This document shows, one piece after another, positions 1-64,000 of a stretch of 64,000 nucleotides of DNA (position 1 is the stretch's first letter; each line of letters starts with the position of its first letter). The stretch covers positions 248,001-312,000 of the forward strand of contig DATAUW010000041.1 in the NCBI GenBank assembly GCA_036268055.1, in the 5' to 3' direction. The notes below the pieces were generated by a model, which saw nothing but the letters and a program-made list of their open reading frames with translations, was not told the origin of the DNA and ran no database searches. The stretch comes from Verrucomicrobiia bacterium. Its GTDB lineage: Bacteria; Verrucomicrobiota; Verrucomicrobiia; Limisphaerales; Pedosphaeraceae. The translations under genes were made by a program, and so were the position numbers.

Positions 1-1019
1 GCCAGCACGCCTGGCAGCGCAAATTGAATCACGATTCCCAACGCCGCGCCGACCAGCGCCCCGAACATCCCCAGCGCCATTCCTTGCGCGAGATAAATCG
101 CAAATGTCTGACCCACCGAACAGCCAAGGCATCGCAACAACGCCACCGTTACGAGCTTTTCCTTCACATGCACATGAATCGCACTCGCCACGCCCACGCC
201 GCCGAGTAACAGTGCAATAAATCCCACGAGATTCAGGAAGTGATACAGGTTCTCCATTGCCCTTCCCAAATCGCGCTTGCTGTCCGCAACGGTGTGATGG
301 CTGATGCGCAGCTTGTCGAGTTCCGGCTTGATGCGTTCGACCAGATTCGAGACATCCGTTTCCGGCGAGAATTTAAAATAGACGTTGTAATTCACCAGGC
401 TCCCCGGCTTCAACAAATCCGTCTTCGCCAAATCCTCCAGCGGAATATAAACTCGCGGCGCGACCGCCGAGAGCGCCACATTTTCACCCGGAACTTTTTT
501 CAACTCACCGACAATGGGCGTCGTCAAGCCACCCAGCTTCACCTGGTCGCCGACTTTTGCGTTGAATTGCTTTAGCAATCCTTCGTCCAGCAGCGCGCCG
601 CCATGTCGAAAAATTTCTGCTCCATTCGTCGGATCTGTCTCCAACTTCCCATAAAAAGGAAAACCTCCGCCGAGCGCGCGCAGTTGCACCAGCCGCGTAC
701 CTTCGCCGCGCGGAAAATAAATCATCGTGGAGAACATCGTCTCGCGCGACTGTTCCCCGCCTTGCGTCCGCATCAACTCCTCCGCGTCCGGTGTAAACGC
801 CTCGCGCGAACTCAGCACCAGGTCCGCACCCACCAAACTCTTCGCCTGCTCCTCAATCGCGCGTTCCAAATTGCTTCCCAGCGACCCAATCGCCGTCAGC
901 GCCGCGATGCCCAGTACAATCGAGCACGAAAATAACAACAGCCGCTTCCGGCTCGCACGGCTGTCCCGCCACGCCATCTGCCACGTCCACTTTGAAAAAA
1001 ATGATTTCAGGATTTCCAT
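1..1019 (-). CDS. FtsX-family ABC transporter permease (YbbP-like), partial
   Basis: Reading the minus strand from ATG at 1019 gives about 339 open residues that run off the left edge, so the C-terminus is missing. The N-terminus begins MEILKSFFSKWTWQMAWRDS, followed by a membrane segment at about residues 26-47, then a long extracytoplasmic region of the MacB periplasmic-core type. A second membrane segment near residues 262-285 and a third near 310-335 open the FtsX domain. The gene starts 9 bases after the ATP-binding subunit ends, so the two are surely co-transcribed. The partner ATPase and the divergent TesA-like esterase reproduce the tesA / ybbA-ybbP arrangement of Escherichia coli, which makes a YbbP-type permease likely. 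The substrate of this family is not firmly known; lipid or lipoprotein handling is a guess from its relatives. Confidence 0.85.
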   Translation of the reverse strand, partial: MEILKSFFSKWTWQMAWRDSRASRKRLLLFSCSIVLGIAALTAIGSLGSNLERAIEEQAKSLVGADLVLSSREAFTPDAEELMRTQGGEQSRETMFSTMIYFPRGEGTRLVQLRALGGGFPFYGKLETDPTNGAEIFRHGGALLDEGLLKQFNAKVGDQVKLGGLTTPIVGELKKVPGENVALSAVAPRVYIPLEDLAKTDLLKPGSLVNYNVYFKFSPETDVSNLVERIKPELDKLRISHHTVADSKRDLGRAMENLYHFLNLVGFIALLLGGVGVASAIHVHVKEKLVTVALLRCLGCSVGQTFAIYLAQGMALGMFGALVGAALGIVIQFALPGVL

Positions 1020-1028
1020 CGCGAAATT

Positions 1029-1706
1029 TTACCCTTCCACGACCACGCCGCCCTTGAGCCGGATGATGCGCTGCGTCCGCTTGGCCAATTCCGTATCATG
1101 TGTCACCAAAACCAGCGTCGTGCCCAATTCCGCGTTTAACGCAAACAGTCGCTCGATGACCACGTGCCCCGTCTCTGCGTCCAGGTTTCCCGTTGGCTCA
1201 TCCGCAAAAAGAATTTTTGGACGATTGATAAACGCCCGCGCCAGCGCCACGCGCTGCTGTTCACCGCCGGAAAGTTGCAGCGGATAATGCGTGAGCCGCT
1301 CGCCCAAACCCACGCGCGCCAATAATTCCACCGCCTCGCTCCGCACCTGTTTCCCGCCGCGCAATTCCACGGGAACCATCACATTCTCCACGGCGGTGAG
1401 CGTCGGAATCAGTTGAAAATTTTGAAAAACGAATCCCACACTTTCATTGCGCACGCGCGCCCGGCCGTCTTCATCCAGCGCACCCAGCGATACGCCATTA
1501 AGCAGCACTTCACCCGTCGTTGGCTGATCGAGCCCCGCGCACAAACCCAGCAGCGTGGTCTTGCCGCTGCCGGACGGCCCGAGGATCGCGCAAGTCGAAC
1601 CCGCCGCGAGCGAAAAGTTGATGTCCTTGACCACCGTCAACGTCGCCGCGCCATTGGGATAGCTCTTCGACAGTTGCCGCACCTCGAGTATGGGATTGGA
1701 ACTCAC
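1029..1706 (-). CDS. ABC transporter ATP-binding protein (YbbA/LolD-like)
   Basis: This 225-residue protein has all the marks of an ABC ATPase: Walker A GPSGSGKT near residue 40, signature LSGGEQQR, Walker B ILFADEP, and a switch histidine in VLVTHDTE. It would power the FtsX-type permease encoded 9 bases downstream. I chose the GTG at 1706, which gives the family-typical start MSSNPILEVRQLSKSY and has an AAGAAAG-like ribosome site upstream. The open frame extends back to an ATG at 1913, but that extension crosses a REP-like hairpin at 1763-1786 and overlaps the start of the divergent esterase gene, so it is probably not coding. The length fits YbbA, LolD and MacB-type ATPases (about 220-235 residues). 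Confidence 0.92.
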   Translation of the reverse strand: MSSNPILEVRQLSKSYPNGAATLTVVKDINFSLAAGSTCAILGPSGSGKTTLLGLCAGLDQPTTGEVLLNGVSLGALDEDGRARVRNESVGFVFQNFQLIPTLTAVENVMVPVELRGGKQVRSEAVELLARVGLGERLTHYPLQLSGGEQQRVALARAFINRPKILFADEPTGNLDAETGHVVIERLFALNAELGTTLVLVTHDTELAKRTQRIIRLKGGVVVEG

Positions 1707-1762
1707 TGCTTTCTTATTCCACGATTGCGAAGTTCCGTCAACGCAACCCGCCTCCCAACGGG

Positions 1763-1786
1763 CCGCGGGTCTGCGACCCGCAGCAA
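1763..1786 (+). repeat. REP-like hairpin, single copy
   Basis: The core gcgggtctgcgacccgc is a 7-bp stem (gcgggtc/gacccgc) with a 3-base loop, followed by the tail agcaa. The same unit with small loop changes occurs four more times in the window, at 10223-10246, 10304-10326, 36376-36399 and 36517-36540. Here it stands alone between the ABC ATPase start and the divergent esterase; I see no inverted partner within 150 bases. Confidence 0.75.
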
Positions 1787-1901
1787 TAGGAATCAAGATC
1801 GCCGCTCTAGTTTTATTCAACCATTCGATAACTGCTAGCGCATCCCTTCCACCTATATTAACTTCTCTCAGCGCGATCGCTTCAAAACGATTCGCCTGCC
1901 A

Positions 1902-2567
1902 ATGAACAACCAAAGATTTTTCGCCCTGCTCCTATTATTGATAGCAGTCATCGTGCTTCCTCAAAAAACCTTCGCCGCCGACTCGGCTCCAAAATCCATC
2001 GTTGTCCTCGGCGACAGCCTCGCCGCCGGTTACGGCCTTGACGATCCCGACGAATCTTTTCCCGCGCTGCTCCAGACGAACATCAACGCCGCCGGTTTGA
2101 ATTTCACCGTCGTCAACGCCGGCGTCAGCGGCGATACCACCGCCGGCGGTCTTCGCCGAATGGATTGGCTTCTCAAGCGCAAGATGGACGTCCTCGTCCT
2201 CGAACTCGGCGGCAACGATGGCCTGCGCGGAATTCCCGTCACCGCCACGCGCACGAATCTGCAAACCATCATAGACCGCGCGCGCCAAAAAAATCCCGAC
2301 GTCCAGATCATTATCGCCGGTATGCAAATGCCCCCCAGCATGGGCGAAGATTATACCCACGCCTTTCGGCAAGTCTTCCCCGACATCGCGACCGCCAACC
2401 ACGCCGCGCTCATCCCCTTTTTGCTCGAAGGCGTCGGCGGCCATCCTGAACTCAACCAACCCGACCAAATCCATCCCACTGCGGAAGGCGCCCGCATCGT
2501 CGCCGCAAACGTCTGGAAAATCCTCCAACCCATCCTCGAAAAAATGAATATTCCTACTCCCAAATAA
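1902..2567 (+). CDS. tesA: GDSL-family arylesterase / lysophospholipase (TesA-like), secreted
   Basis: This 221-residue SGNH/GDSL hydrolase has a signal peptide over about residues 1-25 (hydrophobic run, then TFAAD), which places it in the periplasm or outside. Block I is VVLGDSLAAGYG with nucleophile Ser39, block II is VNAGVSGDT, block III is GGNDGLRG with Asn105, and block V is DQIHPTAEG with Asp188 and His191. The full catalytic set is therefore present. The family cleaves thioesters, aryl esters and lysophospholipids; the real substrate here is unknown. The gene is transcribed away from an ABC ATPase/permease pair, the same neighbourhood as tesA in E. coli. The ATG at 1902 directly precedes the signal peptide. 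Confidence 0.9.
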   Translation: MNNQRFFALLLLLIAVIVLPQKTFAADSAPKSIVVLGDSLAAGYGLDDPDESFPALLQTNINAAGLNFTVVNAGVSGDTTAGGLRRMDWLLKRKMDVLVLELGGNDGLRGIPVTATRTNLQTIIDRARQKNPDVQIIIAGMQMPPSMGEDYTHAFRQVFPDIATANHAALIPFLLEGVGGHPELNQPDQIHPTAEGARIVAANVWKILQPILEKMNIPTPK

Positions 2568-2628
2568 CCCGCTCCACGAAATCCCTTTTGAATTGGACGC
2601 AAAAAAATTTCAGTGCTAGCGTCGTCCT

Positions 2629-4941
2629 ATGCCTGATCTGACCCGATTTCTCCTCGCCGCCGCCTGCGCCGCCCTCAGCGCCAATGCCTCCGCCCACGAT
2701 CTCGTGCTGTGGTACAATAAGCCCGCCGCGCTCACCAACTGGACGAGTGCGCTTCCCATCGGCAACGGCCGCATGGGCGCGATGATTTTCGGCGGCATCG
2801 CCCGCGAACGCATTCAACTCAACGAAGACACACTCTGGGCTGGCGGCCCGTACGATCCCAATAACACCAACTCCCTCCAATATCTCCCCGAAGCCCGCCA
2901 GCTTATTTTCGACGGGAAGTATGCCGAAGCCAGCAAATTGATCGGCAATAAAATGATGGCCACGCCCGTGCGCCAAATGCCTTACGAAACCGTAGGCGAC
3001 CTGCTGCTGGATTTTCCCGGCGCCACCAACGCCACCAATTATCGTCGCGATCTGGATCTTGATACCGCCACCGCCCACGTCACTTACAGCGTCGGCGATA
3101 TTAATTATTCCCGCGAAATATTTGCGAGCGCGTACGATCACGTCATCGTCATGCGCCTCTCCGCCGATCAATTCGGCCAGGTCTCATTCAACGCCACGAT
3201 GCAAAGCCCGTTGAAATCCATTCTCGAAGCCGTCGCCCCTGACATGCTTATCTTGCGCGGCACGAACGGCGATTCCTCCGGCATCCACGGCGCATTGCAA
3301 TTTCAGGCTCGCGTTCGCGCCATCGTTTCCGGCGGCACGGCGACGCTCAGCGCTGGCAAGCTTTCCGTTTCCCACGCCGATTCCGTCACGCTGCTCATCG
3401 CCGCCGCGACCAGTTACAAAAATTATCACGACGTCTCCGGCGATCCTGCCGCCATCACCGCCGCAGAAATCAAAGCCGCCGCCAAAAAGCCTTTTAACGA
3501 TTTGCGTGGCGCACACATCGCCGACTACCAATATTTCTTTCACCGCGTCCAACTCAATCTCGGCGTCACTGACGCCGCCAAACTTCCCACGGACGAACGT
3601 ATCGCCGCTTTTTCCGAAGGCCAGGACCCGCAACTCGCCGAACTTTATTTTCAATTTGGCCGCTACCTGCTCATTTCCAGTTCGCGCCCGGGAGGCCAGG
3701 CCGCGAATTTGCAAGGCTTGTGGAATGAAAGTTTGAATCCGCCCTGGGGCAGCAAATACACGATCAATATCAATACCGAAATGAATTATTGGCCCGCTGA
3801 AGTCGCCAACCTTGGCGAATGCGTCGAGCCGCTCACCGAAATGGTCATGGACCTGACGCAAACCGGCGCGCGCACTGCTCGCGTCCAATGGGGCGCTGGC
3901 GGCTGGGTCGCCCATCACAACACCGACCTTTGGCGCGCTTCTGCGCCGATTGACGGGCCTGGCTCCGGTTTTTGGCCGACTGGCGGCGCGTGGCTCTGCG
4001 GCAATCTCTGGGACCATTATGAATTCTCCGGTGACAAAAAATATCTCGCGCGCATTTATCCCGCGCTGAAAGGCTCCGCGCAATTTTTCCTCGATACTCT
4101 CGTCGAAGAGCCCACGCATAAATGGCTCGTGACCTGCCCTTCGCTCTCGCCCGAAAATAGCCATCCCGGCGGCGCGGCAATTTGCGCCGGGCCCGCGATG
4201 GACGAGGAAATTCTTCGCGACCTTTTTGCGCACACGATTCGTGCCGCGGAAATTCTCGGTGTGGACAAGGAATTTCGCGATCAGGTCGCCGCTGCTCGCG
4301 CCCGCCTCGCGCCGAACCAAATCGGCAAAGGCGGCCAGCTTCAGGAATGGCTCCAGGATTGGGACCTTGAGGCCAAGGACCAGCACCATCGCCATGTCTC
4401 GCATCTCTATGCGCTTTATCCGAGCCAGCAAATCAGTTTGCGCGAGACTCCCGACCTCGCCGCCGCTGTGCGCAAGTCCCTCGAACTGCGCGGCGATAAA
4501 GCCACTGGCTGGGCCACCGCCTGGCGTCTCAATCTTTGGGCCCGCCTGCATGACGGCGATCACGCCTACGAAATTTTCCGCTTCCTCCTCAGTCCACAGC
4601 GCACCTATCCCGACATGTTCGACGCCCATCCGCCGTTTCAAATTGACGGCAATTTCGGCGGCGCGGCGGGCATCGCCGAAATGCTTTTGCAAAGCCGCGA
4701 CGGCGAAATTGAACTCCTTCCCGCGCTCCCAAAAATCTGGCCCGACGGCTGGGTAAAAGGTTTGCGCGCCCGCGGCGGTTTTCAAGTAGATGAAAAATGG
4801 GACAACGGCAAGCTCACCGGCGCCGTCCTTCGCAGCGAAACCGGCGGCTCCGCCAACCTCCGCTACGGCGACAAAGTGGTCCCGATAAAATTAAAACCCA
4901 ACAAACCCGCTGTCTTCAACGGCAAGCTCGCAACCAAATAA
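2629..4941 (+). CDS. GH95 alpha-L-fucosidase, secreted
   Basis: This 770-residue protein has a signal peptide (residues 1-23, ending SANASA) and then a full GH95 fold: an N-terminal beta-sandwich opening with [20 protein letters not shown], an (alpha/alpha)6 barrel, and a C-terminal beta domain. Residues that match the studied 1,2-alpha-L-fucosidase catalytic set are visible: Asn379 and Asn381 in the [12 protein letters not shown] block, the general acid Glu509 in [11 protein letters not shown], and Asp673 in FQIDGNFGG. The family removes fucose, and sometimes galactose, from plant or host glycans by inversion. It lies alone, with about 60 bases to the esterase upstream; no fucose catabolic genes are next to it. 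A ribokinase lies 2.5 kb downstream but need not be related. Confidence 0.95.
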
Positions 4942-4962
4942 TTTAATCCCGACTCAATGTCA

Positions 4963-5868
4963 CTATTTCGGCGGTTTGAGCACGCTTAAATTCCGTCCTT
5001 CGCGTTTCCAAACCGTCGCCTCCACCTTCGGCACATACATCTGCGTTTCCGCCGGCAACCGCCGCGCGATGCCCGCGAACGACCGCGCTTTTCGTTGCTT
5101 CAATAATTTATCCACGCGCCCCTCGCCCACGTTGTAAGCCGCCAGCGCCAATTCCCAATCGCCGTAATGCGAATGCAAAGCACGCAAATATTTCGCCGCC
5201 GCCCGCGCGCTTTTCTCCGCCTGATAACGCTCGTCCCACGGCCAGAGCGATAGCTGCTCGTCGCGCGCCGTCTGCGGCATCAACTGAAACATCCCCGCCG
5301 CGCCCGCCGGACTCCGCGCCTTCGGGTTGAAAGACGATTCCACCTCCGCCACCCAAACGAGTTCCGGCGGCACTCCCTCAGACAAAAAAATCTCCTTCAA
5401 TCGCGGCACATAATTTCTTGCCTGCGCCGGCCACGGACGCTTCGCCAGTTGCCGCGTCCACACCTCGCGCTCCTCCGCCATCGTCACCTGTTTTCCCCGC
5501 CCCAATTCCTGCGCCGCCTCCAGATAATCCAGCCGCGTCTGCAACCAATCGCCATACGCAGCCGTCTCCTCGAACTTCTGCAACAGTGGAACCAGCTCCT
5601 CCGCGCTTTGGCGCAATGTCGCAAGCTGGTTGATATTCGTCCCCTCCATCGCCTCCTTCAACTCCGCGAAAATTCGCTGCACTTTTTTTTCATCCAACTG
5701 CTTCAGCGCCCGCAAAACATCTGGATCAATATTGTCCTGTAACCAATCATCCACCGACTCCAACTGCACCCCGCCACCGGTCGAATAAGCCGGAGAATTA
5801 GTTTGGGCGTTGAGGCTGGCGCCGCCGCCAAGAATAGAAACTATCACGAGCACTCGCGCCACTTTCAT
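4963..5868 (-). CDS. Lytic transglycosylase (SLT/GH23 domain), exported
   Basis: The 301-residue product has an N-terminal signal sequence (MKVARVLVIVSILGGGASLNA), a helical stretch to about residue 160, and a C-terminal SLT domain. The domain carries the family's ES and GxxQ-type blocks: VAEVESSFNPKARSPAGAAG with the likely catalytic Glu177, then MFQLMPQTA, and later AAYNVGEGRVDKLL. Such enzymes cut peptidoglycan to 1,6-anhydro-muropeptides during growth or envelope remodelling. The frame can also begin at 5886, but the second Met at 5868 starts directly at the signal peptide and is preferred. It converges on the fucosidase gene with 21 bases between them. Confidence 0.9.
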   Translation of the reverse strand: MKVARVLVIVSILGGGASLNAQTNSPAYSTGGGVQLESVDDWLQDNIDPDVLRALKQLDEKKVQRIFAELKEAMEGTNINQLATLRQSAEELVPLLQKFEETAAYGDWLQTRLDYLEAAQELGRGKQVTMAEEREVWTRQLAKRPWPAQARNYVPRLKEIFLSEGVPPELVWVAEVESSFNPKARSPAGAAGMFQLMPQTARDEQLSLWPWDERYQAEKSARAAAKYLRALHSHYGDWELALAAYNVGEGRVDKLLKQRKARSFAGIARRLPAETQMYVPKVEATVWKREGRNLSVLKPPK

Positions 5869-5960
5869 AACAACACCGTAGCACAAAGTACGCGGTTCAC
5901 CATTCGAGACACGGCGATGCGGCTGTGACTTTGATGAACCGAAAGAGCGTTGATTCCGCG

Positions 5961-6596
5961 TTATTTTTTCTCCACGACGGCTTTGGGCGACTTCAACTCC
6001 GGCGCATTTTGCATGGCGTTAAATGTTTTCATACTTAGGTCATCAAAAAGTTTTTGCATCAGGATTTTTCGATGACTGTCCCCCGTGAATGCGTTCCCGC
6101 CCGTTTCAGAAGCGTCGGACGTGATGGTTTTCAACCAGACAGTATTATGCGTGGCCCGGTCCTTGGCGATCCATTCGACCACCAATGTAAAATTAACTTT
6201 GTCCCACGCGAATGCGCCGCCGAGACCTTGATCGGCCTTGACCGCCCGCGGCACCAGGATCAAATCGGCGCTCGTTTCGCCAGCCGCTTTTTCTTCGGAC
6301 GAAACCTCCTTCACCTGCTGAAATGACGCGTTGGCAACCTGTCGCGCATAATCCTGTAATGATTGTCCAAAAGGAAAAACCCATTTGTCGCCCATCATCG
6401 GAAACTCATACTTGTAGTTTTGCAAGTCGCTATTGATGACCAGCACGGCTTGATGCGGCAGTTTTTCTGCGACTGGAAAACTTGCCGGTTTGACCGATAT
6501 CTTTACCATGTGGGTGCATCCGGTTCCCAGGATTGCCAGCCCGAGCGCCAGCACAAGCGTTAAATGCGAGACCAAAGAATTTGTTTTTTTCATCAT
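5961..6596 (-). CDS. Putative lipoprotein of unknown function
   Basis: This 211-residue protein begins with a basic, then hydrophobic segment and a lipobox (AILGTGC, Cys27), so it should be lipid-anchored. The mature part looks like one globular domain with mixed strands, including VLVINSDLQNYKYEFP and LVVEWIAKDRATHN. I do not recognise a family with certainty. It follows a second lipoprotein gene after 25 bases on the same strand, so the two probably form an operon and may act together at the envelope. Confidence 0.75.
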   Translation of the reverse strand: MMKKTNSLVSHLTLVLALGLAILGTGCTHMVKISVKPASFPVAEKLPHQAVLVINSDLQNYKYEFPMMGDKWVFPFGQSLQDYARQVANASFQQVKEVSSEEKAAGETSADLILVPRAVKADQGLGGAFAWDKVNFTLVVEWIAKDRATHNTVWLKTITSDASETGGNAFTGDSHRKILMQKLFDDLSMKTFNAMQNAPELKSPKAVVEKK

Positions 6597-6621
6597 ATCT
6601 GGTTTTTGTGTTGACGGCGGA

Positions 6622-7266
6622 TTATTTCGAAAGAGCGATGCTAAGTTTGGCGCTTTGTTGAGTTGCCGTTTTCGGCAGATCTATGGTTACGATTGCGCCA
6701 TCGCTCCAATCTTTTCCTTTAGGCACAGGATTGTAATAGATGAAGCCTTCCATGTCCTGCCCCGGGGCCAGAGTTTGGTCCGGCATTTCCTTGCCCACGA
6801 AGTTGCGCTGCACCTCAGTGGCGCTGGCAACCATGGATGCGCCGACAAACAGTAAGGGGAGCGAACCGCCGGCTGCTCCCAGCCAGGCAACCGCTTCGCC
6901 GCCGCCGCTATTGCGATCAATGCCTTTGCCATCGGCCGTCCGGTCGCCCGCGGTATTGCGCAGCGTGAGATGAAAATTCTTTTTCTCGACCAGGAAAGTC
7001 TGGTCCGGACTCTCATTGCGAATCCGAACGTGAAGGATCGCGATGCCATCGCTCACACTATTCACACCGAAATACTCGCGGCTCCGTTGGTTATCCACGA
7101 AGGGATCTATTCCGACGTCCAGTCCGGCTTCATGCATTCTATGTTCGGTGGGAGAAGCGACGGTTTGGTGATAATCCGGTTTTCTGCCGGAGCTGCATCC
7201 ACAAAGCAAAGTGAGCATGGCTGCTGCCGCAATGCGGTTTTTCAATTTTGAAATATCCATCTTCAT
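6622..7266 (-). CDS. Putative lipoprotein of unknown function
   Basis: The frame is open from 7413, but the ATG at 7266 starts directly at a lipoprotein signal, MKMDISKLKNRIAAAAMLTL followed by LCGCSSG with Cys24, so I place the start there (214 residues). The mature region has an immunoglobulin-like or DUF4352-like feel: GIAILHVRIRNESPDQTFLV followed by strands that would suit a beta-sandwich, and a Gly-rich hydrophobic stretch (WLGAAGGSLPLLFVGASMVA, about residues 137-156). The family is not certain. It lies upstream of the other lipoprotein gene by 25 bases, and the pair is probably co-expressed. Confidence 0.75.
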   Translation of the reverse strand: MKMDISKLKNRIAAAAMLTLLCGCSSGRKPDYHQTVASPTEHRMHEAGLDVGIDPFVDNQRSREYFGVNSVSDGIAILHVRIRNESPDQTFLVEKKNFHLTLRNTAGDRTADGKGIDRNSGGGEAVAWLGAAGGSLPLLFVGASMVASATEVQRNFVGKEMPDQTLAPGQDMEGFIYYNPVPKGKDWSDGAIVTIDLPKTATQQSAKLSIALSK

Positions 7267-7475
7267 AGAGTTTTGAGCCCGTTGATTCCCGGAGTGCCGC
7301 TTGGATTGCGCGAGACTGTGGATGACACAAACGGGTTTCACAAGCTTTTTTTGGAAGCTATATTTTCTGGTGCTAATTGATAAAAACTTCATTTTTGGAT
7401 TTTGATTTATCACGCGGTATAAACCTCAACATTTCCTCACTTCCAACTTTCTATCCATCGCCCTAGACTCCCCGC

Positions 7476-8393
7476 ATGATCACTGTCGTCGGCAGTTTCA
7501 ACATGGACCTGTTCATCGAAGTCCCGCGTTTCCCTGCTCCCGGCGAAACTCTCTTCGGGAAAAACTTTCGCCGCGCCACCGGCGGCAAAGGCGCGAACCA
7601 GGCCTGCGCTCTCGCCCGCCTCGGCGAGTCTGCCGCGATCATCGGCGCCGTCGGCCAGGATGCCTTTGGCGATGAGATGCTCCAAAACCTCGCGGCCTTC
7701 GGCGTGGACACCACCGGCGTCGTCCGCCGGACCGACACCGCCAGCGGCACTGCCGTCGTCACGCTCGATGCCCGTGGCGAAAATCAGATCATCGTCGCCA
7801 ACGGCGCGAACGACACATTGTCCGCCGCCGACGTCACGCGCCAGTTGCCCTTGATAAAAAATTCGCGCGCGCTCATCACTCAGCTTGAAACGCCCCTTGA
7901 ATCCGTCGAGGCCGCCTTGCGCGCCGCCCGCGAGTCCGGCATCCCGGCCATTCTTAATCCCGCTCCGCACACGCCCGTGCCCGATGCCATCCTCGGCCTG
8001 TGTGATTGGCTTATCCCCAACGAAATCGAAGCCGCCAAAATCAGCAACCTTGAAATCACCGATACCCACAGCGCCGCGCGCGCCGTTGTGCACATCCGCA
8101 AACGAACCGGCTGCGCGAACATCCTCGTGACCCTCGGTCCAAACGGCGCGTGGCTCGACACTCCAAAATTCGCCGGCCACATTCCCGGCTTCAAAGTTAC
8201 CGCCGTGGACACCGTCGGCGCCGGCGATACCTTCATCGGCGGCTTCGTCACGCAATTACTGGAGCACGGTGACGCCCACACCGCCGCGCGATTCGGTTGC
8301 GCCGCCGCCGCCATCGCCGTCACCCGCCGCGGCGCGCAAGCCAGCCTTCCGACAAAAAAAGAAGTGACCGCTTTTTTAGAAAATAATTCTTAA
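7476..8393 (+). CDS. rbsK: Ribokinase (PfkB family sugar kinase)
   Basis: This 305-residue protein carries both PfkB signatures. The N-terminal one is TGGKGANQACALARLG near residues 35-50, preceded by VVGSFNMDLFIEVPRFP; the C-terminal one is VDTVGAGDTFIGGF with the catalytic Asp near residue 251. The GGKGANQ form and the NPAPH motif (residues about 167-171) are typical of ribokinase rather than fructokinase or adenosine kinase. It would phosphorylate ribose, or possibly deoxyribose, at O5 in the cytoplasm. It is a lone plus-strand gene between two minus-strand genes; no ribose transporter is adjacent, although a nucleoside symporter lies 3 kb away. Confidence 0.9.
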   Translation: MITVVGSFNMDLFIEVPRFPAPGETLFGKNFRRATGGKGANQACALARLGESAAIIGAVGQDAFGDEMLQNLAAFGVDTTGVVRRTDTASGTAVVTLDARGENQIIVANGANDTLSAADVTRQLPLIKNSRALITQLETPLESVEAALRAARESGIPAILNPAPHTPVPDAILGLCDWLIPNEIEAAKISNLEITDTHSAARAVVHIRKRTGCANILVTLGPNGAWLDTPKFAGHIPGFKVTAVDTVGAGDTFIGGFVTQLLEHGDAHTAARFGCAAAAIAVTRRGAQASLPTKKEVTAFLENNS

Positions 8394-8413
8394 AAGTCTG
8401 CAAAGCCGAAAAA

Positions 8414-10165
8414 TCACTTCCCCCGCTTGCGCCCCAATTCTTTCGTCAATTTATCCAGCGGCAACGTGTTCACCACATCTTTCTTTCCCAGCCAGCCTTT
8501 GCGCGCCATGCCCGCGCCGAGCCGCAAAAATCCCGCGTGCTCGTTGCGATGCGCATCGCAGTTGATCACACACTTCACGCCTTTGGACTTCGCGTACGGC
8601 CACAATCGCCAGTCCAGGTCGAAACGATACGGGCTCGCGTTCAACTCGATCCACGTGCCCGTCGCCGCGCACGCATCAATCACCGCCTGCTGATTCACCT
8701 TGTAAGGCTCGCGCTCCAGCAGCAAGCGCCCCGTCAAATGTCCCAGCATGTGCACGTGCGGATTTTCCGCCGCCATGATCAGGCGTTTTGTGTTATCCGC
8801 TTCATTCTGCGAAAAGCCCGCGTGCAAACTCGCGACCACGACTTCCAATTCCGCAAGCAGGTCGTCATCAAAATCCAGTTTGTCCTTGAGGATGTCCACT
8901 TCCGAACCCGCCAGCAGCTGAAAATTAATTCCTTCATCCGCGAACTCGCGGTTGATTTTTTTGATCTCCTTGATTTGTTCGCGCACGCGCGCGGGTTCCA
9001 ATCCATGCGCCTGAAACGACGACTTCGAATGGTCGGTGATTGCCCAATAGTCCAAACCCAAATCGCTCATGTGCTCCGCGATTTCTTCCAGCGTGCCCTG
9101 CCCGTCGCTCCAGTTGGAATGATTATGCAGCGACCCGCGCAATTCCGTCCACTCGACCAGCCGCGGAATTTCATTTTTCTCCGCGACCGCAAATTCGCCG
9201 TAGTCTTCGCGCAATTCGGGCGGCACATAGGCGAGCCCGAGCTTCTCAAAAATTTCCTCCTCGGTCCGGCACGGCACGAGCAATTTTGGGTCGCGCGTCT
9301 CTTCTTTCGATTTGAACAACCCGTATTCGTTAAGCCGCAGACCGCGCTGGATTGCGCGCTGCCGCATGACGATGTTGTGCTCCTTGCTGCCGGTGAAATA
9401 TGCCAGCGCGAATGGAAATTCCGCATCGCTTACCACGCGCAAATCCGATTGGATGCCGCCCGTCAAAATCACCGAGGCCTTTGTCTCTCCTTTCGCGCTC
9501 ACGCTCACGACGCCGGGCTCGGTGGTAAATGCCTCGATCACATCTTTCGGATTTCGTGACGACACCAAAAAATCTATGTCGCCGATGATCTCCTTATAAC
9601 GTCGCAAACTTCCCGCCGTGCTGCATCGTACCACTTCGGGATAACTGCGCAGCGATTCCAGCACCGGTTCCGCCACGCTCAACGCCTTCACCAGCAAATG
9701 CCGCGACGCATACATCCGCCGAAAACTAATCCCCTCCAAAATCTTCGCCTGGGTTTTTTCGCCGAAACCTTCCAGCACCGCGACCTTGCCTTCCTTGCTC
9801 GCCACTTCCAATTCAATCACCGTCTTGATGCCCAGCTTGTCGTAAAGCGCTTTCACTTTCTTCGGACCGACGCCGGGGATTTGCAACATTTCCATCAGGC
9901 CCTCCGGAATCGAAGCTTTCAACTCGTCATAATATGCGAGCTTGCCCGTGGTCACGAGTTCCGTGATTTTCTGCTGCAACGCTTCGCCGATGCCTTTGAT
10001 TTCGTCCAACCGCTCTTCGGTCACGAGTTGATGCAGAGGTTCCGCCAGCGATTCCAGCGTCCGCGCCGCGTTCGCGTAAGCGCGAGTCTTGAAAGGATTC
10101 TCGCCTTTCAACTCTAGCAACACGCCGATTTCAGAAAGAATTTCCGCCACGCGATCTTTGTCCAT
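8414..10165 (-). CDS. polX: DNA polymerase/3'-5' exonuclease PolX
   Basis: The 583-residue product starts MDKDRVAEILSEIGVLLELK, as bacterial PolX proteins do; the frame is open nine codons further but that start is less typical. Domain order is: helical 8-kDa-like and helix-hairpin-helix region (residues 1-150, with LQIPGVGPKKVKALYDKLGI), family X nucleotidyltransferase (GSLRRYKEIIGDIDFLV, with metal-binding aspartates), and a C-terminal PHP phosphoesterase domain (SLHNHSNWSDGQGTLEEIAE, ending with NCDAHRNEHAG). Family members fill short gaps in base-excision repair and the PHP domain gives 3'-5' exonuclease or phosphodiesterase activity. All expected metal ligands in the blocks I can see are retained. 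Confidence 0.95.
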   Translation of the reverse strand: MDKDRVAEILSEIGVLLELKGENPFKTRAYANAARTLESLAEPLHQLVTEERLDEIKGIGEALQQKITELVTTGKLAYYDELKASIPEGLMEMLQIPGVGPKKVKALYDKLGIKTVIELEVASKEGKVAVLEGFGEKTQAKILEGISFRRMYASRHLLVKALSVAEPVLESLRSYPEVVRCSTAGSLRRYKEIIGDIDFLVSSRNPKDVIEAFTTEPGVVSVSAKGETKASVILTGGIQSDLRVVSDAEFPFALAYFTGSKEHNIVMRQRAIQRGLRLNEYGLFKSKEETRDPKLLVPCRTEEEIFEKLGLAYVPPELREDYGEFAVAEKNEIPRLVEWTELRGSLHNHSNWSDGQGTLEEIAEHMSDLGLDYWAITDHSKSSFQAHGLEPARVREQIKEIKKINREFADEGINFQLLAGSEVDILKDKLDFDDDLLAELEVVVASLHAGFSQNEADNTKRLIMAAENPHVHMLGHLTGRLLLEREPYKVNQQAVIDACAATGTWIELNASPYRFDLDWRLWPYAKSKGVKCVINCDAHRNEHAGFLRLGAGMARKGWLGKKDVVNTLPLDKLTKELGRKRGK

Positions 10166-10222
10166 AAAATAAATATGCGACGCCAAACCCAAACTTCAAA
10201 GTTCATTCTTCCTCCTCTCGGA

Positions 10223-10326
10223 CCGCGGGTCTGTGACCCGCAGCAAGGTGAATCCGGTCAAGCCGCTTTAGGCTCAGCCAGGCGCGGCAATATTTATTGA
10301 AAGTTGCTGCGGGTCACAGACCCGCG
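10223..10326. repeat. Inverted pair of REP-like hairpins (REPIN-like element)
   Basis: Two copies of the REP-like unit face each other: a direct copy at 10223-10246 and an inverted copy at 10304-10326, 57 bases apart. Each contains gcgggtc/gacccgc with a short loop, and the agcaa tails point to the inside. The whole element could fold as one long hairpin with two arms. It fills the gap between the PolX start and the Maf stop. Paired, inverted REPs are the form in which such elements usually move with the help of a RAYT transposase; no RAYT gene is in this window. Confidence 0.75.
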
Positions 10327-10361
10327 ATCCGGTTGGAAAGACACTCGCGCGCGTCCGGCGA

Positions 10362-10940
10362 TTACCCGCCTTCACTCCACAATTTCAGTTCCCGCCGCAA
10401 CCGTTCCGTAGGCAAACCAATCACATTCGTGAGCGAGCCCGAAATATTTTCCACGATCTTATCGCCGTAATCCTGGATTGCGTATGCGCCTGCCTTGTCC
10501 AGTGGATTGATGAGCTTGAGATACTCGCGAATCGCTTTCGCGCTGAGCGGACGGAATTTCACCTGCGTTCTTTCCGCGAACATTTTTTGCCGATGCCCGC
10601 GTAGTTGCAACAGGCACACTCCCGTCACGACTTGATGCGTCCGTCCGCGCAGTTGTTTCAACATGCGATGCGCGTCCTCGTGGTTCGCCGGCTTGCCGAA
10701 TAATGCGCTGCCGAGCGACACCAGCGTGTCCGCCCCGATCACTAGCGCATCGGGAAAGCGTTTCGCCACCGCGCGCGCCTTGCGATACGCGTTGATTTGC
10801 GAGAGTTCCACCGCCGTCAATTCCTCGTTGTGCAATTCCTCGGCGTCGCTCGGAATCACCGTGAATTCCGCGATCAATTTTTTCAGCAACTTCGTCCGCC
10901 GCGGCGAACTCGACGCCAAAATAACGGGAGGCAATTTCAT
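10362..10940 (-). CDS. maf: Maf-like nucleoside triphosphate pyrophosphatase
   Basis: This 192-residue protein is a full-length Maf/HAM1-fold enzyme. The N-terminal signature ILASSSPRRTKLLKKL is intact, as are VIGADTLVSLG (residues about 66-76), the GKPANHEDAHRMLKQLRG block and the C-terminal YAIQDYGDKIVENISGS stretch. Maf proteins hydrolyse dTTP, UTP or modified nucleotides to the monophosphates, cleaning the nucleotide pool. The gene begins 3 bases after a DUF1802 gene on the same strand, so the two are likely translated from one message. Confidence 0.93.
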   Translation of the reverse strand: MKLPPVILASSSPRRTKLLKKLIAEFTVIPSDAEELHNEELTAVELSQINAYRKARAVAKRFPDALVIGADTLVSLGSALFGKPANHEDAHRMLKQLRGRTHQVVTGVCLLQLRGHRQKMFAERTQVKFRPLSAKAIREYLKLINPLDKAGAYAIQDYGDKIVENISGSLTNVIGLPTERLRRELKLWSEGG

Positions 10941-10943
10941 ACG

Positions 10944-11528
10944 CTAAACTTTCGCCGGCACGGCGGACGCTTCGCTCAGCGATACCCGCAGCCGTTTTAA
11001 TTTGCGCTCAAACTCCACATCGTCGAGCACGGGAGATGCGCCGTCCGACGCGATCTCCTGCTCCAATTCGATCCACGATTTGCATCCGCCGTACGAAGCC
11101 AGCATTGGCAATTCAACCGGCGAGGGCATCCGAAAAATTTTCACCGCCAGTGCGAAGATGGCTTTCTCGCGTCCCCATTCAAATCGTTCCGCGATCACTT
11201 CATCCCGCCAGACATGCTGTCCGCGCAATGCCTTTGCCTGTTCAAGCGAATGCAACTGCTCGGCATACGCAATCTCCGCGAAAAATTCCAACCGCAAAGT
11301 GTCCACCGGCGGAAAGTGCGGCGCGATTTCGTCGTAACGCCGTTGCGCGGAAGGAATCACCGACTCGCGCTGCTGATGAAACAAAGTTGGAAATAGAAGA
11401 AAACGATTTTGCGCGACTTGAAAACCGCCGCGTCCCTCGCTGATGCCGCCCTTGCGCAGAATCAAAATCTGCTCGCCGCGCCCGAGCGCATCCACGACCA
11501 CCGCCCACTCTTTAAATGCCACACGCAC
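10944..11528 (-). CDS. DUF1802 family protein
   Basis: The 194-residue product matches the DUF1802 pattern from its first residues: FKEWAVVVDALGRGEQILIL, RKGGISEGRGGFQVAQNRFL, LFPTLFHQQRE. The family has no established function. Downstream, and only 3 bases away, lies maf, which is the usual kind of neighbour for a small housekeeping protein. The start at 11528 is the first Met and leads straight into the conserved block. Nothing in the sequence suggests a signal peptide or membrane segment, so it is probably cytoplasmic. Confidence 0.85.
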   Translation of the reverse strand: MRVAFKEWAVVVDALGRGEQILILRKGGISEGRGGFQVAQNRFLLFPTLFHQQRESVIPSAQRRYDEIAPHFPPVDTLRLEFFAEIAYAEQLHSLEQAKALRGQHVWRDEVIAERFEWGREKAIFALAVKIFRMPSPVELPMLASYGGCKSWIELEQEIASDGASPVLDDVEFERKLKRLRVSLSEASAVPAKV

Positions 11529-11626
11529 AAAATGATTCTAGCCGCGAACTCCGTGAAAGTCGAGTGCCGGCCAAGCTTCGGCTTGCCAGTCCTGCCCGCA
11601 TCTTTTAGGCTGCGCGAAACCAATAT

Positions 11627-12934
11627 ATGAACAGCACAATCCGCTTCAAACTCTTCCTGATGATGGTCCTGGAATTTTTCATCTGGGGCGCATGGCTGCC
11701 GCTGATCTTTAGTTATTTGCCCGCGCTGAAATTTTCACCGTGGGAACAATCCATCATCCTTAACGCCTTCCCCGTCGCCGCGATCATTGGAATGTTTTTC
11801 AGCAACCAATTCGCCGACCGCAATTTTGCCGCCGAAAAATTCCTGGCATTCAGTCATCTCATCGGTGGACTTGCCATGATCGGGCTCGCGTTCACCAAGG
11901 AATTCTGGCCGTTTTTTGGCCTCATGTTTGTCCATTGCCTTCTCTACGTGCCCACGCTTTCCATCACGAATTCGATCGCGTTTGCGAACATGAAAGATGC
12001 GCAAAAGGAATTCGGCTTTGTCCGCATGGGCGGCACGCTCGGCTGGGTGCTCGCGGCGTGGCCGTTCACTTTTATTTTTGTGGACTGGGCTAAAGTTCAC
12101 GCGGCGAATCCGCAAGGTTTTGTGGCGACCATTGGCGCCGCGCTCGCAAATGGCCTCAGCGGACCGGCGTTGCAAGCCGCGACAATTTGGACATTTATCG
12201 TGGCGGGAATCGCGTCGCTTCTGCTCGCGGCCTTCAGCCTGACGCTCCCGCACACACCACCGAAAAAAGCCGGCGCGGGCGGTGCGGAGAAATTGGCTTG
12301 GGCTGAGGCAGTAAAACTTTTGCGGCATCCTTTCGTACTCGTGCTCTGGCTCGTCACCTTCGTAGATGCCGTCGTTCACAATTGCTACTTCAACTGGGCT
12401 GGTTCATTTCTCAGCGCGGATACCGCCAGCGGAGGCGCGGGCATTCCCGGCAACTGGGTCATGCCCGTCATGAGCATTGGCCAGGTCGCGGAAATGTTTA
12501 CCATGTTCATTCTCGGCGCCACGCTCAAGCGGCTCGGCTGGCGCACGACCATGATCCTCGGCATCATCGCTTACCCGATTCGTTTCGCGGTGTGGGCCTT
12601 TTTTCCCGACCACAAGGAACTCATCATCCTCGTGCAAATCCTCCACGGCATCTGCTATGCATTTTTCTTTGCGACAGTTTATATTTTCGCCGAGGAATAT
12701 TTTCCAAAAGATGTTCGCTCAAGTGCGCAGGGACTTTTCAATGTCATGATCCTTGGCATCGGCGCGCTCGCCGCAAACTCGCTTTGCCCGATGCTTGCGC
12801 AGCAAACTTTCAGTCACAACGGCATCACCGATTGGCACCATCTTTTCCTGGTGCCGCTCTTCATCGCGCTCGGCTCGGCCATTGCGCTGGCGTTGTTCTT
12901 TCACCCGCCAAAACAAACCGGCCCGGTGCATTGA
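11627..12934 (+). CDS. Nucleoside:H+ symporter family MFS permease
   Basis: This 435-residue protein has about twelve membrane segments and opens with IRFKLFLMMVLEFFIWGAWL, the typical start of the NHS family (NupG, XapB). Other family marks are SITNSIAFANM in the fourth segment region and FGFVRMGGTLGWVLAAWPF after it. It should carry nucleosides or related sugars inward with protons. The C-terminal half ends with short basic residues. The gene stands between a minus-strand maf/DUF1802 pair and a GrpB-like gene that starts 18 bases downstream on the same strand. Substrate cannot be read from sequence alone; in this phylum similar permeases are often near sugar metabolism genes. Confidence 0.88.
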   Translation: MNSTIRFKLFLMMVLEFFIWGAWLPLIFSYLPALKFSPWEQSIILNAFPVAAIIGMFFSNQFADRNFAAEKFLAFSHLIGGLAMIGLAFTKEFWPFFGLMFVHCLLYVPTLSITNSIAFANMKDAQKEFGFVRMGGTLGWVLAAWPFTFIFVDWAKVHAANPQGFVATIGAALANGLSGPALQAATIWTFIVAGIASLLLAAFSLTLPHTPPKKAGAGGAEKLAWAEAVKLLRHPFVLVLWLVTFVDAVVHNCYFNWAGSFLSADTASGGAGIPGNWVMPVMSIGQVAEMFTMFILGATLKRLGWRTTMILGIIAYPIRFAVWAFFPDHKELIILVQILHGICYAFFFATVYIFAEEYFPKDVRSSAQGLFNVMILGIGALAANSLCPMLAQQTFSHNGITDWHHLFLVPLFIALGSAIALALFFHPPKQTGPVH

Positions 12935-12952
12935 ATCAATTTATCTCGCGCC

Positions 12953-13501
12953 ATGCCGTCGAAAATAATCGTCTGCGATTATGCTGCGGCGTGGCCGGAT
13001 CAATTCGCGCAGTTAAAGCGAATCATTTGGCCCACAGTAAGTGACATCGCACTTGCCATTGAGCACGTCGGCAGCACGGCTGTGGCCGGACTCGCCGCGA
13101 AACCGATCATTGATCTCGACATCGTCATTTCCAGCGCGCCCGACCTTCCGGCTATCATTGAGCGATTGAAAAATCTCGGTTACGAACACCTTGGCAACCT
13201 CGGCATTGAAGGCCACGAAGCCTTTCGCGCGCCGCCTGGCCCGATAGATCATCATCTTTACGTTTGCCTGGCAGAAAGCATCGCGTTCAAAAATCATATT
13301 CGCCTGCGTGATCGCCTGCGAAACGACGCGCTCGTGCGAAAACAATACGGAGATCTGAAACGCGACCTCGCCTTGAAATTCCCTGATTCGATAGACGCCT
13401 ATGTGGATGGCAAAACCGAATTCATCTTGAATCTGCTGAAAGATGCGGGGATGGCCGCGCCCGACCTCGAATCAATCCGCAACGCAAATAAAATATTCTA
13501 G
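12953..13501 (+). CDS. GrpB family protein (UPF0157)
   Basis: The 182-residue product has the GrpB nucleotidyltransferase-like core: IEHVGSTAVAGLAAKPIIDL, DIVISSAPDL, and a later HHLYVCLAES plus NHIRLRDRLR block. The motif HVGSTAVxGLAAKPxIDL is diagnostic. The fold resembles the minimal nucleotidyltransferases, and some relatives modify coenzyme A or dephospho-CoA, but the role of most members is unknown. It follows the nucleoside symporter by 18 bases and could be in the same transcript. It converges on lipA with 11 bases between the two stop codons. Confidence 0.88.
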   Translation: MPSKIIVCDYAAAWPDQFAQLKRIIWPTVSDIALAIEHVGSTAVAGLAAKPIIDLDIVISSAPDLPAIIERLKNLGYEHLGNLGIEGHEAFRAPPGPIDHHLYVCLAESIAFKNHIRLRDRLRNDALVRKQYGDLKRDLALKFPDSIDAYVDGKTEFILNLLKDAGMAAPDLESIRNANKIF

Positions 13502-13512
13502 CGGCGGCAATC

Positions 13513-14397
13513 CTACTTCACCGACGGCAAATGAAATTCATCCGCGTGATACGAACTCCGCACCATCGGTCCGCTCGCCACATGCACGAAACCTATCTCG
13601 TCCGCCACGCCCTTATATTTGGCAAACCGCTCCGGTGAAACAAATTCCACCACCGGCAAATGCTTCAACGTCGGCTGCAAATATTGTCCCAGCGTGAGCA
13701 TGTCGCAATTCACCCGCCGCAAATCTTCCATCGCGGCAAATAATTCCTCCTCCGTCTCGCCCAACCCGAGCATCAATCCCGACTTCGTATAAATTTCCGC
13801 ACCGCGTTTCGCCTTCACTTTTCCGAGCACGCTCAGTGACCGGTCGTACGTCGCGCGCGACCGCACCGAAGGCGTCAAACGCCGCACCGTTTCCAGGTTG
13901 TGATTAAATATCTCCGGGCTCGCGCGCAGCACCGCGTCAATCGCCTCATCGCGATCCAGAAAATCCGGCGTCAACACTTCGATGACGATTCCCGGGTTCG
14001 CCGCGCGCACCGTCTCGATCGTTTTGCGAAAATGTTCCGCGCCGCCGTCCGCCAGATCATCGCGCGCCACCGCCGTGATGACCACGTGCTTGAGCCGCAT
14101 GCGCTTCGTCGCTTCCGCCACCCGCGCCGGTTCGTCGGCTTCGAGCGGCAGCGGTTTCGCCGTGGATACCGCGCAAAATCCGCACGCCCGCGTGCAGCGG
14201 TCGCCCGCAATCATGAACGTCGCCGTACCTTTGCTCCAGCATTCCCAATGATTCGGACACTTGGCACTCTCGCAAACCGTGTGCAATTTCAACTCGTCGA
14301 GCAGGCCGCGCGTATGCGCAAAACTGTCCGACGTCGGCAATTTGATGCGCAGCCATTCCGGCAGGCGCGGACGCGGTTTGAGTTCGGTGATGGTCAT
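13513..14397 (-). CDS. lipA: Lipoyl synthase
   Basis: The 294-residue radical-SAM enzyme inserts two sulfurs into protein-bound octanoyl groups. Both iron-sulfur sets are intact: the auxiliary cluster cysteines Cys42, Cys47 and Cys53 in VCESAKCPNHWECW, and the radical-SAM cysteines Cys68, Cys72 and Cys75 in CTRACGFC. The C-terminal serine motif (MVRSSYHADEF) that completes the auxiliary cluster is also present. It lies downstream of a glutaredoxin gene with no gap, and further upstream are gcvH and gcvT. GcvH is a lipoylated protein, so the cluster joins the carrier with the enzyme that matures it. No lipB or lplA is visible in the window. Confidence 0.96.
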   Translation of the reverse strand: MTITELKPRPRLPEWLRIKLPTSDSFAHTRGLLDELKLHTVCESAKCPNHWECWSKGTATFMIAGDRCTRACGFCAVSTAKPLPLEADEPARVAEATKRMRLKHVVITAVARDDLADGGAEHFRKTIETVRAANPGIVIEVLTPDFLDRDEAIDAVLRASPEIFNHNLETVRRLTPSVRSRATYDRSLSVLGKVKAKRGAEIYTKSGLMLGLGETEEELFAAMEDLRRVNCDMLTLGQYLQPTLKHLPVVEFVSPERFAKYKGVADEIGFVHVASGPMVRSSYHADEFHLPSVK

Positions 14398-14637
14398 CTA
14401 TTTTGCGATCCTCTTGAAAAATCCCGGCAATTCCTCCGGCCCAAAATCCGCCAACACGTCGCCATCCACATCTAAAACCGGCGCGAGGCCCTGCCCGGAA
14501 ATTTTTACCATCTCTTCATAAGCCGAATCATTCGCGATCACGTCCACAACCTCGTAGTCAACGTCGTGGGCGTCAAGCCACTTGACCGCTTTATCGCACC
14601 AACCGCAAAAGGGCTTAATAAATAGACGTGCTTTCAT
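14398..14637 (-). CDS. Glutaredoxin-family protein
   Basis: A 79-residue thioredoxin-fold protein with a CGWC active site (Cys11, Cys14) in LFIKPFCGWCDKAVKWLD. The later APVLDVDGDVLADFGPEEL part has the cis-Pro (LAPVLDV) expected of glutaredoxins. The stop codon directly precedes the lipA start codon, so translation is probably coupled. A redox protein beside lipoyl synthase suggests a role in iron-sulfur supply or in reducing the lipoyl system, but this is inferred from position only. Confidence 0.87.
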   Translation of the reverse strand: MKARLFIKPFCGWCDKAVKWLDAHDVDYEVVDVIANDSAYEEMVKISGQGLAPVLDVDGDVLADFGPEELPGFFKRIAK

Positions 14638-14679
14638 GGGGAGTACAACTTGGAAAAATGTTATGCGGCGAACAACGGC

Positions 14680-15063
14680 CTAACCGTTGACTTGCGCTTT
14701 GTATTTATCCGCGCTGAGCAGAGCGTCCAATTCGGAAGGATTGCTCAACTTGATTTTATAAAACCATCCGCCCGCGTACGGCTCGCTGTTCACCAGCGCG
14801 GGATTGTCACTCACCGCCTTATTGATTTCAACGACTTGCCCACTGACCGGCGAATAAATATCGCTCGCGGTTTTCACGGATTCAACGACCGCGCAGGCCT
14901 CGCCCGCTTTTACCTGGCGATTGAGCGCCGGCAATTCCACGAACACCACGTCAGTCAATTCCTGTTGCGCATGGTCGGTGATGCCGATGGTCGCCGTGTC
15001 GCCGCTTACCCGCACCCACTCGTGCGATTTCACATATTTCAAGTCCGTAGGAATATTAGACAT
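14680..15063 (-). CDS. gcvH: Glycine cleavage system H protein
   Basis: This 127-residue protein is a typical GcvH: the lipoyl-accepting lysine is Lys64 in [18 protein letters not shown], with GSI-like [20 protein letters not shown] before it and the Gly-rich [16 protein letters not shown] block after it. It carries the aminomethyl group between the P, T and L proteins. It follows gcvT by 31 bases on the same strand. The lipoate it needs would be made by LipA encoded two genes downstream. Confidence 0.96.
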
Positions 15064-15094
15064 AATGGAATTGAGTCAGGGCCGCGCCGTTTGG

Positions 15095-16228
15095 TCAATC
15101 AGCTTTTCGATAAATGGGTTTGGGCACGATCACCGCGGCGAAACGCTTCCCGCGAATTTCAATTTCAATCGGCGTTTGCGGCTTGGCAAATTCCGGCGGC
15201 ACATAACCCATGCCGATGCCAATTCCCAGCGACGGACTTTGCGTGCCGCTCACCACTTCGCCGATTTTTTTTTCGCCGCTCCAAATTGCATAATGCGGAC
15301 GCGGTGGCGGGCATTTGTCCGTCATCTTAAACGCAACGCACTTTTTCGTCACGCCCTTGGCCTTCTGTTCAGCCAGCACGGCGCGCCCGATAAAATCGCC
15401 TTTGTCCAGCGCCACGAAAAATCCCACGCCCGCCTCGATGGGCGTCGTCTGCTCATCCAACTCATGGCCGTAAAGTGGATAACAAACTTCCGTGCGCAAG
15501 GTATCGCGCGCGCCCAGGCCGGCTGGTTGCAGGCAGTATGGATGTCCCACCGCGAGGACTTTTGACCACACGGCCGCGATGACTTCCGCCGGGCTCACAA
15601 TTTCAAAACCATCTTCACCCGTGTATCCGGTTCGAGAGACCCACACCGGCGTCCCGGCAAAATCAAATTGTCCGGCGTGATTCTTTTTCAAGTCCGAGGC
15701 CTGCGCAACCATCGTCCCTTTTTTTGAGGCTCCAGGAAAACATTGATTGATCATTTCCGCGACGCGCGGTCCCTGCACCGCGACCGCGCCGGTTTGGTCG
15801 GAAACATTTTTAAATTGCACCGACGCTCGATCGGGAAATGCCGCAAGCTGTTTCTCCAGCCACGCCACGTCCTCAGTGATTCGTCCGGCATTGATGATCA
15901 ATAAATATTCGGCATCCGCGAGGCGATACGCATATAAATCATCCACCACACCACCGTGTTCATTGCACATCAACGTATATTGCCCCTGCCCCACGGCGAG
16001 CTTGCGAATGTCATTCGTGAGCACGTGATTCAAAAAACTTTCCGTGCCCGCGCCGCTCAGCAGCACTTCGCCCATGTGCGAAATATCGAAAATCCCCGCC
16101 GCTTTTCGCACCACGAGATGTTCATCCATGATGCTCGTGTATTGCACCGGCATTTCCCAGCCTCCGAACTCGACGAGCTTGCCGCCGAGTTTTTGGTGCA
16201 ATTCAAAAAGTGGCGTGCGCTTCAACAT
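15095..16228 (-). CDS. gcvT: Aminomethyltransferase (glycine cleavage T protein)
   Basis: The 377-residue product begins MLKRTPLFELHQKLGGKLVE, the usual T-protein start; the frame is open to 16273 but that part overlaps the upstream gene. Recognisable blocks are GIFDISHMGEVLLSGAGTES, the tetrahydrofolate-binding core with QYTLMCNEHGGVVDDLYAYR and the catalytic Asp of that block, and the C-terminal GEVVSGTQSPSLGIGIGMGY. It transfers the aminomethyl carbon from H protein to tetrahydrofolate. The start codon lies at the stop of the upstream reductase gene, so translation is probably coupled. The P protein (gcvP) is not in the window. Confidence 0.95.
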   Translation of the reverse strand: MLKRTPLFELHQKLGGKLVEFGGWEMPVQYTSIMDEHLVVRKAAGIFDISHMGEVLLSGAGTESFLNHVLTNDIRKLAVGQGQYTLMCNEHGGVVDDLYAYRLADAEYLLIINAGRITEDVAWLEKQLAAFPDRASVQFKNVSDQTGAVAVQGPRVAEMINQCFPGASKKGTMVAQASDLKKNHAGQFDFAGTPVWVSRTGYTGEDGFEIVSPAEVIAAVWSKVLAVGHPYCLQPAGLGARDTLRTEVCYPLYGHELDEQTTPIEAGVGFFVALDKGDFIGRAVLAEQKAKGVTKKCVAFKMTDKCPPPRPHYAIWSGEKKIGEVVSGTQSPSLGIGIGMGYVPPEFAKPQTPIEIEIRGKRFAAVIVPKPIYRKAD

Positions 16229-16229
16229 G

Positions 16230-16946
16230 TCAACCCCACTTCTCCACCAGCATCTGGTTTTTGGGAACGCCAAGTTCGTTCATCACGAGATGCTGCGTGC
16301 CTTCGACCAATTCATTCGGCCCGCACGCATAAAAAACCGTGTTGGGCATATCGGCGATGTGCTCCTTGATCCATGCGGCGTCAATGCGCCCGCGCCGTCC
16401 CGGCCACGGATCGCCCGCCGACAGCCGTGTGCAGGTCACGTAAAAATTGAAATTCGGATTCTCCTGTTCCAACTGGCGAAATTCCTCGTCAAAAATAATA
16501 TCGTTGGTCGTGCGCACGCTGTAGAGAATCGTGATTTCCGTTTCGAGCTTGCGCCGCGTGGCATCGCGCACGAAACCGCGAAACGGCGTTACGCCCGAAC
16601 CACCCGCGATGCAGATCAAATGTTTGTTCGGCTCAAGCACCGGCAGAAATTTTCCCACCGGCTGGATCACGCCGAGTGTATCGCCCGCCTTCGCCCAATC
16701 CACGATGCGCGTGCCCATCTTGCCGTCGCGCTTCACCGTGATCTCGTAAAACCCGCGATCCAGTGCGCACGACGACAGCGAATACGCCCGTTTGTAGCTC
16801 GGCGTGTCCGGCCAATAAACCGTGATGAACTGCCCGGTCTTGAAGTCCGCGTCATAGCCCTCGGGCCATTTTATTTTCAGCGTTTTGGTGTCCGGCAACT
16901 CCAGCGTCACCGTTTCGATCACCATGTCCGCAACATTTTTCGGCAT
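16230..16946 (-). CDS. FAD/NAD(P)-binding oxidoreductase (ferredoxin reductase-like)
   Basis: A 238-residue flavoprotein of the ferredoxin-NADP reductase fold. The FAD part has GQFITVYWPDTPSYKRAYSL, where the RxYSL motif binds flavin, and the NAD(P) part has CIAGGSGVTPFRGFVRD and later VFYACGPNELVEG. I start it at 16946 (MPKNVADMVIETVTLELPD); the longer frame to 17021 overlaps the divergent malQ leader and lacks family features. It has no 2Fe-2S domain, so it would need a separate electron partner. It is the first gene of the run that continues with gcvT, gcvH, a glutaredoxin and lipA. Its partner and substrate are unknown. Confidence 0.85.
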   Translation of the reverse strand: MPKNVADMVIETVTLELPDTKTLKIKWPEGYDADFKTGQFITVYWPDTPSYKRAYSLSSCALDRGFYEITVKRDGKMGTRIVDWAKAGDTLGVIQPVGKFLPVLEPNKHLICIAGGSGVTPFRGFVRDATRRKLETEITILYSVRTTNDIIFDEEFRQLEQENPNFNFYVTCTRLSAGDPWPGRRGRIDAAWIKEHIADMPNTVFYACGPNELVEGTQHLVMNELGVPKNQMLVEKWG

Positions 16947-17069
16947 AAATTTAAAATCGGCCCGAGAATAATGGAACCGCCAACGGTGTAAAGGTCGCAA
17001 TCGCCGTGACCGCGCGTGCATTCTGCATTATTTCTTTCGCTCGCGCCCGGCCTCTGGCAGCCTTGGTCC

Positions 17070-19847
17070 ATGAGTCGGAGCACAGCAGCAAAGCCAAAAA
17101 GGAAATCGCCGGGCCGCAAAAAAATCTCCACGCCCGCGCGCACAATAAATCTCACTCTGCGGCTTCGTTACCACACCAATTTCGGCCAGTCCATTTTCGT
17201 CACCGGAAATCACGAATTGCTCGGCAACAGCGATTTCAATCGCGCCCTACCGCTGCAATATCTCAACGATGAATTCTGGCAAGTGACCATCGCCTTGCCG
17301 GTGACGGCGAAGAGCGCTCCGGTCACCTATAATTATTTCGTGCGCGAATCCACCGGCGCGCTGACTCACGATTGGGGTGCCGACAAAGTGATTCATCCTG
17401 CCTCGCTCACGCAAAGCGAAGTACTGATCATTGATTCGTGGAATTATGCCGGGTATTCCGCAAATGCCTTCGCTACCAAACCGTTTAAAAAAGTTTTATT
17501 GCCCGGTCGAAATTTTGCGCTTGGCTCGGATGCCCCCGCGAACGTCACCCATATTTTCAAAGTCAAAGCTCCCCTGCTCACCGGCACGCAAACAGTTTGT
17601 CTTGCCGGCGAAGGCGATGGCTTTCGCCATTGGCAATGGAACCAGCCGATTCTTTTCAACAAAGTGCCCGGGGAAGATTTTTTCACCGTGGCGTTGGACC
17701 TCAGCTACGCTCCGTCGCCGCTCACATATAAGTATGGCGTCTATGACATCAAAACGAACACCGTGATCCGCCTTGAGGATGGCGAGGTCCGCACACTTCA
17801 AGACACCAGCGCTCCCGGCAAGTTGACGATCATCAATGACGGTTTTGCCGTGCTGCCCGCGGACGCTTTCAAAGGCGCGGGCGTGGCCATCCCGGTTTTC
17901 AGCTTGCGCAGCGAAAATGGTTTCGGCGTCGGTGAATTTTTGGATCTCAAGACTCTTGCTGACTGGGGCAAACAAGCTGGTTTGAAATTGATTCAACTGC
18001 TCCCCATCAACGACACCATCGCCACGAAAACCTGGGTGGATTCTTATCCGTATGCGGCGATCAGCGCATTTGCGTTGCACCCGATTTATCTCAACCTGGA
18101 AAAACTTACGGCCAAGGCGAATCAACGCTTCCTGAAAAAATTGTCGCCCGAAAAAGCGCGCCTCAACGGCCTGCCCGCGCTCGATTACGAAGCGGTTATC
18201 AACGCGAAGCTCGCGTTCGTCAAAAAAATATTCCCTTCGCAAAGCAAAGAGACCTTTGCGACCGACGAGTACAAAAATTTCTTTGAACAGAATAAACATT
18301 GGCTCGTGCCTTACGCGGCGTTTTCTTATCTGCGCGATAAGTTCGGCACGCCTGATTTTGAAATGTGGCCGCGCTATCGCAAATACAACGCGAAAGAAAT
18401 TTCCTCGCTCGCCGCGCGTGCTCCGGCGCGTGATGAAATCGAATTTTATTATTTCACGCAGTATCATCTTCATTGCCAGTTGAAGGAGGCGACGGATTAC
18501 GCGCATAGCCAGGGGCTCGTGGTCAAAGGTGATTTGCCCATCGGCATCCATCGCCACGGCGCGGACGCGTGGCAAAATCCCGAACTATATCATCTCGATA
18601 TGCAGGCAGGAGCGCCGCCGGATGCCTTCGCCGTCAAAGGCCAGAACTGGGGTTTCCCCACTTACAACTGGCCGCGCATGCAGCAGACCAATTTCGCCTG
18701 GTGGAAACATCGCTGCGAACAGATGAGTCTTTATTTCGATGCCTTCCGCATTGATCACATCCTTGGCTTTTTCCGCATCTGGAGCATTCCGCTGCACGCG
18801 GTTGAAGGCATCCTTGGATATTTCGTGCCCGCGATTCCCGTGAAGGCAGAAGAGTTTCCCGCGCGCGGCATCACTCTCAATCTCTGCCGCCTCACGCAGC
18901 CGTATATCACCGACCAAGTCTTGCGCGATATTTTTCAAAACGACAGCGATAAAATAAAATCGCAATTCCTCACTGCCGATGGCTCAGGAAATTATTCGCT
19001 CAAACCCGATTTTGCCACGCAACGACAAGTTGAACGTCATTTTGCCAAATTGCCCGCGAACGAATCCAACGACAAAATCAAAATCGGCCTTTACGATTTG
19101 ATCAGCAATGTCGTGCTCTTCGAGGTGCCCGGCTCGGGTGGCAAAGAATTTCATTTTCGCCTGGGCATGGCTGATACCTCGTGCTTCAAGACGCTCGATG
19201 CCCAGACGCAATCGCAGCTCAACGATTTGTATGTGGATTATTTTTACCGCCGCCAGGACGATTTCTGGATGCGCGAGGCCATGCAAAAATTGCCGGCGTT
19301 GAAACGCGTCACGGACATGCTCGTGTGCGGCGAAGACCTCGGCATGGTCCCGGATTGCGTGCCCGAAGTCATGCGGCGGCTCGGCTTGCTCAGCCTGGAA
19401 ATTCAGCGCATGCCCAAACTTCGTGACCGCGAATTTTCCTATCCGCGAGAAGCTGCTTACCTCAGCGTCGTCACGCCCGGCACGCATGACATGAGCACCA
19501 TCCGCGGCTGGTGGGAGGAAGAGGACAAGACAAGGGTCCGCAAATTTTATGAAGTCGAATTGAACCAGTCCGGCCGTCCTCCCGCGGTGTGCGAGCCCTG
19601 GATCAACCGCGCCATCATCATCCAGCATCTCGAATCATCGGCAATGTGGAGCATTTTCCAATTACAAGACTTGCTGGGCATGGACGAGAAATTGCGCCGC
19701 AAAAACTTTCACGAAGAACGCATCAACGTGCCCGCGAATCCAAAAAATCACTGGCAGTATCGGATGCACCTCACCTTAGAGATGTTGAAAAAAGCGCGGG
19801 CTTTCACAGAAGAATTCAAAGAATACGTCCAAGAGAGCGGAAGGTAA
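17070..19847 (+). CDS. malQ: 4-alpha-glucanotransferase with two starch-binding domains (DPE2-like, GH77)
   Basis: The 925-residue protein is much longer than ordinary MalQ (about 500-700). Two CBM20-type domains occupy roughly residues 25-135 and 155-265 (for example TLRLRYHTNFGQSIFVTGNH and TVCLAGEGDGFRHWQWNQP), followed by a GH77 barrel starting AGVAIPVFSLRSENGFGVGE. The catalytic nucleophile is the Asp of FRIDHILG near residue 562, the acid/base is Glu in CGEDLGMVP near 755, and the third carboxylate is Asp in TPGTHDMST near 806. The layout is that of plant and bacterial DPE2, which moves glucosyl units from maltose to glycogen-like acceptors. I prefer the Met at 17070 because upstream codons (frame open to 17016) look like untranslated leader. 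Confidence 0.93.
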   Translation: MSRSTAAKPKRKSPGRKKISTPARTINLTLRLRYHTNFGQSIFVTGNHELLGNSDFNRALPLQYLNDEFWQVTIALPVTAKSAPVTYNYFVRESTGALTHDWGADKVIHPASLTQSEVLIIDSWNYAGYSANAFATKPFKKVLLPGRNFALGSDAPANVTHIFKVKAPLLTGTQTVCLAGEGDGFRHWQWNQPILFNKVPGEDFFTVALDLSYAPSPLTYKYGVYDIKTNTVIRLEDGEVRTLQDTSAPGKLTIINDGFAVLPADAFKGAGVAIPVFSLRSENGFGVGEFLDLKTLADWGKQAGLKLIQLLPINDTIATKTWVDSYPYAAISAFALHPIYLNLEKLTAKANQRFLKKLSPEKARLNGLPALDYEAVINAKLAFVKKIFPSQSKETFATDEYKNFFEQNKHWLVPYAAFSYLRDKFGTPDFEMWPRYRKYNAKEISSLAARAPARDEIEFYYFTQYHLHCQLKEATDYAHSQGLVVKGDLPIGIHRHGADAWQNPELYHLDMQAGAPPDAFAVKGQNWGFPTYNWPRMQQTNFAWWKHRCEQMSLYFDAFRIDHILGFFRIWSIPLHAVEGILGYFVPAIPVKAEEFPARGITLNLCRLTQPYITDQVLRDIFQNDSDKIKSQFLTADGSGNYSLKPDFATQRQVERHFAKLPANESNDKIKIGLYDLISNVVLFEVPGSGGKEFHFRLGMADTSCFKTLDAQTQSQLNDLYVDYFYRRQDDFWMREAMQKLPALKRVTDMLVCGEDLGMVPDCVPEVMRRLGLLSLEIQRMPKLRDREFSYPREAAYLSVVTPGTHDMSTIRGWWEEEDKTRVRKFYEVELNQSGRPPAVCEPWINRAIIIQHLESSAMWSIFQLQDLLGMDEKLRRKNFHEERINVPANPKNHWQYRMHLTLEMLKKARAFTEEFKEYVQESGR

Positions 19848-19858
19848 GTTGGCGTAAG

Positions 19859-20278
19859 TCAAAACAGAGCGCCATCAACTTCAACCATTCTTTCCAAGAG
19901 CCTAGTAAAACTTTCCGCGACGAAAAAAGCGTCTTCCAGGCTCATGCCGATAAACGGTACCTGTACGAGTCGAAAGGGACTTTTTCTGGTATCAAACGCA
20001 AAACCATCCCCTCCTCCACTTGAGCCAAATAAAAGCAACCCCTTGGCGTATTGGTCAACTTGATAAGCAACATTGAGTTCTTGAAGCTGCTCAGCCTTCC
20101 AAAGAATAAGATAATGTTTTCCTATAAATCCTTCGCCACCATTATGGCGCGTGAGAAACATTCGGAAATCGTCTGGCAGGATTACACTACACTGGGTTTC
20201 AGCGATTTGAATGACTTGCGCAGTCGTCCCCGACCCTCCGGAAAAGTCACCTAGATATTTTTCAAACGGATCAGCCAT
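19859..20278 (-). CDS. SMI1/KNR4 (SUKH) family protein
   Basis: A 139-residue protein with a SUKH-like pattern: an N-terminal helix pair, then SVILPDDFRMFLTRHNGGEG, where the LPxDxxxFLxxxNGG form is typical, and later LLLFGSSGGGDGFAFDTRKS. SUKH proteins often act as immunity proteins against secreted toxins, but isolated copies are also common and may bind other partners. No toxin gene is next to it: the neighbours are malQ and a beta-propeller protein. Its codon use is more AT-rich than the flanking genes, as would suit acquisition by transfer. Confidence 0.75.
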   Translation of the reverse strand: MADPFEKYLGDFSGGSGTTAQVIQIAETQCSVILPDDFRMFLTRHNGGEGFIGKHYLILWKAEQLQELNVAYQVDQYAKGLLLFGSSGGGDGFAFDTRKSPFRLVQVPFIGMSLEDAFFVAESFTRLLERMVEVDGALF

Positions 20279-20368
20279 CTTCGTTCTACTAAAAAAGTGC
20301 GATAAAAAAATTTAACTTTATAACTCTGTTGTTTGGTCGCTTAAAAAACTAGTAAGAAAGGTCTGCAA

Positions 20369-21640
20369 TTACGGCGCGACTTTCAGGCACACACCTTCCT
20401 TCGTGCTGCGCGCAAAAACTTCTCCGTCGCTGATCGCCGCCACGTTCCAACATTTACCCGCGAGGATATGGCTGCGCGCGGTTTCGGTGTAGGCATCCGG
20501 CGTGGCTTTCACCATCACGAGATCACCGGCATCGCTGAGCACCATGACGTGCCCATCCACCAGCGTGAGGCCGCCCGGTCCGAAACCCTCCTGCGACCAC
20601 AAGACTTTGCCCGTGGACATCTCCACGCATTCCAAAGGCGCTTTCGCAAATTTCGCCTGGCCAAACAAGCCGTACAAATAACCGTCGTGGCAAACCGGCG
20701 TCGCCCAATGGCTCTGGATGACATTCGCCCGCTGCTTCCAAAGTTCGGTCGCGGTGAATTTGCCGTCGGCTTTGGAAATCCTGCACGCGCCCGCTCCGAC
20801 GCCATAGGCCGCCGAGCAATACACGATGTCCCCGGAAACCACTGGTGAAATCGCCGTCGAAGTTTTGAACTGGAATGGAAACCGCCACAGCACCGAACCG
20901 GTTTTTGGTTCCACGGAAACGAGTCCCGTTTGGGTAAAGAAAATCACCTGGCGGTCGCCCTGGATGGTCGCGGCGATCGGAGTGGATTGCGTCAATCCGT
21001 CATTCTCACCTTTCCACACGACCTTGCCGTCATTTTTGTTGAATGCGATCAACGCCTCACTGGAACCGCCGCCCGCGACGTAAACCAAATCGCCTTCGAT
21101 CAATGGCGACGCCGCATTTTCCCAATGGATGTTACGGCCATTGTGCTCCTTGATCATATCCACCGACCACGCGAGCTTGCCCGTCTCCGCATCAAAACAA
21201 TTCAACACCATGCGCGACGAATAGGTATAGACTTTGCCGTGATTATACGATGGCGTGGAGCGCGGTCCGTCGCCGCCGTCATTGCCCGAAGCGCCACTGC
21301 CGCCGCCGCCGTCATATTTTGCGATGCCCAGCGGCATCGCCCATAGTTCCTTGCCGGTCTTGGCATCGAGCGCTACGCACACTTCCTGGTTCGCGCCTTC
21401 CACTTCGCGCGTCACCAAAGTGAATGCCTTTCCATCCGCCACCGCGAATGAACTGAAACCATCCGTCAGCGGCACTTTCCAAATTTCAGCGAGGCCGGAC
21501 GCCGGCCACGTCTCAAGAATTTTTTCCGGACTGCTGCCATCATGAGTTGGCCCGCGAAATTGCGGCCAATCCGAGCCGCGCGCGCAAACCGTTCCGATGA
21601 AAAGTGTGGCCAGGGCGAAGTGTATCAGTGGGGTTCTCAT
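20369..21640 (-). CDS. PQQ-like beta-propeller repeat protein, exported
   Basis: The 423-residue product begins at 21640 with a signal peptide (MRTPLIHFALATLFIGTVCA) and then DWPQFRGPTHDGSSPEKILE, the opening seen in many planctomycete and verrucomicrobial outer-wall propeller proteins. Repeated blades follow, for example VCVALDAKTGKELWAMPLG, LNCFDAETGKLAWSVDMI, LIAFNKNDGKVVWKGEN. The DAxTGKxLW motif is the PQQ-like/pyrrolo-quinoline quinone repeat signature, but no dehydrogenase catalytic residues are evident, so this is likely a binding or scaffold protein. A second member of the same group is encoded at 34780-36291. Confidence 0.88.
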   Translation of the reverse strand: MRTPLIHFALATLFIGTVCARGSDWPQFRGPTHDGSSPEKILETWPASGLAEIWKVPLTDGFSSFAVADGKAFTLVTREVEGANQEVCVALDAKTGKELWAMPLGIAKYDGGGGSGASGNDGGDGPRSTPSYNHGKVYTYSSRMVLNCFDAETGKLAWSVDMIKEHNGRNIHWENAASPLIEGDLVYVAGGGSSEALIAFNKNDGKVVWKGENDGLTQSTPIAATIQGDRQVIFFTQTGLVSVEPKTGSVLWRFPFQFKTSTAISPVVSGDIVYCSAAYGVGAGACRISKADGKFTATELWKQRANVIQSHWATPVCHDGYLYGLFGQAKFAKAPLECVEMSTGKVLWSQEGFGPGGLTLVDGHVMVLSDAGDLVMVKATPDAYTETARSHILAGKCWNVAAISDGEVFARSTKEGVCLKVAP

Positions 21641-21710
21641 GGAGCCTAAGAATCCGCCAAAAACCAATCCTGTCAATCTTAACCAGCGCCCACTATCGGG
21701 GAGAAGCGGG

Positions 21711-22487
21711 TCAATTCGAAACCCGCTTTAAGAACTCTTGCGCCAGCATTTCATACGCCGCCGCCGCTTGATTGTAAGCATCGTAATAGATGATCGGCTT
21801 TCCGAAACTCGGCGCTTCGGCCAGTTTCGTCGTACGCGGAATCATCGTTTCAAAAACCAATTCGCGAAAATGTTCCTGCACCTCGCTCACGACCTGTTGC
21901 GCGAGCTTCGTCCGTCCATCATACATCGTCATCACGATACCGATCAGTTCCAGCCGCGCGTTCACTCCATTGTCGCGCAACTGCCCGATGATGCGATTGA
22001 CCATCGAAATGCCTTCGAGCGCGTAATACTCGCATTGCAACGGCACGACCAGGCCATCCGCCGCGGCGAACGCATTCAACGTCAAAATTCCGAGCGACGG
22101 CGGACAATCTATGATCACGAAATCAAACCGGTTCGCTTCTATGACTGGCTTCAAAGCCATCGCCACGCGCTGCAAATGATTTTCTGAACGCGCCATTTCA
22201 ATATCCGCGCCGCACAAATCCACTTCGCTCGGGATGACTTCCAGCCGTTCAAAAGCGGTTGGCAAAATTTTCTCCATCAGCGTGCCTTCGCCCAGCAGCG
22301 GGCGATACGCGCTGCCGCCCTCGGTCTTTTCCAGGCCGAGGCCGCTGGTGGCGTTGGCCTGCGGATCGAGGTCGAAAAGCAGGATGCGTTTCCCGTCCGC
22401 GGCCAGGCACGCCGCGAGATTGACCGCCGTGGTGGTCTTGCCCACGCCGCCTTTTTGATTTGCGACCGCTATGATTTTCGTTGGCAC
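21711..22487 (-). CDS. ParA/Soj family ATPase
   Basis: This 258-residue protein has the deviant Walker A of ParA: VANQKGGVGKTTTAVNLAAC near residues 8-27, with both signature lysines. Then come LFDLDPQANATSGLG, the switch DFVIIDCPPSLGILTLNAFA, and PLQCEYYALEGISM. It lacks the N-terminal helix-turn-helix of plasmid ParA, as chromosomal Soj proteins do. ParA/Soj moves chromosome origins with ParB. I see no parB or parS site nearby, so either parB lies outside the window or this copy has another cargo. It is divergent from the hibernation factor gene with about 130 bases between. Confidence 0.93.
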   Translation of the reverse strand: MPTKIIAVANQKGGVGKTTTAVNLAACLAADGKRILLFDLDPQANATSGLGLEKTEGGSAYRPLLGEGTLMEKILPTAFERLEVIPSEVDLCGADIEMARSENHLQRVAMALKPVIEANRFDFVIIDCPPSLGILTLNAFAAADGLVVPLQCEYYALEGISMVNRIIGQLRDNGVNARLELIGIVMTMYDGRTKLAQQVVSEVQEHFRELVFETMIPRTTKLAEAPSFGKPIIYYDAYNQAAAAYEMLAQEFLKRVSN

Positions 22488-22617
22488 GCTGCTGGTTTAA
22501 TGAAACCGCCCGCGACATTCAAGGCTTTCAACACACTTTCGCGCGTTCAATCTTATTGTTGCGCCCGCGTTGCGACTTTTGCTGGATTTTCTTCCGAAGT
22601 GGAAGCACAGTACCGGT

Positions 22618-22971
22618 ATGAAATTGATTCTTACCACGCACAACGTGACCCTCACCAAGTCTCTGGAAGACCATATCTTGGTCCGCATTGATAAGCTCGA
22701 ACACTTCGACCGCTTCGCCATCAATGCCCGCGTGACCCTCGACCATGACTCCACCAAGGCGCCTGCCCGCCAGTTCAAATGCTCCATGCGCCTGGGCGTT
22801 CCCGGCCCCGATTTGTTTGCCGAGGACAGCGAGGCCGACATGTATGCCGCGATTGATCTCGTGACCAAAAAAATCGAGCAGCAGATCCGCAAACGCCAAA
22901 GCAAATTCAAGGCGCGCAAGCACACCGATGGCTCGCGCTCCAAACGCAGCCGGCAGGAAGCGGAAATGTAA
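22618..22971 (+). CDS. raiA: Ribosome hibernation-promoting factor (short HPF/RaiA)
   Basis: The 117-residue product starts at 22618 with MKLILTTHNVTLTKSLEDHI, the usual beginning of the S30AE fold; the open frame goes back to 22570 but those codons do not fit. Later family features are KLEHFDRFAINARVTLDHDS, SEADMYAAIDLVTKKIEQQI and the basic tail RKRQSKFKARKHTDGSRSKR. It lacks the C-terminal dimer domain of long HPF. It binds the 30S decoding region in stationary phase and stops translation. Confidence 0.92.
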   Translation: MKLILTTHNVTLTKSLEDHILVRIDKLEHFDRFAINARVTLDHDSTKAPARQFKCSMRLGVPGPDLFAEDSEADMYAAIDLVTKKIEQQIRKRQSKFKARKHTDGSRSKRSRQEAEM

Positions 22972-23069
22972 TTGTTCCGGCAAAACTGCCCGTTCATAGT
23001 GGTCGAATGACGCGCATCCGCAAACGTGCGCTTTTCGGATGCCAGCACTAAATCACTTTTCGCCTTCCC

Positions 23070-24389
23070 ATGCCGCCTAACAAAAGCCCTTCGCCCAAGG
23101 CTTCCGTTGTGGTGTTGCGCGCGCGCGTGGTGCTGACGATTTCTGCTCCGCTCATCGAGAACGGTGCGGTAGTAGTGACCGGCAATCGGATTGCTTCGGT
23201 CGGACGCTGGACGGACACGACGATTCCCACTGGCGCAAATATTATTGATCTCGGTGAAACCATTCTTTTGCCCGGGCTCGTGAATGCGCATTGCCACCTT
23301 GATTATACTGCAATGGCGGGCCAGCTTCCGCCGCCGCGCACGTTCGTTGATTGGATTCAACTGATGATGGCGAGCAAGTCGGGTTGGATTTTTTCCGACT
23401 TCGCCGAATCATGGCTGGATGGCGCGAAGATGCTTTTGCGAACCGGCACGACCACCGTCGGCGACATCGAAATGGCACCCGAATTATTGCCTGACGTTTG
23501 GAGCGCGACACCTTTGCGCGTGTTTTCGTTTCTTGAGATGACCGGCGTCAAAAGCCGGCGTCCGCCGCGCGAAATCCTTCGTGAGGCGCTCGATAAAATC
23601 GCCTCGCTGCCCTCCGGCAGCCGGCGCGTCGGGCTCTCTCCGCACGCGCCGTACTCGACCTCGCCCGCGTTGTTGCGATTATCGGCGCAAGTTGCGCGGC
23701 GCCATCGCCTGCGGCTGGTTGTCCATGTTGCGGAATCTGAACAGGAGATGGAAATGTTCACGAACGGCAGTGGCAAAATGCACCATTGGCTTTCGCGCAA
23801 CGGCCGCGACATGTCCGATTGCGGCATCGGTTCGCCGGTTCAGCATCTCGAACGACAAGGCTTGCTCAGCCGCAATCTCATGGCCGTGCATGTGAATTAT
23901 CTTGCGCCCGGCGATGCCGAGTTGCTCGCCAAACGCAAAGTCAGCGTCTGCCATTGCCCGCGCAGCCACGCGTATTTCAAACATCACGCATTCCCGCTCT
24001 CCGAATTCGCCGCGGCGGGAGTCAATATCTGCTTGGGCACGGACAGTCTCGCCAGCGTTCACGGCCCGCGCAAGGAGCCGCTGGAATTGAATATGTTCAC
24101 GGAGATGCACGAAATCGCGTCCGCCCATCCGACGCTTACGCCCGAAACTATTCTGCGCATGGCGACGGTCAATGGCGCGCTGGCTCTCGGCATGAAAAAT
24201 CGCGTGGGCGAATTGTCCGCAAAATCTTTGGCGGATATGATCGCCATCCCGCACGCCGGAAAAATTGGCGACAGCGCGTCCGCCGCGGTGCATCATCGCG
24301 GCGATGTTTTCGCCAGCATGATTGGCGGCAACTGGGCCATCGCTCTCGGCCAAAAACCTGCTGAAGCGGCAACCGCGCTTGCGACGTGA
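23070..24389 (+). CDS. Amidohydrolase-family metal-dependent hydrolase (MTA/SAH deaminase-like)
   Basis: The 439-residue protein has the TIM-barrel amidohydrolase pattern: the metal site begins in PGLVNAHCHLDYTAMAGQL (HxH near residue 75), with LSPHAPYSTSPALLRL, the histidine in LVVHVAESEQEM, another in LMAVHVNYLAPGD, and a metal Asp in ICLGTDSLASVHGPR. Relatives act on S-adenosylhomocysteine, methylthioadenosine, guanine or chlorinated triazines. The last bases overlap the GTG start of bioF by four bases (GTGA), so it is co-translated with the biotin genes. The substrate is unknown; the linkage suggests a role beside biotin or adenosylmethionine turnover, since BioA uses adenosylmethionine. 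Confidence 0.85.
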   Translation: MPPNKSPSPKASVVVLRARVVLTISAPLIENGAVVVTGNRIASVGRWTDTTIPTGANIIDLGETILLPGLVNAHCHLDYTAMAGQLPPPRTFVDWIQLMMASKSGWIFSDFAESWLDGAKMLLRTGTTTVGDIEMAPELLPDVWSATPLRVFSFLEMTGVKSRRPPREILREALDKIASLPSGSRRVGLSPHAPYSTSPALLRLSAQVARRHRLRLVVHVAESEQEMEMFTNGSGKMHHWLSRNGRDMSDCGIGSPVQHLERQGLLSRNLMAVHVNYLAPGDAELLAKRKVSVCHCPRSHAYFKHHAFPLSEFAAAGVNICLGTDSLASVHGPRKEPLELNMFTEMHEIASAHPTLTPETILRMATVNGALALGMKNRVGELSAKSLADMIAIPHAGKIGDSASAAVHHRGDVFASMIGGNWAIALGQKPAEAATALAT

Positions 24390-25606
24390 ACGAATTCGAC
24401 GCCGAACTCCAGCGCCGGCTCGGTGAAATCCGGCGGCAGGATCTTCATCGCGAATTGCGCCGCGTGGACTCGCCGCAATCGGCGCGCCTGCAAATTTCCG
24501 GGCGCGAATTTCTCAATTTTTCCTCGAACGATTATCTCGGACTCGCGAACCATCCGCGTTTGATTGAGGCGTCCGTCGAAGGCGCGCGGCGTTATGGCTC
24601 CGGCTCGGGCGCATCGCGTTTGATTTGCGGTTCGCTCGCGTGCCATCACGAATTGGAAGCCGCGCTCGCCGCTTTCAAAGGAACCGAAGCCGCGCTGTCT
24701 TTTTCTTCCGGTTATACCGCTGCCATCGGCACCATTGGCGCGCTCGCCGGTAAGGACGATGTCATCGTTCTCGATAAACTCGTTCACGCTTCCATTGTAG
24801 ATGCCGCGCGCCTCTCCGGGGCCAAGCTTCGCATCTTTGCGCACAACGATCTCAACAACCTCGAAGAAATTTTGCGTTGGGCCGATCAACGCGCCTCCCC
24901 TGCGTCGGATGTTCGTCAACGTACATTGATCGTCACCGAAAGTGTTTTCTCGATGGATGGCGATCTCGCGCCGCTCAAGGAAATCGTCGCGCTAAAAGAA
25001 AAACATGGCGCGTGGCTGATGGTGGATGAGGCGCATGCGACGGGTTTGTTTGGCAAGCATCGGCGGGGAGTGGCGGAGGAACTTGGCGTTTCTGACGGCA
25101 TCGAGATTCAAATGGGCACGCTCGGCAAAGCCCTGGGCGCATCCGGCGGATACATCGCGGGCTCGCGGGCGTTGATCGAATATTTAATCAATCGCGCGCG
25201 CAGTTTTATTTTTTCCACCGCGCCCGTTCCCGCCGCCGCCGCCGCCGCGCGCGCCGCCGTTGAACTTGTCCAATCCGATGAAGGGCTTGCCCGCCGCAAC
25301 TTACTTTGGTCGCTCATCAGCGAATTGAAAACCGGCTTGGCCAAAAACGGCTGGCCGTTGAGCGACACGCACAGCGCGATCATTCCGCTTATTATCGGAG
25401 CTGAAGCCGACGCTGTGAAAACGGCTACCGCTTTGCGCGACGCCGGAATTTTTGTTCCCGCGATTCGCTACCCCACGGTCGCGCGCGGGCAGGCGCGTTT
25501 GCGGGTCACGCTTACCGCCGCGCATTCGCCAGCGGATGTCACGCGGCTTTTGTCCGCGCTTGCGCCGCTAGCCACTCAACCTCATCCCGCTTCCTCGCAT
25601 GCCTGA
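24386..25606 (+). CDS. bioF: 8-amino-7-oxononanoate synthase
   Basis: This 406-residue alpha-oxoamine synthase condenses pimeloyl-ACP (or -CoA) with alanine to make 8-amino-7-oxononanoate. Seen are FLNFSSNDYLGLANHPRLIE, the Gly-rich GSGSGASRLICGSLACHHEL, DEAHATGLFGKHRRG with the PLP-contacting Asp, and the Schiff-base lysine in MGTLGKALGASGG near residue 247. The start is a GTG inside the stop of the preceding amidohydrolase gene, and the end overlaps bioA by 8 bases, so the three are co-translated. A kbl (2-amino-3-ketobutyrate ligase) identity is possible for this family, but the bioA partner settles it. Confidence 0.95.
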   Translation: MNEFDAELQRRLGEIRRQDLHRELRRVDSPQSARLQISGREFLNFSSNDYLGLANHPRLIEASVEGARRYGSGSGASRLICGSLACHHELEAALAAFKGTEAALSFSSGYTAAIGTIGALAGKDDVIVLDKLVHASIVDAARLSGAKLRIFAHNDLNNLEEILRWADQRASPASDVRQRTLIVTESVFSMDGDLAPLKEIVALKEKHGAWLMVDEAHATGLFGKHRRGVAEELGVSDGIEIQMGTLGKALGASGGYIAGSRALIEYLINRARSFIFSTAPVPAAAAAARAAVELVQSDEGLARRNLLWSLISELKTGLAKNGWPLSDTHSAIIPLIIGAEADAVKTATALRDAGIFVPAIRYPTVARGQARLRVTLTAAHSPADVTRLLSALAPLATQPHPASSHA

Positions 25607-27041
25607 TTTCGCCAAACTCGATCAGCGTTATGTCTGGCATCCTTTCACGCAAATGCGCGATTGGCTCAAACGCGAACCCATTGTCATCGAGTCCGGCGAC
25701 GGCGCGGTCCTGCGCGACACCCGCGGTCGCGAATATCTCGACGCCAATTCCTCGATCTGGACCAATCTTCACGGCCACAATCATCCCAAACTCAATACCG
25801 CGATCAAAAAACAACTCGGCAAAGTCGCGCATACTTCGGCGTTGGGATTCGCCAACGAACCCGCATCGCTCCTGGCGGAAAAATTGATCAAGGCTGCCGC
25901 CCTGCCCAATGGCGTAAAAATTTCCCCTGCGGATCGTAAATCGAAAATCGTAAATCGTAAATTAACGAAAGTTTTTTTCTCCGACGACGGTTCAACGGCG
26001 ATGGAAGTCGCCTTAAAACTCGCCTACGCGTATGCCCACCGCACTGGGCGGCCCAATCCCAAATTTCTTTCCCTCGAAGGCGCGTATCACGGCGATACGG
26101 CCGGCGCGGTCAGTCTCGGCCACATTGATCTTTTTCACAAAGCTTACGCCGGACTTTTGTTCAAGACCGACCGCGTGATGTCGCCCTATTGTTATCGCTG
26201 CCCGTTCAACCGCGCCAAACCCGAGTGCGCCGATGCCCGCGACTATCGCCGCTGTAAATTTGAGTGCGTTGACCTGGTCGAAAATAAATTCGCGCGCCAA
26301 AAAAAACGAGGCAATCCGTACGCCGCCTTTGTTGTCGAACCGCTCATGCAAGGCGCCGCCGGAATGATTCCCCAACCCCAAGGTTGGCTCAGGCGCGTAG
26401 CTGAAATCACGCGCGCCAACAAAGCCCAACTCATCGCCGACGAAGTCATGACCGGTTTCGGACGAACGGGAGTCCGAAATTCGGCACTCTTCGCCTCTCA
26501 TCAAGAAAACGTGCAGCCCGATTTTCTCGCGCTCGCGAAAGGAATGACCGGCGGCTATTTACCGATGGCGGCGACGCTCACAACGCAAGCCGTCTTTGAT
26601 GCTTTTCTTGGCGAGTATTCCGAGTTCAAAACATTTTTCCACGGCCACAGTTTCACCGCGAACCAACTCGGCGCCGCCGCCGCGAATGCCAGCCTCGATT
26701 TGCTGCAAAGCGAAAGTTCGGTTCGCGCTCGTCAGCAACTTCAACAAACATTGGAAAAAGAATTGGCCGCGTTATGGACTTTGCCCGAGGTCGGCGACAT
26801 CCGCCAAGTCGGCCTCGTCGCGGGAATTGAATTGGTGAAAAACTGGCGGACGCGCGAGCCGTTTGATCTTCGCGAACGCGCGGGCATTCGCGTTTGCAAT
26901 GCGCTTGCCCAACGCGGCGTGCTGACGCGTCCCATCGGCAACGTGATCGTCGTGATGCCTCCTTATTGCACCACGAAAATTCAGTTAAAAAAAATCGTGG
27001 GTGCGTTGGCCGAGTCCATCAGCGAAGCGCTATCGCATTAA
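25599..27041 (+). CDS. bioA: Adenosylmethionine-8-amino-7-oxononanoate aminotransferase
   Basis: This 480-residue class-III aminotransferase makes 7,8-diaminopelargonic acid in biotin synthesis. The N-terminus DQRYVWHPFTQMRDWLKREP and the SSIWTNLHGHNHPKLNTAIK block identify BioA; the PLP lysine is in LALAKGMTGGYLP near residue 314, and the ADEVMTGFGRTG block is complete. Cys-rich SPYCYRCPFNRAKPECADAR (residues about 194-213) occurs in some BioA proteins. Between residues about 107 and 122 an in-frame low-complexity insert built from aaatcgta units (25933-25962) adds about a dozen residues (DRKSKIVNRK) just before the conserved FFSDDGSTAMEVAL block. No bioB, bioC or bioD is visible here. Confidence 0.96.
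   Translation: MPDFAKLDQRYVWHPFTQMRDWLKREPIVIESGDGAVLRDTRGREYLDANSSIWTNLHGHNHPKLNTAIKKQLGKVAHTSALGFANEPASLLAEKLIKAAALPNGVKISPADRKSKIVNRKLTKVFFSDDGSTAMEVALKLAYAYAHRTGRPNPKFLSLEGAYHGDTAGAVSLGHIDLFHKAYAGLLFKTDRVMSPYCYRCPFNRAKPECADARDYRRCKFECVDLVENKFARQKKRGNPYAAFVVEPLMQGAAGMIPQPQGWLRRVAEITRANKAQLIADEVMTGFGRTGVRNSALFASHQENVQPDFLALAKGMTGGYLPMAATLTTQAVFDAFLGEYSEFKTFFHGHSFTANQLGAAAANASLDLLQSESSVRARQQLQQTLEKELAALWTLPEVGDIRQVGLVAGIELVKNWRTREPFDLRERAGIRVCNALAQRGVLTRPIGNVIVVMPPYCTTKIQLKKIVGALAESISEALSH
25933..25962 (+). repeat. aaatcgta short tandem repeat inside bioA
   Basis: About four units of the kind atcgtaa, one of them changed to atcgaaa, lie in frame inside bioA and are read as DRKSKIVNRK. A shorter run of the same motif (gtaaatcgtaaatt) lies at 46681-46694 outside any gene, and a related AT-rich string is at 39896-39920. 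The repeat does not break the frame, so it looks like a tolerated insertion in a surface loop. Confidence 0.7.
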
Positions 27042-27454
27042 GGTTTGGTTTTCGCCAAAACCATGATCCGATTGAATTGCGCCTCGGTCACGGGCTGGAC
27101 GGACAACCGTGAATTCTTCACCAGCACCATGTCTTTCAACACGCCATCCGCCTTTACCGCGTCGAGCGTCACGGGAACCACGAGCGCTTTCACTGGCGCG
27201 AGGTCCACCGCTGACCAATCGCCTTCGGTGGCAGTGGGATCGGGATAAGCTTCTTTCAACACTTTCGCCACGCCCACGGCCTGCTTCTCACTGACGCTAT
27301 GGTAGTAAAGAATCGCGTCGCCCTTTTTCATCGCGCGCAGATTATTTCGCGCCTGGAAATTCCGCACGCCCGTCCACGCCGCGTGGCCGTCCTTGACGAA
27401 TTGCGCCCACGCGTAAGACTCCGGCTCCTGTTTCACCAGCCAATAATTTTTTGC
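27038..27454 (-). CDS. EVE domain-containing protein (YTH-like)
   Basis: The 138-residue product has the EVE fold: it starts MAKNYWLVKQEPESYAWAQF, with the hallmark WTGVRNFQARNNLRAMKKGD and ILYYHSVSEKQAVGVAKV blocks. EVE proteins bind modified bases in DNA or RNA, notably methylated nucleotides, and are met both in housekeeping and in defence contexts. Here the gene converges on bioA, overlapping it by four bases, with a PLP-binding YggS gene on the other side; no restriction or defence gene is next to it, so a housekeeping role is likelier. The start at 27454 is preferred to 27475 because the conserved block begins there. Confidence 0.9.
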   Translation of the reverse strand, partial: AKNYWLVKQEPESYAWAQFVKDGHAAWTGVRNFQARNNLRAMKKGDAILYYHSVSEKQAVGVAKVLKEAYPDPTATEGDWSAVDLAPVKALVVPVTLDAVKADGVLKDMVLVKNSRLSVQPVTEAQFNRIMVLAKTKP

Positions 27455-27544
27455 CATGATGTTTTGATTCAACACGCCGGGTTATTTTAAACAAGTGGAA
27501 AAATCCCTGTTTCTTCCCGCCGCGTGTGCGGTTAAATTCTTCGC

Positions 27545-28261
27545 ATGGATTTAGCCGAAAATTTGCATCAACTCCAGCAACGCATCAACGCCGCGTGTGA
27601 ACGCGCCGGTCGCGCGCCCGATTCCGTCACGCTGCAAGCCGTCAGCAAAAACCAAACGCCCGCTGCTGTGCGCACGATTGCCGATCTCGGCATCACGCTC
27701 TTTGGCGAAAATCGCGTGCAGGAAGCGAAGCTCAAGATTGGCCAGTGCCCGGGTCATTTGCGCTGGCACATGATCGGCCATTTGCAATCGAACAAATGCC
27801 GCGATGCCGTCCATTTTTTTTCGATGATCCAAAGTGTGGACAGCCTCGCGCTCGCGCAGGAGATCAATAAATGCGCCGACAAGGCGGCCAAGACCATGCC
27901 GATTTTGTTAGAGGTTAATATCGCGGGTGAAGCGAGCAAGTTTGGTTATCGTCCGGCGCAGTTGCTTGCCGATCTCGCTGAAATCAACGCGCTCAAAAAA
28001 TTGGAGATTCACGGGTTGATGACGATTGCGCCGTACGCCACGGAACCCGAGCGCGTGCGCCCGATATTTCGACGGCTTCGTGAAGTGAAGGAGGAGTGCG
28101 AGCAGATTCTGGGCGCGCCGTTATCGCAACTGAGCATGGGGATGAGCGGAGATTTTGAAATCGCCATCGAGGAAGGCGCGACGATTGTGCGGGTTGGCAC
28201 GGCGCTTTTTGGCGCGCGCACAAAAGTTAAATCGAGCCCCGACCTCTCTGGCGAAATGTAA
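27545..28261 (+). CDS. yggS: YggS family pyridoxal phosphate homeostasis protein
   Basis: A 238-residue COG0325 protein with the PLP lysine in VTLQAVSKNQTP (Lys36), FGENRVQEAKLK, WHMIGHLQSNKC, and the C-terminal SMGMSGDFEIAIEEGATIVR with phosphate-binding Ser and Gly, then VGTALFG. It binds PLP without catalysing a known reaction and helps balance B6 vitamers and keto acid/amino acid metabolism. It reads from its own start after a divergent gap of 90 bases from the EVE gene. Confidence 0.95.
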   Translation: MDLAENLHQLQQRINAACERAGRAPDSVTLQAVSKNQTPAAVRTIADLGITLFGENRVQEAKLKIGQCPGHLRWHMIGHLQSNKCRDAVHFFSMIQSVDSLALAQEINKCADKAAKTMPILLEVNIAGEASKFGYRPAQLLADLAEINALKKLEIHGLMTIAPYATEPERVRPIFRRLREVKEECEQILGAPLSQLSMGMSGDFEIAIEEGATIVRVGTALFGARTKVKSSPDLSGEM

Positions 28262-28316
28262 CGGCCCAAACCGCTTTTTTGTTTTATTTTTGCGATTTTT
28301 CGCGTAGGTTGGAGGC

Positions 28317-28640
28317 GTGACCGTTGCTACTTTTAAGCAGGAATTGGCCGAAGCGATGAAGGCTTACGACAAATATGTCGTGTGCCTGGAAAAGACGCCG
28401 GATTTATTTGAAGCCTCGCTGGTTTCGCTGATGACCAAGGCGATCAAGGCTTACGAAACGCGCGGGCCGAATCTGCGCCACGGCATCGCGCTCGACAAAC
28501 AGGTCACGATTATCCTCAGCCAGACGGACGAAGATCGCCCGCTCTGCGGCATTTATTTCAATTTGCATTCGCCGTATCAAAAACCGGCGGCGGCGAAAAG
28601 TCCCAGCACCGCGCGGCAATCGCCCGAGCGAAAAGGCTAA
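28317..28640 (+). CDS. Conserved hypothetical protein, 107 residues
   Basis: A short cytoplasmic protein that starts with GTG at 28317 preceded very closely by GGAGG (one base apart, which is unusually tight). No domain is recognised. The first 40 residues look helical (KQELAEAMKAYDKYVVCLEK), followed by strands (KQVTIILSQTDEDRPLCGIY), then a Pro/Ser-rich basic tail. It lies 55 bases after yggS on the same strand and may be in the same transcript. The ordered helical start and regular codon use argue that it is coding. Confidence 0.65.
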   Translation: MTVATFKQELAEAMKAYDKYVVCLEKTPDLFEASLVSLMTKAIKAYETRGPNLRHGIALDKQVTIILSQTDEDRPLCGIYFNLHSPYQKPAAAKSPSTARQSPERKG

Positions 28641-28649
28641 GCGGCTGGC

Positions 28650-29015
28650 CTAATTCGCGCGCACTTCGTCGCCGATTTGGACTTCTCCCGTTACGATGTC
28701 CGCAACGATGTTATCGTCCTGCTGCGGACCGGTGATGCGCACATCGCCGATTTTTACTCCCTGATGATAGACGGCCAAATGCTGGTCCATGCCCGGTATG
28801 CTGCCGACGGGATAATTGATGACGACAAAGCGGGCGTTGGTATTGACGCGCACGATTTTTCCGACAATACCGGCCTCGGGAGTCACGATTAATTTCTCGT
28901 GCTTTTTCTTTTTCGGCGGCGGCTGATTGGCCGCGTCGGTAAGCGGCAGCTTCGGATGACTGGCGCAACCTGCCAGTAATGCGATTCCCGCCAGCAAACT
29001 AACCAAAAGTCTCAT
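28650..29015 (-). CDS. Putative small lipoprotein
   Basis: A 121-residue protein with a clean lipoprotein signal (MRLLVSLLAGIALLAGCASH, Cys17). A Lys-rich linker (PPPKKKKHEK) is followed by a compact beta-rich domain: GIVGKIVRVNTNARFVVINY, then VKIGDVRITGPQQDDNIVAD and GEVQIGDEVRAN. The pattern suggests an SH3-like or FlgT C-terminal-like barrel of the kind used for envelope binding, but I cannot name it with confidence. It converges on the hypothetical gene at 28317-28640 with 9 bases between. Confidence 0.75.
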   Translation of the reverse strand: MRLLVSLLAGIALLAGCASHPKLPLTDAANQPPPKKKKHEKLIVTPEAGIVGKIVRVNTNARFVVINYPVGSIPGMDQHLAVYHQGVKIGDVRITGPQQDDNIVADIVTGEVQIGDEVRAN

Positions 29016-29120
29016 GACCGCAGTAAAATCCGCCAGCGTCCAAAGGTCAATTCACAAATCTGTGCGGGAAGTTTGAGCATTTGTTTTTCTGGTTAATTGC
29101 GCCCGTATTATCTAATTGGA

Positions 29121-29171
29121 ACCACCTCTCCCCAACCCTCTCCCCCGCTTGCGGCGGCGGAGAGGGAGAAG
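29121..29171. repeat. CT-rich palindromic repeat, copy 1
   Basis: The string holds ccctctcccccgc, a short GC-rich centre (ttgcggcggc) and ggagagggagaag, so it can fold back on itself. Closely similar palindromes lie at 33044-33092 and 47330-47380; all are intergenic. Here it lies between a lipoprotein gene and a cupin gene, near the 3' end of the latter. Confidence 0.7.
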
Positions 29172-29207
29172 AATCTGTAGTGCTTTTGAGACTTGCTCGG
29201 ACTTCGC

Positions 29208-29573
29208 TTAGGCTTCGGTGATGATGGTATCGCTGTGCTCGTAGCCGGGTGAACAGCAGCATAATAATTTCAGGACTTCGCTGCCGGTGTTCCACAATTT
29301 GTGTTTCTTGCCGGGGAGGATGGCGATGGCGTCGCCGGTTTTGACTTCACGGGTTTCATCTTCGATGCGCATGCGGCCCGTGCCGGCGGTGATGAAATAA
29401 ATTTCCTCCGCGCGCGGGTGATAATGTTCCTGCGTGCTGCCGCCAATGGGAATGCGCGCCTCGGCGAGACTTTGATTGCGCACGGCGGAGTTGCGATAGG
29501 CGAGCAACTCGCGGATTTCCGAGCCGTCCTTGGTGATGAAGGGCGGCGCTTCCGAAATATTTTTTACATCCAT
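29208..29573 (-). CDS. Cupin domain-containing protein
   Basis: The 121-residue single-domain cupin has motif 1 GGSTQEHYHPRAEEIYFITAG, with the metal ligands HxH...E near residues 47-53, and motif 2 GDAIAILPGKKHKLWNTG with the last histidine. It likely binds a divalent metal; functions in this small-cupin group range from isomerases to sensors. It ends in LLCCCSPGYEHSDTIITEA, with three cysteines in a row, which is unusual. It lies 27 bases after the EamA transporter gene on the same strand and may be translated with it. Confidence 0.85.
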   Translation of the reverse strand: MDVKNISEAPPFITKDGSEIRELLAYRNSAVRNQSLAEARIPIGGSTQEHYHPRAEEIYFITAGTGRMRIEDETREVKTGDAIAILPGKKHKLWNTGSEVLKLLCCCSPGYEHSDTIITEA

Positions 29574-29600
29574 AGCTTTGATTTTTTGATAATGGCGGGG

Positions 29601-30524
29601 TCAATCCGCGGGCATCCAGCGCGAGCCGAGGATTTTTTCCCAGCGCGTCTGGCCCAGCACCATTCCCGCCGCGACCAGGCTCATCGCCAGCCAGAAAGTG
29701 CGCGTGACCGGTTCGCCCAGGCACGCCCACGCCCATCCCATCGTGCTAAGCGGAATCAAATTATTAAACAAAAAAACCTGGCTCGTTGGCCAGTGCTTCA
29801 AGGCATTGTTCCAGATTGCATAGGTCAGGCCGCCGCCGACGAACGCGCAGTAACTCTGCACCAAAATAAAGCTCGCATGCCATTCCAGCGGCGTTCGCGT
29901 GATTTCAATCAATGCCACTGGAACCAGCAGGACGCCGCCGCGCCACATCGTATGCGCGCTGACCTCCGCCCCGGAAAGCCGCGCGCCGAACTTGCGGCAT
30001 TGGCGTCCGTAGTTCGCCCACAAAAAGCCGGCGATCAGCCCAAATACTTCCCCGATCAAATTCGCTCTTCCCCCGCGCAGCGATGGCCAGAACAGGACCA
30101 CTACCCCCGCGAATGCCAGCGCCGCCGCTCCATAGCGCTGCGCCGAGCGCCAGCTCATCGTCGGCGGATGGTCCCAGATCAGCGCCCAGATCGGCGACAT
30201 CCCCAAATACAGCGCCACATGAGATGCCGAGGTGAACCGCATCGCCCAATTCAGGCTCTCTATGTAAAGCGCCAGGCTCAGCCCGCCGCGCCACCATAAT
30301 TCACGCTTCACCTTTGGCGTCAGCGGACTCATCGTCCCCAGCCACGGCGTGCATTTGAACATCACCATCAGGATCAACCCGGCGCCGAGCAATCGCGTGC
30401 TCCCCAGCCAGCCCGGCGGCCAGCTTTGCACCAGATATTTGGTGCCCGCATTATTGCCGCCCCACAGGAAGACCGCGAGCAAGAGGGAGGCGATGATGGC
30501 ACCGTTTGATTTTTTCGCTAGCAC
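29601..30524 (-). CDS. EamA/DMT-family transporter
   Basis: The 307-residue product has about ten membrane helices in two EamA repeats. It starts GAIIASLLLAVFLWGGNNAG and later has SLNWAMRFTSASHVALYLGM, the half-way motif of this family, and the second repeat ends with ISLSTMGWAWACLGEPVTRT. Such proteins export or import metabolites such as amino acids, nucleosides or drugs; the substrate is not predictable. The gene is upstream of a small cupin gene on the same strand. The conserved LGEP motif before the last helices is intact. Confidence 0.88.
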   Translation of the reverse strand: MLAKKSNGAIIASLLLAVFLWGGNNAGTKYLVQSWPPGWLGSTRLLGAGLILMVMFKCTPWLGTMSPLTPKVKRELWWRGGLSLALYIESLNWAMRFTSASHVALYLGMSPIWALIWDHPPTMSWRSAQRYGAAALAFAGVVVLFWPSLRGGRANLIGEVFGLIAGFLWANYGRQCRKFGARLSGAEVSAHTMWRGGVLLVPVALIEITRTPLEWHASFILVQSYCAFVGGGLTYAIWNNALKHWPTSQVFLFNNLIPLSTMGWAWACLGEPVTRTFWLAMSLVAAGMVLGQTRWEKILGSRWMPAD

Positions 30525-30603
30525 GCAGAGAGTAAGCCGATGCGCCCGCGCCCGCGCAATTTCAATTTCTTGACCTGCGACAGGCAGCGATTAATTTTAG
30601 GGC

Positions 30604-30975
30604 ATGGATCATGCGCCCGGTTTTCTGAAACTCGTCAACGAAGCGCGCACGCGCGTCAATGAAATCACCATTGCCGAGGCGCGCGAACGCCTTGCCAAAA
30701 ATTCCGGCGCGATATTGATGGATGTGCGTGAAGATGCCGAATGGCATGCCGGCCATGCCGCCGAAGCCGTGCATCTCGGCAAGGGCATTCTCGAACGCGA
30801 TTTGGAAAATAAATTTCCCGATCCGAACACGGAAATTTTGATGTATTGCGGCGGCGGTTTTCGCTCGATCCTGACGGCGGACGCCGCGCAAAAAATGGGT
30901 TACCGAAAAGTTTTCTCGGTGATGGGCGGATATAAGGGGCTGGTGCAGGCGCAGTGGCCGATGAAGAAAGATTAA
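30604..30975 (+). CDS. Rhodanese-like domain protein
   Basis: The 123-residue single rhodanese domain has the active-site Cys82 in ILMYCGGGFRSILTADAAQK, with the CGGGFRS loop that is usual in small rhodaneses, and the upstream MDVREDAEWHAGH block. The N-terminus up to residue 20 forms a helix that is not part of the core. It carries sulfur as a persulfide. It converges with an alpha/beta hydrolase gene with no gap (stop at 30975, next stop at 30976). It could supply sulfur to the ThiS/MoaD carrier 8 kb away, but nothing beyond chemistry links them. Confidence 0.92.
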   Translation: MDHAPGFLKLVNEARTRVNEITIAEARERLAKNSGAILMDVREDAEWHAGHAAEAVHLGKGILERDLENKFPDPNTEILMYCGGGFRSILTADAAQKMGYRKVFSVMGGYKGLVQAQWPMKKD

Positions 30976-31818
30976 TCACGGGCCCGTGTGCGGCGGCGCA
31001 TTGGTTTTCCAGAATTGGACGATTTCCTTCCAGCGCGAATCGGGCTCATCAAGCAAATCGTTGTGGCCCGCTTCTGGAACTTGCCAGAATATTTTCGGTC
31101 CTTGGTAGCCGTCGTAGAGTTTGTGCCCAAAACGATTGGGCACGACCACGTCCTGCCCGGCGAACAGCATCGCGATCGGTCCGTGATAATTTTTCAAATG
31201 ATCCTCGGAAGCGAAACGGTCCAGCAACAACCAGCGCGTCGGAAAGATTGGCATTTTGGATGCAGCGACGGCGGCCAAATTATTGTACGGCGCAATCAAT
31301 AACATGCCGCGAACCATTTCGGGATAAGTTCCCGCCAGATAGGCAGCGACGCCAGTGCCCAGCGATTCACCCATGATATAAACCGGTCCGTTTCCGCGCA
31401 GTTGTTCGATGGCCTCGCTGCCTGCCGCAAAGAAACTTTTCTCGCTTGGGTTGCCTAGGCGCGCGCCGTACCCGGGATATTCCAAAATGTAAACGTCCAT
31501 CGGTTGAACCTGCCGAAGGCCATCGGCATAATTTATCCGGTCGGCAGCACAACCGGCGTTCCCATGAATAATCAGTAATTGCGGGCGACCGCGAGCTGGC
31601 TCATCAATGTGTTTCCAGCCGATGTAGCCGGACTTACCCTGCCACGCTTGAAATCCGCGAGCCGCGGCGAATTTCTCCATTTCATCAAACGAGCCTTTCG
31701 CCGGGACGTAAATCATTTTGCGTTGCGCAAAGAAAACGAGCGCCAACAGCACGAGATAGAGCAGAACGGCCAAGCGGACCAGCCTCCAAGCCACCAGATA
31801 CCACCACGACTTTTTCAT
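30976..31818 (-). CDS. Alpha/beta hydrolase, membrane-anchored
   Basis: The 280-residue protein has an N-terminal membrane helix (LVRLAVLLYLVLLALVFFAQ) and then an alpha/beta hydrolase domain of the BEM46/YqkD-like type. The nucleophile is Ser in YIMGESLGTGVA, the oxyanion block is LIIHGNAGCAADR, and the acid and base are near QDVVVPNRFG and EAGHNDLLDE. I place the start at 31818 (MKKSWWYLVAW) because the longer frame to 31884 runs into the transaldolase terminator. Its substrate is not known. Confidence 0.88.
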   Translation of the reverse strand: MKKSWWYLVAWRLVRLAVLLYLVLLALVFFAQRKMIYVPAKGSFDEMEKFAAARGFQAWQGKSGYIGWKHIDEPARGRPQLLIIHGNAGCAADRINYADGLRQVQPMDVYILEYPGYGARLGNPSEKSFFAAGSEAIEQLRGNGPVYIMGESLGTGVAAYLAGTYPEMVRGMLLIAPYNNLAAVAASKMPIFPTRWLLLDRFASEDHLKNYHGPIAMLFAGQDVVVPNRFGHKLYDGYQGPKIFWQVPEAGHNDLLDEPDSRWKEIVQFWKTNAPPHTGP

Positions 31819-31845
31819 AACTCCTTTCACCTGCACCAGCCTAAC

Positions 31846-31881
31846 ACAAAACAAAAACCGCGCATCTCGAAAGATGCGCGG
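31846..31881 (-). terminator. Rho-independent terminator of the transaldolase gene
   Basis: On the minus strand the sequence downstream of the transaldolase stop forms a perfect 10-bp stem, ccgcgcatct/agatgcgcgg, closed by a TTCG tetraloop, and is followed by a T-rich run (tttttgttttgt). This is a textbook intrinsic terminator. It lies 25 bases after the stop codon of tal and also sits just upstream of the start of the following hydrolase gene, so that gene needs its own promoter. Confidence 0.92.
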
Positions 31882-31905
31882 CATGAAATTACTGCCTTCG
31901 CGAAC

Positions 31906-32901
31906 TTACAGGCGTTCGGCGATGAACTTCTCGAGCTTGACGGTGTCGGCGGCGAAGACACGGATGCCTTCGGCGGTCTTTTCGGTGGCCATCGCGTCGT
32001 CGTTCACCATGAAACGGTACTTGGACTCGGTCAGTTCGAGCTTGGCGATGTTGCTCGCCTTGGCCATTTCGGGACTGAGTTTGCGCTCAACGGGCGCGGT
32101 GCTCTTCTTGAGTTCGGCGAGCAGGTTCGGGCTGATGGTCAGCAGATCGCTGCCGGCCAGTTCCAGGATTTCGCCGACGTTGCGGAAGCTCGCGCCCATG
32201 ACTTCGGTGTTGTGGCCGAACTTCTTGTAATAGGTGTAAATCTCTTTGACGGAAACGACGCCCGGATCTTCGGCGGCGGCGTAATCCTTGCCAGTGCTCT
32301 TCTTGTACCAATCCAGGATGCGGCCCACAAAAGGTGAGATTAATTTGGCATTCGCTTCGGCGCAGGCGACGGCCTGGGCGAGCGAGAACAGCAGCGTCAT
32401 ATTGCAGTTGATACCTTCGGCCTGCAAAACTTTCGCGGCTTGCACGCCTTCCCACGTCGTGGCGATCTTGACGAGGATGCGTTCGCGCGCAATGCCTTTG
32501 TCCTTGTAAAGCTGAATGAATTTGCGGCCCTTGTCCACGAGGCCTTTGGTGTCGAAGGAAAGGTTCGCGTCAGTTTCGGTCGAGACGCGGCCGGGAACGA
32601 TCTTCAAAATTTCAGAGCCGAATTCGACGAGCAAATCGTCCACGATGTTCGCGACGAGGGCCTTGCCGGTGGCACCGGTTTTTTTGCCTTCGCTGATCGC
32701 GCGATCCATGAGGTGTTTGTAGGCGGGCATCTGCGCGGCTTTGAGGATGAGCGAAGGATTCGTGGTGGCGTCCTGCGGCGTGAATTCCTTCAATGTTTCA
32801 AAATCGCCGGTGTCCGCGACGACTCTGGTGAATTTTTTCAACTGGTCGAGCTGGCTGACGCCAGTCGTGCTTTGCGTCTGTGTGGGGGCGGTAGTGCTCA
32901 T
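31906..32901 (-). CDS. tal: Transaldolase (TalB type)
   Basis: A 331-residue full-length class-1 transaldolase that moves dihydroxyacetone units between sugar phosphates in the pentose phosphate pathway. The first block [20 protein letters not shown] is present, the Schiff-base lysine is Lys145 in [20 protein letters not shown], and the block [20 protein letters not shown] follows. The first 20 residues are rich in Thr, Gln and Ser and look like a short disordered tail. A terminator follows. The gene has unusually strong adaptation in codon choice (many GCG/CTG/ATC codons), as is usual for a highly expressed enzyme. Confidence 0.96.
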
Positions 32902-33043
32902 AGTGTTATTGGATTTAAATCGTCGCGCCAGTATGCGTTATTTTGCAGAGCGAGGCAACATTCCTTTTCACTGGGAAATGGAATGATTTAAGCAGTCTAG
33001 AATGGATGCCGGGCATCAGAAAAAAGTTTGACGAAAGTCAGCA

Positions 33044-33092
33044 CACCCCCTCCCCGCCCTCCCCCGCAACTGCGTTGCAGGAGAGGGAGAAG
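33044..33092. repeat. CT-rich palindromic repeat, copy 2
   Basis: This copy reads ccctccccgccctcccccgc, a short tgcgttgca-like centre and ggagagggagaag; it is a palindrome of the same family as 29121-29171 and 47330-47380. It lies between the LysM protein gene and tal. The rest of the 225-base gap shows nothing else I can name. Confidence 0.65.
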
Positions 33093-33126
33093 ATCGCTGC
33101 GCCTATGACCGTCGTTGCAGTTAAGA

Positions 33127-34467
33127 CTATTGCGGGGCGGGAATATTGATGATGGCGCCGCGGGTCAGGTTATTGAAATTCAGATTGGGATTGGCGTTGA
33201 GGATGGACGCGGGCGTGACGCCGAATTTTGCGGCGATTTGGTCAACGGTTTCGCCGGGTGAATAGGCATGTTGCTGGCTCGGAGGCGCAGGTGGCGGCGT
33301 GGGCGGAGCCGGTGGTTCGGGTGGTGGCGTCAGCCCGAGGATTTGATCGCTCGACGCTTGTTTTTGATCTTCGAGCGCCTGGAGTTGCGCGGTTTTTTGG
33401 TCGGCGGTAAGCGCAGGATCGTTGCGGATGCGATTGGCCGCGTCGGCGGTGGCTTTATTTAATTGGTAAAGCGCTTGCAAGGCGGCGGGATTGGCCCCGG
33501 CATTCTCGACTTGTTCGGCGGCATCGCGATACAAAGGATCTTGCGCGATTTGATACGCCTGATAGCGATCGGGGCCGAGCACACTTTTGAGGGCATCCAC
33601 CAACTGTTTCGCGAGCGAGGCCTGTTGCGCTTCGCGATCCTGCGCGCTGCCGCCGGCGAGTTGGATCTGGTTATCAATCGGGTCCACCAGCCGGAACAGC
33701 GCGCGGAATTCATCGGGCGAAACATCAATGCCGCGCAGTTGCTGGCGCAGCGACGCCGCATTTTCGGAATAGCGCAGCAAAAATTCTTCGAGTTGCGTGG
33801 GATTCAAAATCTGCGCGAGGTCGGTGCGGGTTTGCAAACCAAGGCGGGCAAGTTCGACCGGGTCGGGAGTTTTCCCGGCGGCCTTTTGCGCGTCGAGATA
33901 TGCCTGCGTGCGTTGCTGCGAGCGCGCGATGACCTCCTGCACGGCGTTTTTGGTTTCAGGAGAAAGTTCGCCGAGCACGGGACCCGTCAGGGCGACCAGC
34001 GGACGCGGGGGATTATCGGTCGCATCCCAATTCGGCCCGAGGAGCGTCGTTAATAATGCGCGGCGTTCCTGGTCGAGCGCGTTCAACTTCGCGCTGATGG
34101 CTTGCAGGGCGTTGGTATCGGGATCGGCGCGCCACCATTGTTGATCGGGCGTGGGCACTTCGGTTTCGCGGCGGTGCGCATAAAGCTGGTTCACGTCGGC
34201 AACGATGATGTCGCGAATGGTTTGTTCGGGGCATTCGATGTTCCGCAGGTTGGCAATGAAGGTGGGGTAATCCGCCGACTCCAATTCCTGCCACGAGAAA
34301 AATTGTTTGCGAACGGTGACGAGGGTGCGGACGCCGTTTGTGCCCACCACGGAAACATTGGTGGCGACAACCGGCGCGGTGCGCGGATGGCGTTTTGGCG
34401 CGAGCCACAAAATCGCGAGGACTACATTGAGTCCGATCGAAACTGTCAAAATCAAACGCCCGCGCAT
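33127..34467 (-). CDS. LysM domain protein with long helical region, membrane-anchored
   Basis: The 446-residue product has an N-terminal membrane anchor (LILTVSIGLNVVLAILWLA, residues about 4-22), a long helical section (residues 70-370) rich in Gln, Ala and Arg with QEVIARSQQRTQAYLDAQKA, a proline linker (TPPPEPPAPPTPPPAPPS), and a C-terminal LysM domain: HAYSPGETVDQIAAKFGVTP and ASILNANPNLNFNNLTRG. LysM binds peptidoglycan, so the protein probably bridges membrane and cell wall. The helical core resembles no family I can name. It begins after a 300-base gap containing a long inverted repeat. Confidence 0.85.
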   Translation of the reverse strand: MRGRLILTVSIGLNVVLAILWLAPKRHPRTAPVVATNVSVVGTNGVRTLVTVRKQFFSWQELESADYPTFIANLRNIECPEQTIRDIIVADVNQLYAHRRETEVPTPDQQWWRADPDTNALQAISAKLNALDQERRALLTTLLGPNWDATDNPPRPLVALTGPVLGELSPETKNAVQEVIARSQQRTQAYLDAQKAAGKTPDPVELARLGLQTRTDLAQILNPTQLEEFLLRYSENAASLRQQLRGIDVSPDEFRALFRLVDPIDNQIQLAGGSAQDREAQQASLAKQLVDALKSVLGPDRYQAYQIAQDPLYRDAAEQVENAGANPAALQALYQLNKATADAANRIRNDPALTADQKTAQLQALEDQKQASSDQILGLTPPPEPPAPPTPPPAPPSQQHAYSPGETVDQIAAKFGVTPASILNANPNLNFNNLTRGAIINIPAPQ

Positions 34468-34549
34468 AAACTTGTTTAAACATTAAACTGCGTTTGGGCA
34501 AATTCAAATGTGAGCTTTGGTGAGGTCGTACGTCTTTGGGGAAGACTGT

Positions 34550-34684
34550 TTGACGCAGAGGCGCAGAGGAAGACAAAAACTTAAAGCCGCTGATGAAACC
34601 TCAGATTAAACGCTGATTAAGAATAATTTCTCAGTTTAATCTGGGTTTCATCAATGGCTAAATCTTTTTCCCACTCTGCGTCAA
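34550..34684. repeat. Long imperfect inverted repeat
   Basis: Inner arms are about 20 bases each, tgatgaaacctcagattaa at 34591 and its near complement at 34634-34653 (one-base indel); outer arms are ttgacgcagag (34550-34560) and ctctgcgtcaa (34674-34684). The whole can fold into a stem with a bulge. It lies in the 312-base gap between the LysM gene and the second propeller gene; nothing else is seen in that gap. It looks like a MITE-like or regulatory element rather than a terminator, since no T-run follows. Confidence 0.65.
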
Positions 34685-34779
34685 TCTGGTTTCTTCGGCC
34701 CACGAATTGATTTATTGACGGGATAGCTTGTGTGAACGCACATTGCGGCGTGATGTATTTAGATTGGTTGCGCAAATAA

Positions 34780-36291
34780 ATGAGTCCTATAGCCGGAATT
34801 CCCCAGCATTTTGAGATCGCTCTTATTCGTGGTCTGTTGATCGCCATTGTCGTTCTGCCCGTGCTCGTGTGGGCGCTGCGGCGCGGGCAGCGCAATCGGA
34901 TCAAAAAATTCTTTGGCGGTTGCGCGTGGTTTTTTCTCGGCGCGGTCGTTTTTGCGTGGGTGATTTTATTTCTTATTCGTTTCGGCGGATTGGAGATCGA
35001 ATGGCGAGGCGGCTATGTGCCGGTCGTGACGTGGAACAAGACGAAAACCGACTTTGCCGCGGTGGAAAGCAATCGCCTGGCCCAGGAGAAGCTCGCACAG
35101 CCGCCCGCCGCCGTGGAGACAAATCGGATTCACGCGAACTGGCCGGGCTTTCGCGGCTCGCAAATGGATGGCGCAGACGACCATGCGATCATCACGAATT
35201 GGCCCGCAGCGGGTTTGAAATTGCTTTGGAAAACTCCGTGCGGCGGCGGTTACTCGTCGTTTGCGATGGCGGGCAATCGCGCTTTCACGCTGGAACAGCG
35301 CCGCGATTATGAAGTCGTGGCTGCGTATGATCTTGAAACCGGGCGCGAACTTTGGACGAACGGCTGGCAGGCGAAGTTCAGCGAATATCATAGCGACGAA
35401 GGCCCGCGCACGACGCCCGCTTATTCCGATGGCAATGTCTATGCGCTCGGCGCGACCGGCGAATTCCGCTGTCTCAATGCGACGAACGGCGCGGTCGTGT
35501 GGGGCACGAACATCATGACCGAAATGCATTCCGCCGTTCCCGATTACGGGCTCGCCGCATCGCCGCTAGTCGTGGACGATAAAATTATTCTCCAGCCCGA
35601 CGCTTATCACGGCAATTCCGTCATCTGCGTGGACAAACATAATGGAAAAATTCTTTGGCATAATCTCGACATGCCGATGGGTTACGCCACGCCGATGCTG
35701 ATGACCAACGATGGCGAGCGGCAGGTCGTCGTCTGCGGCCGCCCCATGATCGTTGGACTTCGCCTGGATGACGGCGTGGAACGCTGGGATTTCGCGTGGC
35801 CGATCATCAATCACGAACGTCCCATCACTCAACCGCTTTTGCTTAACTCCAACACGCTGCTGGTTTCCGCGGCTTACATGACCGGCTGCCTGGCTGAACA
35901 AATCGAGCGCTCGGGCGATGGATTCAAAGCCGCTTTGGTTTACAAAAATAAAAATCTCAAAACAAAGTTCGCCAGCGCCGTCGTTTATCAGGGATACATT
36001 TATGGACTGGACGAAGATATTCTCGTGTGTCTCGACGCCGCGACGGGCGAACGCAAATGGAAGGATGGCCGTTACGGTTATGGGCAGCTGCTCATGGCGG
36101 GAGGTTACTTGATCGTGCAAGGAGCCGAGGGCGATCTTATTCTCATCAAACCGAATCCCGACGCGCTCACAGAACTTGCCCGATTCCATGCCTTGAATGG
36201 CAAAAGCTGGAACGCTCCTGCCATTGGCGGAGGCCGGTTGCTTTTGCGCAATGGTGCGGAAATAGCGTGCTACCAACTTTCGCCGCCTTGA
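34780..36291 (+). CDS. PQQ-like beta-propeller protein with N-terminal membrane segments
   Basis: A 503-residue protein: two membrane helices at residues about 13-30 and 48-68 (IRGLLIAIVVLPVLVWALRR and CAWFFLGAVVFAWVILFLIR), then a propeller starting NWPGFRGSQMDGADDHAIIT. Blades carry the PQQ-repeat pattern: VVAAYDLETGRELWTNGWQA, VICVDKHNGKILWHNLDMPM, LVCLDAATGERKWKDGRYGY. Unlike the exported paralogue at 20369-21640, this copy is anchored by two helices. No dehydrogenase residues are recognised. It probably serves as a scaffold or binding protein at the cell surface. Confidence 0.87.
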   Translation: MSPIAGIPQHFEIALIRGLLIAIVVLPVLVWALRRGQRNRIKKFFGGCAWFFLGAVVFAWVILFLIRFGGLEIEWRGGYVPVVTWNKTKTDFAAVESNRLAQEKLAQPPAAVETNRIHANWPGFRGSQMDGADDHAIITNWPAAGLKLLWKTPCGGGYSSFAMAGNRAFTLEQRRDYEVVAAYDLETGRELWTNGWQAKFSEYHSDEGPRTTPAYSDGNVYALGATGEFRCLNATNGAVVWGTNIMTEMHSAVPDYGLAASPLVVDDKIILQPDAYHGNSVICVDKHNGKILWHNLDMPMGYATPMLMTNDGERQVVVCGRPMIVGLRLDDGVERWDFAWPIINHERPITQPLLLNSNTLLVSAAYMTGCLAEQIERSGDGFKAALVYKNKNLKTKFASAVVYQGYIYGLDEDILVCLDAATGERKWKDGRYGYGQLLMAGGYLIVQGAEGDLILIKPNPDALTELARFHALNGKSWNAPAIGGGRLLLRNGAEIACYQLSPP

Positions 36292-36375
36292 TCGAGCGGG
36301 GTGAATTTTAGGCAGTATATCAGTTTGAAAATTTCAGCCTGTAGCGGCGGTCTATGATCGCCGAATCCGTTGGGA

Positions 36376-36540
36376 GCGCGGGTCTGTGACCCGCAGCAAC
36401 TTGCGCGAAGCTTGCCGCTTCCGATGCGGCACACATTTGAAAATAACCGATCCCTGGAGACGGCGGGACTGAGCATGCGGTGGACTGAACCGCAGGCGGC
36501 TTGACCTTATGTGCCTTTGCTGCGGGTCATAGACCCGCGG
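36376..36540. repeat. Inverted pair of REP-like hairpins
   Basis: A direct copy at 36376-36399 and an inverted copy at 36517-36540, 117 bases apart, again face each other; the loops differ (tgt and ata) while the stems gcgggtc/gacccgc are kept. The pair fills much of the 490-base gap between the propeller gene and the small membrane ORFs. Nothing else recognisable lies in the remaining part of that gap (36541-36781). Confidence 0.75.
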
Positions 36541-36781
36541 TCCGTAAGGAGGGCGCTTCAAATGTCAATCCGGCTTTGCGTCTCAACTGTCGAAGAAATT
36601 TTTAAGAAACCGAAATGACGGTTCGTCGTTGGAATTTTGTAGGACAAACACCTACACGCGACGCGGCACCTTCCTGACAATACGCATGTCTTAAAAGTGT
36701 TAGTCTGATTGCAGTGACATTAGAGAAAGTTCCCCGCCGGTTTTTCATTTCAGAAAGCGTTCCCAGCAGTCTTAAAACATT

Positions 36782-36907
36782 ATGCTGTACGCAACCATCA
36801 TTTCCATTTCGGCCCTAAGTTGTTATGTCGCGCATTCGTATGTCGAAGCGGCGCGGCGGCGCCGGGCAATCGTGAAACGCCGTTCGCAAGACAAAACCGT
36901 CCGTTAA
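36782..36907 (+). CDS. Possible small membrane peptide, 41 residues
   Basis: A short frame reads MLYATIISISALSCYVAHSY, then VEAARRRRAIVKRR and a short tail. It would be one membrane helix followed by a strongly basic tail. The stop TAA overlaps the start ATG of the next small ORF (TAATG), a usual sign of translational coupling. No family is recognised; the size and the layout resemble small membrane subunits or holin-like peptides, but that is only a resemblance. I cannot see a strong ribosome site. Confidence 0.4.
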   Translation: MLYATIISISALSCYVAHSYVEAARRRRAIVKRRSQDKTVR

Positions 36908-37089
36908 TGCGAATGACTTCGTGGGCGATCATCGCACTGCTGGTTTTGTTGCTGCTGGCGCTATTGGTTTTGTTCGTCGCATTGCGTTATGACGAAGCCC
37001 GCAAGCGCCGGACCAAGCTTGCTCAAAAACAAAAACCGGAAGCGTCCGCAAACGAAAAATCGCCGACGAACCCTCCATCGCGTTCGTAG
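36907..37089 (+). CDS. Small membrane protein, 60 residues
   Basis: Begins at the ATG that overlaps the previous stop: MRMTSWAIIALLVLLLLALL, then VLFVALRYDEARKRRTKLAQ and a Lys/Ser/Pro tail. One very hydrophobic helix plus a basic cytoplasmic tail. The frame also extends upstream to 36820, but that extension overlaps the other small ORF in another frame. The gene ends 89 bases before the SAM riboswitch. The function is unknown. Confidence 0.5.
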   Translation: MRMTSWAIIALLVLLLLALLVLFVALRYDEARKRRTKLAQKQKPEASANEKSPTNPPSRS

Positions 37090-37177
37090 AATTCATCCGT
37101 AGCAAAACATCCTTTATTTTCGATATTGACAAATTTTTAGGAATATATCATTCTATCCGCATTCGTTGATATAACGA

Positions 37178-37299
37178 ATCTCATTAAGAGTGGTTGAGGG
37201 ACTGGCCCGATGAAACCACGGCAACCGATTGAAGCGCGATCTTCAATGACCAGGTGCCAATTCCAGCTCGAACCTTAGCCGGTTCGGGAAAAGATGAGA
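37178..37299 (+). promoter_or_regulatory. SAM-I (S-box) riboswitch
   Basis: The leader has the S-box consensus: P1 5' strand tctcat (37179-37184) pairs with atgaga (37294-37299); then gttgagggactggcccgatg and aaaccacggcaacc, the invariant kink-turn/P2 part; P3 attgaag/cttcaat (37229-37248); the conserved aggtgccaattcc; and P4 cgaacc/ggttcg (37269-37286). A TTGACA box lies at 37126-37131, without a clear -10. The aptamer precedes a threonine-synthase-like gene by about 85 bases. SAM-I switches usually turn expression off when adenosylmethionine is plentiful. Confidence 0.95.
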
Positions 37300-37354
37300 A
37301 GAGTGCGCACGTTTTATCCTCTTCTCATCCCAATGAGCAGGGGATTTTTTATTT
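37293..37354 (+). terminator. Riboswitch expression platform: alternate antiterminator and terminator hairpins
   Basis: Two exclusive hairpins are visible. One pairs gatgagaagag (37293-37303) with ctcttctcatc (37319-37329), using the P1 3' strand. The other pairs atccc (37327-37331) with gggat (37341-37345), followed by tttttattt. If P1 forms with bound SAM, the first is broken and the second, short terminator can form; this predicts SAM-dependent repression. The terminator stem is short, so termination may be partial, or control may be at translation. Confidence 0.6.
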
Positions 37355-37383
37355 CCCCAAATGAACGACGACGGCAAACGATT

Positions 37384-38640
37384 ATGGACAAGCAAGACGG
37401 TTTCATGAAAGCCCTCAAGTGCCGCGAGTGCGGCCGGGAATACCCGCTCACCGCCACGCATGTGTGCGAATTCGATTTCGGCCCGCTCGAAGTCGTCTAT
37501 GACTACGAACGCATCAAGCGCTCGCTCACTCGCGCGACGATCACTTCGCGGGTGAAGAGCATGTGGCGTTATCGCGAACTTCTGCCGGTCGCGGGCGAAC
37601 CCACGGTGGGTTTTGAAGTGGGTTACACGCCGCTCATCAAGGCGCCGCGCCTGGCCAAACGCCTGGGCATTCGCGAGCTTTGGATCAAGAACGACACGGT
37701 CAATTATCCTTCGCTGTCGTTTAAGGATCGCGTGGTGAGTGTGGCGTTGAGCCGCGCACGGGAATTGGGTTTCACGACGGTTGCTTGCGCGTCCACCGGC
37801 AATCTTGCCAACTCGGTGGCGGCGAACGCGGCGGCGGCGGGGCTCAAGGCGTATGTTTTTATTCCGAGCGACCTCGAGCAGGGTAAGATTATTAATTCGC
37901 TCATTTATGGTGCGGATGTCGTGAGTATCAAGGGGCATTACGACGAAGTGAACCGGCTTTGCGCGGAGATCGCGGGCAAGTTCGGTTGGGCGTTCGTCAA
38001 TGTCAATATGCGGCCGTACTACGCGGAAGGTTCCAAGAGCATGGGCTATGAAATCGCGGAGCAGCTTGGGTGGAAATTGCCGCAGCATACGGTGGTGCCG
38101 ATGGCGTCGGGGTCGTTGCTCACGAAGATTCATAAGAGTTACCAGGAATTTACGAAGCTTGGGCTCGTGTCCGAAGCGAGTTTCAAAGTTCACGGCGCAC
38201 AGGCGAGTGGTTGTTCGCCGATTTCGGTGGCGCAAAAGGCCGGGCTCGATTTCTTTAAGCCGGTCAAACCGAACACGATTGCGAAGTCGCTTTCCATCGG
38301 CACTCCGGCGGATGGTTTTTATGCGTTGCGCGTGATGAAGGAAACGGGCGGAGCGGCGGAAGATGTGACGGATGACGAAATCCGCGAAGGCATCAAACTG
38401 CTCGCCGAGCACGAAGGGATTTTTGCGGAGACGGCTGGCGGTGTGACGGTGGGCGTGGCGAAAAAACTGATTGCGTCCGGCAAAATTCCGGCGAACGATT
38501 CCGCGGTGTTGTGCATCACGGGCAATGGTCTGAAGACGCTCGATGCGGTCGTAGGTCATGTGGGTCAACCGCGCGAAATCAAGCCGAGCTTGCGGGAATT
38601 CGAGGCGTTGCTGGCGGCTGAGGGAAAAGTTCACGCGTAA
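37384..38640 (+). CDS. thrC: Threonine synthase-like PLP enzyme under SAM riboswitch
   Basis: The 418-residue fold-type II enzyme begins MDKQDGFMKALKCRECGREY, with a zinc-finger-like CxxC near residue 12. The PLP lysine is in PSLSFKDRVVSVAL, the phosphate loop in ASTGNLANSVAANAAAA, and the later GVTVGVAKKLIASGK block is typical of ThrC. I chose 37384 because the earlier frame (from 37294) lies inside the riboswitch. Threonine synthase takes O-phosphohomoserine to threonine; the SAM riboswitch and the downstream ThiS/MoaD-type and NIL-domain genes make a homocysteine-forming role possible. Sequence alone cannot separate the two, so the symbol is provisional. Confidence 0.85.
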   Translation: MDKQDGFMKALKCRECGREYPLTATHVCEFDFGPLEVVYDYERIKRSLTRATITSRVKSMWRYRELLPVAGEPTVGFEVGYTPLIKAPRLAKRLGIRELWIKNDTVNYPSLSFKDRVVSVALSRARELGFTTVACASTGNLANSVAANAAAAGLKAYVFIPSDLEQGKIINSLIYGADVVSIKGHYDEVNRLCAEIAGKFGWAFVNVNMRPYYAEGSKSMGYEIAEQLGWKLPQHTVVPMASGSLLTKIHKSYQEFTKLGLVSEASFKVHGAQASGCSPISVAQKAGLDFFKPVKPNTIAKSLSIGTPADGFYALRVMKETGGAAEDVTDDEIREGIKLLAEHEGIFAETAGGVTVGVAKKLIASGKIPANDSAVLCITGNGLKTLDAVVGHVGQPREIKPSLREFEALLAAEGKVHA

Positions 38641-38651
38641 TTAATAACGAG

Positions 38652-39161
38652 ATGAAAATGAATTACGCGCGAGGCCAGGCCGGTGGCATTGATGCGGCAC
38701 AATCCTGCCTACGCGTCTCGGCGATTAAAAACGCGTTTGCATTTCTCTTCGCGTTGTCGCTTAGCGCGTGCGTCGCGCCGCACCATCATCACCATCAGCA
38801 ACCGCCGCCGCCACCCCCGGCTCCGGTTGCGCATAGTGATTCTGAGACTGTGCTCATACATTATTACGTGATTCCCGGGCACGAGGCTGAGTTTCAACAG
38901 ACGCTTTATCTCGCGTGGCAGATTTATCAGTCGGAACATTTGGTTTTGACGAATCCGCACGTGGTCGTTCGCGAGATCGAACCGGACGGGAAGACGCGGT
39001 TTGATGAAATTCTCACTTGGGTGAGCCACTCGACGCCGGAACATGCGTCGGATACGGTGAAGAGTATTTGGGACAAGGAACAATCGTTGTGCGAATCGCG
39101 CAACGGGCACGGCGGTCTCAACGGCGGCGAGGTCGAACTCGTCATGCCAGCGCAACATTGA
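38652..39161 (+). CDS. His- and Pro-rich lipoprotein with a dimeric alpha-beta barrel-like domain
   Basis: The 169-residue protein has a lipoprotein signal (AIKNAFAFLFALSLSAC, Cys at about 40) with a long basic lead. Right after it comes HHHHHQQPPPPPPAP, a His run plus proline stretch that could bind metal. The remaining part, SETVLIHYYVIPGHEAEFQQ followed by TRFDEILTWVSHSTPEH, is like the ABM/Dabb barrel fold. It starts 12 bases after thrC and is 30 bases ahead of the ThiS-like gene, so it lies inside the riboswitch operon. Whether it belongs to that pathway, for example in metal handling, is unknown. Confidence 0.75.
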   Translation: MKMNYARGQAGGIDAAQSCLRVSAIKNAFAFLFALSLSACVAPHHHHHQQPPPPPPAPVAHSDSETVLIHYYVIPGHEAEFQQTLYLAWQIYQSEHLVLTNPHVVVREIEPDGKTRFDEILTWVSHSTPEHASDTVKSIWDKEQSLCESRNGHGGLNGGEVELVMPAQH

Positions 39162-39191
39162 TTTTAGCCACGCAAACATTTAAACTTATTT

Positions 39192-39467
39192 ATGCCAAAA
39201 CAAGTACGCATCCCCACCCCGCTCCGTAAACTCACCAATAACGAAGAACTCGTCGAGGTCACGGCGGACACTGTCGCCGGCGCTTTCGTGGAACTTCAGA
39301 ATCGTTTCCCGGGCATCCAGGAACGGCTCATGGATGAGCAAGGCGAGGTGCGCCGCTTCGTGAATGTCTATGTGAACGAAGAGGACATCCGCTTTCTGCA
39401 AAATCAAAAAACCGCTTTGAAAGAAGGCGACGAAATCAGCATCATCCCCGCGATCGCGGGAGGTTAG
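39192..39467 (+). CDS. ThiS/MoaD family sulfur carrier protein
   Basis: The 91-residue ubiquitin-fold protein begins MPKQVRIPTPLRKLTNNEEL and ends EGDEISIIPAIAGG, so it has the C-terminal Gly-Gly required for adenylation and thiocarboxylate formation. Conserved points are FVNVYVNEEDIRFLQNQKTA, with the VNxxD turn, and GDEISIIP before the tail. The operon and the riboswitch suggest that this carrier feeds sulfur into methionine or homocysteine synthesis, like HcyS of Wolinella succinogenes. No ThiF/MoeB-type activating enzyme or JAMM peptidase is seen in the window, so those would be elsewhere. A purely molybdopterin role is possible but not favoured by the place. Confidence 0.88.
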   Translation: MPKQVRIPTPLRKLTNNEELVEVTADTVAGAFVELQNRFPGIQERLMDEQGEVRRFVNVYVNEEDIRFLQNQKTALKEGDEISIIPAIAGG

Positions 39468-39495
39468 CCGCCAACGTCCGCAACATTCTGCCGCC

Positions 39496-39789
39496 ATGCC
39501 AACTCAAAAGAAATCTGCCGCCAAAAAATCGAGCGCGTCCAATGGCCGCCAGCAAACGCGCTTGTGGCTGATGTATCCGCCGAAGCTGATCCGCGAGCCG
39601 CTCATCTGGCAACTCAGCCAGAAATTTCCGGTGGTGACCAATATCCGCCAATGCAGCGTGACGGATGAAATCGGCATCGTGAGCCTGGAACTGGACGGCG
39701 AGCGCGCGGACATCAAGGCGGCGATCAAGTGGCTGGAGAAAATTGGGGTCAGCGTGGAGCCGGTGGAGATTAATGTGATTGAGAGTTGA
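39496..39789 (+). CDS. NIL domain protein
   Basis: The 97-residue product has a basic Ser/Lys start (TQKKSAAKKSSASNGRQQT) and then a NIL domain: RLWLMYPPKLIREPLIWQLS, VTNIRQCSVTDEIGIVSLEL and KWLEKIGVSVEPVEINVIES. NIL domains occur at the end of the MetN methionine importer ATPase, where they bind methionine, and in NIL-ferredoxin proteins of anaerobic homocysteine synthesis. A free-standing NIL protein beside a ThiS-like carrier and a SAM riboswitch therefore points to sulfur amino acid metabolism. The gene is 28 bases after the carrier gene. Confidence 0.87.
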   Translation: MPTQKKSAAKKSSASNGRQQTRLWLMYPPKLIREPLIWQLSQKFPVVTNIRQCSVTDEIGIVSLELDGERADIKAAIKWLEKIGVSVEPVEINVIES

Positions 39790-39944
39790 GCCGCGCGTTT
39801 TTTCCTGAGTGAGCGTTAGTGCGGATTAGATGTTGAAACCGCGGAAGGCCAGAGCCTGGGCTTGCGATATTCCCAATCGTCCCCTGCCCGGTTCTCATTT
39901 TATATTTTACATTTTAGATTCTCGTCCGCCAAACTTTCCGGGTA

Positions 39945-40550
39945 ATGACTCCCAGGTTCAATCTCGCTGCCGTTATTCTTGCGGCGGGCAAATCCACCCG
40001 CATGGGCCGCCCAAAACTTCTTTTGCCCTGGAAAAATACTACTGTCCTTGGCCACTTGATTGACCTTTGGTCGCAGCTTCCCAAAAAGCAGATTGCGGTC
40101 ATTTGCGCTTCGGATGACGACGCCCTTGCTGCCGAACTCGACCGTCTTCAATTTCCGCGTGAGCAATGCATCATGAATCCGCATCCCGAGCGCGGCATGT
40201 TCAGTTCCGTTCGTTGCGCCGCGCAGTGGCCGAACTGGCAAACTTCAATCACTCATTGGGCCGTCTGTCTTGGTGATCAACCGGGTATTCATTCCTCTAC
40301 TCTCGACAGTATTTCCAGTTTCGCGGCGCAAAATCCCGAAAACATCTGCCAACCCGCACGTCTTGGTCATGGCCGCCACCCAGTGATACTTCCAAGGATT
40401 GACTTTGAAGCCCTGGCAAAGAGCGATGCCCAAACTCTCCGCGATTTCCTTCAGGATCGGGCGGCGGCGATCAAATCTCTCGAACTCTCGGACCCCGGCC
40501 TCGACTTCGATCTTGATTATCCCACCGATTACGAAGCCGCTAAATCTTGA
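39945..40550 (+). CDS. mocA: MocA-like molybdopterin cytidylyltransferase
   Basis: The 201-residue nucleotidyltransferase starts with AAVILAAGKSTRMGRPKLLL, the signature of MobA/MocA, followed by AVCLGDQPGIHSSTLDSI, where the metal-binding Asp sits. It adds CMP to molybdopterin to make the MCD cofactor of xanthine-dehydrogenase-like hydroxylases. The downstream genes, transcribed towards it with 11 bases of overlap, encode just such a hydroxylase, so the pairing fits. MobA, which adds GMP, is less likely because of the neighbour. The start at 39945 directly precedes the domain. Confidence 0.88.
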   Translation: MTPRFNLAAVILAAGKSTRMGRPKLLLPWKNTTVLGHLIDLWSQLPKKQIAVICASDDDALAAELDRLQFPREQCIMNPHPERGMFSSVRCAAQWPNWQTSITHWAVCLGDQPGIHSSTLDSISSFAAQNPENICQPARLGHGRHPVILPRIDFEALAKSDAQTLRDFLQDRAAAIKSLELSDPGLDFDLDYPTDYEAAKS

Positions 40551-42690
40551 GTCCGTCCGGCACCATGGGCAACGACCTTAGGCGGACACCGGCGACATTA
40601 AAAATTGCATTCCCAATGGCGGGCGCCATTCCCATGATCGGTGTCTCACCCGCGCCTGCTGATGCGACGTCCTTGCGATTTACCAGCACGGCCTCGATCC
40701 GGGGCGCATCCGCAAATCGCGGAACGCGATAATCCGCCAGATGCGGATTAGTGATCATGCCGTTTTCGAATTCCACGGCTTCGAACAATGCCCCGCCCAG
40801 ACCCATCACCATCGCGCCTTCGATCTGGTTCTTGAGATGTTCGGGATTGACCACGGCGCCACAATCAAATGCGGTTACGGCCCGCACTACTTTTACGCCA
40901 CCGCTGGCGCGGTCGGCTGAAATCTCCACGCAGGTCGCCACGTAGGAGCCTTTCTCTGTGCCGCACGCCAGGCCAAACCCACGCGATTCCGACGGCGAGA
41001 TTTTATCCCAGCCAAATGCGTTCGCCGCAGCTTCGAGCACGGCGCGCAAGCGCGCGTTCTTCAAATTTTTTTGCCGAAATTCGAGCGATCCCATTTTCAC
41101 GGCGTGCGCCAGTTCGTCCATGTGTGATTCGCGCGCAAAATGGTTCGCCGTCGCGGCCAGGCCGCGATAGGACCCTTGCCTTAACGGGTAACGGGTGGCA
41201 TGAAACTGGATCTTCTGGTTCGCCACTTCGTAAGGCATCTCAATGCCCGATGCGCCGGAATTGTAATTATGGAATTCCCACGCGGTCAGCAAACCGTCGC
41301 TGGTGACTCCGCTGGAAATATCAATGACTCCCGCCGGGCGGAAATAGGCCCAGGTAAATTCTTCCTGCCGCGTCCACATGAGCTTGACCGGCTTGCCTGC
41401 CGCTTTTGCCAGTCGCGCCGCCTCCATCGCAGCTTCGCCGGTGTGTTTGCCGCCGTAACCGGAGCCGGTGTCGGGCACGATGACCCGCACGTGCTCCTCG
41501 GCAATCCCGAATGTTTTTGCCAAATCACTGCGCACGCCGAAGGGGCGTTGTGTGCCGGTCCAGACAGTTAAATTGCCATCGCGCCATTCCGCGACGGCTG
41601 AACGGGGTTCCAGCGGCGTATGCGCGATGTAGGCGATGTTGTAACTCTGTTTTAATTTCTGGTCGGCCGCGCCCAACCCATCCTCCATTGAGCCTTTGGT
41701 TCGCGCGCCGCCGCCGCGTCCGTTTTCAACCACATTCTGCCGGAGGTAATCATAAATTTCTTTGCTGGATGGTTGCGGCTTGGAAGTCCATTTCGCTTGA
41801 ACCGCCTCGGCGGCTTTCTCCGCGGTCAAGACATCGGGCGCGGTCACGCCGATGAAGTCTCCGTCGCGGACGACGGTGACGCCGGGCATCGCTTCGGCTG
41901 CGCTGATGTCGGCGGAGATCAGCGTTCCATCGAGAAAGGCAGGGCGCACGATTTTTCCGTGCAACATTCCGGGAAGACGCAAATCGGGGGTGTATTTGTG
42001 CCGCCCGGTCACAAAATCAGCACCGTCCACTTTCGGAACGGAGGTTCCCGCTATTTTCCAATCCTTCGCAGGGGTTGGCGGTGATTTATCATCCACCGGC
42101 CGCACGAGCTTTTGTCCCTTAATTAATTCGCCGAAGGTCACGGCGCTGGTTGCTCCGGCGTGGGCGACTTTGCCATCCGCGAGGATGAGCGCGTTGCGGT
42201 CGGCCTTAAAAAAATCGGCGGCGAGATCGAGCAGTGATTCGCGGGCCGCGGCAGCCACCTTGTGCAACTGCATGCCCATGTCGGGTGTTGAGCGGCTGCC
42301 GAAGGTTCCTGCATCCCATGGAGTGAGTTGGGTATCGGCCATCACGAGACGAATGGGGTCCACTTTCATTCGCAACTCTTCGGCCACCGCCTGGGTGAGG
42401 GAGGTGCGGATGTTTTGGCCAACTTCCGTCTTGCCGGTGAAGGCGGTCACGGTTCCGTCTTCGCCAATGTGGAGCCACGCGCCGATGTCGGCGGGGCGGC
42501 CACGGCCGTTGCGGCGACCGCTGTTTCCCGATTCCTGGCCGAGGGCGGTGTCCAGCACGAATAAAACGACGAGGCCATAGCCCAATATTTTAAAGAACTC
42601 GCGCCGGTCCAAATCAAATTGATACGGCAATTCCGCGCGCAACTCGTAACGCTCAGGCTCGATCACCAGCGGTTCCATGTCGGTGTTCAT
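40540..42690 (-). CDS. Molybdenum hydroxylase, molybdopterin-binding subunit (isoquinoline 1-oxidoreductase/xanthine dehydrogenase family)
   Basis: A 716-residue large subunit starting at 42690 with MNTDMEPLVIEPERYELRAE, whose ATG overlaps the stop of the 2Fe-2S subunit gene (ATGA). A twin-arginine-like LDRREFFKILGYGLVVLFVL follows (residues about 26-45), which suggests export through Tat. Molybdopterin blocks are DTGSGYGGKHTGEAAMEAAR, and the catalytic Glu occurs in AGAGETPIMGMAPAIGNAIF near the end. No FAD-subunit gene accompanies it, so electrons probably leave through the iron-sulfur subunit to a cytochrome, as in isoquinoline oxidoreductase. The frame is open to 43032, but that is out of the way of the small subunit in another phase. 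Confidence 0.93.
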   Translation of the reverse strand: MNTDMEPLVIEPERYELRAELPYQFDLDRREFFKILGYGLVVLFVLDTALGQESGNSGRRNGRGRPADIGAWLHIGEDGTVTAFTGKTEVGQNIRTSLTQAVAEELRMKVDPIRLVMADTQLTPWDAGTFGSRSTPDMGMQLHKVAAAARESLLDLAADFFKADRNALILADGKVAHAGATSAVTFGELIKGQKLVRPVDDKSPPTPAKDWKIAGTSVPKVDGADFVTGRHKYTPDLRLPGMLHGKIVRPAFLDGTLISADISAAEAMPGVTVVRDGDFIGVTAPDVLTAEKAAEAVQAKWTSKPQPSSKEIYDYLRQNVVENGRGGGARTKGSMEDGLGAADQKLKQSYNIAYIAHTPLEPRSAVAEWRDGNLTVWTGTQRPFGVRSDLAKTFGIAEEHVRVIVPDTGSGYGGKHTGEAAMEAARLAKAAGKPVKLMWTRQEEFTWAYFRPAGVIDISSGVTSDGLLTAWEFHNYNSGASGIEMPYEVANQKIQFHATRYPLRQGSYRGLAATANHFARESHMDELAHAVKMGSLEFRQKNLKNARLRAVLEAAANAFGWDKISPSESRGFGLACGTEKGSYVATCVEISADRASGGVKVVRAVTAFDCGAVVNPEHLKNQIEGAMVMGLGGALFEAVEFENGMITNPHLADYRVPRFADAPRIEAVLVNRKDVASAGAGETPIMGMAPAIGNAIFNVAGVRLRSLPMVPDGLKI

Positions 42691-43166
42691 TGCGCCGCTC
42701 CCTGCATGGCTCGCGCGCCGGCTTTGATGGCGGTGAGAATTCGCTGGTAGGTTCCGCAGCGGCAAATGTTCCCGTTCATTGACCGGATGATTTCCGACTC
42801 CGACGGGCTCGGTTTTTTCTGCAATAACGAATAGGCGGACATGATCATTCCCGAGGTGCAATAGGCGCACTGCATTCCACCAGCGTCCAAAAACGCTTGT
42901 TGAAGGGGATGCAAATGCCCGTCGTGACCGAGGCTTTCGATGGTCGCCACTTTGCGATGGCCGATGCTGCCGACGGTGGTTATGCAGGACCGGGTGGCGA
43001 CGCCGTCCAGCAAAACGGTGCAGGCGCCGCATTGCCCCTCGCCGCAGCCGTATTTGCTGCCGGTCAGATCCAAATCATCGCGCAGGACGCTCAAGAGGGT
43101 GCGCTCGCCTTCGACATCCACGGCGCGGTTCTGGCCGTTCACATTCAATTCGGTGACGCGTGGCAT
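42687..43166 (-). CDS. Molybdenum hydroxylase, 2Fe-2S subunit
   Basis: The 159-residue small subunit has both cluster motifs of the family: the plant-type set KYGCGEGQCGACTVLLDG with a later Cys, and the CAYCTSGMIMSAYSLL plus NGNICRCGTYQRI set in the C-terminal helix bundle. It passes electrons from molybdenum to an outside acceptor. Its stop overlaps the start of the large subunit by four bases, and the pair is probably one transcript. Confidence 0.95.
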   Translation of the reverse strand: MPRVTELNVNGQNRAVDVEGERTLLSVLRDDLDLTGSKYGCGEGQCGACTVLLDGVATRSCITTVGSIGHRKVATIESLGHDGHLHPLQQAFLDAGGMQCAYCTSGMIMSAYSLLQKKPSPSESEIIRSMNGNICRCGTYQRILTAIKAGARAMQGAAQ

Positions 43167-43347
43167 AAATCAAATCGGGTTGATAATCCCATTTTAAAAC
43201 TCAACGGCGAAATTACCAATTAATATTTTGCAGAGCGCGTGGCATTCCTGCGAAACTGAACCGCCAATGATCGTTAGCGCACGAGAATCGAACACACGAA
43301 AACTTCTCACGCAAATCACGGCGAAGATGGACGCCGTCGGCGAGATG

Positions 43348-43428
43348 GGCGGTTATCAAAGCGCGAACAGTTTTTGGGTGACCGTCAAACAAGCGACTGG
43401 CACGAGTCCAAAGCAGTTTCAGGCGGCG
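43348..43428 (+). pseudogene. Remnant of an AraC-type regulator (C-terminal HTH part)
   Basis: A short stretch reads GGYQSANSFWVTVKQATGTS followed by PKQFQ, the usual second helix-turn-helix and SPxxF/Y motif of AraC-type regulators. The first HTH half and the ligand domain are missing; upstream codons are unrelated. It is probably decayed. It sits in the 315-base gap between the 2Fe-2S gene and the PEP-CTERM gene; nothing else is seen in that gap. Confidence 0.4.
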
Positions 43429-43481
43429 ATGCGGCCGCAGTTTAATGGGGGAGGCGCGGAATGTGCCAAAATTGCAGCGCG

Positions 43482-44189
43482 TCAGAGGTTGATTTCGTCG
43501 CGCGCTTTTTCCTTTTTGACTGTGAACCTTTTACTTCCACACCATAACAAACAAATCAAACTCAATCCCAATAACATGTTTGTGCTAGGTTCAGGGGCGA
43601 TGGTACCGTTGATGGCGAACTGAGGGTAATCGGTAAAGTTAAAATTCCACGTCGAACCGTCGGACGAACTCTCATAACCGGTATTGCCTGTGTTATCTCC
43701 TATGTTCCAGTGGTCACTTTGAATGGAATTGCCGCCTCCAAGATTCCACTCATAAGCCCCGTTCGCAACAGTTGTTCCCGAAGTAAGGACAAGAAAATAA
43801 GCTGTATTTGGCGATAATACCAAATTTGAATCAGGCGTATAGGCATAGAGGCCACCATTCGCTGGATTAGAAGTGCCACTGAGGCTTTCAAGGCTGCTGC
43901 CCGGCACACCAAATCCACGCACGACCACCGAATAAAGGCCGACCGTAAATCCACTTGGATTGCCTGATGCATTAGCCATGCTCAGTTGCACAGAATTCAA
44001 AAGATACCCATTGGGATCATTTCCTGTGAAAAAAATTTCGGCCGCCCATGAATCACTTCCGATTGAAACATTCCCCGTTGTCATTGCGTTCAAATCTGAA
44101 AGGTAAGTGGTGCCTTGCGTATAGGCAGTCTGCGATGCCAGCGTTGCAAGCGCAAAAATATAGGCGAGGGTGTTTGTCTTCATATCCAT
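43482..44189 (-). CDS. PEP-CTERM sorted exported protein (choice-of-anchor type)
   Basis: The 235-residue protein has a signal peptide (TNTLAYIFALATLASQTAYT) and ends with a PEP-CTERM signal: APEPSTNMLLGLSLICLLWC followed by a basic tail KRFTVKKEK. The PEP motif, single hydrophobic segment and basic end are as in exosortase targets. The body, with SWAAEIFFTGNDPNGYLLNS and AYFLVLTSGTT, is like the choice-of-anchor R group. The exosortase gene is not in the window. It lies 27 bases after an IgGFc-like gene on the same strand. Confidence 0.88.
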   Translation of the reverse strand: MDMKTNTLAYIFALATLASQTAYTQGTTYLSDLNAMTTGNVSIGSDSWAAEIFFTGNDPNGYLLNSVQLSMANASGNPSGFTVGLYSVVVRGFGVPGSSLESLSGTSNPANGGLYAYTPDSNLVLSPNTAYFLVLTSGTTVANGAYEWNLGGGNSIQSDHWNIGDNTGNTGYESSSDGSTWNFNFTDYPQFAINGTIAPEPSTNMLLGLSLICLLWCGSKRFTVKKEKARDEINL

Positions 44190-44216
44190 TCTTTTATTAT
44201 TATATCACATGTATTG

Positions 44217-46235
44217 TCATTTGGTAATTCCTCCGAAGTAGCTGTAGGAATCGCTATAAGAAAAAGGGTATTCGGTATCGCCGAAACCATACAATTCAAC
44301 GCCTACTGGTTGCGAACTTGTTACGGTATGTATTCCGTTTGTCACTGCCAGACGTGCCCCAAAGAAACCGTTGGTTCCGATCTCCATGAAATTACTAGAG
44401 GCTACGTTTAGGCCATCCACCAGTGTGTCAGCAATGGCTGATTGCGGTACAATAATGTTCAAAAAATTGGTTGCAAAGGGATGTTTCGGACTTGAGACGA
44501 TATTCGTTGTCAAATAGTGACCTGTTGGCGGCAACAGTATCTCGCACGGGTCGCCATAAATGGCCTTGTCGTATGCCTGTCCGGTGGCGAACTGCGCAAC
44601 TTGAATAGGCTTGCTACTGCGAAATTCTGTAGGCCCATCTACAATAATATCGTAAAATTGCCCCGCTTGATTTGTCGCTGTGACAACCTCATTGCTGGTT
44701 GTAACGACAACTGGAGAAACATTATTGCTTATCACCGTGACAATCATACCCTTAATGGTAAAGACAGTATTGCTATATGCTGCCAACACGCGATAAGCAT
44801 CTCCATTGGTTCTTTCCAAGAAAGATAACGCCAGCGCCTGCGTGCCCCAATCGTTAATTGGGATTTGTTCCTGAACAAGAGGATTTCCATACGGTTCGCC
44901 TGCGGGCACAAAAGCGCCACTTGCCCCGGCAAATACGGCGATAGGTTTGTCTGATGTAATCCAAGTTCCTGTAACGTCATTTGTAGCGTAGCCACCTTCC
45001 ATTTGATAGCTGTCTCCTTGCATTAAATTGGAAATTGTGTAAGGGTCTGAGCCATTAATAGCGGCATTAGTTGATGGAGTAATTGTGATTGTGGTATTAT
45101 CTTCGGTTGCGACAATAGAAAATTCAGATGCACTGGAAAATTGTGCGAGCGCAGTCGCCGAGGGGAATGCCATGACGCAATAATTTGTACCCAAGAAAGC
45201 TGTTGGAAAGATATTAAAAGTTGTGCTCACTGCGCTTTCATAGTTAACAGCATATGCTGAAACCGGATGATCGGCCGTAACATGAATTCCATAACTTTCA
45301 ACCGGGCCATAATCGAACATCATGACGTCCAGCGGAATGCTTATATTCGTCACAGAGCCTGCGGTATTTGTAAAATAATTGGTAATACCAAAGCCGGATA
45401 TAATCACGGATCCACAAGTTGTAACGGAACTGGAAATGTAAACTGATAGGTCATTATCACCATAAGTCGCCATTTCATAAAACATAAACCAGAAGTCGGT
45501 TCCAAGAGAATCTTGCGCTGTAACATCATTGGGCGAACCCAATCCGTAAAAGCCCTGCGCATCCGTCGCGTTGCTAACCGTCAAATTGGTCTGCCCGGGA
45601 TCAGTGCGCCGTAGCCACTGCCACGCGACCGGTGGAACAAGGTTCGTGCAGTACAATAAATCATACACAAAATTAGTCTCGTTCCAAGGCGTGTGGATCG
45701 TCAGCGACGCTGTTGGATTCGTCACACCGGTAATTTGTAGCCACAATTCATTTGTGGTGAAGACTGGCGGCACGTAAAGGGGCCCGCCTCCATCAACCCC
45801 ATAGCCTCCGCCTCCCCCGCCGGGAGGGCTTGGCAGCGTCACCATTGTCTGCATTCTCGCGCGCCCCTGCCCTGCTGCAAGCGAACTAGAATTGCCATTC
45901 AAGTCATTCATCAAATAAGAACCACCACCCAAGCTCCATATTGAGTAGCCCTGCGCGTTAAAGGGCATAGGTGGCCACGCTGGGTTTTGAAGGGAATAAA
46001 AAGTTCCAGTGGTCACTGAATCGGGTGAAAGCGTTGGAATCGCATTCAATTCATTGATCAGCACAGCCAACTGGCCGTCCGATAATAACGGCAATGACGC
46101 TACGTCGGCGGCAGTCACCAAATTTGTTCCCGCTTGAGCGGAGGTCGAAGCATCTTGAGCGCGTAGCAGCGTCGCAAAAATGCTCGAGGCCAAAAGGAGA
46201 AACCCTAACACCCGTACGCCTCGTGAAATTTTCAT
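44217..46235 (-). CDS. IgGFc-binding protein N-terminal-like secreted protein
   Basis: A 672-residue secreted protein with a signal peptide (LGFLLLASSIFATLLRAQDA). The centre carries an IgGFc_binding-like domain: QDSLGTDFWFMFYEMATYGD, then GIHVTADHPVSAYAVNYESA and later WGTQALALSFLERTNGDAYR. Residues 1-230 contain low-complexity Gly-rich and Ser-rich strings (PSPPGGGGGGYGVDGGGP). Such proteins are surface adhesins or matrix proteins in many bacteria. It has no PEP-CTERM end, unlike its neighbour. It is probably the first gene of a two-gene transcript with it. Confidence 0.82.
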   Translation of the reverse strand: MKISRGVRVLGFLLLASSIFATLLRAQDASTSAQAGTNLVTAADVASLPLLSDGQLAVLINELNAIPTLSPDSVTTGTFYSLQNPAWPPMPFNAQGYSIWSLGGGSYLMNDLNGNSSSLAAGQGRARMQTMVTLPSPPGGGGGGYGVDGGGPLYVPPVFTTNELWLQITGVTNPTASLTIHTPWNETNFVYDLLYCTNLVPPVAWQWLRRTDPGQTNLTVSNATDAQGFYGLGSPNDVTAQDSLGTDFWFMFYEMATYGDNDLSVYISSSVTTCGSVIISGFGITNYFTNTAGSVTNISIPLDVMMFDYGPVESYGIHVTADHPVSAYAVNYESAVSTTFNIFPTAFLGTNYCVMAFPSATALAQFSSASEFSIVATEDNTTITITPSTNAAINGSDPYTISNLMQGDSYQMEGGYATNDVTGTWITSDKPIAVFAGASGAFVPAGEPYGNPLVQEQIPINDWGTQALALSFLERTNGDAYRVLAAYSNTVFTIKGMIVTVISNNVSPVVVTTSNEVVTATNQAGQFYDIIVDGPTEFRSSKPIQVAQFATGQAYDKAIYGDPCEILLPPTGHYLTTNIVSSPKHPFATNFLNIIVPQSAIADTLVDGLNVASSNFMEIGTNGFFGARLAVTNGIHTVTSSQPVGVELYGFGDTEYPFSYSDSYSYFGGITK

Positions 46236-46370
46236 CTTTGGATAGCAGTCAGATTTAAGTTATGAACCACCTTACGCCTCGGATTTTCCCAAGATCAGAA
46301 AAGCGAGTCAAGCGTAAAACACAGTATGCTGTGTGGATGCGGAACGCGCTTCGTGTTTTGGTGGAGGGCG

Positions 46371-46592
46371 ATGCCGTCAAAGCCTCATCATCGCCGCCTC
46401 GTTGGCGACCGCATTCGCGCCTGCCGCGCTCAAGCTGGCCTTACTCAGGAGAGATTGGCAGAGAAGGCCGATTTGCATCACAATTTTATCGGTGAGGTCG
46501 AACGGGGCAACATGGAAATATCCCTTACCTCACTTCTGAAAATTGCCCGGGCATTAAAGATGAAAGTTCGCGATCTTATCGGAGATATTTAA
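46371..46592 (+). CDS. XRE-family helix-turn-helix regulator
   Basis: A 73-residue DNA-binding protein. I start it at 46371 because a good GGAGG-type ribosome site (ggtggagggcg) precedes that ATG. The XRE pattern is complete: RIRACRAQAGLTQERLAEKA, DLHHNFIGEVERGNMEISLT and LLKIARALKMKVRDLIGDI. It is transcribed away from the IgGFc-like gene and could regulate it. Similar tiny solo XRE proteins are also found on mobile elements, but no such element is seen here. Confidence 0.85.
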   Translation: MPSKPHHRRLVGDRIRACRAQAGLTQERLAEKADLHHNFIGEVERGNMEISLTSLLKIARALKMKVRDLIGDI

Positions 46593-46700
46593 CTGTTAAT
46601 TGGGCGGCTTGGCGCCTCGTTTTCAAAACAATCCATCCCGACCGTCGAATCTAATTCAACTCGTCCATCGTCACTACATTGTAAATCGTAAATTCTTTTT

Positions 46701-47237
46701 TCACTTTTCACCATGCGGTTTTAATTTCCTTGCCACGTTCTTTAGCGCAAAAACACGGCTCACCAAATCAAATGCCAAACCCACCAGCAAGGCGGCTACG
46801 CAGCCGAGGGTTACGGCGAGGACGCGGTCCATTGAGCCGGACCATACGTGGGGTTCGCTGCTGAGGGTGACAATGACGACGGCGGCGTAGGCGGGGCGGA
46901 TGGCGTCGTGGAGTTTTGCGGCGTAACAGATCATGCCGGTGGCGATGACGCCGATGGCCATGGCGGCGATGTTGTGCGCGGTGAAGGCGATCATGAGGGC
47001 GCCGACGAAGGCGCCGATGAGGTTGGCCACGACGCGGGTGAGGGATAACCCTAGCGAGGGATGCAGTTTCGGCTGGGTGACGATGACGGCGGAGACGGGC
47101 GCCCAGAGTCCGCCGGGAAGGTGAAAGAGGTCGAACGCGGCGACGGCGACGAGGGCGGATACGGCGGCTTTGCTGGCGAAGATGAAGCCTTCGAGGGCGG
47201 TGATTTTTTCGGTTTTTGGGGTGGCGGGCGGTTTCAT
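46701..47237 (-). CDS. FUSC-family membrane protein
   Basis: The 178-residue protein has about five to six membrane segments and starts MKPPATPKTEKITALEGFIF. The blocks ALVAVAAFDLFHLPGGLWAP and VSAVIVTQPKLHPSLGLSLT are typical of the FUSC/aromatic-acid exporter half-domain. It is short compared with AaeB or YccS (about 650-700), so it is a minimal form. The open frame continues upstream through the 180-bp repeats to 48140, but that is non-coding repeat read-through. Confidence 0.82.
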   Translation of the reverse strand: MKPPATPKTEKITALEGFIFASKAAVSALVAVAAFDLFHLPGGLWAPVSAVIVTQPKLHPSLGLSLTRVVANLIGAFVGALMIAFTAHNIAAMAIGVIATGMICYAAKLHDAIRPAYAAVVIVTLSSEPHVWSGSMDRVLAVTLGCVAALLVGLAFDLVSRVFALKNVARKLKPHGEK

Positions 47238-47329
47238 GGGTCGGGTCGTGGGACCGAAGAAGGTATCGCATAAATAGCGTGGGGGTGCAAAGGTCCTTGC
47301 GGACGGCCACCGGGGGAAAGAACTGGAAA

Positions 47330-47380
47330 AACCACCTTTCCCCGGCCCTCTCCCCCGCGGGCGGCGGCGGAGAGGGGGTC
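47330..47380. repeat. CT-rich palindromic repeat, copy 3
   Basis: It holds ccctctcccccgc, a GC-rich centre (gggcggcggc) and ggagagggggtcgg. It is the same kind of palindrome as those at 29121-29171 and 33044-33092. It lies just upstream of the FUSC gene start and just before the tandem 180-bp repeats. Confidence 0.65.
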
Positions 47381-47410
47381 GGAGTGCGATGGGTTGGTTG
47401 GTGTGGAGGG

Positions 47411-48120
47411 ACGAAGGATGGTGTCGGTCAGGGTCGGATGGTTCTTTCGTCCCTGAAGGGACTTGGGGTTGATGGGGTGAAAACCCAGCAATAAATTGCT
47501 GGGCTAATATCTGTCGTCCCTGCGGGACTGCGGACGGCGGAGCGGCAACGCCCTGCCATTTTGGCCTACGGGAGTTTGTTGGTTTGGATGGACGAAGGAT
47601 GGCGTTTGCCGGGTTGGATGGTTCTTTCGTCCCTGTAGGGACTTGGATTGATGGGGTGAAAACCCAGCAATGAATTGCTGGGCTAATATCTGTCGTCCCT
47701 GCGGGACTACGGGCGGCTGCGCGGCGACGCCCTGCCATTTTGGCCTGCGGGAGTTTGTTGGTTTGGATGGACGAAGGATGGCGTTCGCCGGGTTGGATGG
47801 TTCTTTCGTCCCTGAAGGGACTTGGGTTGATGGGATGAAAACCCAGCAATAAATTGCTGGGCAAATTTCTGTCGTCCCTGCGGGACTGCGGGCGGCGGCG
47901 CGGCAACGCCCTGCCATTTTGGTCTGCGGCAGTTTGTTGGTTTGGATGGAGGAAGGATGGCGTTGGTCGGGGTCGGATGGTTCTTTCGTCCCTGTAGGGA
48001 CTTGGGTTGAAGGGATGAAAACCCAGCAATGAATTGCTGGGCAAATTTCTGTCGTCCCTGCGGGACTTTGGACGGGGGCGCGGCAACGCAGCCTTACCAT
48101 TTTGGCCTGTGGCAGGTGGA
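47411..48120. repeat. Tandem array of four ~180-bp units with conserved hairpins
   Basis: Four head-to-tail units start at 47411, 47592, 47771 and about 47950, so the period is 179-181 bases. Each unit has three hairpins: gtccctgaagggac or gtccctgtagggac; cccagcaataaattgctggg or its g variant; and gtccctgcgggac. The first two hairpin loops alternate (units 1 and 3 alike, 2 and 4 alike) while the stems never change. The fourth unit has a longer, divergent end. The array lies in the 1040-base gap between FUSC and purM; it reads openly on the minus strand, but as repeat read-through. Confidence 0.9.
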
Positions 48121-48277
48121 TGGCGGGTCGTGGAAACCATTTTGCCGTGGCAATGAAAGCGGGGATTGATTTGGGCTCGCGGGACGCTCGCCCTCCCGTT
48201 GAGGAGTGTTCAATGGGTTTTTGTGTGAGAATAGTGTTGACCGCGCGGCGGCGAAACCATTTGGTATGGGCGCTTAA

Positions 48278-49342
48278 ATGAAACAAAAAGCTTATGCTCG
48301 CGCTGGTGTGGATATTGATCTGGGTAATCGGGTGAAGGCCACGTTGCCGCAACTGCTGGCGTCCACGCATCGGCCCGGGGTGCTGGGCAAGGTGGGCGGA
48401 TTCGGCGGGCTTTTCCAACTGGATACGCGGAAGTATCGGGAGCCGGTGCTGGTCTCGAGCGCGGATGGGGTGGGGACGAAGTTGAAGCTGGCTTTCGCAA
48501 TGAATCGGCATGACACGATCGGCGAGGATCTGGTGAATCATTGTGTAGATGATATCGCGGTGCTGGGGGCGGAGCCGCTGTTTTTTTTGGATTATATCGG
48601 GACGGGGAAGTTGAAGCCGGAGGTGTTCACGGAGTTGATTTCAGGGTTTGCGCGGGGTTGCGCGGCGAATGGTTGCGCGCTGATCGGCGGGGAGACGGCG
48701 CAGATGCCGGGGTTTTATCAGCCGGGTGAGTATGATGTGAGCGGGACGATCGTGGGGGTGGTGGAGAAGTCGGAGATGCTGGATGGCCGGGGCATTCGCC
48801 CGGGGGATGTGGTGCTGGGGCTGGCATCAAGCGGGTTGCACACGAATGGTTATTCGCTGGCGCGGAAGATTTTTTTCGAGGAGCTGGGGCTGACGCCGAA
48901 GAGCCGGGTGGCGGAGTTGAATAATACGATCGGGGCGGAGTTGTTGAGGGTGCATGTGAGTTATGGGCCGCTGGTGCAGAAGCTGATCAAGCGTTTTAAT
49001 GGGACGGGGAAGGCGAAGCGTAAGGCGCGGGTGATCAAGGGGTTGGCGCATATCACGGGCGGGGGTTTCGTGGATAATATTCCGCGGGTGTTGCCGGTGC
49101 GTTGCGATGTGGTGGTTTACGCGGGATCGTGGGAGATGTTGCCGATTTTCAAGATGATCCGGGAGCGGGGCGGCGTGCCGGAGGGGGAATTGTATCAGGT
49201 GTTCAACATGGGGATCGGCATGACGATCATTGTTCCAAGGGAGAGCGCGGATGGGGTGTTGAAATTTATCCGCGCGCAGAAACAAATGGCGTGGCAAATC
49301 GGTGAGGTCGTTAAGGGGACGGGCCGCGCAAGGGTGGTTTGA
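48278..49342 (+). CDS. purM: Phosphoribosylformylglycinamidine cyclo-ligase (AIR synthetase)
   Basis: The 354-residue enzyme closes the imidazole ring in purine synthesis with ATP. Clear family blocks are YARAGVDIDLGNRVKATLPQ, VLVSSADGVGTKLKLAFAMN, DDIAVLGAEPLFFLDYIGTG, the GGETAQMPGFYQPGEYDVSG motif and the HITGGGFVDNIPRVLP block. The start is the ATG that opens MKQKAYARAG. Codon use is shifted to G-ending codons (gtgctgggg) compared with most genes of the window, and plus-strand G richness also covers the opposite-strand FUSC gene, so the shift is regional. No other pur gene is adjacent. Confidence 0.96.
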   Translation: MKQKAYARAGVDIDLGNRVKATLPQLLASTHRPGVLGKVGGFGGLFQLDTRKYREPVLVSSADGVGTKLKLAFAMNRHDTIGEDLVNHCVDDIAVLGAEPLFFLDYIGTGKLKPEVFTELISGFARGCAANGCALIGGETAQMPGFYQPGEYDVSGTIVGVVEKSEMLDGRGIRPGDVVLGLASSGLHTNGYSLARKIFFEELGLTPKSRVAELNNTIGAELLRVHVSYGPLVQKLIKRFNGTGKAKRKARVIKGLAHITGGGFVDNIPRVLPVRCDVVVYAGSWEMLPIFKMIRERGGVPEGELYQVFNMGIGMTIIVPRESADGVLKFIRAQKQMAWQIGEVVKGTGRARVV

Positions 49343-49436
49343 AATTTAGCGCGCGAAGCTACTGAGGTTGTCCTACAAAGTCCGGTAACATTTGCCGACA
49401 AGCCAGCACGGGTGTGATTGGTATTCTGTCCGGCGA

Positions 49437-50267
49437 TTGATAAAACGCCGAGCGTCATCCGGTTTCACCCTGATCGAACTTCTGGTTGTCATTGCCATCG
49501 TCGCGATTCTAGCGGGACTGTTGCTGCCCGCGCTTTCTCGTGCCAAGGAAAAAGCTTTCCGCGCAAATTGCACCAGCAATCTTAAGCAATGGAGTCTCGC
49601 GCAGAACATGTACGTGGACGACAACGACCAGTTTTTGCCGATGACTAAAATTCCCAACGGCACGCTGCCGATTGGCGATTATTCGGAAGACAATCCACGT
49701 TGGAGTGATCTGCTCGCCTTCAACCAGGCCAACGCAGGCAACAACGCGTGGTTCAATGCGCTGCCGCAATATGTCGCCAGCCGTCCTTTGTGGACCTGGG
49801 CGGATGGCAACGGTCCCATGCAATTTCAGTCGGGCCGCTCGATATATATTTGTCCCACATCTGCCAACCAGGCGGTTGATCCCAACACCGATCCAATGTC
49901 GCGGCCGATTTTTAATCTGGCGATGAACTCGAAGGGCACCGATGGTCTCGTGCTCGCCAGCAACCAGACGCTTTCAGTAAAACTTGTTACCCAGCCGTCA
50001 GCGTTCGTGATGTTCTCCGATGTTCGCACGCACACTTCCGAAACTCCCTATTACGGCGCCAGCACCACGGCCACTGACTTGGCTAGTCCCCAGTGTTATA
50101 CCACGCGCCTTTCGTCGCGCCATACCGCGGGTGCAGATATCGCCTTCGCCGATGGCCATGTCCATTACTATAAGTACGCTTACGCCTGCATCAATCAGAA
50201 TGGCAAAGCCCACGATTCCGGCGTGCCCGACATCAATTGGACTTACGACGGGCATATCGTTCCATAA
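49437..50267 (+). CDS. Prepilin-like secreted protein with N-terminal methylation motif and H-x9-DG motif
   Basis: The product begins with a short basic leader and then [20 protein letters not shown], the prepilin peptidase site (Gly before Phe) and hydrophobic helix. I prefer the TTG at 49437 (leader of about 9 residues) although the frame is open to a TTG at 49392. The C-terminal half has [20 protein letters not shown], the H-x9-DG-like motif of the many prepilin-like proteins in Planctomycetota and Verrucomicrobiota. It follows purM by about 95 bases. The role is probably in a pseudopilus or surface assembly; no pilus machinery is in the window. Confidence 0.88.
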
Positions 50268-50338
50268 ATAAAGGGAACATTATGAGCAGATGGACGGGCA
50301 GAGAAAAATCGGCGCCTTAATTTTCCCATCCCATCAAT

Positions 50339-51826
50339 CTAAGCCGTAGGCGGAGATGCCGGAAGAAAAACGCGGAATAGGGTTCCCTGCCCGACCTCGC
50401 TGGTTACTTCAACAAACCCGCCGTGCGTTTTAACAATTCCCACCACCGTGGAAAGTCCCAATCCTGTTCCCTTGCCAATCTCCTTAGTGGTAAAAAACGG
50501 CTCAAAAATCTTCGCCAACACATCGGCAGGAATTCCGTGTCCGGTATCGCTTACGGTCAGGAGCACATACTTGCCCGGGGCGTGGGGACGCGACCGCATA
50601 TTCATTTCATCCAGCGTGATCGGACTCGCCTCGATGTGCAGACGTCCGCCATTCGGCATGGCGTCGCGGGCGTTGATGCACAGGTTCAATAGCACTTGAT
50701 GAAGCTGGGTTGAATTTCCGTTGACCGGCGAAAGGTCAGGAGAAATTTTATTCTGGATTTCTATCGCTTTCGGAAAAGTATCTCGCGCAAGTTTAACAAT
50801 CTCCGCGATGAGTGTTTCAAGGTTCACCCGCGTTTGCTCCCCGCCGACGCCGCGAGAAAAAGAAAGAATCTGTTTGACCATGTTGACGCCGTGGCGGGCG
50901 CTGGCCTGCGCAATTTCCAAAAGTTTCTTGGTATCTTCAGTCGCTTCCTGGTGAGCCATGCTCAGCGCCATAATCACCGGCGTGAATGAATTATTGAGGT
51001 CGTGCGCGATGCCGCCGGCGAGCGCTCCAATCGTTTCCATGCGCTGAGTGCGGAGAAACTGCGCCTCGATTTGTTTCTTCTCGGTGACATCCGTATTGAT
51101 GATGAGAATCGCCTTGGGATCACCGTTTTGATCTCGCGTCAAAGTCCAGCGGCTTTCCACGATGAGTTTTGCGTGGTTTTTCGTTACCTGATGCAACTCG
51201 CCTTTCCATTCGCCTTGGCGGATCAAATTTTTTAAAGCAGCCAGCGGAGCGGTCAAGTCTCCCTGAAACAGCAGTTCATTCGCATTACGGCCCAAGGCTT
51301 CTTTGGCGGTCCATCCATAAAGTCGTTCGGCGCTTTTGTTCCAATACAAGATGGACTGATCCAGATCGTTCAGGCAAATGGCGTCCTGCGCCTGATCGAG
51401 CAAAGCGGCCTGGTTACGAAGTCGCTCCTCATCCGCGTGCCGGCGCCGTTTCGCATCTCTTTCCTCCATCGCCCGGCCAATGGCAGCGGGCAACCGGGCC
51501 ATGCGATCCTTCAAGACATAATCGGTGGCGCCATTGCGCAAGGCTTCAATGGCCAGTTCTTCGCCGATGGTGCCCGACACAAAAATAAATGGAACATCGG
51601 GCCGTTGTTTCCGGGTAATTTTGAGAGCGGCCAGGCCACTGAACCCAGGCATGGAAAAGTCCGACAAAATTAAACTAACCGCGCTTTCTTTCAAGGCGGA
51701 TTCAAATTCAAGCGAACTGCTTACAACCCGGATCGTGCATGCCACATTTTCCGTCCGGAGCAGATGTTTCACAAGGGCAGCATCGTCCGAGTTGTCTTCG
51801 ACGTGAAGTATGTGAAGCGGTTCCAT
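50339..51826 (-). CDS. Hybrid histidine kinase (REC-PAS-HisKA-HATPase)
   Basis: The 495-residue protein has a receiver domain first (residues 1-120: LHILHVEDNSDDAALVKHLL, phospho-acceptor Asp in SLILSDFSMPGFSG), then a PAS domain (residues about 140-255, DAICLNDLDQSILYWNKSAE), and a HisKA/HATPase transmitter with the phospho-His in GALAGGIAHDLNNSFTPVIM, followed by NLCINARDAMPNGG and GTGLGLSTVVGIVKTHGG. No membrane segments are seen, so it is cytoplasmic. A receiver at the N-terminus with no C-terminal one is the less usual order. A stand-alone response regulator is 420 bases upstream on the same strand and may be the partner. Confidence 0.93.
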   Translation of the reverse strand: MEPLHILHVEDNSDDAALVKHLLRTENVACTIRVVSSSLEFESALKESAVSLILSDFSMPGFSGLAALKITRKQRPDVPFIFVSGTIGEELAIEALRNGATDYVLKDRMARLPAAIGRAMEERDAKRRRHADEERLRNQAALLDQAQDAICLNDLDQSILYWNKSAERLYGWTAKEALGRNANELLFQGDLTAPLAALKNLIRQGEWKGELHQVTKNHAKLIVESRWTLTRDQNGDPKAILIINTDVTEKKQIEAQFLRTQRMETIGALAGGIAHDLNNSFTPVIMALSMAHQEATEDTKKLLEIAQASARHGVNMVKQILSFSRGVGGEQTRVNLETLIAEIVKLARDTFPKAIEIQNKISPDLSPVNGNSTQLHQVLLNLCINARDAMPNGGRLHIEASPITLDEMNMRSRPHAPGKYVLLTVSDTGHGIPADVLAKIFEPFFTTKEIGKGTGLGLSTVVGIVKTHGGFVEVTSEVGQGTLFRVFLPASPPTA

Positions 51827-52094
51827 TAGATAAAAATCGCCTCCCGAGAAATTACCAATACCCGGCTTTCAGATAACAACGTCATACGTCCTATATCGGT
51901 TTCTGAAAAAAAAGCTTAAATCGAAACTCAATTTATAAACCTCATTCTAGTAGTCGCACTAAAATCGTCAACGAATATGCCGCTAAATCAATCAAATGAC
52001 CCTTAAAGTAGAAACTCTCAGTGGCAAATTGCGAATACTTCCACTAACCGCCAGTTTCCGTGGGAAAAACCCGGATTCACTTTTGAAATAAATA

Positions 52095-52241
52095 TGCTCT
52101 GTAGAAAACCTGGAATTCTCAATTTGTCCGAGCGTGAAACTGGAGTGGGTTTGGGGGAATGCACGCGTCCCGCGTGCAGTGTTTGGCGGGACGCCAAACA
52201 CATTTCTCGTCTTTATTTCTAATGATGATTTCTACAGAGCA
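52095..52241. mobile_element. MITE-like element with 13-bp terminal inverted repeats
   Basis: The ends are perfect inverted repeats, tgctctgtagaaa (52095-52107) and tttctacagagca (52229-52241). Inside are two hairpins, gcacgcg/cgcgtgc and tgtttggcg/cgccaaaca. The 147-base span has no ORF of its own and lies between the hybrid kinase start and the response regulator stop. This is the form of a non-autonomous transposable element; no transposase is seen. The rest of the gap (51827-52094) shows nothing I can name. Confidence 0.7.
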
Positions 52242-52249
52242 AAATGAAT

Positions 52250-52639
52250 TCAGGAAGAATGAAATATGTGAGCGACGGCTTCGAGTAATTCTTCCACCGA
52301 GAATGGCTTGCCCATAAGCCGATTGATGTTCACGAGCCGCTCTTTCCTCGACGACAGCAATTCGGCATACGCCGAGATCATAATGATGGGCTGAACCGGG
52401 CATTGCTCTTTTATGGCGCGGCTCAGGTCGAGTCCAGTCATCGTACCCAAAGCGTAATCGGTGATCACCAAATCATATTTGCCCGCCGCAAATATTTCCA
52501 GGGCCAGTGACGCGCTTTCAACCGTCTCCACCACGTAGCCTTTCATCGTGAGCAGCATTTTCAACGATTTCGCGATCGGCGGTTCGTCATCCACTACCAG
52601 GATCCGTTTGGCCGCGATTTGTTTGGTGGTGTCGGTCAT
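52250..52639 (-). CDS. Stand-alone response regulator (receiver only)
   Basis: A 129-residue CheY-like protein. The phospho-acceptor Asp is in KYDLVITDYALGTMTGLDLS, the acidic pair is in ILVVDDEPPIAKSLK, and Ser/Thr plus Lys switch positions are in IIMISAYAELLSSRKER and LMGKPFSVEELLEAV. No output domain is attached. The start is at 52639 (MTDTTKQIAAKRILVVDD), not 52660. It is upstream of, and on the same strand as, the hybrid kinase, though a MITE-like element stands between. Confidence 0.92.
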   Translation of the reverse strand: MTDTTKQIAAKRILVVDDEPPIAKSLKMLLTMKGYVVETVESASLALEIFAAGKYDLVITDYALGTMTGLDLSRAIKEQCPVQPIIMISAYAELLSSRKERLVNINRLMGKPFSVEELLEAVAHIFHSS

Positions 52640-52761
52640 AACACAATTTATCCAGCACATTCTTTTGACATGCCTCTCTGATTATGCAACTCCAGAAATG
52701 CATGGCTCCCAATACGAATATTTGTGGTTGTATATTAGCTGGTGATAAATAGGGGTTTTTA

Positions 52762-52789
52762 TTGACATTGTCCCTGCCTCAGTTAATCT
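52762..52789 (+). promoter_or_regulatory. Possible sigma-70-like promoter for the spherulin-4 gene
   Basis: TTGACA at 52762-52767 and TAATCT at 52784-52789 are separated by 16 bases. It faces the secreted protein gene at 52912, whose start is about 120 bases on. The match is fair only by eye, and no expression evidence exists. Confidence 0.4.
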
Positions 52790-52911
52790 TCCCCTCTTGA
52801 ATGAACGGCGCAAGAGTGTCTGCTTTACGGGCGGATGCCAGGCCGATAGTACCCGTCCGGTTCGTATTGCCCGAATGGGTGCGTGGAAAAATATTTGGAA
52901 GACGTTGTTTT

Positions 52912-54663
52912 ATGAAAGGAATGCTGTTGAGTGCGCTGTTGTCAGCCGCGATGTGGTTCACGCCGGGCGCGCATTCGGAATCGCTGGGCATCATGGTGCC
53001 AGCTTATTTTTCCCCTTCGTCCGGTTATTGGAGTTCGATGAACTACGCGGCGTCGCGCGTCCCATTGATCGCCATCATGAATCCGGACAACGGCCCCGGA
53101 ACTTCGCCCAGCAGCAGTTACGTAAATGTGCTGGCGCAGTTGCATTCCTCTGGCGGCAAGATCACCGGCTACATCTACACCTCCTACGGCGCGCGCGCGC
53201 TGGCGGACGTCGAAGCGGATATTGATCGCTACCTGGCCTGGTACGCCGTGGATGGTTTTTTCGTTGACGAAATGACCAGCGACGCCGGGAGCACGGACGT
53301 TAATTACTACGCGACGCTCTATCAGTATATAAAAGCGAAGGGCACGAATTACAGCGTCACCGCCAATCCCGGCGTCAACGCTCCTGAAAGCTACATCACC
53401 ACCCCAGTCGCTGACACTTTGATGATTTTTGAGAACGACGGTTCCAAGTATCCCGCGTTCGCCCCGTCGAGTTGGGTCGCCAAATATTCACCCGACCATT
53501 TTGTTCATCTTCCCTACAACGCAACCAACACCGCCACGCTCTCAAATTTTGTGGCTCTGGCTGTGAATCGAAATGCCGGCTGGATTTACATCAGCGATCT
53601 TTCTGTCTATAGCAAGTTGCCGACGTATTGGACGAATGAAGTGCTCATGGCGCAGGCTTTCAACCAGGAAAAGCTCTCGCCTTTTATACTCACTTCCGGC
53701 CAGCCAGCCAGCCAGGTTGCCGGCACGGGCGACTCCGCGACGTTTACCGTTGCTGCTTTTGGCTCGCCCCTGCCCGCTTATCAATGGTTTTATGGGACCA
53801 ACGCCATCACCACGGCGACCAACGCCTCATACACCATTGCCTCCGTTCAAGCCGCCAATGCCGGTTATTACGATGTCCAAATTGAAAATTCCAACGGCTT
53901 CGCCATCAGCCGCGAGGCTTCACTCATAGTCAGCAATGGTCCCAGCTCCTATCGAAAAATCATCCTTGACGGCTCTTTTAATGATTGGACCGGTCTGGCT
54001 CCGGTTTATACCGCCGCCATCGGGCCAGCCACGACAATCCAATATGAGAACATCTACCTCGCCAATGACGAAAGCAATTTGTACATCCGCGTAACCCTCT
54101 ATTCGCCGCGGACCAATGCGTTTGCCAATTCGTATGATAACATTTTCATTGATGCCGACGATGATGCTTCGACGGGCTATCAAGTCGAGGGCATCGGTTC
54201 ATCCCTGCTGATACAATCGGGAAACGGTTATCAGGAAAAAAACGGAGGCTTCAACGAAGGCACTGTCAATAACCTGGGTTGGACCATTGCCCGATCCGCC
54301 GATGAGACGGATTGCGAATTGGCCGTTTCCCGCAACGCCGCTTACGCCGCCGATGGCAGCAGCATTTTTTCCGGCAACAAAATAGCGCTCTTGTTTCAGG
54401 GAGATGACGCCAGCCACGACAATGTTGAAGACGCGCCTCCATCCGGCGGCATCGCTTATTCCTTTGCCACATCGCCAACGGTGCTGCCACCGCTTTCCAT
54501 CAGTTGCGCGGCAGGAATCATGACCATAACCTGGTCTGGTTTGGGCACGCTGCAAACCTGCAATTCGATCACCGGTAACAGTGTCTGGACCAATATCACC
54601 GGCGCGGCCAGTCCTTACGTTGCGCCCATCGCCGGCTCACAATTTTTCCGGCTCGTTCAATGA
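52912..54663 (+). CDS. Secreted spherulin-4 family protein with Ig-like and CBM9-like domains
   Basis: The 583-residue product starts at 52912 with a signal peptide (MKGMLLSALLSAAMWFTPGA); the frame is open to 52801 but that part has no signal. The first domain (residues about 24-275) is a spherulin-4-like TIM-barrel: SLGIMVPAYFSPSSGYWSSM, VDGFFVDEMTSDAGSTDVNY and ADTLMIFENDGSKYPAFAPS. Then an Ig-like repeat (PAYQWFYGTNAITTATNASY), a CBM9-like domain (DGSFNDWTGLAPVYTAAI) with FIDADDDASTGYQV, and a final short beta domain ending FRLVQ. Spherulin-4 relatives are probably glycoside hydrolases or galactosaminidase-like enzymes; the activity here is unknown. Confidence 0.83.
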   Translation: MKGMLLSALLSAAMWFTPGAHSESLGIMVPAYFSPSSGYWSSMNYAASRVPLIAIMNPDNGPGTSPSSSYVNVLAQLHSSGGKITGYIYTSYGARALADVEADIDRYLAWYAVDGFFVDEMTSDAGSTDVNYYATLYQYIKAKGTNYSVTANPGVNAPESYITTPVADTLMIFENDGSKYPAFAPSSWVAKYSPDHFVHLPYNATNTATLSNFVALAVNRNAGWIYISDLSVYSKLPTYWTNEVLMAQAFNQEKLSPFILTSGQPASQVAGTGDSATFTVAAFGSPLPAYQWFYGTNAITTATNASYTIASVQAANAGYYDVQIENSNGFAISREASLIVSNGPSSYRKIILDGSFNDWTGLAPVYTAAIGPATTIQYENIYLANDESNLYIRVTLYSPRTNAFANSYDNIFIDADDDASTGYQVEGIGSSLLIQSGNGYQEKNGGFNEGTVNNLGWTIARSADETDCELAVSRNAAYAADGSSIFSGNKIALLFQGDDASHDNVEDAPPSGGIAYSFATSPTVLPPLSISCAAGIMTITWSGLGTLQTCNSITGNSVWTNITGAASPYVAPIAGSQFFRLVQ

Positions 54664-54960
54664 ACGACTTACGATAGAACCGCCTGCCATACGAGTGATA
54701 TTCTCCCTCAGTCGAAACCACCCACCTTTATATTGTTTCTACGGCTAGCAATGCCGCTTGGTCGCCTTCGGTTTGCAAGCGCATTTCCTGAATCTGCGCC
54801 AAACTAAGACAAGCACGCTTCAGAATAAAAAGACATCGTCACGACACCACGGTTCCGTCTAACCGCTTTGGGGGATATTCAAGCGGGCTCTAAGCGGTTA
54901 CATTCTTCGACGCTACCAGTCATTAAAAAAAGAAAGAGCCAATTTTGGGATATTACGTTT

Positions 54961-57255
54961 ATGGAGATTTTGCACATTCGTCCTGCCCGCAAGTCCGGCC
55001 AAAATTTTCACCTGTCAATTTTTCTCGGCTTCCTGAGTTTCATCATGATCTGTTGTTCCGCTCGTGGCCAGACGCAGCCAGCCAACAGCCTTTCGATTTC
55101 TACCTATGGTGCAACGACGGCATCTGCCGATAATACTACGGCAATTCAAAATTGCTTTAATGCTGCACAATCCCAAGGCAAAAGCGCGTGGATTCCGGCG
55201 GGGACATTTCAAATCAAAGGTTCATTGAACGCCACCGGCATAACTATCGCCGGCGCTGGAATGACTTCCAGCATCATCTACCGCAATCAGAATTCCTCGG
55301 ACATTACCGCCACTCAATTATCACTGCTAAGTTGCACCGTCAAAAATCTGGGAATTGACGGCAACGGAACTTCCCGCGGCGTCAACGCTTCGTACGGAAT
55401 TAATATAAAAGGCGTGGGCTGGCTTATCGAGAATGTCCAGATCCACCACGCCGACGCCGGGGTATGGGCGTCGGGAAGCAGCGGCACGGTCGAGAATTGC
55501 ATTTTGACCAACACCTTTGCCGACGGCGTTAATATCAACAATGCCGGAACCAGCCCAAACACAGTTGGTGCCAACCTTACCATACAAAACTGCATTCAAA
55601 CGGGAGCCGGCGATGACGGCTTTGCCATTAACGCGCAGGGGGAAGATTCGGGCTGGCAAAACATGGTAAATCCTAAAGTCCTGAACTGCACTTCGCTTAA
55701 TGACGATGGCGCCAATGGCATCCGCATCGCAGGCGGCTCCAATGCGCTGGTGTCCGGCTGTCTGGTTTCTAACACTGTTTTGGAATGTGGCATTGTGGCC
55801 AGCTCCTACGGCACTGGCGGCTTTGGCATCACCAACGGACTGATCACGGGCAACACCGTTTACGGATGCGGAACGGTTGACGCAGCCGCCTGTATCGGAA
55901 CCGGCGATGCCCGCACGGTCGCGACCTTTACCAGCAATATTCTCTACAATTCATCCGGTGCTGGTTTTCAAGTCGGCACTCCGACTTATCCTAATGCGGG
56001 GAAAATCGTCTTTGGCCCGGGCAATATCATAAGCAATGCAGCCGGAGCGGGAATCGCCATTCAATCAGGCGTTGTCGGCTCGGGACTCATCATCACCAAT
56101 ACGGTCCTGGGCCTCCATCATGGCCAGAAATACTTTGTCAATAATTCCAGCACCTTTACGGCGATCGTCATGGGAAATAATTGGCAAGGCAACGTGATTC
56201 CGTCTCCGCCGTCTGGACTAACCGCCAGCGTGGCAAACAAACAGGCGGGATTAAGCTGGGTATCCTACAGCGGAGACATTTCCTCCGCACCAGTTAGTTA
56301 CAATATCAAGCGATCCTTGACCAACGGCGGTCCTTATTCGACCGTAGCCACAAATATAGCCAGCACGAGCTATAATGATTCCGGTTTGAACAATGGCACG
56401 ACTTATTACTATGTGGTGTCAGGAGTCAATGAAGCCGGAGAAGGCGCCGATTCAGCGCAAGTAAGCGCCACGCCACAGTTGGTAGTCGGAAGCGTCAGCT
56501 TCAAAAACGGAACCTTTACTGGAACGTCGGTCTTAAGTTTAGCGGGAACTCCCGCACAGGAAGTCTATGGAGTCAGTCTGGGAGATAATACCCCGCGAAC
56601 CACCGCCAACGGCTATTCTTTCGATAGTTATCCCAGTGTCAACGCCAGCTATGGCGGATCAAGCGCCTATGGGTTCAACGGTTTTTTAGGTGGCGGCGGA
56701 ACAAGTGGCGATAGCGGTTTCGATGGGGTATTGAACAACGGAGAATTGGGCATCAATGGCGGGACATTGACGTTAAGCAACCTCAGTGTCGGCACCATTT
56801 ATAATGTGCTGTTCCTCGAAGCAGACACGCGCAATGTCGGCACCCGCACGTTCACCATCACTTCCGGCAGCACGTCGAGCGCGGCTCAATCTTATGCTTT
56901 CGCCGCAGGCAGTCCAAGTTTGGGCGGATACATTCTGTGTACGTTCACAGCCACAAACTCCACACCCACATTCACGTATCCGCAGGCGACTTACGGATAT
57001 CAACTGAATGCCATTCTGGTGACAACTACGACGGCAACGACGTCGCCGTCGTTAAGCTATAGTCTCACCAATGGCGTGATGCAATTTACCTGGCCATCTG
57101 ATCATGTTGGCTGGCAGCTTGAAGAACAAACTAACGCGCCGGGCGGCGGCATCGGCCCGAATTGGTTCATCGTTCCTGCTTCAAACACAACCAATCAAAT
57201 ACGGTTGCCGGCATCCACGAACGGGAACATATATTTCCGATTGGTTCGCCCGTAA
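54961..57255 (+). CDS. Secreted beta-helix protein with fibronectin III-like domain (paralogue A)
   Basis: The 764-residue protein starts at 54961 with a signal region (LSIFLGFLSFIMICCSARGQ). A pectate-lyase-3/GH87-like right-handed beta-helix covers residues about 40-410: TTAIQNCFNAAQSQGKSAWI, NLGIDGNGTSRGVNASYGIN and later NCTSLNDDGANGIRIAGG. A fibronectin III domain follows (residues about 415-510, TASVANKQAGLSWVSYSGDI), then a beta-sandwich region and a short end FRLVRP. The N-terminal 370 residues are very similar to the protein at 58258-59931, but the C-terminal halves are unrelated. It is likely a polysaccharide-binding or degrading enzyme; no catalytic residues can be named with certainty. 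Confidence 0.85.
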   Translation: MEILHIRPARKSGQNFHLSIFLGFLSFIMICCSARGQTQPANSLSISTYGATTASADNTTAIQNCFNAAQSQGKSAWIPAGTFQIKGSLNATGITIAGAGMTSSIIYRNQNSSDITATQLSLLSCTVKNLGIDGNGTSRGVNASYGINIKGVGWLIENVQIHHADAGVWASGSSGTVENCILTNTFADGVNINNAGTSPNTVGANLTIQNCIQTGAGDDGFAINAQGEDSGWQNMVNPKVLNCTSLNDDGANGIRIAGGSNALVSGCLVSNTVLECGIVASSYGTGGFGITNGLITGNTVYGCGTVDAAACIGTGDARTVATFTSNILYNSSGAGFQVGTPTYPNAGKIVFGPGNIISNAAGAGIAIQSGVVGSGLIITNTVLGLHHGQKYFVNNSSTFTAIVMGNNWQGNVIPSPPSGLTASVANKQAGLSWVSYSGDISSAPVSYNIKRSLTNGGPYSTVATNIASTSYNDSGLNNGTTYYYVVSGVNEAGEGADSAQVSATPQLVVGSVSFKNGTFTGTSVLSLAGTPAQEVYGVSLGDNTPRTTANGYSFDSYPSVNASYGGSSAYGFNGFLGGGGTSGDSGFDGVLNNGELGINGGTLTLSNLSVGTIYNVLFLEADTRNVGTRTFTITSGSTSSAAQSYAFAAGSPSLGGYILCTFTATNSTPTFTYPQATYGYQLNAILVTTTTATTSPSLSYSLTNGVMQFTWPSDHVGWQLEEQTNAPGGGIGPNWFIVPASNTTNQIRLPASTNGNIYFRLVRP

Positions 57256-57282
57256 AGAAAGCGTATTGGAAGTCTAGCCCGC

Positions 57283-58149
57283 CTAGTTGGGTTGGTAGGC
57301 TCCAGCTAAACTTCCATTCAAGATTCGCGCCGCTCTTTCCTGAAGATTACTGGGGAATCCACTGGCCCATTGAGCGGCCCCATCCATATCTTGCCGCGCC
57401 CACAGGCGCAAAATATATAAAGCCGCATCTTCCTGGGCTGGGCCGGGAGACATTTTTGCGGCCACCATTTGCGCTGCTTGAGCCGGATCGTTTTCAGCCT
57501 GGGCAAATGCCACCCGTTGATACCAGTTATCCTTCTGCGCGCTCGCGGGCTGGGTATCAATCCAGCTATAAAGCGGGTTCAAATCCTGCGACGCCCATTG
57601 AACGGCAAGGTTCTGGACGATAATTGTTCGCCGGTCGTCATTAAGGCCGTTGTCGTTCAGCACTTGCGCCGAGCGCGCTGGATCCAGGTTCGCTTCTTCA
57701 AAAGCCACGTAGCCGAGCACCATGGAGCGCTCGGTGGGATTGGCCAGTTGCGACGCCCAAGCTTCGCTGGCATTCACATCCATATCAGTCCAAGTCTGCG
57801 CCACCACTACCATCAGTGAATCATGCCACTTGGCAGCCTCCGGTGATTGGGCAAATTCCGCCGCCGCGCGCGGATCGCGCCGCACCCAATCCGGCAATAA
57901 TTCCTTGTAGGCTTTCCCCTGCTCTGCCGGGTCATTGGAAGCCAGCAATCTCAAGATTTGATCGGAAATTGATTCTTGCTTCGGCTCCGTCTTCACGATC
58001 TTAAGCGTTCCCTGCATCGAGTTCTTCGGTGCCGCAGGCGAAACGTCGGTCAACGTGGAAATCGCCGCCTGTTTATTTTGAATTTTGTTTAAAAAAAGCA
58101 ATAAGCCGATTGTCACACTAACAGCGATCAATAAAATCGTTTTCTTCAT
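57283..58149 (-). CDS. Membrane-anchored protein with Trp/Ala repeats
   Basis: The 288-residue product starts MKKTILLIAVSVTIGLLLFL (an N-terminal anchor). After a Ser/Thr/Lys linker it has about five or six degenerate helical repeats with Asp and Ala-Trp patterns: TWTDMDVNASEAWASQLANP, LAVQWASQDLNPLYSWIDTQ and RLWARQDMDGAAQWASGFPS. The repeats look like alpha-helical HEAT/TPR-like units that occur in other verrucomicrobial proteins. It lies between two beta-helix paralogues and faces the first of them. The function is unknown. Confidence 0.78.
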   Translation of the reverse strand: MKKTILLIAVSVTIGLLLFLNKIQNKQAAISTLTDVSPAAPKNSMQGTLKIVKTEPKQESISDQILRLLASNDPAEQGKAYKELLPDWVRRDPRAAAEFAQSPEAAKWHDSLMVVVAQTWTDMDVNASEAWASQLANPTERSMVLGYVAFEEANLDPARSAQVLNDNGLNDDRRTIIVQNLAVQWASQDLNPLYSWIDTQPASAQKDNWYQRVAFAQAENDPAQAAQMVAAKMSPGPAQEDAALYILRLWARQDMDGAAQWASGFPSNLQERAARILNGSLAGAYQPN

Positions 58150-58170
58150 ACCCGTTTTCAATTTTTTTAT

Positions 58171-58207
58171 CAGTCAAAACGCCTGCCGCCTCGAGTCGGC
58201 GGCAGGC
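58171..58207 (-). terminator. Rho-independent terminator of the beta-helix/ricin gene
   Basis: On the minus strand, downstream of the stop at 58258, a perfect 10-bp stem (gcctgccgcc/ggcggcaggc) with a 7-base loop is followed by gttttgactg and a later run of T. It is a good intrinsic terminator for the gene at 58258-59931. It lies close to the start of the next minus-strand gene, which therefore probably has its own promoter. Confidence 0.8.
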
Positions 58208-58257
58208 TCCAATAACAATCTTGCAATTACTTATCTCAATATAATTTATTTAGTGAG

Positions 58258-59931
58258 TTAAGGCGATTGAAAAGACCACTGCTGGTTGGCGCCGCCATTA
58301 CTGCTGTAGATATCCACCAATGCTCCCGGACTCTTGGATGCACCGGCTACTTCCATGAGTTTCGCACTCTGAACTCCCTGGATAGTTCCGGCGGTCGCCG
58401 AAATCACCCATTTCTGGTTACTGCCGCCGTTGCTGTCATATAATTGCACGGCGGTCCCGTTCGCCGTCCCCTGCCCTTTGACATCCAGGACGCGCCCACT
58501 TTGCACGCCGGTGATCGTGTATTGCCCGCTTCCCAGGCTGGTCAGATTCCAGAGTTGGTTCGCACCCGCGTTATAAGTCCATTGCTCCAAAGGCGTGCCG
58601 TTGGTGGTGGCTTGACCGGTGGCGTCCAGGGCCAGTCCGCTATTCAGGTTGACGATGCGATAGGGTCCGCTGCCCAAACCTTGCCACGTGTTACCGGTAA
58701 GTGTAGTGCTGAATGAACTCGAGGCATCGGTAAATTGCGTCTGGCCACTGGCCAAGTTCAACACCGTGTTCGTATAAAATTTGCCCGAACCCGAAACTCC
58801 GGAGACTATATAGATACCCGTTTTAGCCGGATGATTGATGACATTGTTCGGCCCGAACACAATAGTTCCGCCGTTGGGATAAGTGGGAGTTCCAACCTGG
58901 AAACCATTTCCCGCTGAGTTGTTCAGGATATTGCCAGTAAAGGTCGCCGTGGTACGGGCATCACCGGTTCCGATACAGGACGCCTCATCCACCGTGCCGC
59001 AACCATAGACCACATTGTTCTTGATCATGCCGTTCACCAGCGGATCTCCCGTGGAGCCAAAAGTGCTGGCTTCGATGCCGCATTCCAAAACCGTGTTGGA
59101 AACCAGGCATCCCGAGACGACCGAATTGGAACCGCCCGCGATGCGAATGCCATTAGCGCCATCGTCGTTAAGCGACGTACAATTCAGGATTTGCGGATGG
59201 ACCATGTTACCTGATCCCTGCGCGTTGATGGCAAAACCATCGTCATTTGCGCCGGTTTGCGTGCAGTTTTGGATCGTCAGGTTTGCCCCGGCGGTATTTG
59301 GATCAGTGCCGGCGTTATTGATATTAGCACCATCCGCAAAGGTATTGGTCAACAGGCAACTCTGGATCGTGCCGCTCGTCCCCGACGCCCAAATCCCGGC
59401 GTCGGAATGATGGATCGTGACATTTTCAATCAACCAACCGACCCCTTTGATATTGATTCCATAAGAAGCATTGACACCGCGAGAGGTGCCGTTGCCATCA
59501 ATCATCAGGTTCTCAACCGTGCAACTCAACAAGGATAATTGAGTAGCCGTAATGTCGGAGGAGTTCTGATTACGATAGATCACACTGGATGCGCCCGCTC
59601 CGCCAATAGTGATGCCGGTGGCGTTCAATGAACCTTTAACCTGAAATGTTCCGGCGGGAACCCAAACGCTCTTACCCTGCGTCTGCGCGGCATTAATGCA
59701 GTTTTGAATATCAGTAGTATTGTCAGCGGAACCTGTGCTGGCGCCGTAGGTGGTTATCGAAAGGCTGTTGGGAGGCTGCGTCTGCCCACGAACATCATGA
59801 ACCATCGCGGCGCACACGAGAGTCAACAGACCTAATTTATAAAGAACACTGAACTTTCGTCTGGATGAATCAAACCCACGTGCAGTTACAACATAAGACT
59901 GTGCTGTCTTCTGATCTGATGTATTTATCAT
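58258..59931 (-). CDS. Secreted beta-helix protein with ricin-type lectin domain (paralogue B)
   Basis: The 557-residue protein has a long basic lead and a signal core (LYKLGLLTLVCAAMVHDVRG). The beta-helix (residues about 50-410) nearly matches that of the protein at 54961-57255: NQNSSDITATQLSLLSCTVE, MIDGNGTSRGVNASYGINIK. The C-terminus is a ricin/CBM13 lectin domain (residues about 423-557) with three QxW motifs, in ANQLWNL, SNQKWVI and ANQQWSF. The lectin would target the protein to a sugar chain. The beta-helix motifs recall GH87 alpha-1,3-glucanases, but I cannot prove catalysis. It may have arisen by inverted duplication of paralogue A. Confidence 0.86.
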   Translation of the reverse strand: MINTSDQKTAQSYVVTARGFDSSRRKFSVLYKLGLLTLVCAAMVHDVRGQTQPPNSLSITTYGASTGSADNTTDIQNCINAAQTQGKSVWVPAGTFQVKGSLNATGITIGGAGASSVIYRNQNSSDITATQLSLLSCTVENLMIDGNGTSRGVNASYGINIKGVGWLIENVTIHHSDAGIWASGTSGTIQSCLLTNTFADGANINNAGTDPNTAGANLTIQNCTQTGANDDGFAINAQGSGNMVHPQILNCTSLNDDGANGIRIAGGSNSVVSGCLVSNTVLECGIEASTFGSTGDPLVNGMIKNNVVYGCGTVDEASCIGTGDARTTATFTGNILNNSAGNGFQVGTPTYPNGGTIVFGPNNVINHPAKTGIYIVSGVSGSGKFYTNTVLNLASGQTQFTDASSSFSTTLTGNTWQGLGSGPYRIVNLNSGLALDATGQATTNGTPLEQWTYNAGANQLWNLTSLGSGQYTITGVQSGRVLDVKGQGTANGTAVQLYDSNGGSNQKWVISATAGTIQGVQSAKLMEVAGASKSPGALVDIYSSNGGANQQWSFQSP

Positions 59932-60217
59932 AACTAATAATGTTAGTGCTGGTGTTAATGGTGATTCGCCGCTGGTGATAGGGCACGAAGCCGAGAGAGT
60001 CCACCTGAGCGGTGAGTGGTTTATTGGATTACGTTGCCATCTTAACGTGGTTTTGGGGAGTGTCTAATTTTTAATCCGCTGCAACGCTTTAGCTAGCCCG
60101 AAAACGGGGTGACCTAAAACGTACATCAGTGCGTTAATAATAGAATCAACTATGAGGTTGATTTTTTCGTTCTCTTGCGGATAATCGAGGTTAATCACCG
60201 GCATAACTAATCCGTTT

Positions 60218-61597
60218 ATGTTTCGTTATCAAGTGCCTTATAGGTATTACACCATAGCCAAATTTGGCTTTGGAGCCGCCTATTTGTGGTACGTTTTCGA
60301 CCTGTTTAGGATTCACTCGGCAATTTGGCATAACGCAGCTTTTCCAATTTCTGCGCCGGACAATTTAATCTTTTCCGGCAACGTATTTCTCGATGCTTAT
60401 TTACGCCCGGCGGCTGTTGCGTTGAGCGGGCAAACCGCGGTATGGATATTGTTTATTATGTCCCCATTCGTCGTGGGATTGTATCTATGGGGGCGACATA
60501 GACTGCTTCAAATGGCAATAGGAGGCTGGATTAGTCTAAGCATGATCCTATTGAATTCTCTCGTCGGTGTTTTTAACTCGACCGCTGATATTTGGGTGAA
60601 TCTGGTTTTTTTGGCCTACGGTCTCTCAGCCATGGTGCAGGCCAACGGGGGATGGAAGACGTGTGAATCGGGCTTCAGCCTGGCGCAGTGGCGGGCCAAT
60701 CCGGTTCTATCCAGCACGTTTGCGTGGCTGGTAGTTCTGATTCAATTTTGCGTCTATTTTTTCGCTGGAATAAACAAACTGGTCTATGGATGGACTCCGT
60801 GGATACACGGCCTCGCGCTTCAGAATCTGGCATACGATAGCTCCATGCGGGCATTCGTGCGGGACATTTCTGTGCCGCCATTGTTGGCTTTCCTTCTCGG
60901 TTATCTCACGCTTTTTCAGAGATTGATTGTTCCATTCGGTTTTTTTCTCCGGCGCTATAGAATTTGGACTGTGATAATCCTCGGCTCCATGCACATCGGC
61001 TATGCGATCTTGATGTATGTGAATTTGTTTCCGGTGATCGGCCTGTCTTGTCTGGCGATGGTGATGCCACCGGTCTTTTCAAATGTGAGCCACAAAAAAA
61101 TCCATGGGCGCAAAAAATCGCAGGATGCCGTCTCTTATCGCATGCAACCTGCGGGACGAATTTCCCGAGGCGTTCTGGTCATTTTTTCGGCCTGGATGCT
61201 ACTGGAGCCGTTGCGTTTGATAAAATTCCCGGCGACCCCTTGGGAAAACAAACTCATGATTGTGCCTGCGTGGCGGATGTTCGCTGATGGCGGGGCGACT
61301 GCCGGTGAGGAGTGGCGGCTGATTTTGGACACGCCGCAAGGACCGATTGACGGAACCAAAATCGCCCTTGGATTACTGCCACAAGTGTGGCGCGACCGAT
61401 TTTATATTGACGACATCCTTCATGAAATATTGATCGGCAATACGGGACCGGGAACCCTTCCCGAAAAACTCGCCGCAGCTACCGAGCATGCCTACGCAAG
61501 CTCGCAATCATTGTCTAATAACGCGCCGACGGTCCTCGGTTCCAGTTTTAATATTTACCGAAGAAAACCAGTCTTTGAAGCCGGGAAAAGTCTTTGA
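60218..61597 (+). CDS. HTTM-like (vitamin K-dependent gamma-carboxylase-related) membrane protein
   Basis: The 459-residue protein has about eight to nine membrane segments: IAKFGFGAAYLWYVFDLFRI, WILFIMSPFVVGLYLWGRHR, FAWLVVLIQFCVYFFAGINK. The FAGINKL-x-YGWTPWIHGLAL string resembles the HTTM core of gamma-carboxylase-like proteins. The C-terminal 130 residues are soluble and predicted beta-rich (EEWRLILDTPQGPIDGTKIA). Whether it carboxylates anything is unknown. The gap of 287 bases before it shows nothing I can identify. Confidence 0.78.
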   Translation: MFRYQVPYRYYTIAKFGFGAAYLWYVFDLFRIHSAIWHNAAFPISAPDNLIFSGNVFLDAYLRPAAVALSGQTAVWILFIMSPFVVGLYLWGRHRLLQMAIGGWISLSMILLNSLVGVFNSTADIWVNLVFLAYGLSAMVQANGGWKTCESGFSLAQWRANPVLSSTFAWLVVLIQFCVYFFAGINKLVYGWTPWIHGLALQNLAYDSSMRAFVRDISVPPLLAFLLGYLTLFQRLIVPFGFFLRRYRIWTVIILGSMHIGYAILMYVNLFPVIGLSCLAMVMPPVFSNVSHKKIHGRKKSQDAVSYRMQPAGRISRGVLVIFSAWMLLEPLRLIKFPATPWENKLMIVPAWRMFADGGATAGEEWRLILDTPQGPIDGTKIALGLLPQVWRDRFYIDDILHEILIGNTGPGTLPEKLAAATEHAYASSQSLSNNAPTVLGSSFNIYRRKPVFEAGKSL

Positions 61598-61746
61598 TTG
61601 CGACGCTCGCCTTGCCCCCGAAATCGGGGGGTGGTCAACTGAACGGCCAAATGCCATAATGGCGGGAAGCAAGCCCGAAAACATTGGAACTTTTCTGCCG
61701 TGGTGTCGTCACCTCGGCCAATGGTTACGGCGACGGAAAACCGGCG

Positions 61747-63501
61747 ATGGATGCACGTTTAACATTTAGGTACTTTCGTGGCTCTCGAAGCAAAAGGCTG
61801 GACTTACTAAGCACTGTCCTCATCACATTGTTAATGTTGGCCGCTCCGCTATTAGAAGCGCGAGCAAGTCGTTCGACACCGACGGCCACCAATCTGGTGG
61901 AAATTCAATCCGTAACGGTTAAGGACACACCCGTATCTATAACCGCAGCGAAACAAAAGCCCGTGCGCTTGCCGCCTTTCGCGGAAGATGTGACGTTTAA
62001 TTTCGGATTCATCACCAGCGCCAGCCGCCCGCCGACACGGCTTTCGTGCAAATTGGAAGGATTCGACAATAATTGGGATCTGGGCGGAGGAGAAATGTAC
62101 GTGGTTATCCGGTTTTATAATAAGACCGGCGACATGGTGGCGGCCACGCAGTTTCAATCTCGCCGGGACAGTGCCGGGTGGCATAACAATTTTGATACTT
62201 CAACCCTTACCCATCGCCGGGAGACAGTGGTCGTGCCGCCGGACGCATCGCGATTGCTATTTGTCGTTACCTCGGCCGGGCCTCAATCAACCGAAGGAGT
62301 ATATGTATTGACTGATCTGAATATCTCCGAGGCTTCTTTAGACGGCTCATCCAAAGTGTTACTTCAATTTCCTAATGACAAGCTGCGCTATGGAGGGATG
62401 TCAAACTCCCCTGATGCCGGGTGGATTCGTGACGGCACCACTCCACGAATGGCCAAGATCGTTGAATTCGGCCAGAGCCCGACGACCAAAGCTCTTGCCC
62501 TGATGGATGACGATCCCCGCGGCCACGCGGAATGGCACAATAATTTGGAACAGGCTCCCACAGTGACCCCCGGCGACCGCATTTTGATGGAATGGAATGA
62601 GATGTTCAGCATCGGAGAAAGCGGCATGCACATAGCGAATTACCCTCAGCTTCCACCGGGAAACTATTTGTTCCGCGTCAGGGAAGTAAATCTAATGGAA
62701 CTGCCGACCGGCGTGGAAACCTCCTTGGCCATCATCGTGCCAGTTCCCTATTGGAAGACGACGTGGTTTTGGATTATCGCCTTTCTCGCAATCATAACTC
62801 TGATCATGGGAGCCTGGCGCTACTTCATTCTGATCGGAACGCAACGCGATATGCTGCGTCTCGAAAAGCAGCGTTTGCTCGAGCATGAACGTGTAAGAAT
62901 AGCTCGCGATATTCATGATGACCTCGGCGCTCGTGTCACAAAGATATCGCTGGTGAGCGCATTGGCGCGCGATAATTCGGACGACGCCAAACGAGTGCGG
63001 GGTGACCTGGAGCAGATCACTCAGATGTCGCGTGACTTAATTACCGCGCTCTACGAAACGGTGTGGGCGGTGGATCCCGATAATGATAACCTGAAGGAAT
63101 TAGGAAATTATATTTTCCAAATGGTGAACGATATGTGCGAGGGCGCGGAATTCTGCTGCCGTTTTCACATCGGAGATTTGTCTCGGGAAATCGGCGTTTC
63201 AAGCCAGGTGCGTCATAACCTCTGCATGGCTGTCAAGGAAGCAGTGAATAATGTGATCAAGCATGCGCAGGCGACGGAAGTCACGGTCCGCATTTCCTAC
63301 AAGGACACAAGATTGACGGTTTCGGTTCAAGATAACGGGCGGGGTTTTGATGTTGCCAGCACAGTCTCGGGTCACGGCTTGCAAAATATCAAAGGCCGGC
63401 TGGGTGAAATCACCGGGGACTCGCGGATTGAAAGCCAGCCCGGTCAAGGCACGACGATCTGGATATATGTCGAAGTCGCACAATGCCAATGGTCGTCATG
63501 A
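61747..63501 (+). CDS. Sensor histidine kinase (HisKA_3/NarX-like) with a split Y_Y_Y-like sensor region
   Basis: The 584-residue protein starts at 61747; the frame is open to a TTG at 61684 but lacks a signal there. N-terminal anchor near residues 20-38, then a large outside domain. Half of a Y_Y_Y-type motif (FITSASRPPTRLSCKLEGFD, residues about 87-106) and the other half (LPPGNYLFRVREVNLMELPT, about 302-321, ending with TTWFWI) are divided by about 190 residues of beta-rich sequence. A single membrane helix (about 337-360) leads to HisKA_3 with His390 in IARDIHDDLGARVTKISLVS, and HATPase_c with NNVIKHAQATEVTVRISYKD and DNGRGFDVAS. It is probably partnered by the regulator that follows at 63560. 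Confidence 0.9.
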   Translation: MDARLTFRYFRGSRSKRLDLLSTVLITLLMLAAPLLEARASRSTPTATNLVEIQSVTVKDTPVSITAAKQKPVRLPPFAEDVTFNFGFITSASRPPTRLSCKLEGFDNNWDLGGGEMYVVIRFYNKTGDMVAATQFQSRRDSAGWHNNFDTSTLTHRRETVVVPPDASRLLFVVTSAGPQSTEGVYVLTDLNISEASLDGSSKVLLQFPNDKLRYGGMSNSPDAGWIRDGTTPRMAKIVEFGQSPTTKALALMDDDPRGHAEWHNNLEQAPTVTPGDRILMEWNEMFSIGESGMHIANYPQLPPGNYLFRVREVNLMELPTGVETSLAIIVPVPYWKTTWFWIIAFLAIITLIMGAWRYFILIGTQRDMLRLEKQRLLEHERVRIARDIHDDLGARVTKISLVSALARDNSDDAKRVRGDLEQITQMSRDLITALYETVWAVDPDNDNLKELGNYIFQMVNDMCEGAEFCCRFHIGDLSREIGVSSQVRHNLCMAVKEAVNNVIKHAQATEVTVRISYKDTRLTVSVQDNGRGFDVASTVSGHGLQNIKGRLGEITGDSRIESQPGQGTTIWIYVEVAQCQWSS

Positions 63502-63559
63502 TAGACAGTTTTATGCGATTATAATTCAAAGTGACCATCAACCATTTATTATTACGGCA

Positions 63560-64000
63560 ATGAAAAAACAAATCGCCGTCGTTGAAGACGACTGGGGGCT
63601 GAGAGACCAGCTCGTAAAAATCATCGAAAGCGCGCCGGACATGGAGTGCAGCGGCGCCTTTGGCTCCGCGGAAGAGGCCATCCCTCATTTCGGAAAGCAT
63701 TCTCCCGATGTGATCCTCATGGACATCAAACTGCCACAAATGTCCGGCATTGAATGTCTGATCATGGTGAAAAAATTCACTCCTTCGGTACAGGTGATCA
63801 TGGTTACCGTCTATAAAGACAGCGAACGGATTTTTCAGGCGTTAAAGGCTGGCGCCAACGGTTACCTGATCAAGTCCGCCCCGCCCGAACAGATGATCGC
63901 TGCCATTCGTGATGTCTCCACTGGAAGCGCCCCCTTGTCCGGTCCGATTGCGCTCAGGGTCGTGGAACATTTTCACAAAATGGGACCCGCTCCAAAGGAA
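63560..64000 (+). CDS. NarL/LuxR-type response regulator, partial
   Basis: The visible 147 residues contain a receiver domain: IAVVEDDWGLRDQLVKIIES, phospho-acceptor Asp in DVILMDIKLPQMSGIECLIM, and YLIKSAPPEQMIAAIRDVST. The right edge cuts it before the output domain; the family normally carries a LuxR-type HTH there. It is 58 bases after the histidine kinase gene on the same strand, so the two form a two-component pair. The Thr and Lys switch positions (MVTVYKD, IKSAP) are present. Confidence 0.9.
   Translation, partial: MKKQIAVVEDDWGLRDQLVKIIESAPDMECSGAFGSAEEAIPHFGKHSPDVILMDIKLPQMSGIECLIMVKKFTPSVQVIMVTVYKDSERIFQALKAGANGYLIKSAPPEQMIAAIRDVSTGSAPLSGPIALRVVEHFHKMGPAPKE

Follow-up and report, generated by a model that had tools for sequence, protein, structure and literature searches.

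REPs with their transposases are among the closest described systems for the repeat studied here. In such REPtrons (TnpA_REP, RAYT), two of many hairpin repeats stand beside a Y1 gene and the others are dispersed, with separate enzymes having separate repeat families in one genome. TIRtrons (TIRYT) have long inverted repeats, with a GGGGWSAS motif as a further trait, flanking a tyrosine transposase gene; according to excerpts from Di Nocera et al. (2013, PMC3733652), some of these inverted repeats are dispersed in the genome. The same excerpts describe CGTC-tagged REPs, with CG(T/C)C at the hairpin foot, stems of 8-9 bp, loops of 4-5 and mostly a CCA tail, as having no transposase association. 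As reported in part of PMC8266576, the IS608 transposase contacts a loop T and TnpA_REP enzymes cut at CT. In the survey by Quentin et al. (2018, PMC6006769), Table 1 gives TnpA_Y1 subclass 1.2 the motifs DH[IV]H, WQ and Y---Q--HH and a length of about 148 aa, and records no REP for it; excerpts from its text add low copy number and a specific C-terminal domain among the traits, and assign none of 26 TIRYTs to 1.2, with 20 of them in subclass 2.1 and 6 in 2.2 and 2.5.

RF01687, the ‘Acido-Lenti-1 RNA’, belongs to the Rfam class ‘Gene; sRNA’, as a candidate sRNA to which no function has been assigned. Weinberg et al. (2010, PMC2864571, table in excerpt) mark it RNA ‘y’ and cis-reg ‘n’, with Acidobacteria and Lentisphaerae as taxa. 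According to excerpts from a 2026 paper (PMC13298647), RF01687 copies downstream of two Tannerella proteases were suggested to be regulatory, with no mobile-element signs there. A transposase link is absent from the excerpts of the Acido-Lenti-1 literature examined, and in the searchable part of the open-licence PMC literature no paper was recognised that connects Acido-Lenti-1 to a transposase or a repeat to subclass 1.2.

The window analysed here is a stretch of 64,000 nucleotides (bases 248001-312000 of contig C41, in a draft genome of 5.1 Mb in 41 contigs). It contains a tandem array of four units of about 179 bp on the plus strand, which TRF places at 47393-48109 (period 179, 4.0 copies, 91% matches, score 1125). 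An earlier note on this DNA had described such a four-unit array; the array itself is real, with its start at 47393 rather than 47411 and its end at 48109 rather than 48120. As that note had also claimed, the same three hairpins are present in every unit. Unit 1 has its element at 47445-47529 (RF01687 at 47484-47529, 56.5 bits; also supported by the fold), with hairpins HP1 at 47449-47462, HP2 at 47484-47503 and HP3 at 47516-47528. The elements of units 2, 3 and 4 lie at 47625-47708 (RF01687 at 47663-47708, 59.6 bits), 47804-47887 (47842-47887, 48.1 bits) and 47984-48067 (48022-48067, 51.2 bits), all on the plus strand like unit 1. Units 1 to 3 are additionally matched by R1, a covariance model with rough E-values that was derived from 56 copies in the window's genome, excluding the pair at the transposase described below. 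As single-stranded DNA, the plus strand of each unit folds better than 200 of 200 shuffles (z -2.7 to -3.5).

Both neighbouring genes lie outside the element. On the left, a FUSC_2-like membrane protein is encoded at 46701-47236 on the minus strand (PF13515, E 1.9e-14), its start codon being our choice within a longer frame; on the right, AIR synthase (purM) is encoded at 48278-49342 on the plus strand (PF00586, PF02769). Of 40 genomes, our own included, 38 yielded a purM orthologue. The element beside purM was absent from the 29 relatives' loci scanned (E<=0.1), so that only our own locus has it; a FUSC-like gene adjoins purM in none of these 29, and the gene order differs, so none of these loci can serve as an exact empty site. 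ARAGORN found no tRNA in the window. The sole other match in an Rfam search of the window, besides RF01687, is a SAM riboswitch (RF00162) at 37178-37300 on the plus strand with 80.8 bits.

The comparison of the units supports the earlier note's view that they did not arise by a single simple duplication. The HP1 loop base alternates A, T, A, T across units 1-4 and the HP2 loop base A, G, A, G, both as the earlier note had it, and its further site is GGGCTAATAT in units 1-2 and GGGCAAATTT in units 3-4. A third split sets units 1 and 4 against units 2 and 3 at two alignment columns (75 and 82). Since these three splits conflict, sequence has been exchanged between units or has changed in parallel. 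Unit 1 differs from units 2-4 at 40-44 positions, mostly in the spacer, and units 2-4 differ among themselves at 12-18. Single units were found elsewhere when searched for: the whole of unit 4, spacer included, has a solo near-copy on contig C34 (locus L206; 92.8% over 181 bp, 14 differences).

Every unit belongs to the RF01687 family. The four matches reach 48.1-59.6 bits versus a cut-off of 37, with E-values of 8.5e-8 to 6.6e-11, and are full-length to the model. The Rfam model spans HP2 and HP3 only, whereas the element here has HP1 as an additional upstream hairpin. At about 85 nt, the element consists of HP1, HP2 and HP3, with a variable linker of about 20 nt between the first two. HP1 has the stem GTCCC..GGGAC, which HP3 resembles, both with 5 bp; HP2 has the stem CCCAGCAAT..ATTGCTGGG, mostly with CTAA directly after it. 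The hairpin foot is a C plus G[TC]CC, and a canonical GTAG REP was rejected on this sequence.

Conservation of the stems, which the earlier note had suspected, is evident within the genome as well as across phyla. In 56 distinct copies of the window's own genome the hairpins are conserved and the linker is variable; 99.4% of stem cells are paired, and 17 cells carry double-sided changes versus 2.5 in shuffles. AGCAAT/ATTGCT versus AGCCAT/ATGGCT is one compensatory example. Across phyla (141 distinct matches at the named loci introduced below, the best 80 of 580), the paired share of stem cells is 97.5%, and 18 of 18 pairs are altered on both sides (555 cells versus 147 in shuffles), in an alignment that was fitted to the structure and is biased towards pairing. 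Several unpaired letters are kept as well, counting one match per named locus: the C preceding HP1 in 50 of 53, T as the first base of the HP2 loop in 44 of 45 and of the HP3 loop in 48 of 52, and CTA 3' of HP2 with its C in 49 of 52, T in 49 of 53 and A in 47 of 53.

The genome holds at least 118 RF01687 copies at E<=0.001, 59 per strand, at least 114 of them over the cut-off; these are lower bounds, as 150 of 1333 candidates were scored. A pattern search of the genome gave 108 copies versus 0 in the control. Among the at least 118 copies, 25 lie within 500 bp of another copy, and spacings of up to 1000 bp comprise 18 same-strand versus two opposite-strand pairs. A contig start is no more than 600 bp away from 13 of them, which are spread over 12 of the 41 contigs. 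In 29 of the 118 copies listed, the RF01687 match is preceded on its own strand by a second repeat, B, whose start lies 92-97 nt upstream (60-140 nt in 30 of 118). Larger composites of repeat B and the Acido-Lenti-1 element therefore seem to spread too.

Of five Y1_Tnp matches found in the genome, four are short genes and the fifth is a domain within a longer frame. The short gene at C11:182161-182601 sits between two RF01687 copies, both of which point outward. Its 147-aa product is a HUH Y1 transposase (Pfam Y1_Tnp, E 3.9e-31), for which the nearest solved relative by sequence is the IS200/IS605 enzyme IS608 TnpA of subclass 1.1 (PDB 2a6m, E 1.4e-13). Its motifs are DHVH, WQ and YIQTQQEHH; as these and the length agree with the survey table, it is assigned to TnpA_Y1 subclass 1.2. 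The enzyme passes the NCBIfam IS200 model (86.1 bits versus 55), and identity with IS200/IS605 subclass 1.1 was rejected because of Y---Q--HH and WQ. Three further subclass-1.2 transposases lie on C6, on C10 and at C11:235206 (L032, L034, L033), each beside a palindromic repeat family of its own (B, C, D). All three have Y---Q--HH, and WQ is present in two and replaced by WG in L033; they are 34-38% identical to the product of C11:182161-182601, so that the four short genes are divergent. Pattern searches of the genome counted 64 copies of family B, 10 of C and 17 of D, compared with 0, 0 and 1 for the reversed patterns. Next to its own transposase on C6, family D also forms a tandem, in three steps of 226-227 bp.

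The link between repeat and transposase recurs in other genomes. Homologues of the enzyme occur at E<=1e-20 in 58 of 288 genomes from the phylum, and RF01687 was detected in 53 of these 58 versus 29 of the 230 others (82 in total), in a scan that scored at most 20 candidates per genome under stricter filters than the own-genome scan; related genomes are not independent in this count, which includes host relatedness. In the 29 genomes with RF01687 and no subclass-1.2 match at this threshold (e.g., G285, G197 and G278), contigs may be missing, the enzyme may be more distant or the repeats may be orphaned. At 30 subclass-1.2 loci of the phylum, taken among many more matches, RF01687 was found at 14 and not at 16 (E<=0.01), and no other Rfam family was found at these 30 loci at that threshold. 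R1 was found at 17 of 29 phylum loci (E<=0.01).

Wider sampling came from the named loci, the best 80 of 580 relatives, scanned with 14 proteins (A1) that were chosen as best matches to the C11 enzyme and not by their flanks. Taxa in their record titles include Verrucomicrobia, Planctomycetes, Acidobacteria, Chloroflexi, Calditrichaceae, Nitrospirae, Zixiibacteriota, Deltaproteobacteria, Bacteroidetes, Cloacimonetes and Lentisphaerae, and many of the records are metagenome bins. The subclass-1.2 motif pattern is present at 74 of these 80 and at 28 of the 30 phylum loci. RF01687 was found at 56 of the best 80 at E<=0.01 (18, 13, 17 and 8 in batches of 20) and not at 24. It lies within 350 bp of the gene at 54, on both sides at 37 and outward on both sides at 31. 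R1 gave 51 of 80 at E<=0.01, with 50 near the gene, 35 on both sides and 32 outward. Taking both models, one or the other is found within 350 bp of the gene at 62 of the best 80 loci and neither at 18; both sides are found by one of the two models at 45. By orientation, RF01687 matches at the named loci comprise 39 on the minus and 11 on the plus strand upstream, and 55 on the plus and 7 on the minus strand downstream; flanking copies are thus mostly outward but not all. Spacing is tight: among the matches listed, six upstream R1 copies stop 11 bp short of the start of the protein match, and a gap of 38-45 bp after its end is common for downstream copies.

Repeat and enzyme also vary together. 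Their divergences correlate with a Mantel r of 0.38 for 41 downstream copies and 0.42 for 32 upstream copies (0 of 2000 permutations in either case), values that include host relatedness. The two flanking copies of one locus differ at 0.27 per site versus 0.46 between loci (31 loci).

The element was not found at control loci of other transposases at the thresholds used. At class-2 RAYT loci of the same 288 genomes, RF01687 was found at 0 of 20 (20 of the 30 RAYT loci) and R1 at 0 of 30 at E<=0.1; at IS200 loci of the phylum, unlike the subclass-1.2 loci, R1 was found at 0 of 25 at E<=0.01, with one weak match (L299, E 0.052). Five of an original 30 IS200 loci (L310-L314), a lower score group whose places are subclass-1.2 genes, had been removed. 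By motif, an IS200-like pattern is seen at 16 of the 25 IS200 loci and no pattern at the other 9; among the 30 RAYT loci, one shows a subclass-1.2 pattern somewhere in its stretch. A class-2 RAYT or an IS200 enzyme as cognate of the element was rejected on these controls. A model-free test counted flanks as similar above the 99% level of mismatched flanks, set per group, and could use 26 of 29 phylum, 72 of 80 named, 26 of 30 RAYT and 16 of 25 IS200 loci. Inverted flanks were found at 16 of 26 phylum and 53 of 72 named subclass-1.2 loci, at 17 of 26 RAYT loci and at 0 of 16 IS200 loci; direct similarity was found at 7 of 26, 27 of 72, 21 of 26 and 1 of 16, respectively. Since inverted flanks also occur at RAYT loci, whose own REPs or TIRs have been published, they are not by themselves special to subclass 1.2. 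Among the subclass-1.2 loci missed by both models, 4 of 8 phylum and 11 of 16 named loci have inverted flanks, so many of them seem to have another repeat.

The units are best explained as REP-like, non-autonomous single-stranded DNA mobile elements of the RF01687 family, with a subclass-1.2 TnpA_Y1 as cognate enzyme, which have been tandemly amplified here. We put the probability of this reading at about 0.82. Its demonstrated part comprises the family identity, the three-hairpin compensatory structure, the dispersal, the bracketing of the gene in many phyla and the sequence correlation of repeat and transposase. Of the options offered in the earlier note, namely an RNA, a protein-binding site or a mobile unit, the last is now best supported, owing to the at least 118 dispersed copies, the solo unit on C34 and the outward copies at the transposase gene here and in other phyla. 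That note had set against its view units confined to one place with random stem changes; neither was found.

Mechanistically, the two outward-facing copies would be the long inverted ends of the enzyme gene, and the solo copies around the genome would be non-autonomous units. The subclass-1.2 enzyme may bind the hairpins on single-stranded DNA, read the conserved unpaired letters and cut beside the hairpins, thereby copying or moving the elements. By analogy with TnpA_REP, the CT after the hairpins is a candidate cut site. The array in the window would reflect local tandem amplification of the element, with exchange among the units.

An RNA would explain part of the data. The element would then be a genuine structured sRNA or RNA regulator in many copies, of which those near a transposase regulate that gene; this agrees with the Rfam class and with the ‘y’ for RNA and ‘n’ for cis-reg in the excerpted table of Weinberg et al., and compensatory stem changes suit an RNA as well as single-stranded DNA. 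However, outward pairs flank one transposase subclass in many phyla and none were found at the RAYT or IS200 controls, a single genome has at least 118 copies, and one genome with four such transposases has as many repeat families. This weakens the RNA reading, which we consider unlikely. Less likely still are former transposase ends that now have a host role, as a DNA-protein binding site, in transcription end or in mRNA stability. Such roles have been proposed for REPs (PMC3733652, in excerpt) and agree with hairpins that are kept while the linker varies in the 56 copies, but recognition by a transposase predicts identical conservation. An assembly artefact is the least probable account of the array. 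Copies near the start of 12 of the 41 contigs indicate that the assembly is fragile around the family; nevertheless, units 2-4 differ from each other at 12-18 positions, and the family occurs at more than 100 other places in the genome and, within the phylum, in 82 of 288 genomes.

REP-like mobile DNA, as favoured here, is close to several known systems. Like REPs in REPtrons, the element is a many-copy hairpin repeat with two copies beside a Y1 gene and others dispersed, and separate enzymes have separate repeat families in the genome. It differs in having three hairpins, in the absence of a GT[AG]G foot 5' of the hairpin, in clusters that are mostly head-to-tail rather than the inverted pairs of BIMEs and REPINs, and in an enzyme of subclass 1.2 (Y---Q--HH) instead of class 2 (Y--NP). 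As it fails the GTAG foot and the inverted pairs, the element is not filed as a canonical REP and is placed with the REPtron/TIRtron kind as a variant. With TIRtrons it shares long inverted repeats flanking a tyrosine transposase gene, although the surveyed TIRYTs are of other subclasses. The foot resembles that of the CGTC-tagged REPs, from which the element differs by the 5-bp stems of HP1 and HP3 and by its transposase association.

The nature of the RF01687 family has probably been misassigned, the family being a REP-like DNA element of subclass-1.2 Y1 transposases. A broader proposal, for which we see even odds, is that subclass-1.2 transposases whose inverted ends are triple hairpins constitute a distinct and widespread branch of single-stranded DNA mobile elements with its own recognition code, that RF01687 is a single-stranded DNA substrate and not an RNA, and that two systems per genome can fuse their repeats into co-spreading composites. 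The code would consist of the C before HP1, the T opening the HP2 and HP3 loops and the CTA after HP2, replacing GTAG. Annotations of bacterial genomes treat RF01687 as a non-coding RNA; if the family is transposase-linked DNA, regulatory inferences such as the one in Tannerella need re-examination. The element also offers a candidate substrate for subclass 1.2, recorded without a REP in the survey table, and the question is now testable with one purified protein and one oligonucleotide.

The fifth Y1_Tnp match (residues 344-459, E 1e-7) is in frame within an alanyl-tRNA synthetase (L035 472-3351; C19 at about 53441-53791). The frame matches tRNA-synt_2c at E 1e-180, with tRNA_SAD downstream, and inverted repeats are visible by eye on both sides of the domain, near 1374 and 2000. 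From its sequence, this appears to be an in-frame, intein-like transposon insertion that leaves alaS open. Several RAYT-type matches also occur in open frames of about 850-1370 aa, a length well above that of a transposase, in other genomes of the phylum (e.g., G038:C3:90241, G068:C112:23201, G237:C66:7368, G268:C8:49282, G268:C19:25453 and G242:C46:3217), and in-frame insertion of RAYT-type genes into other genes may be recurrent there.
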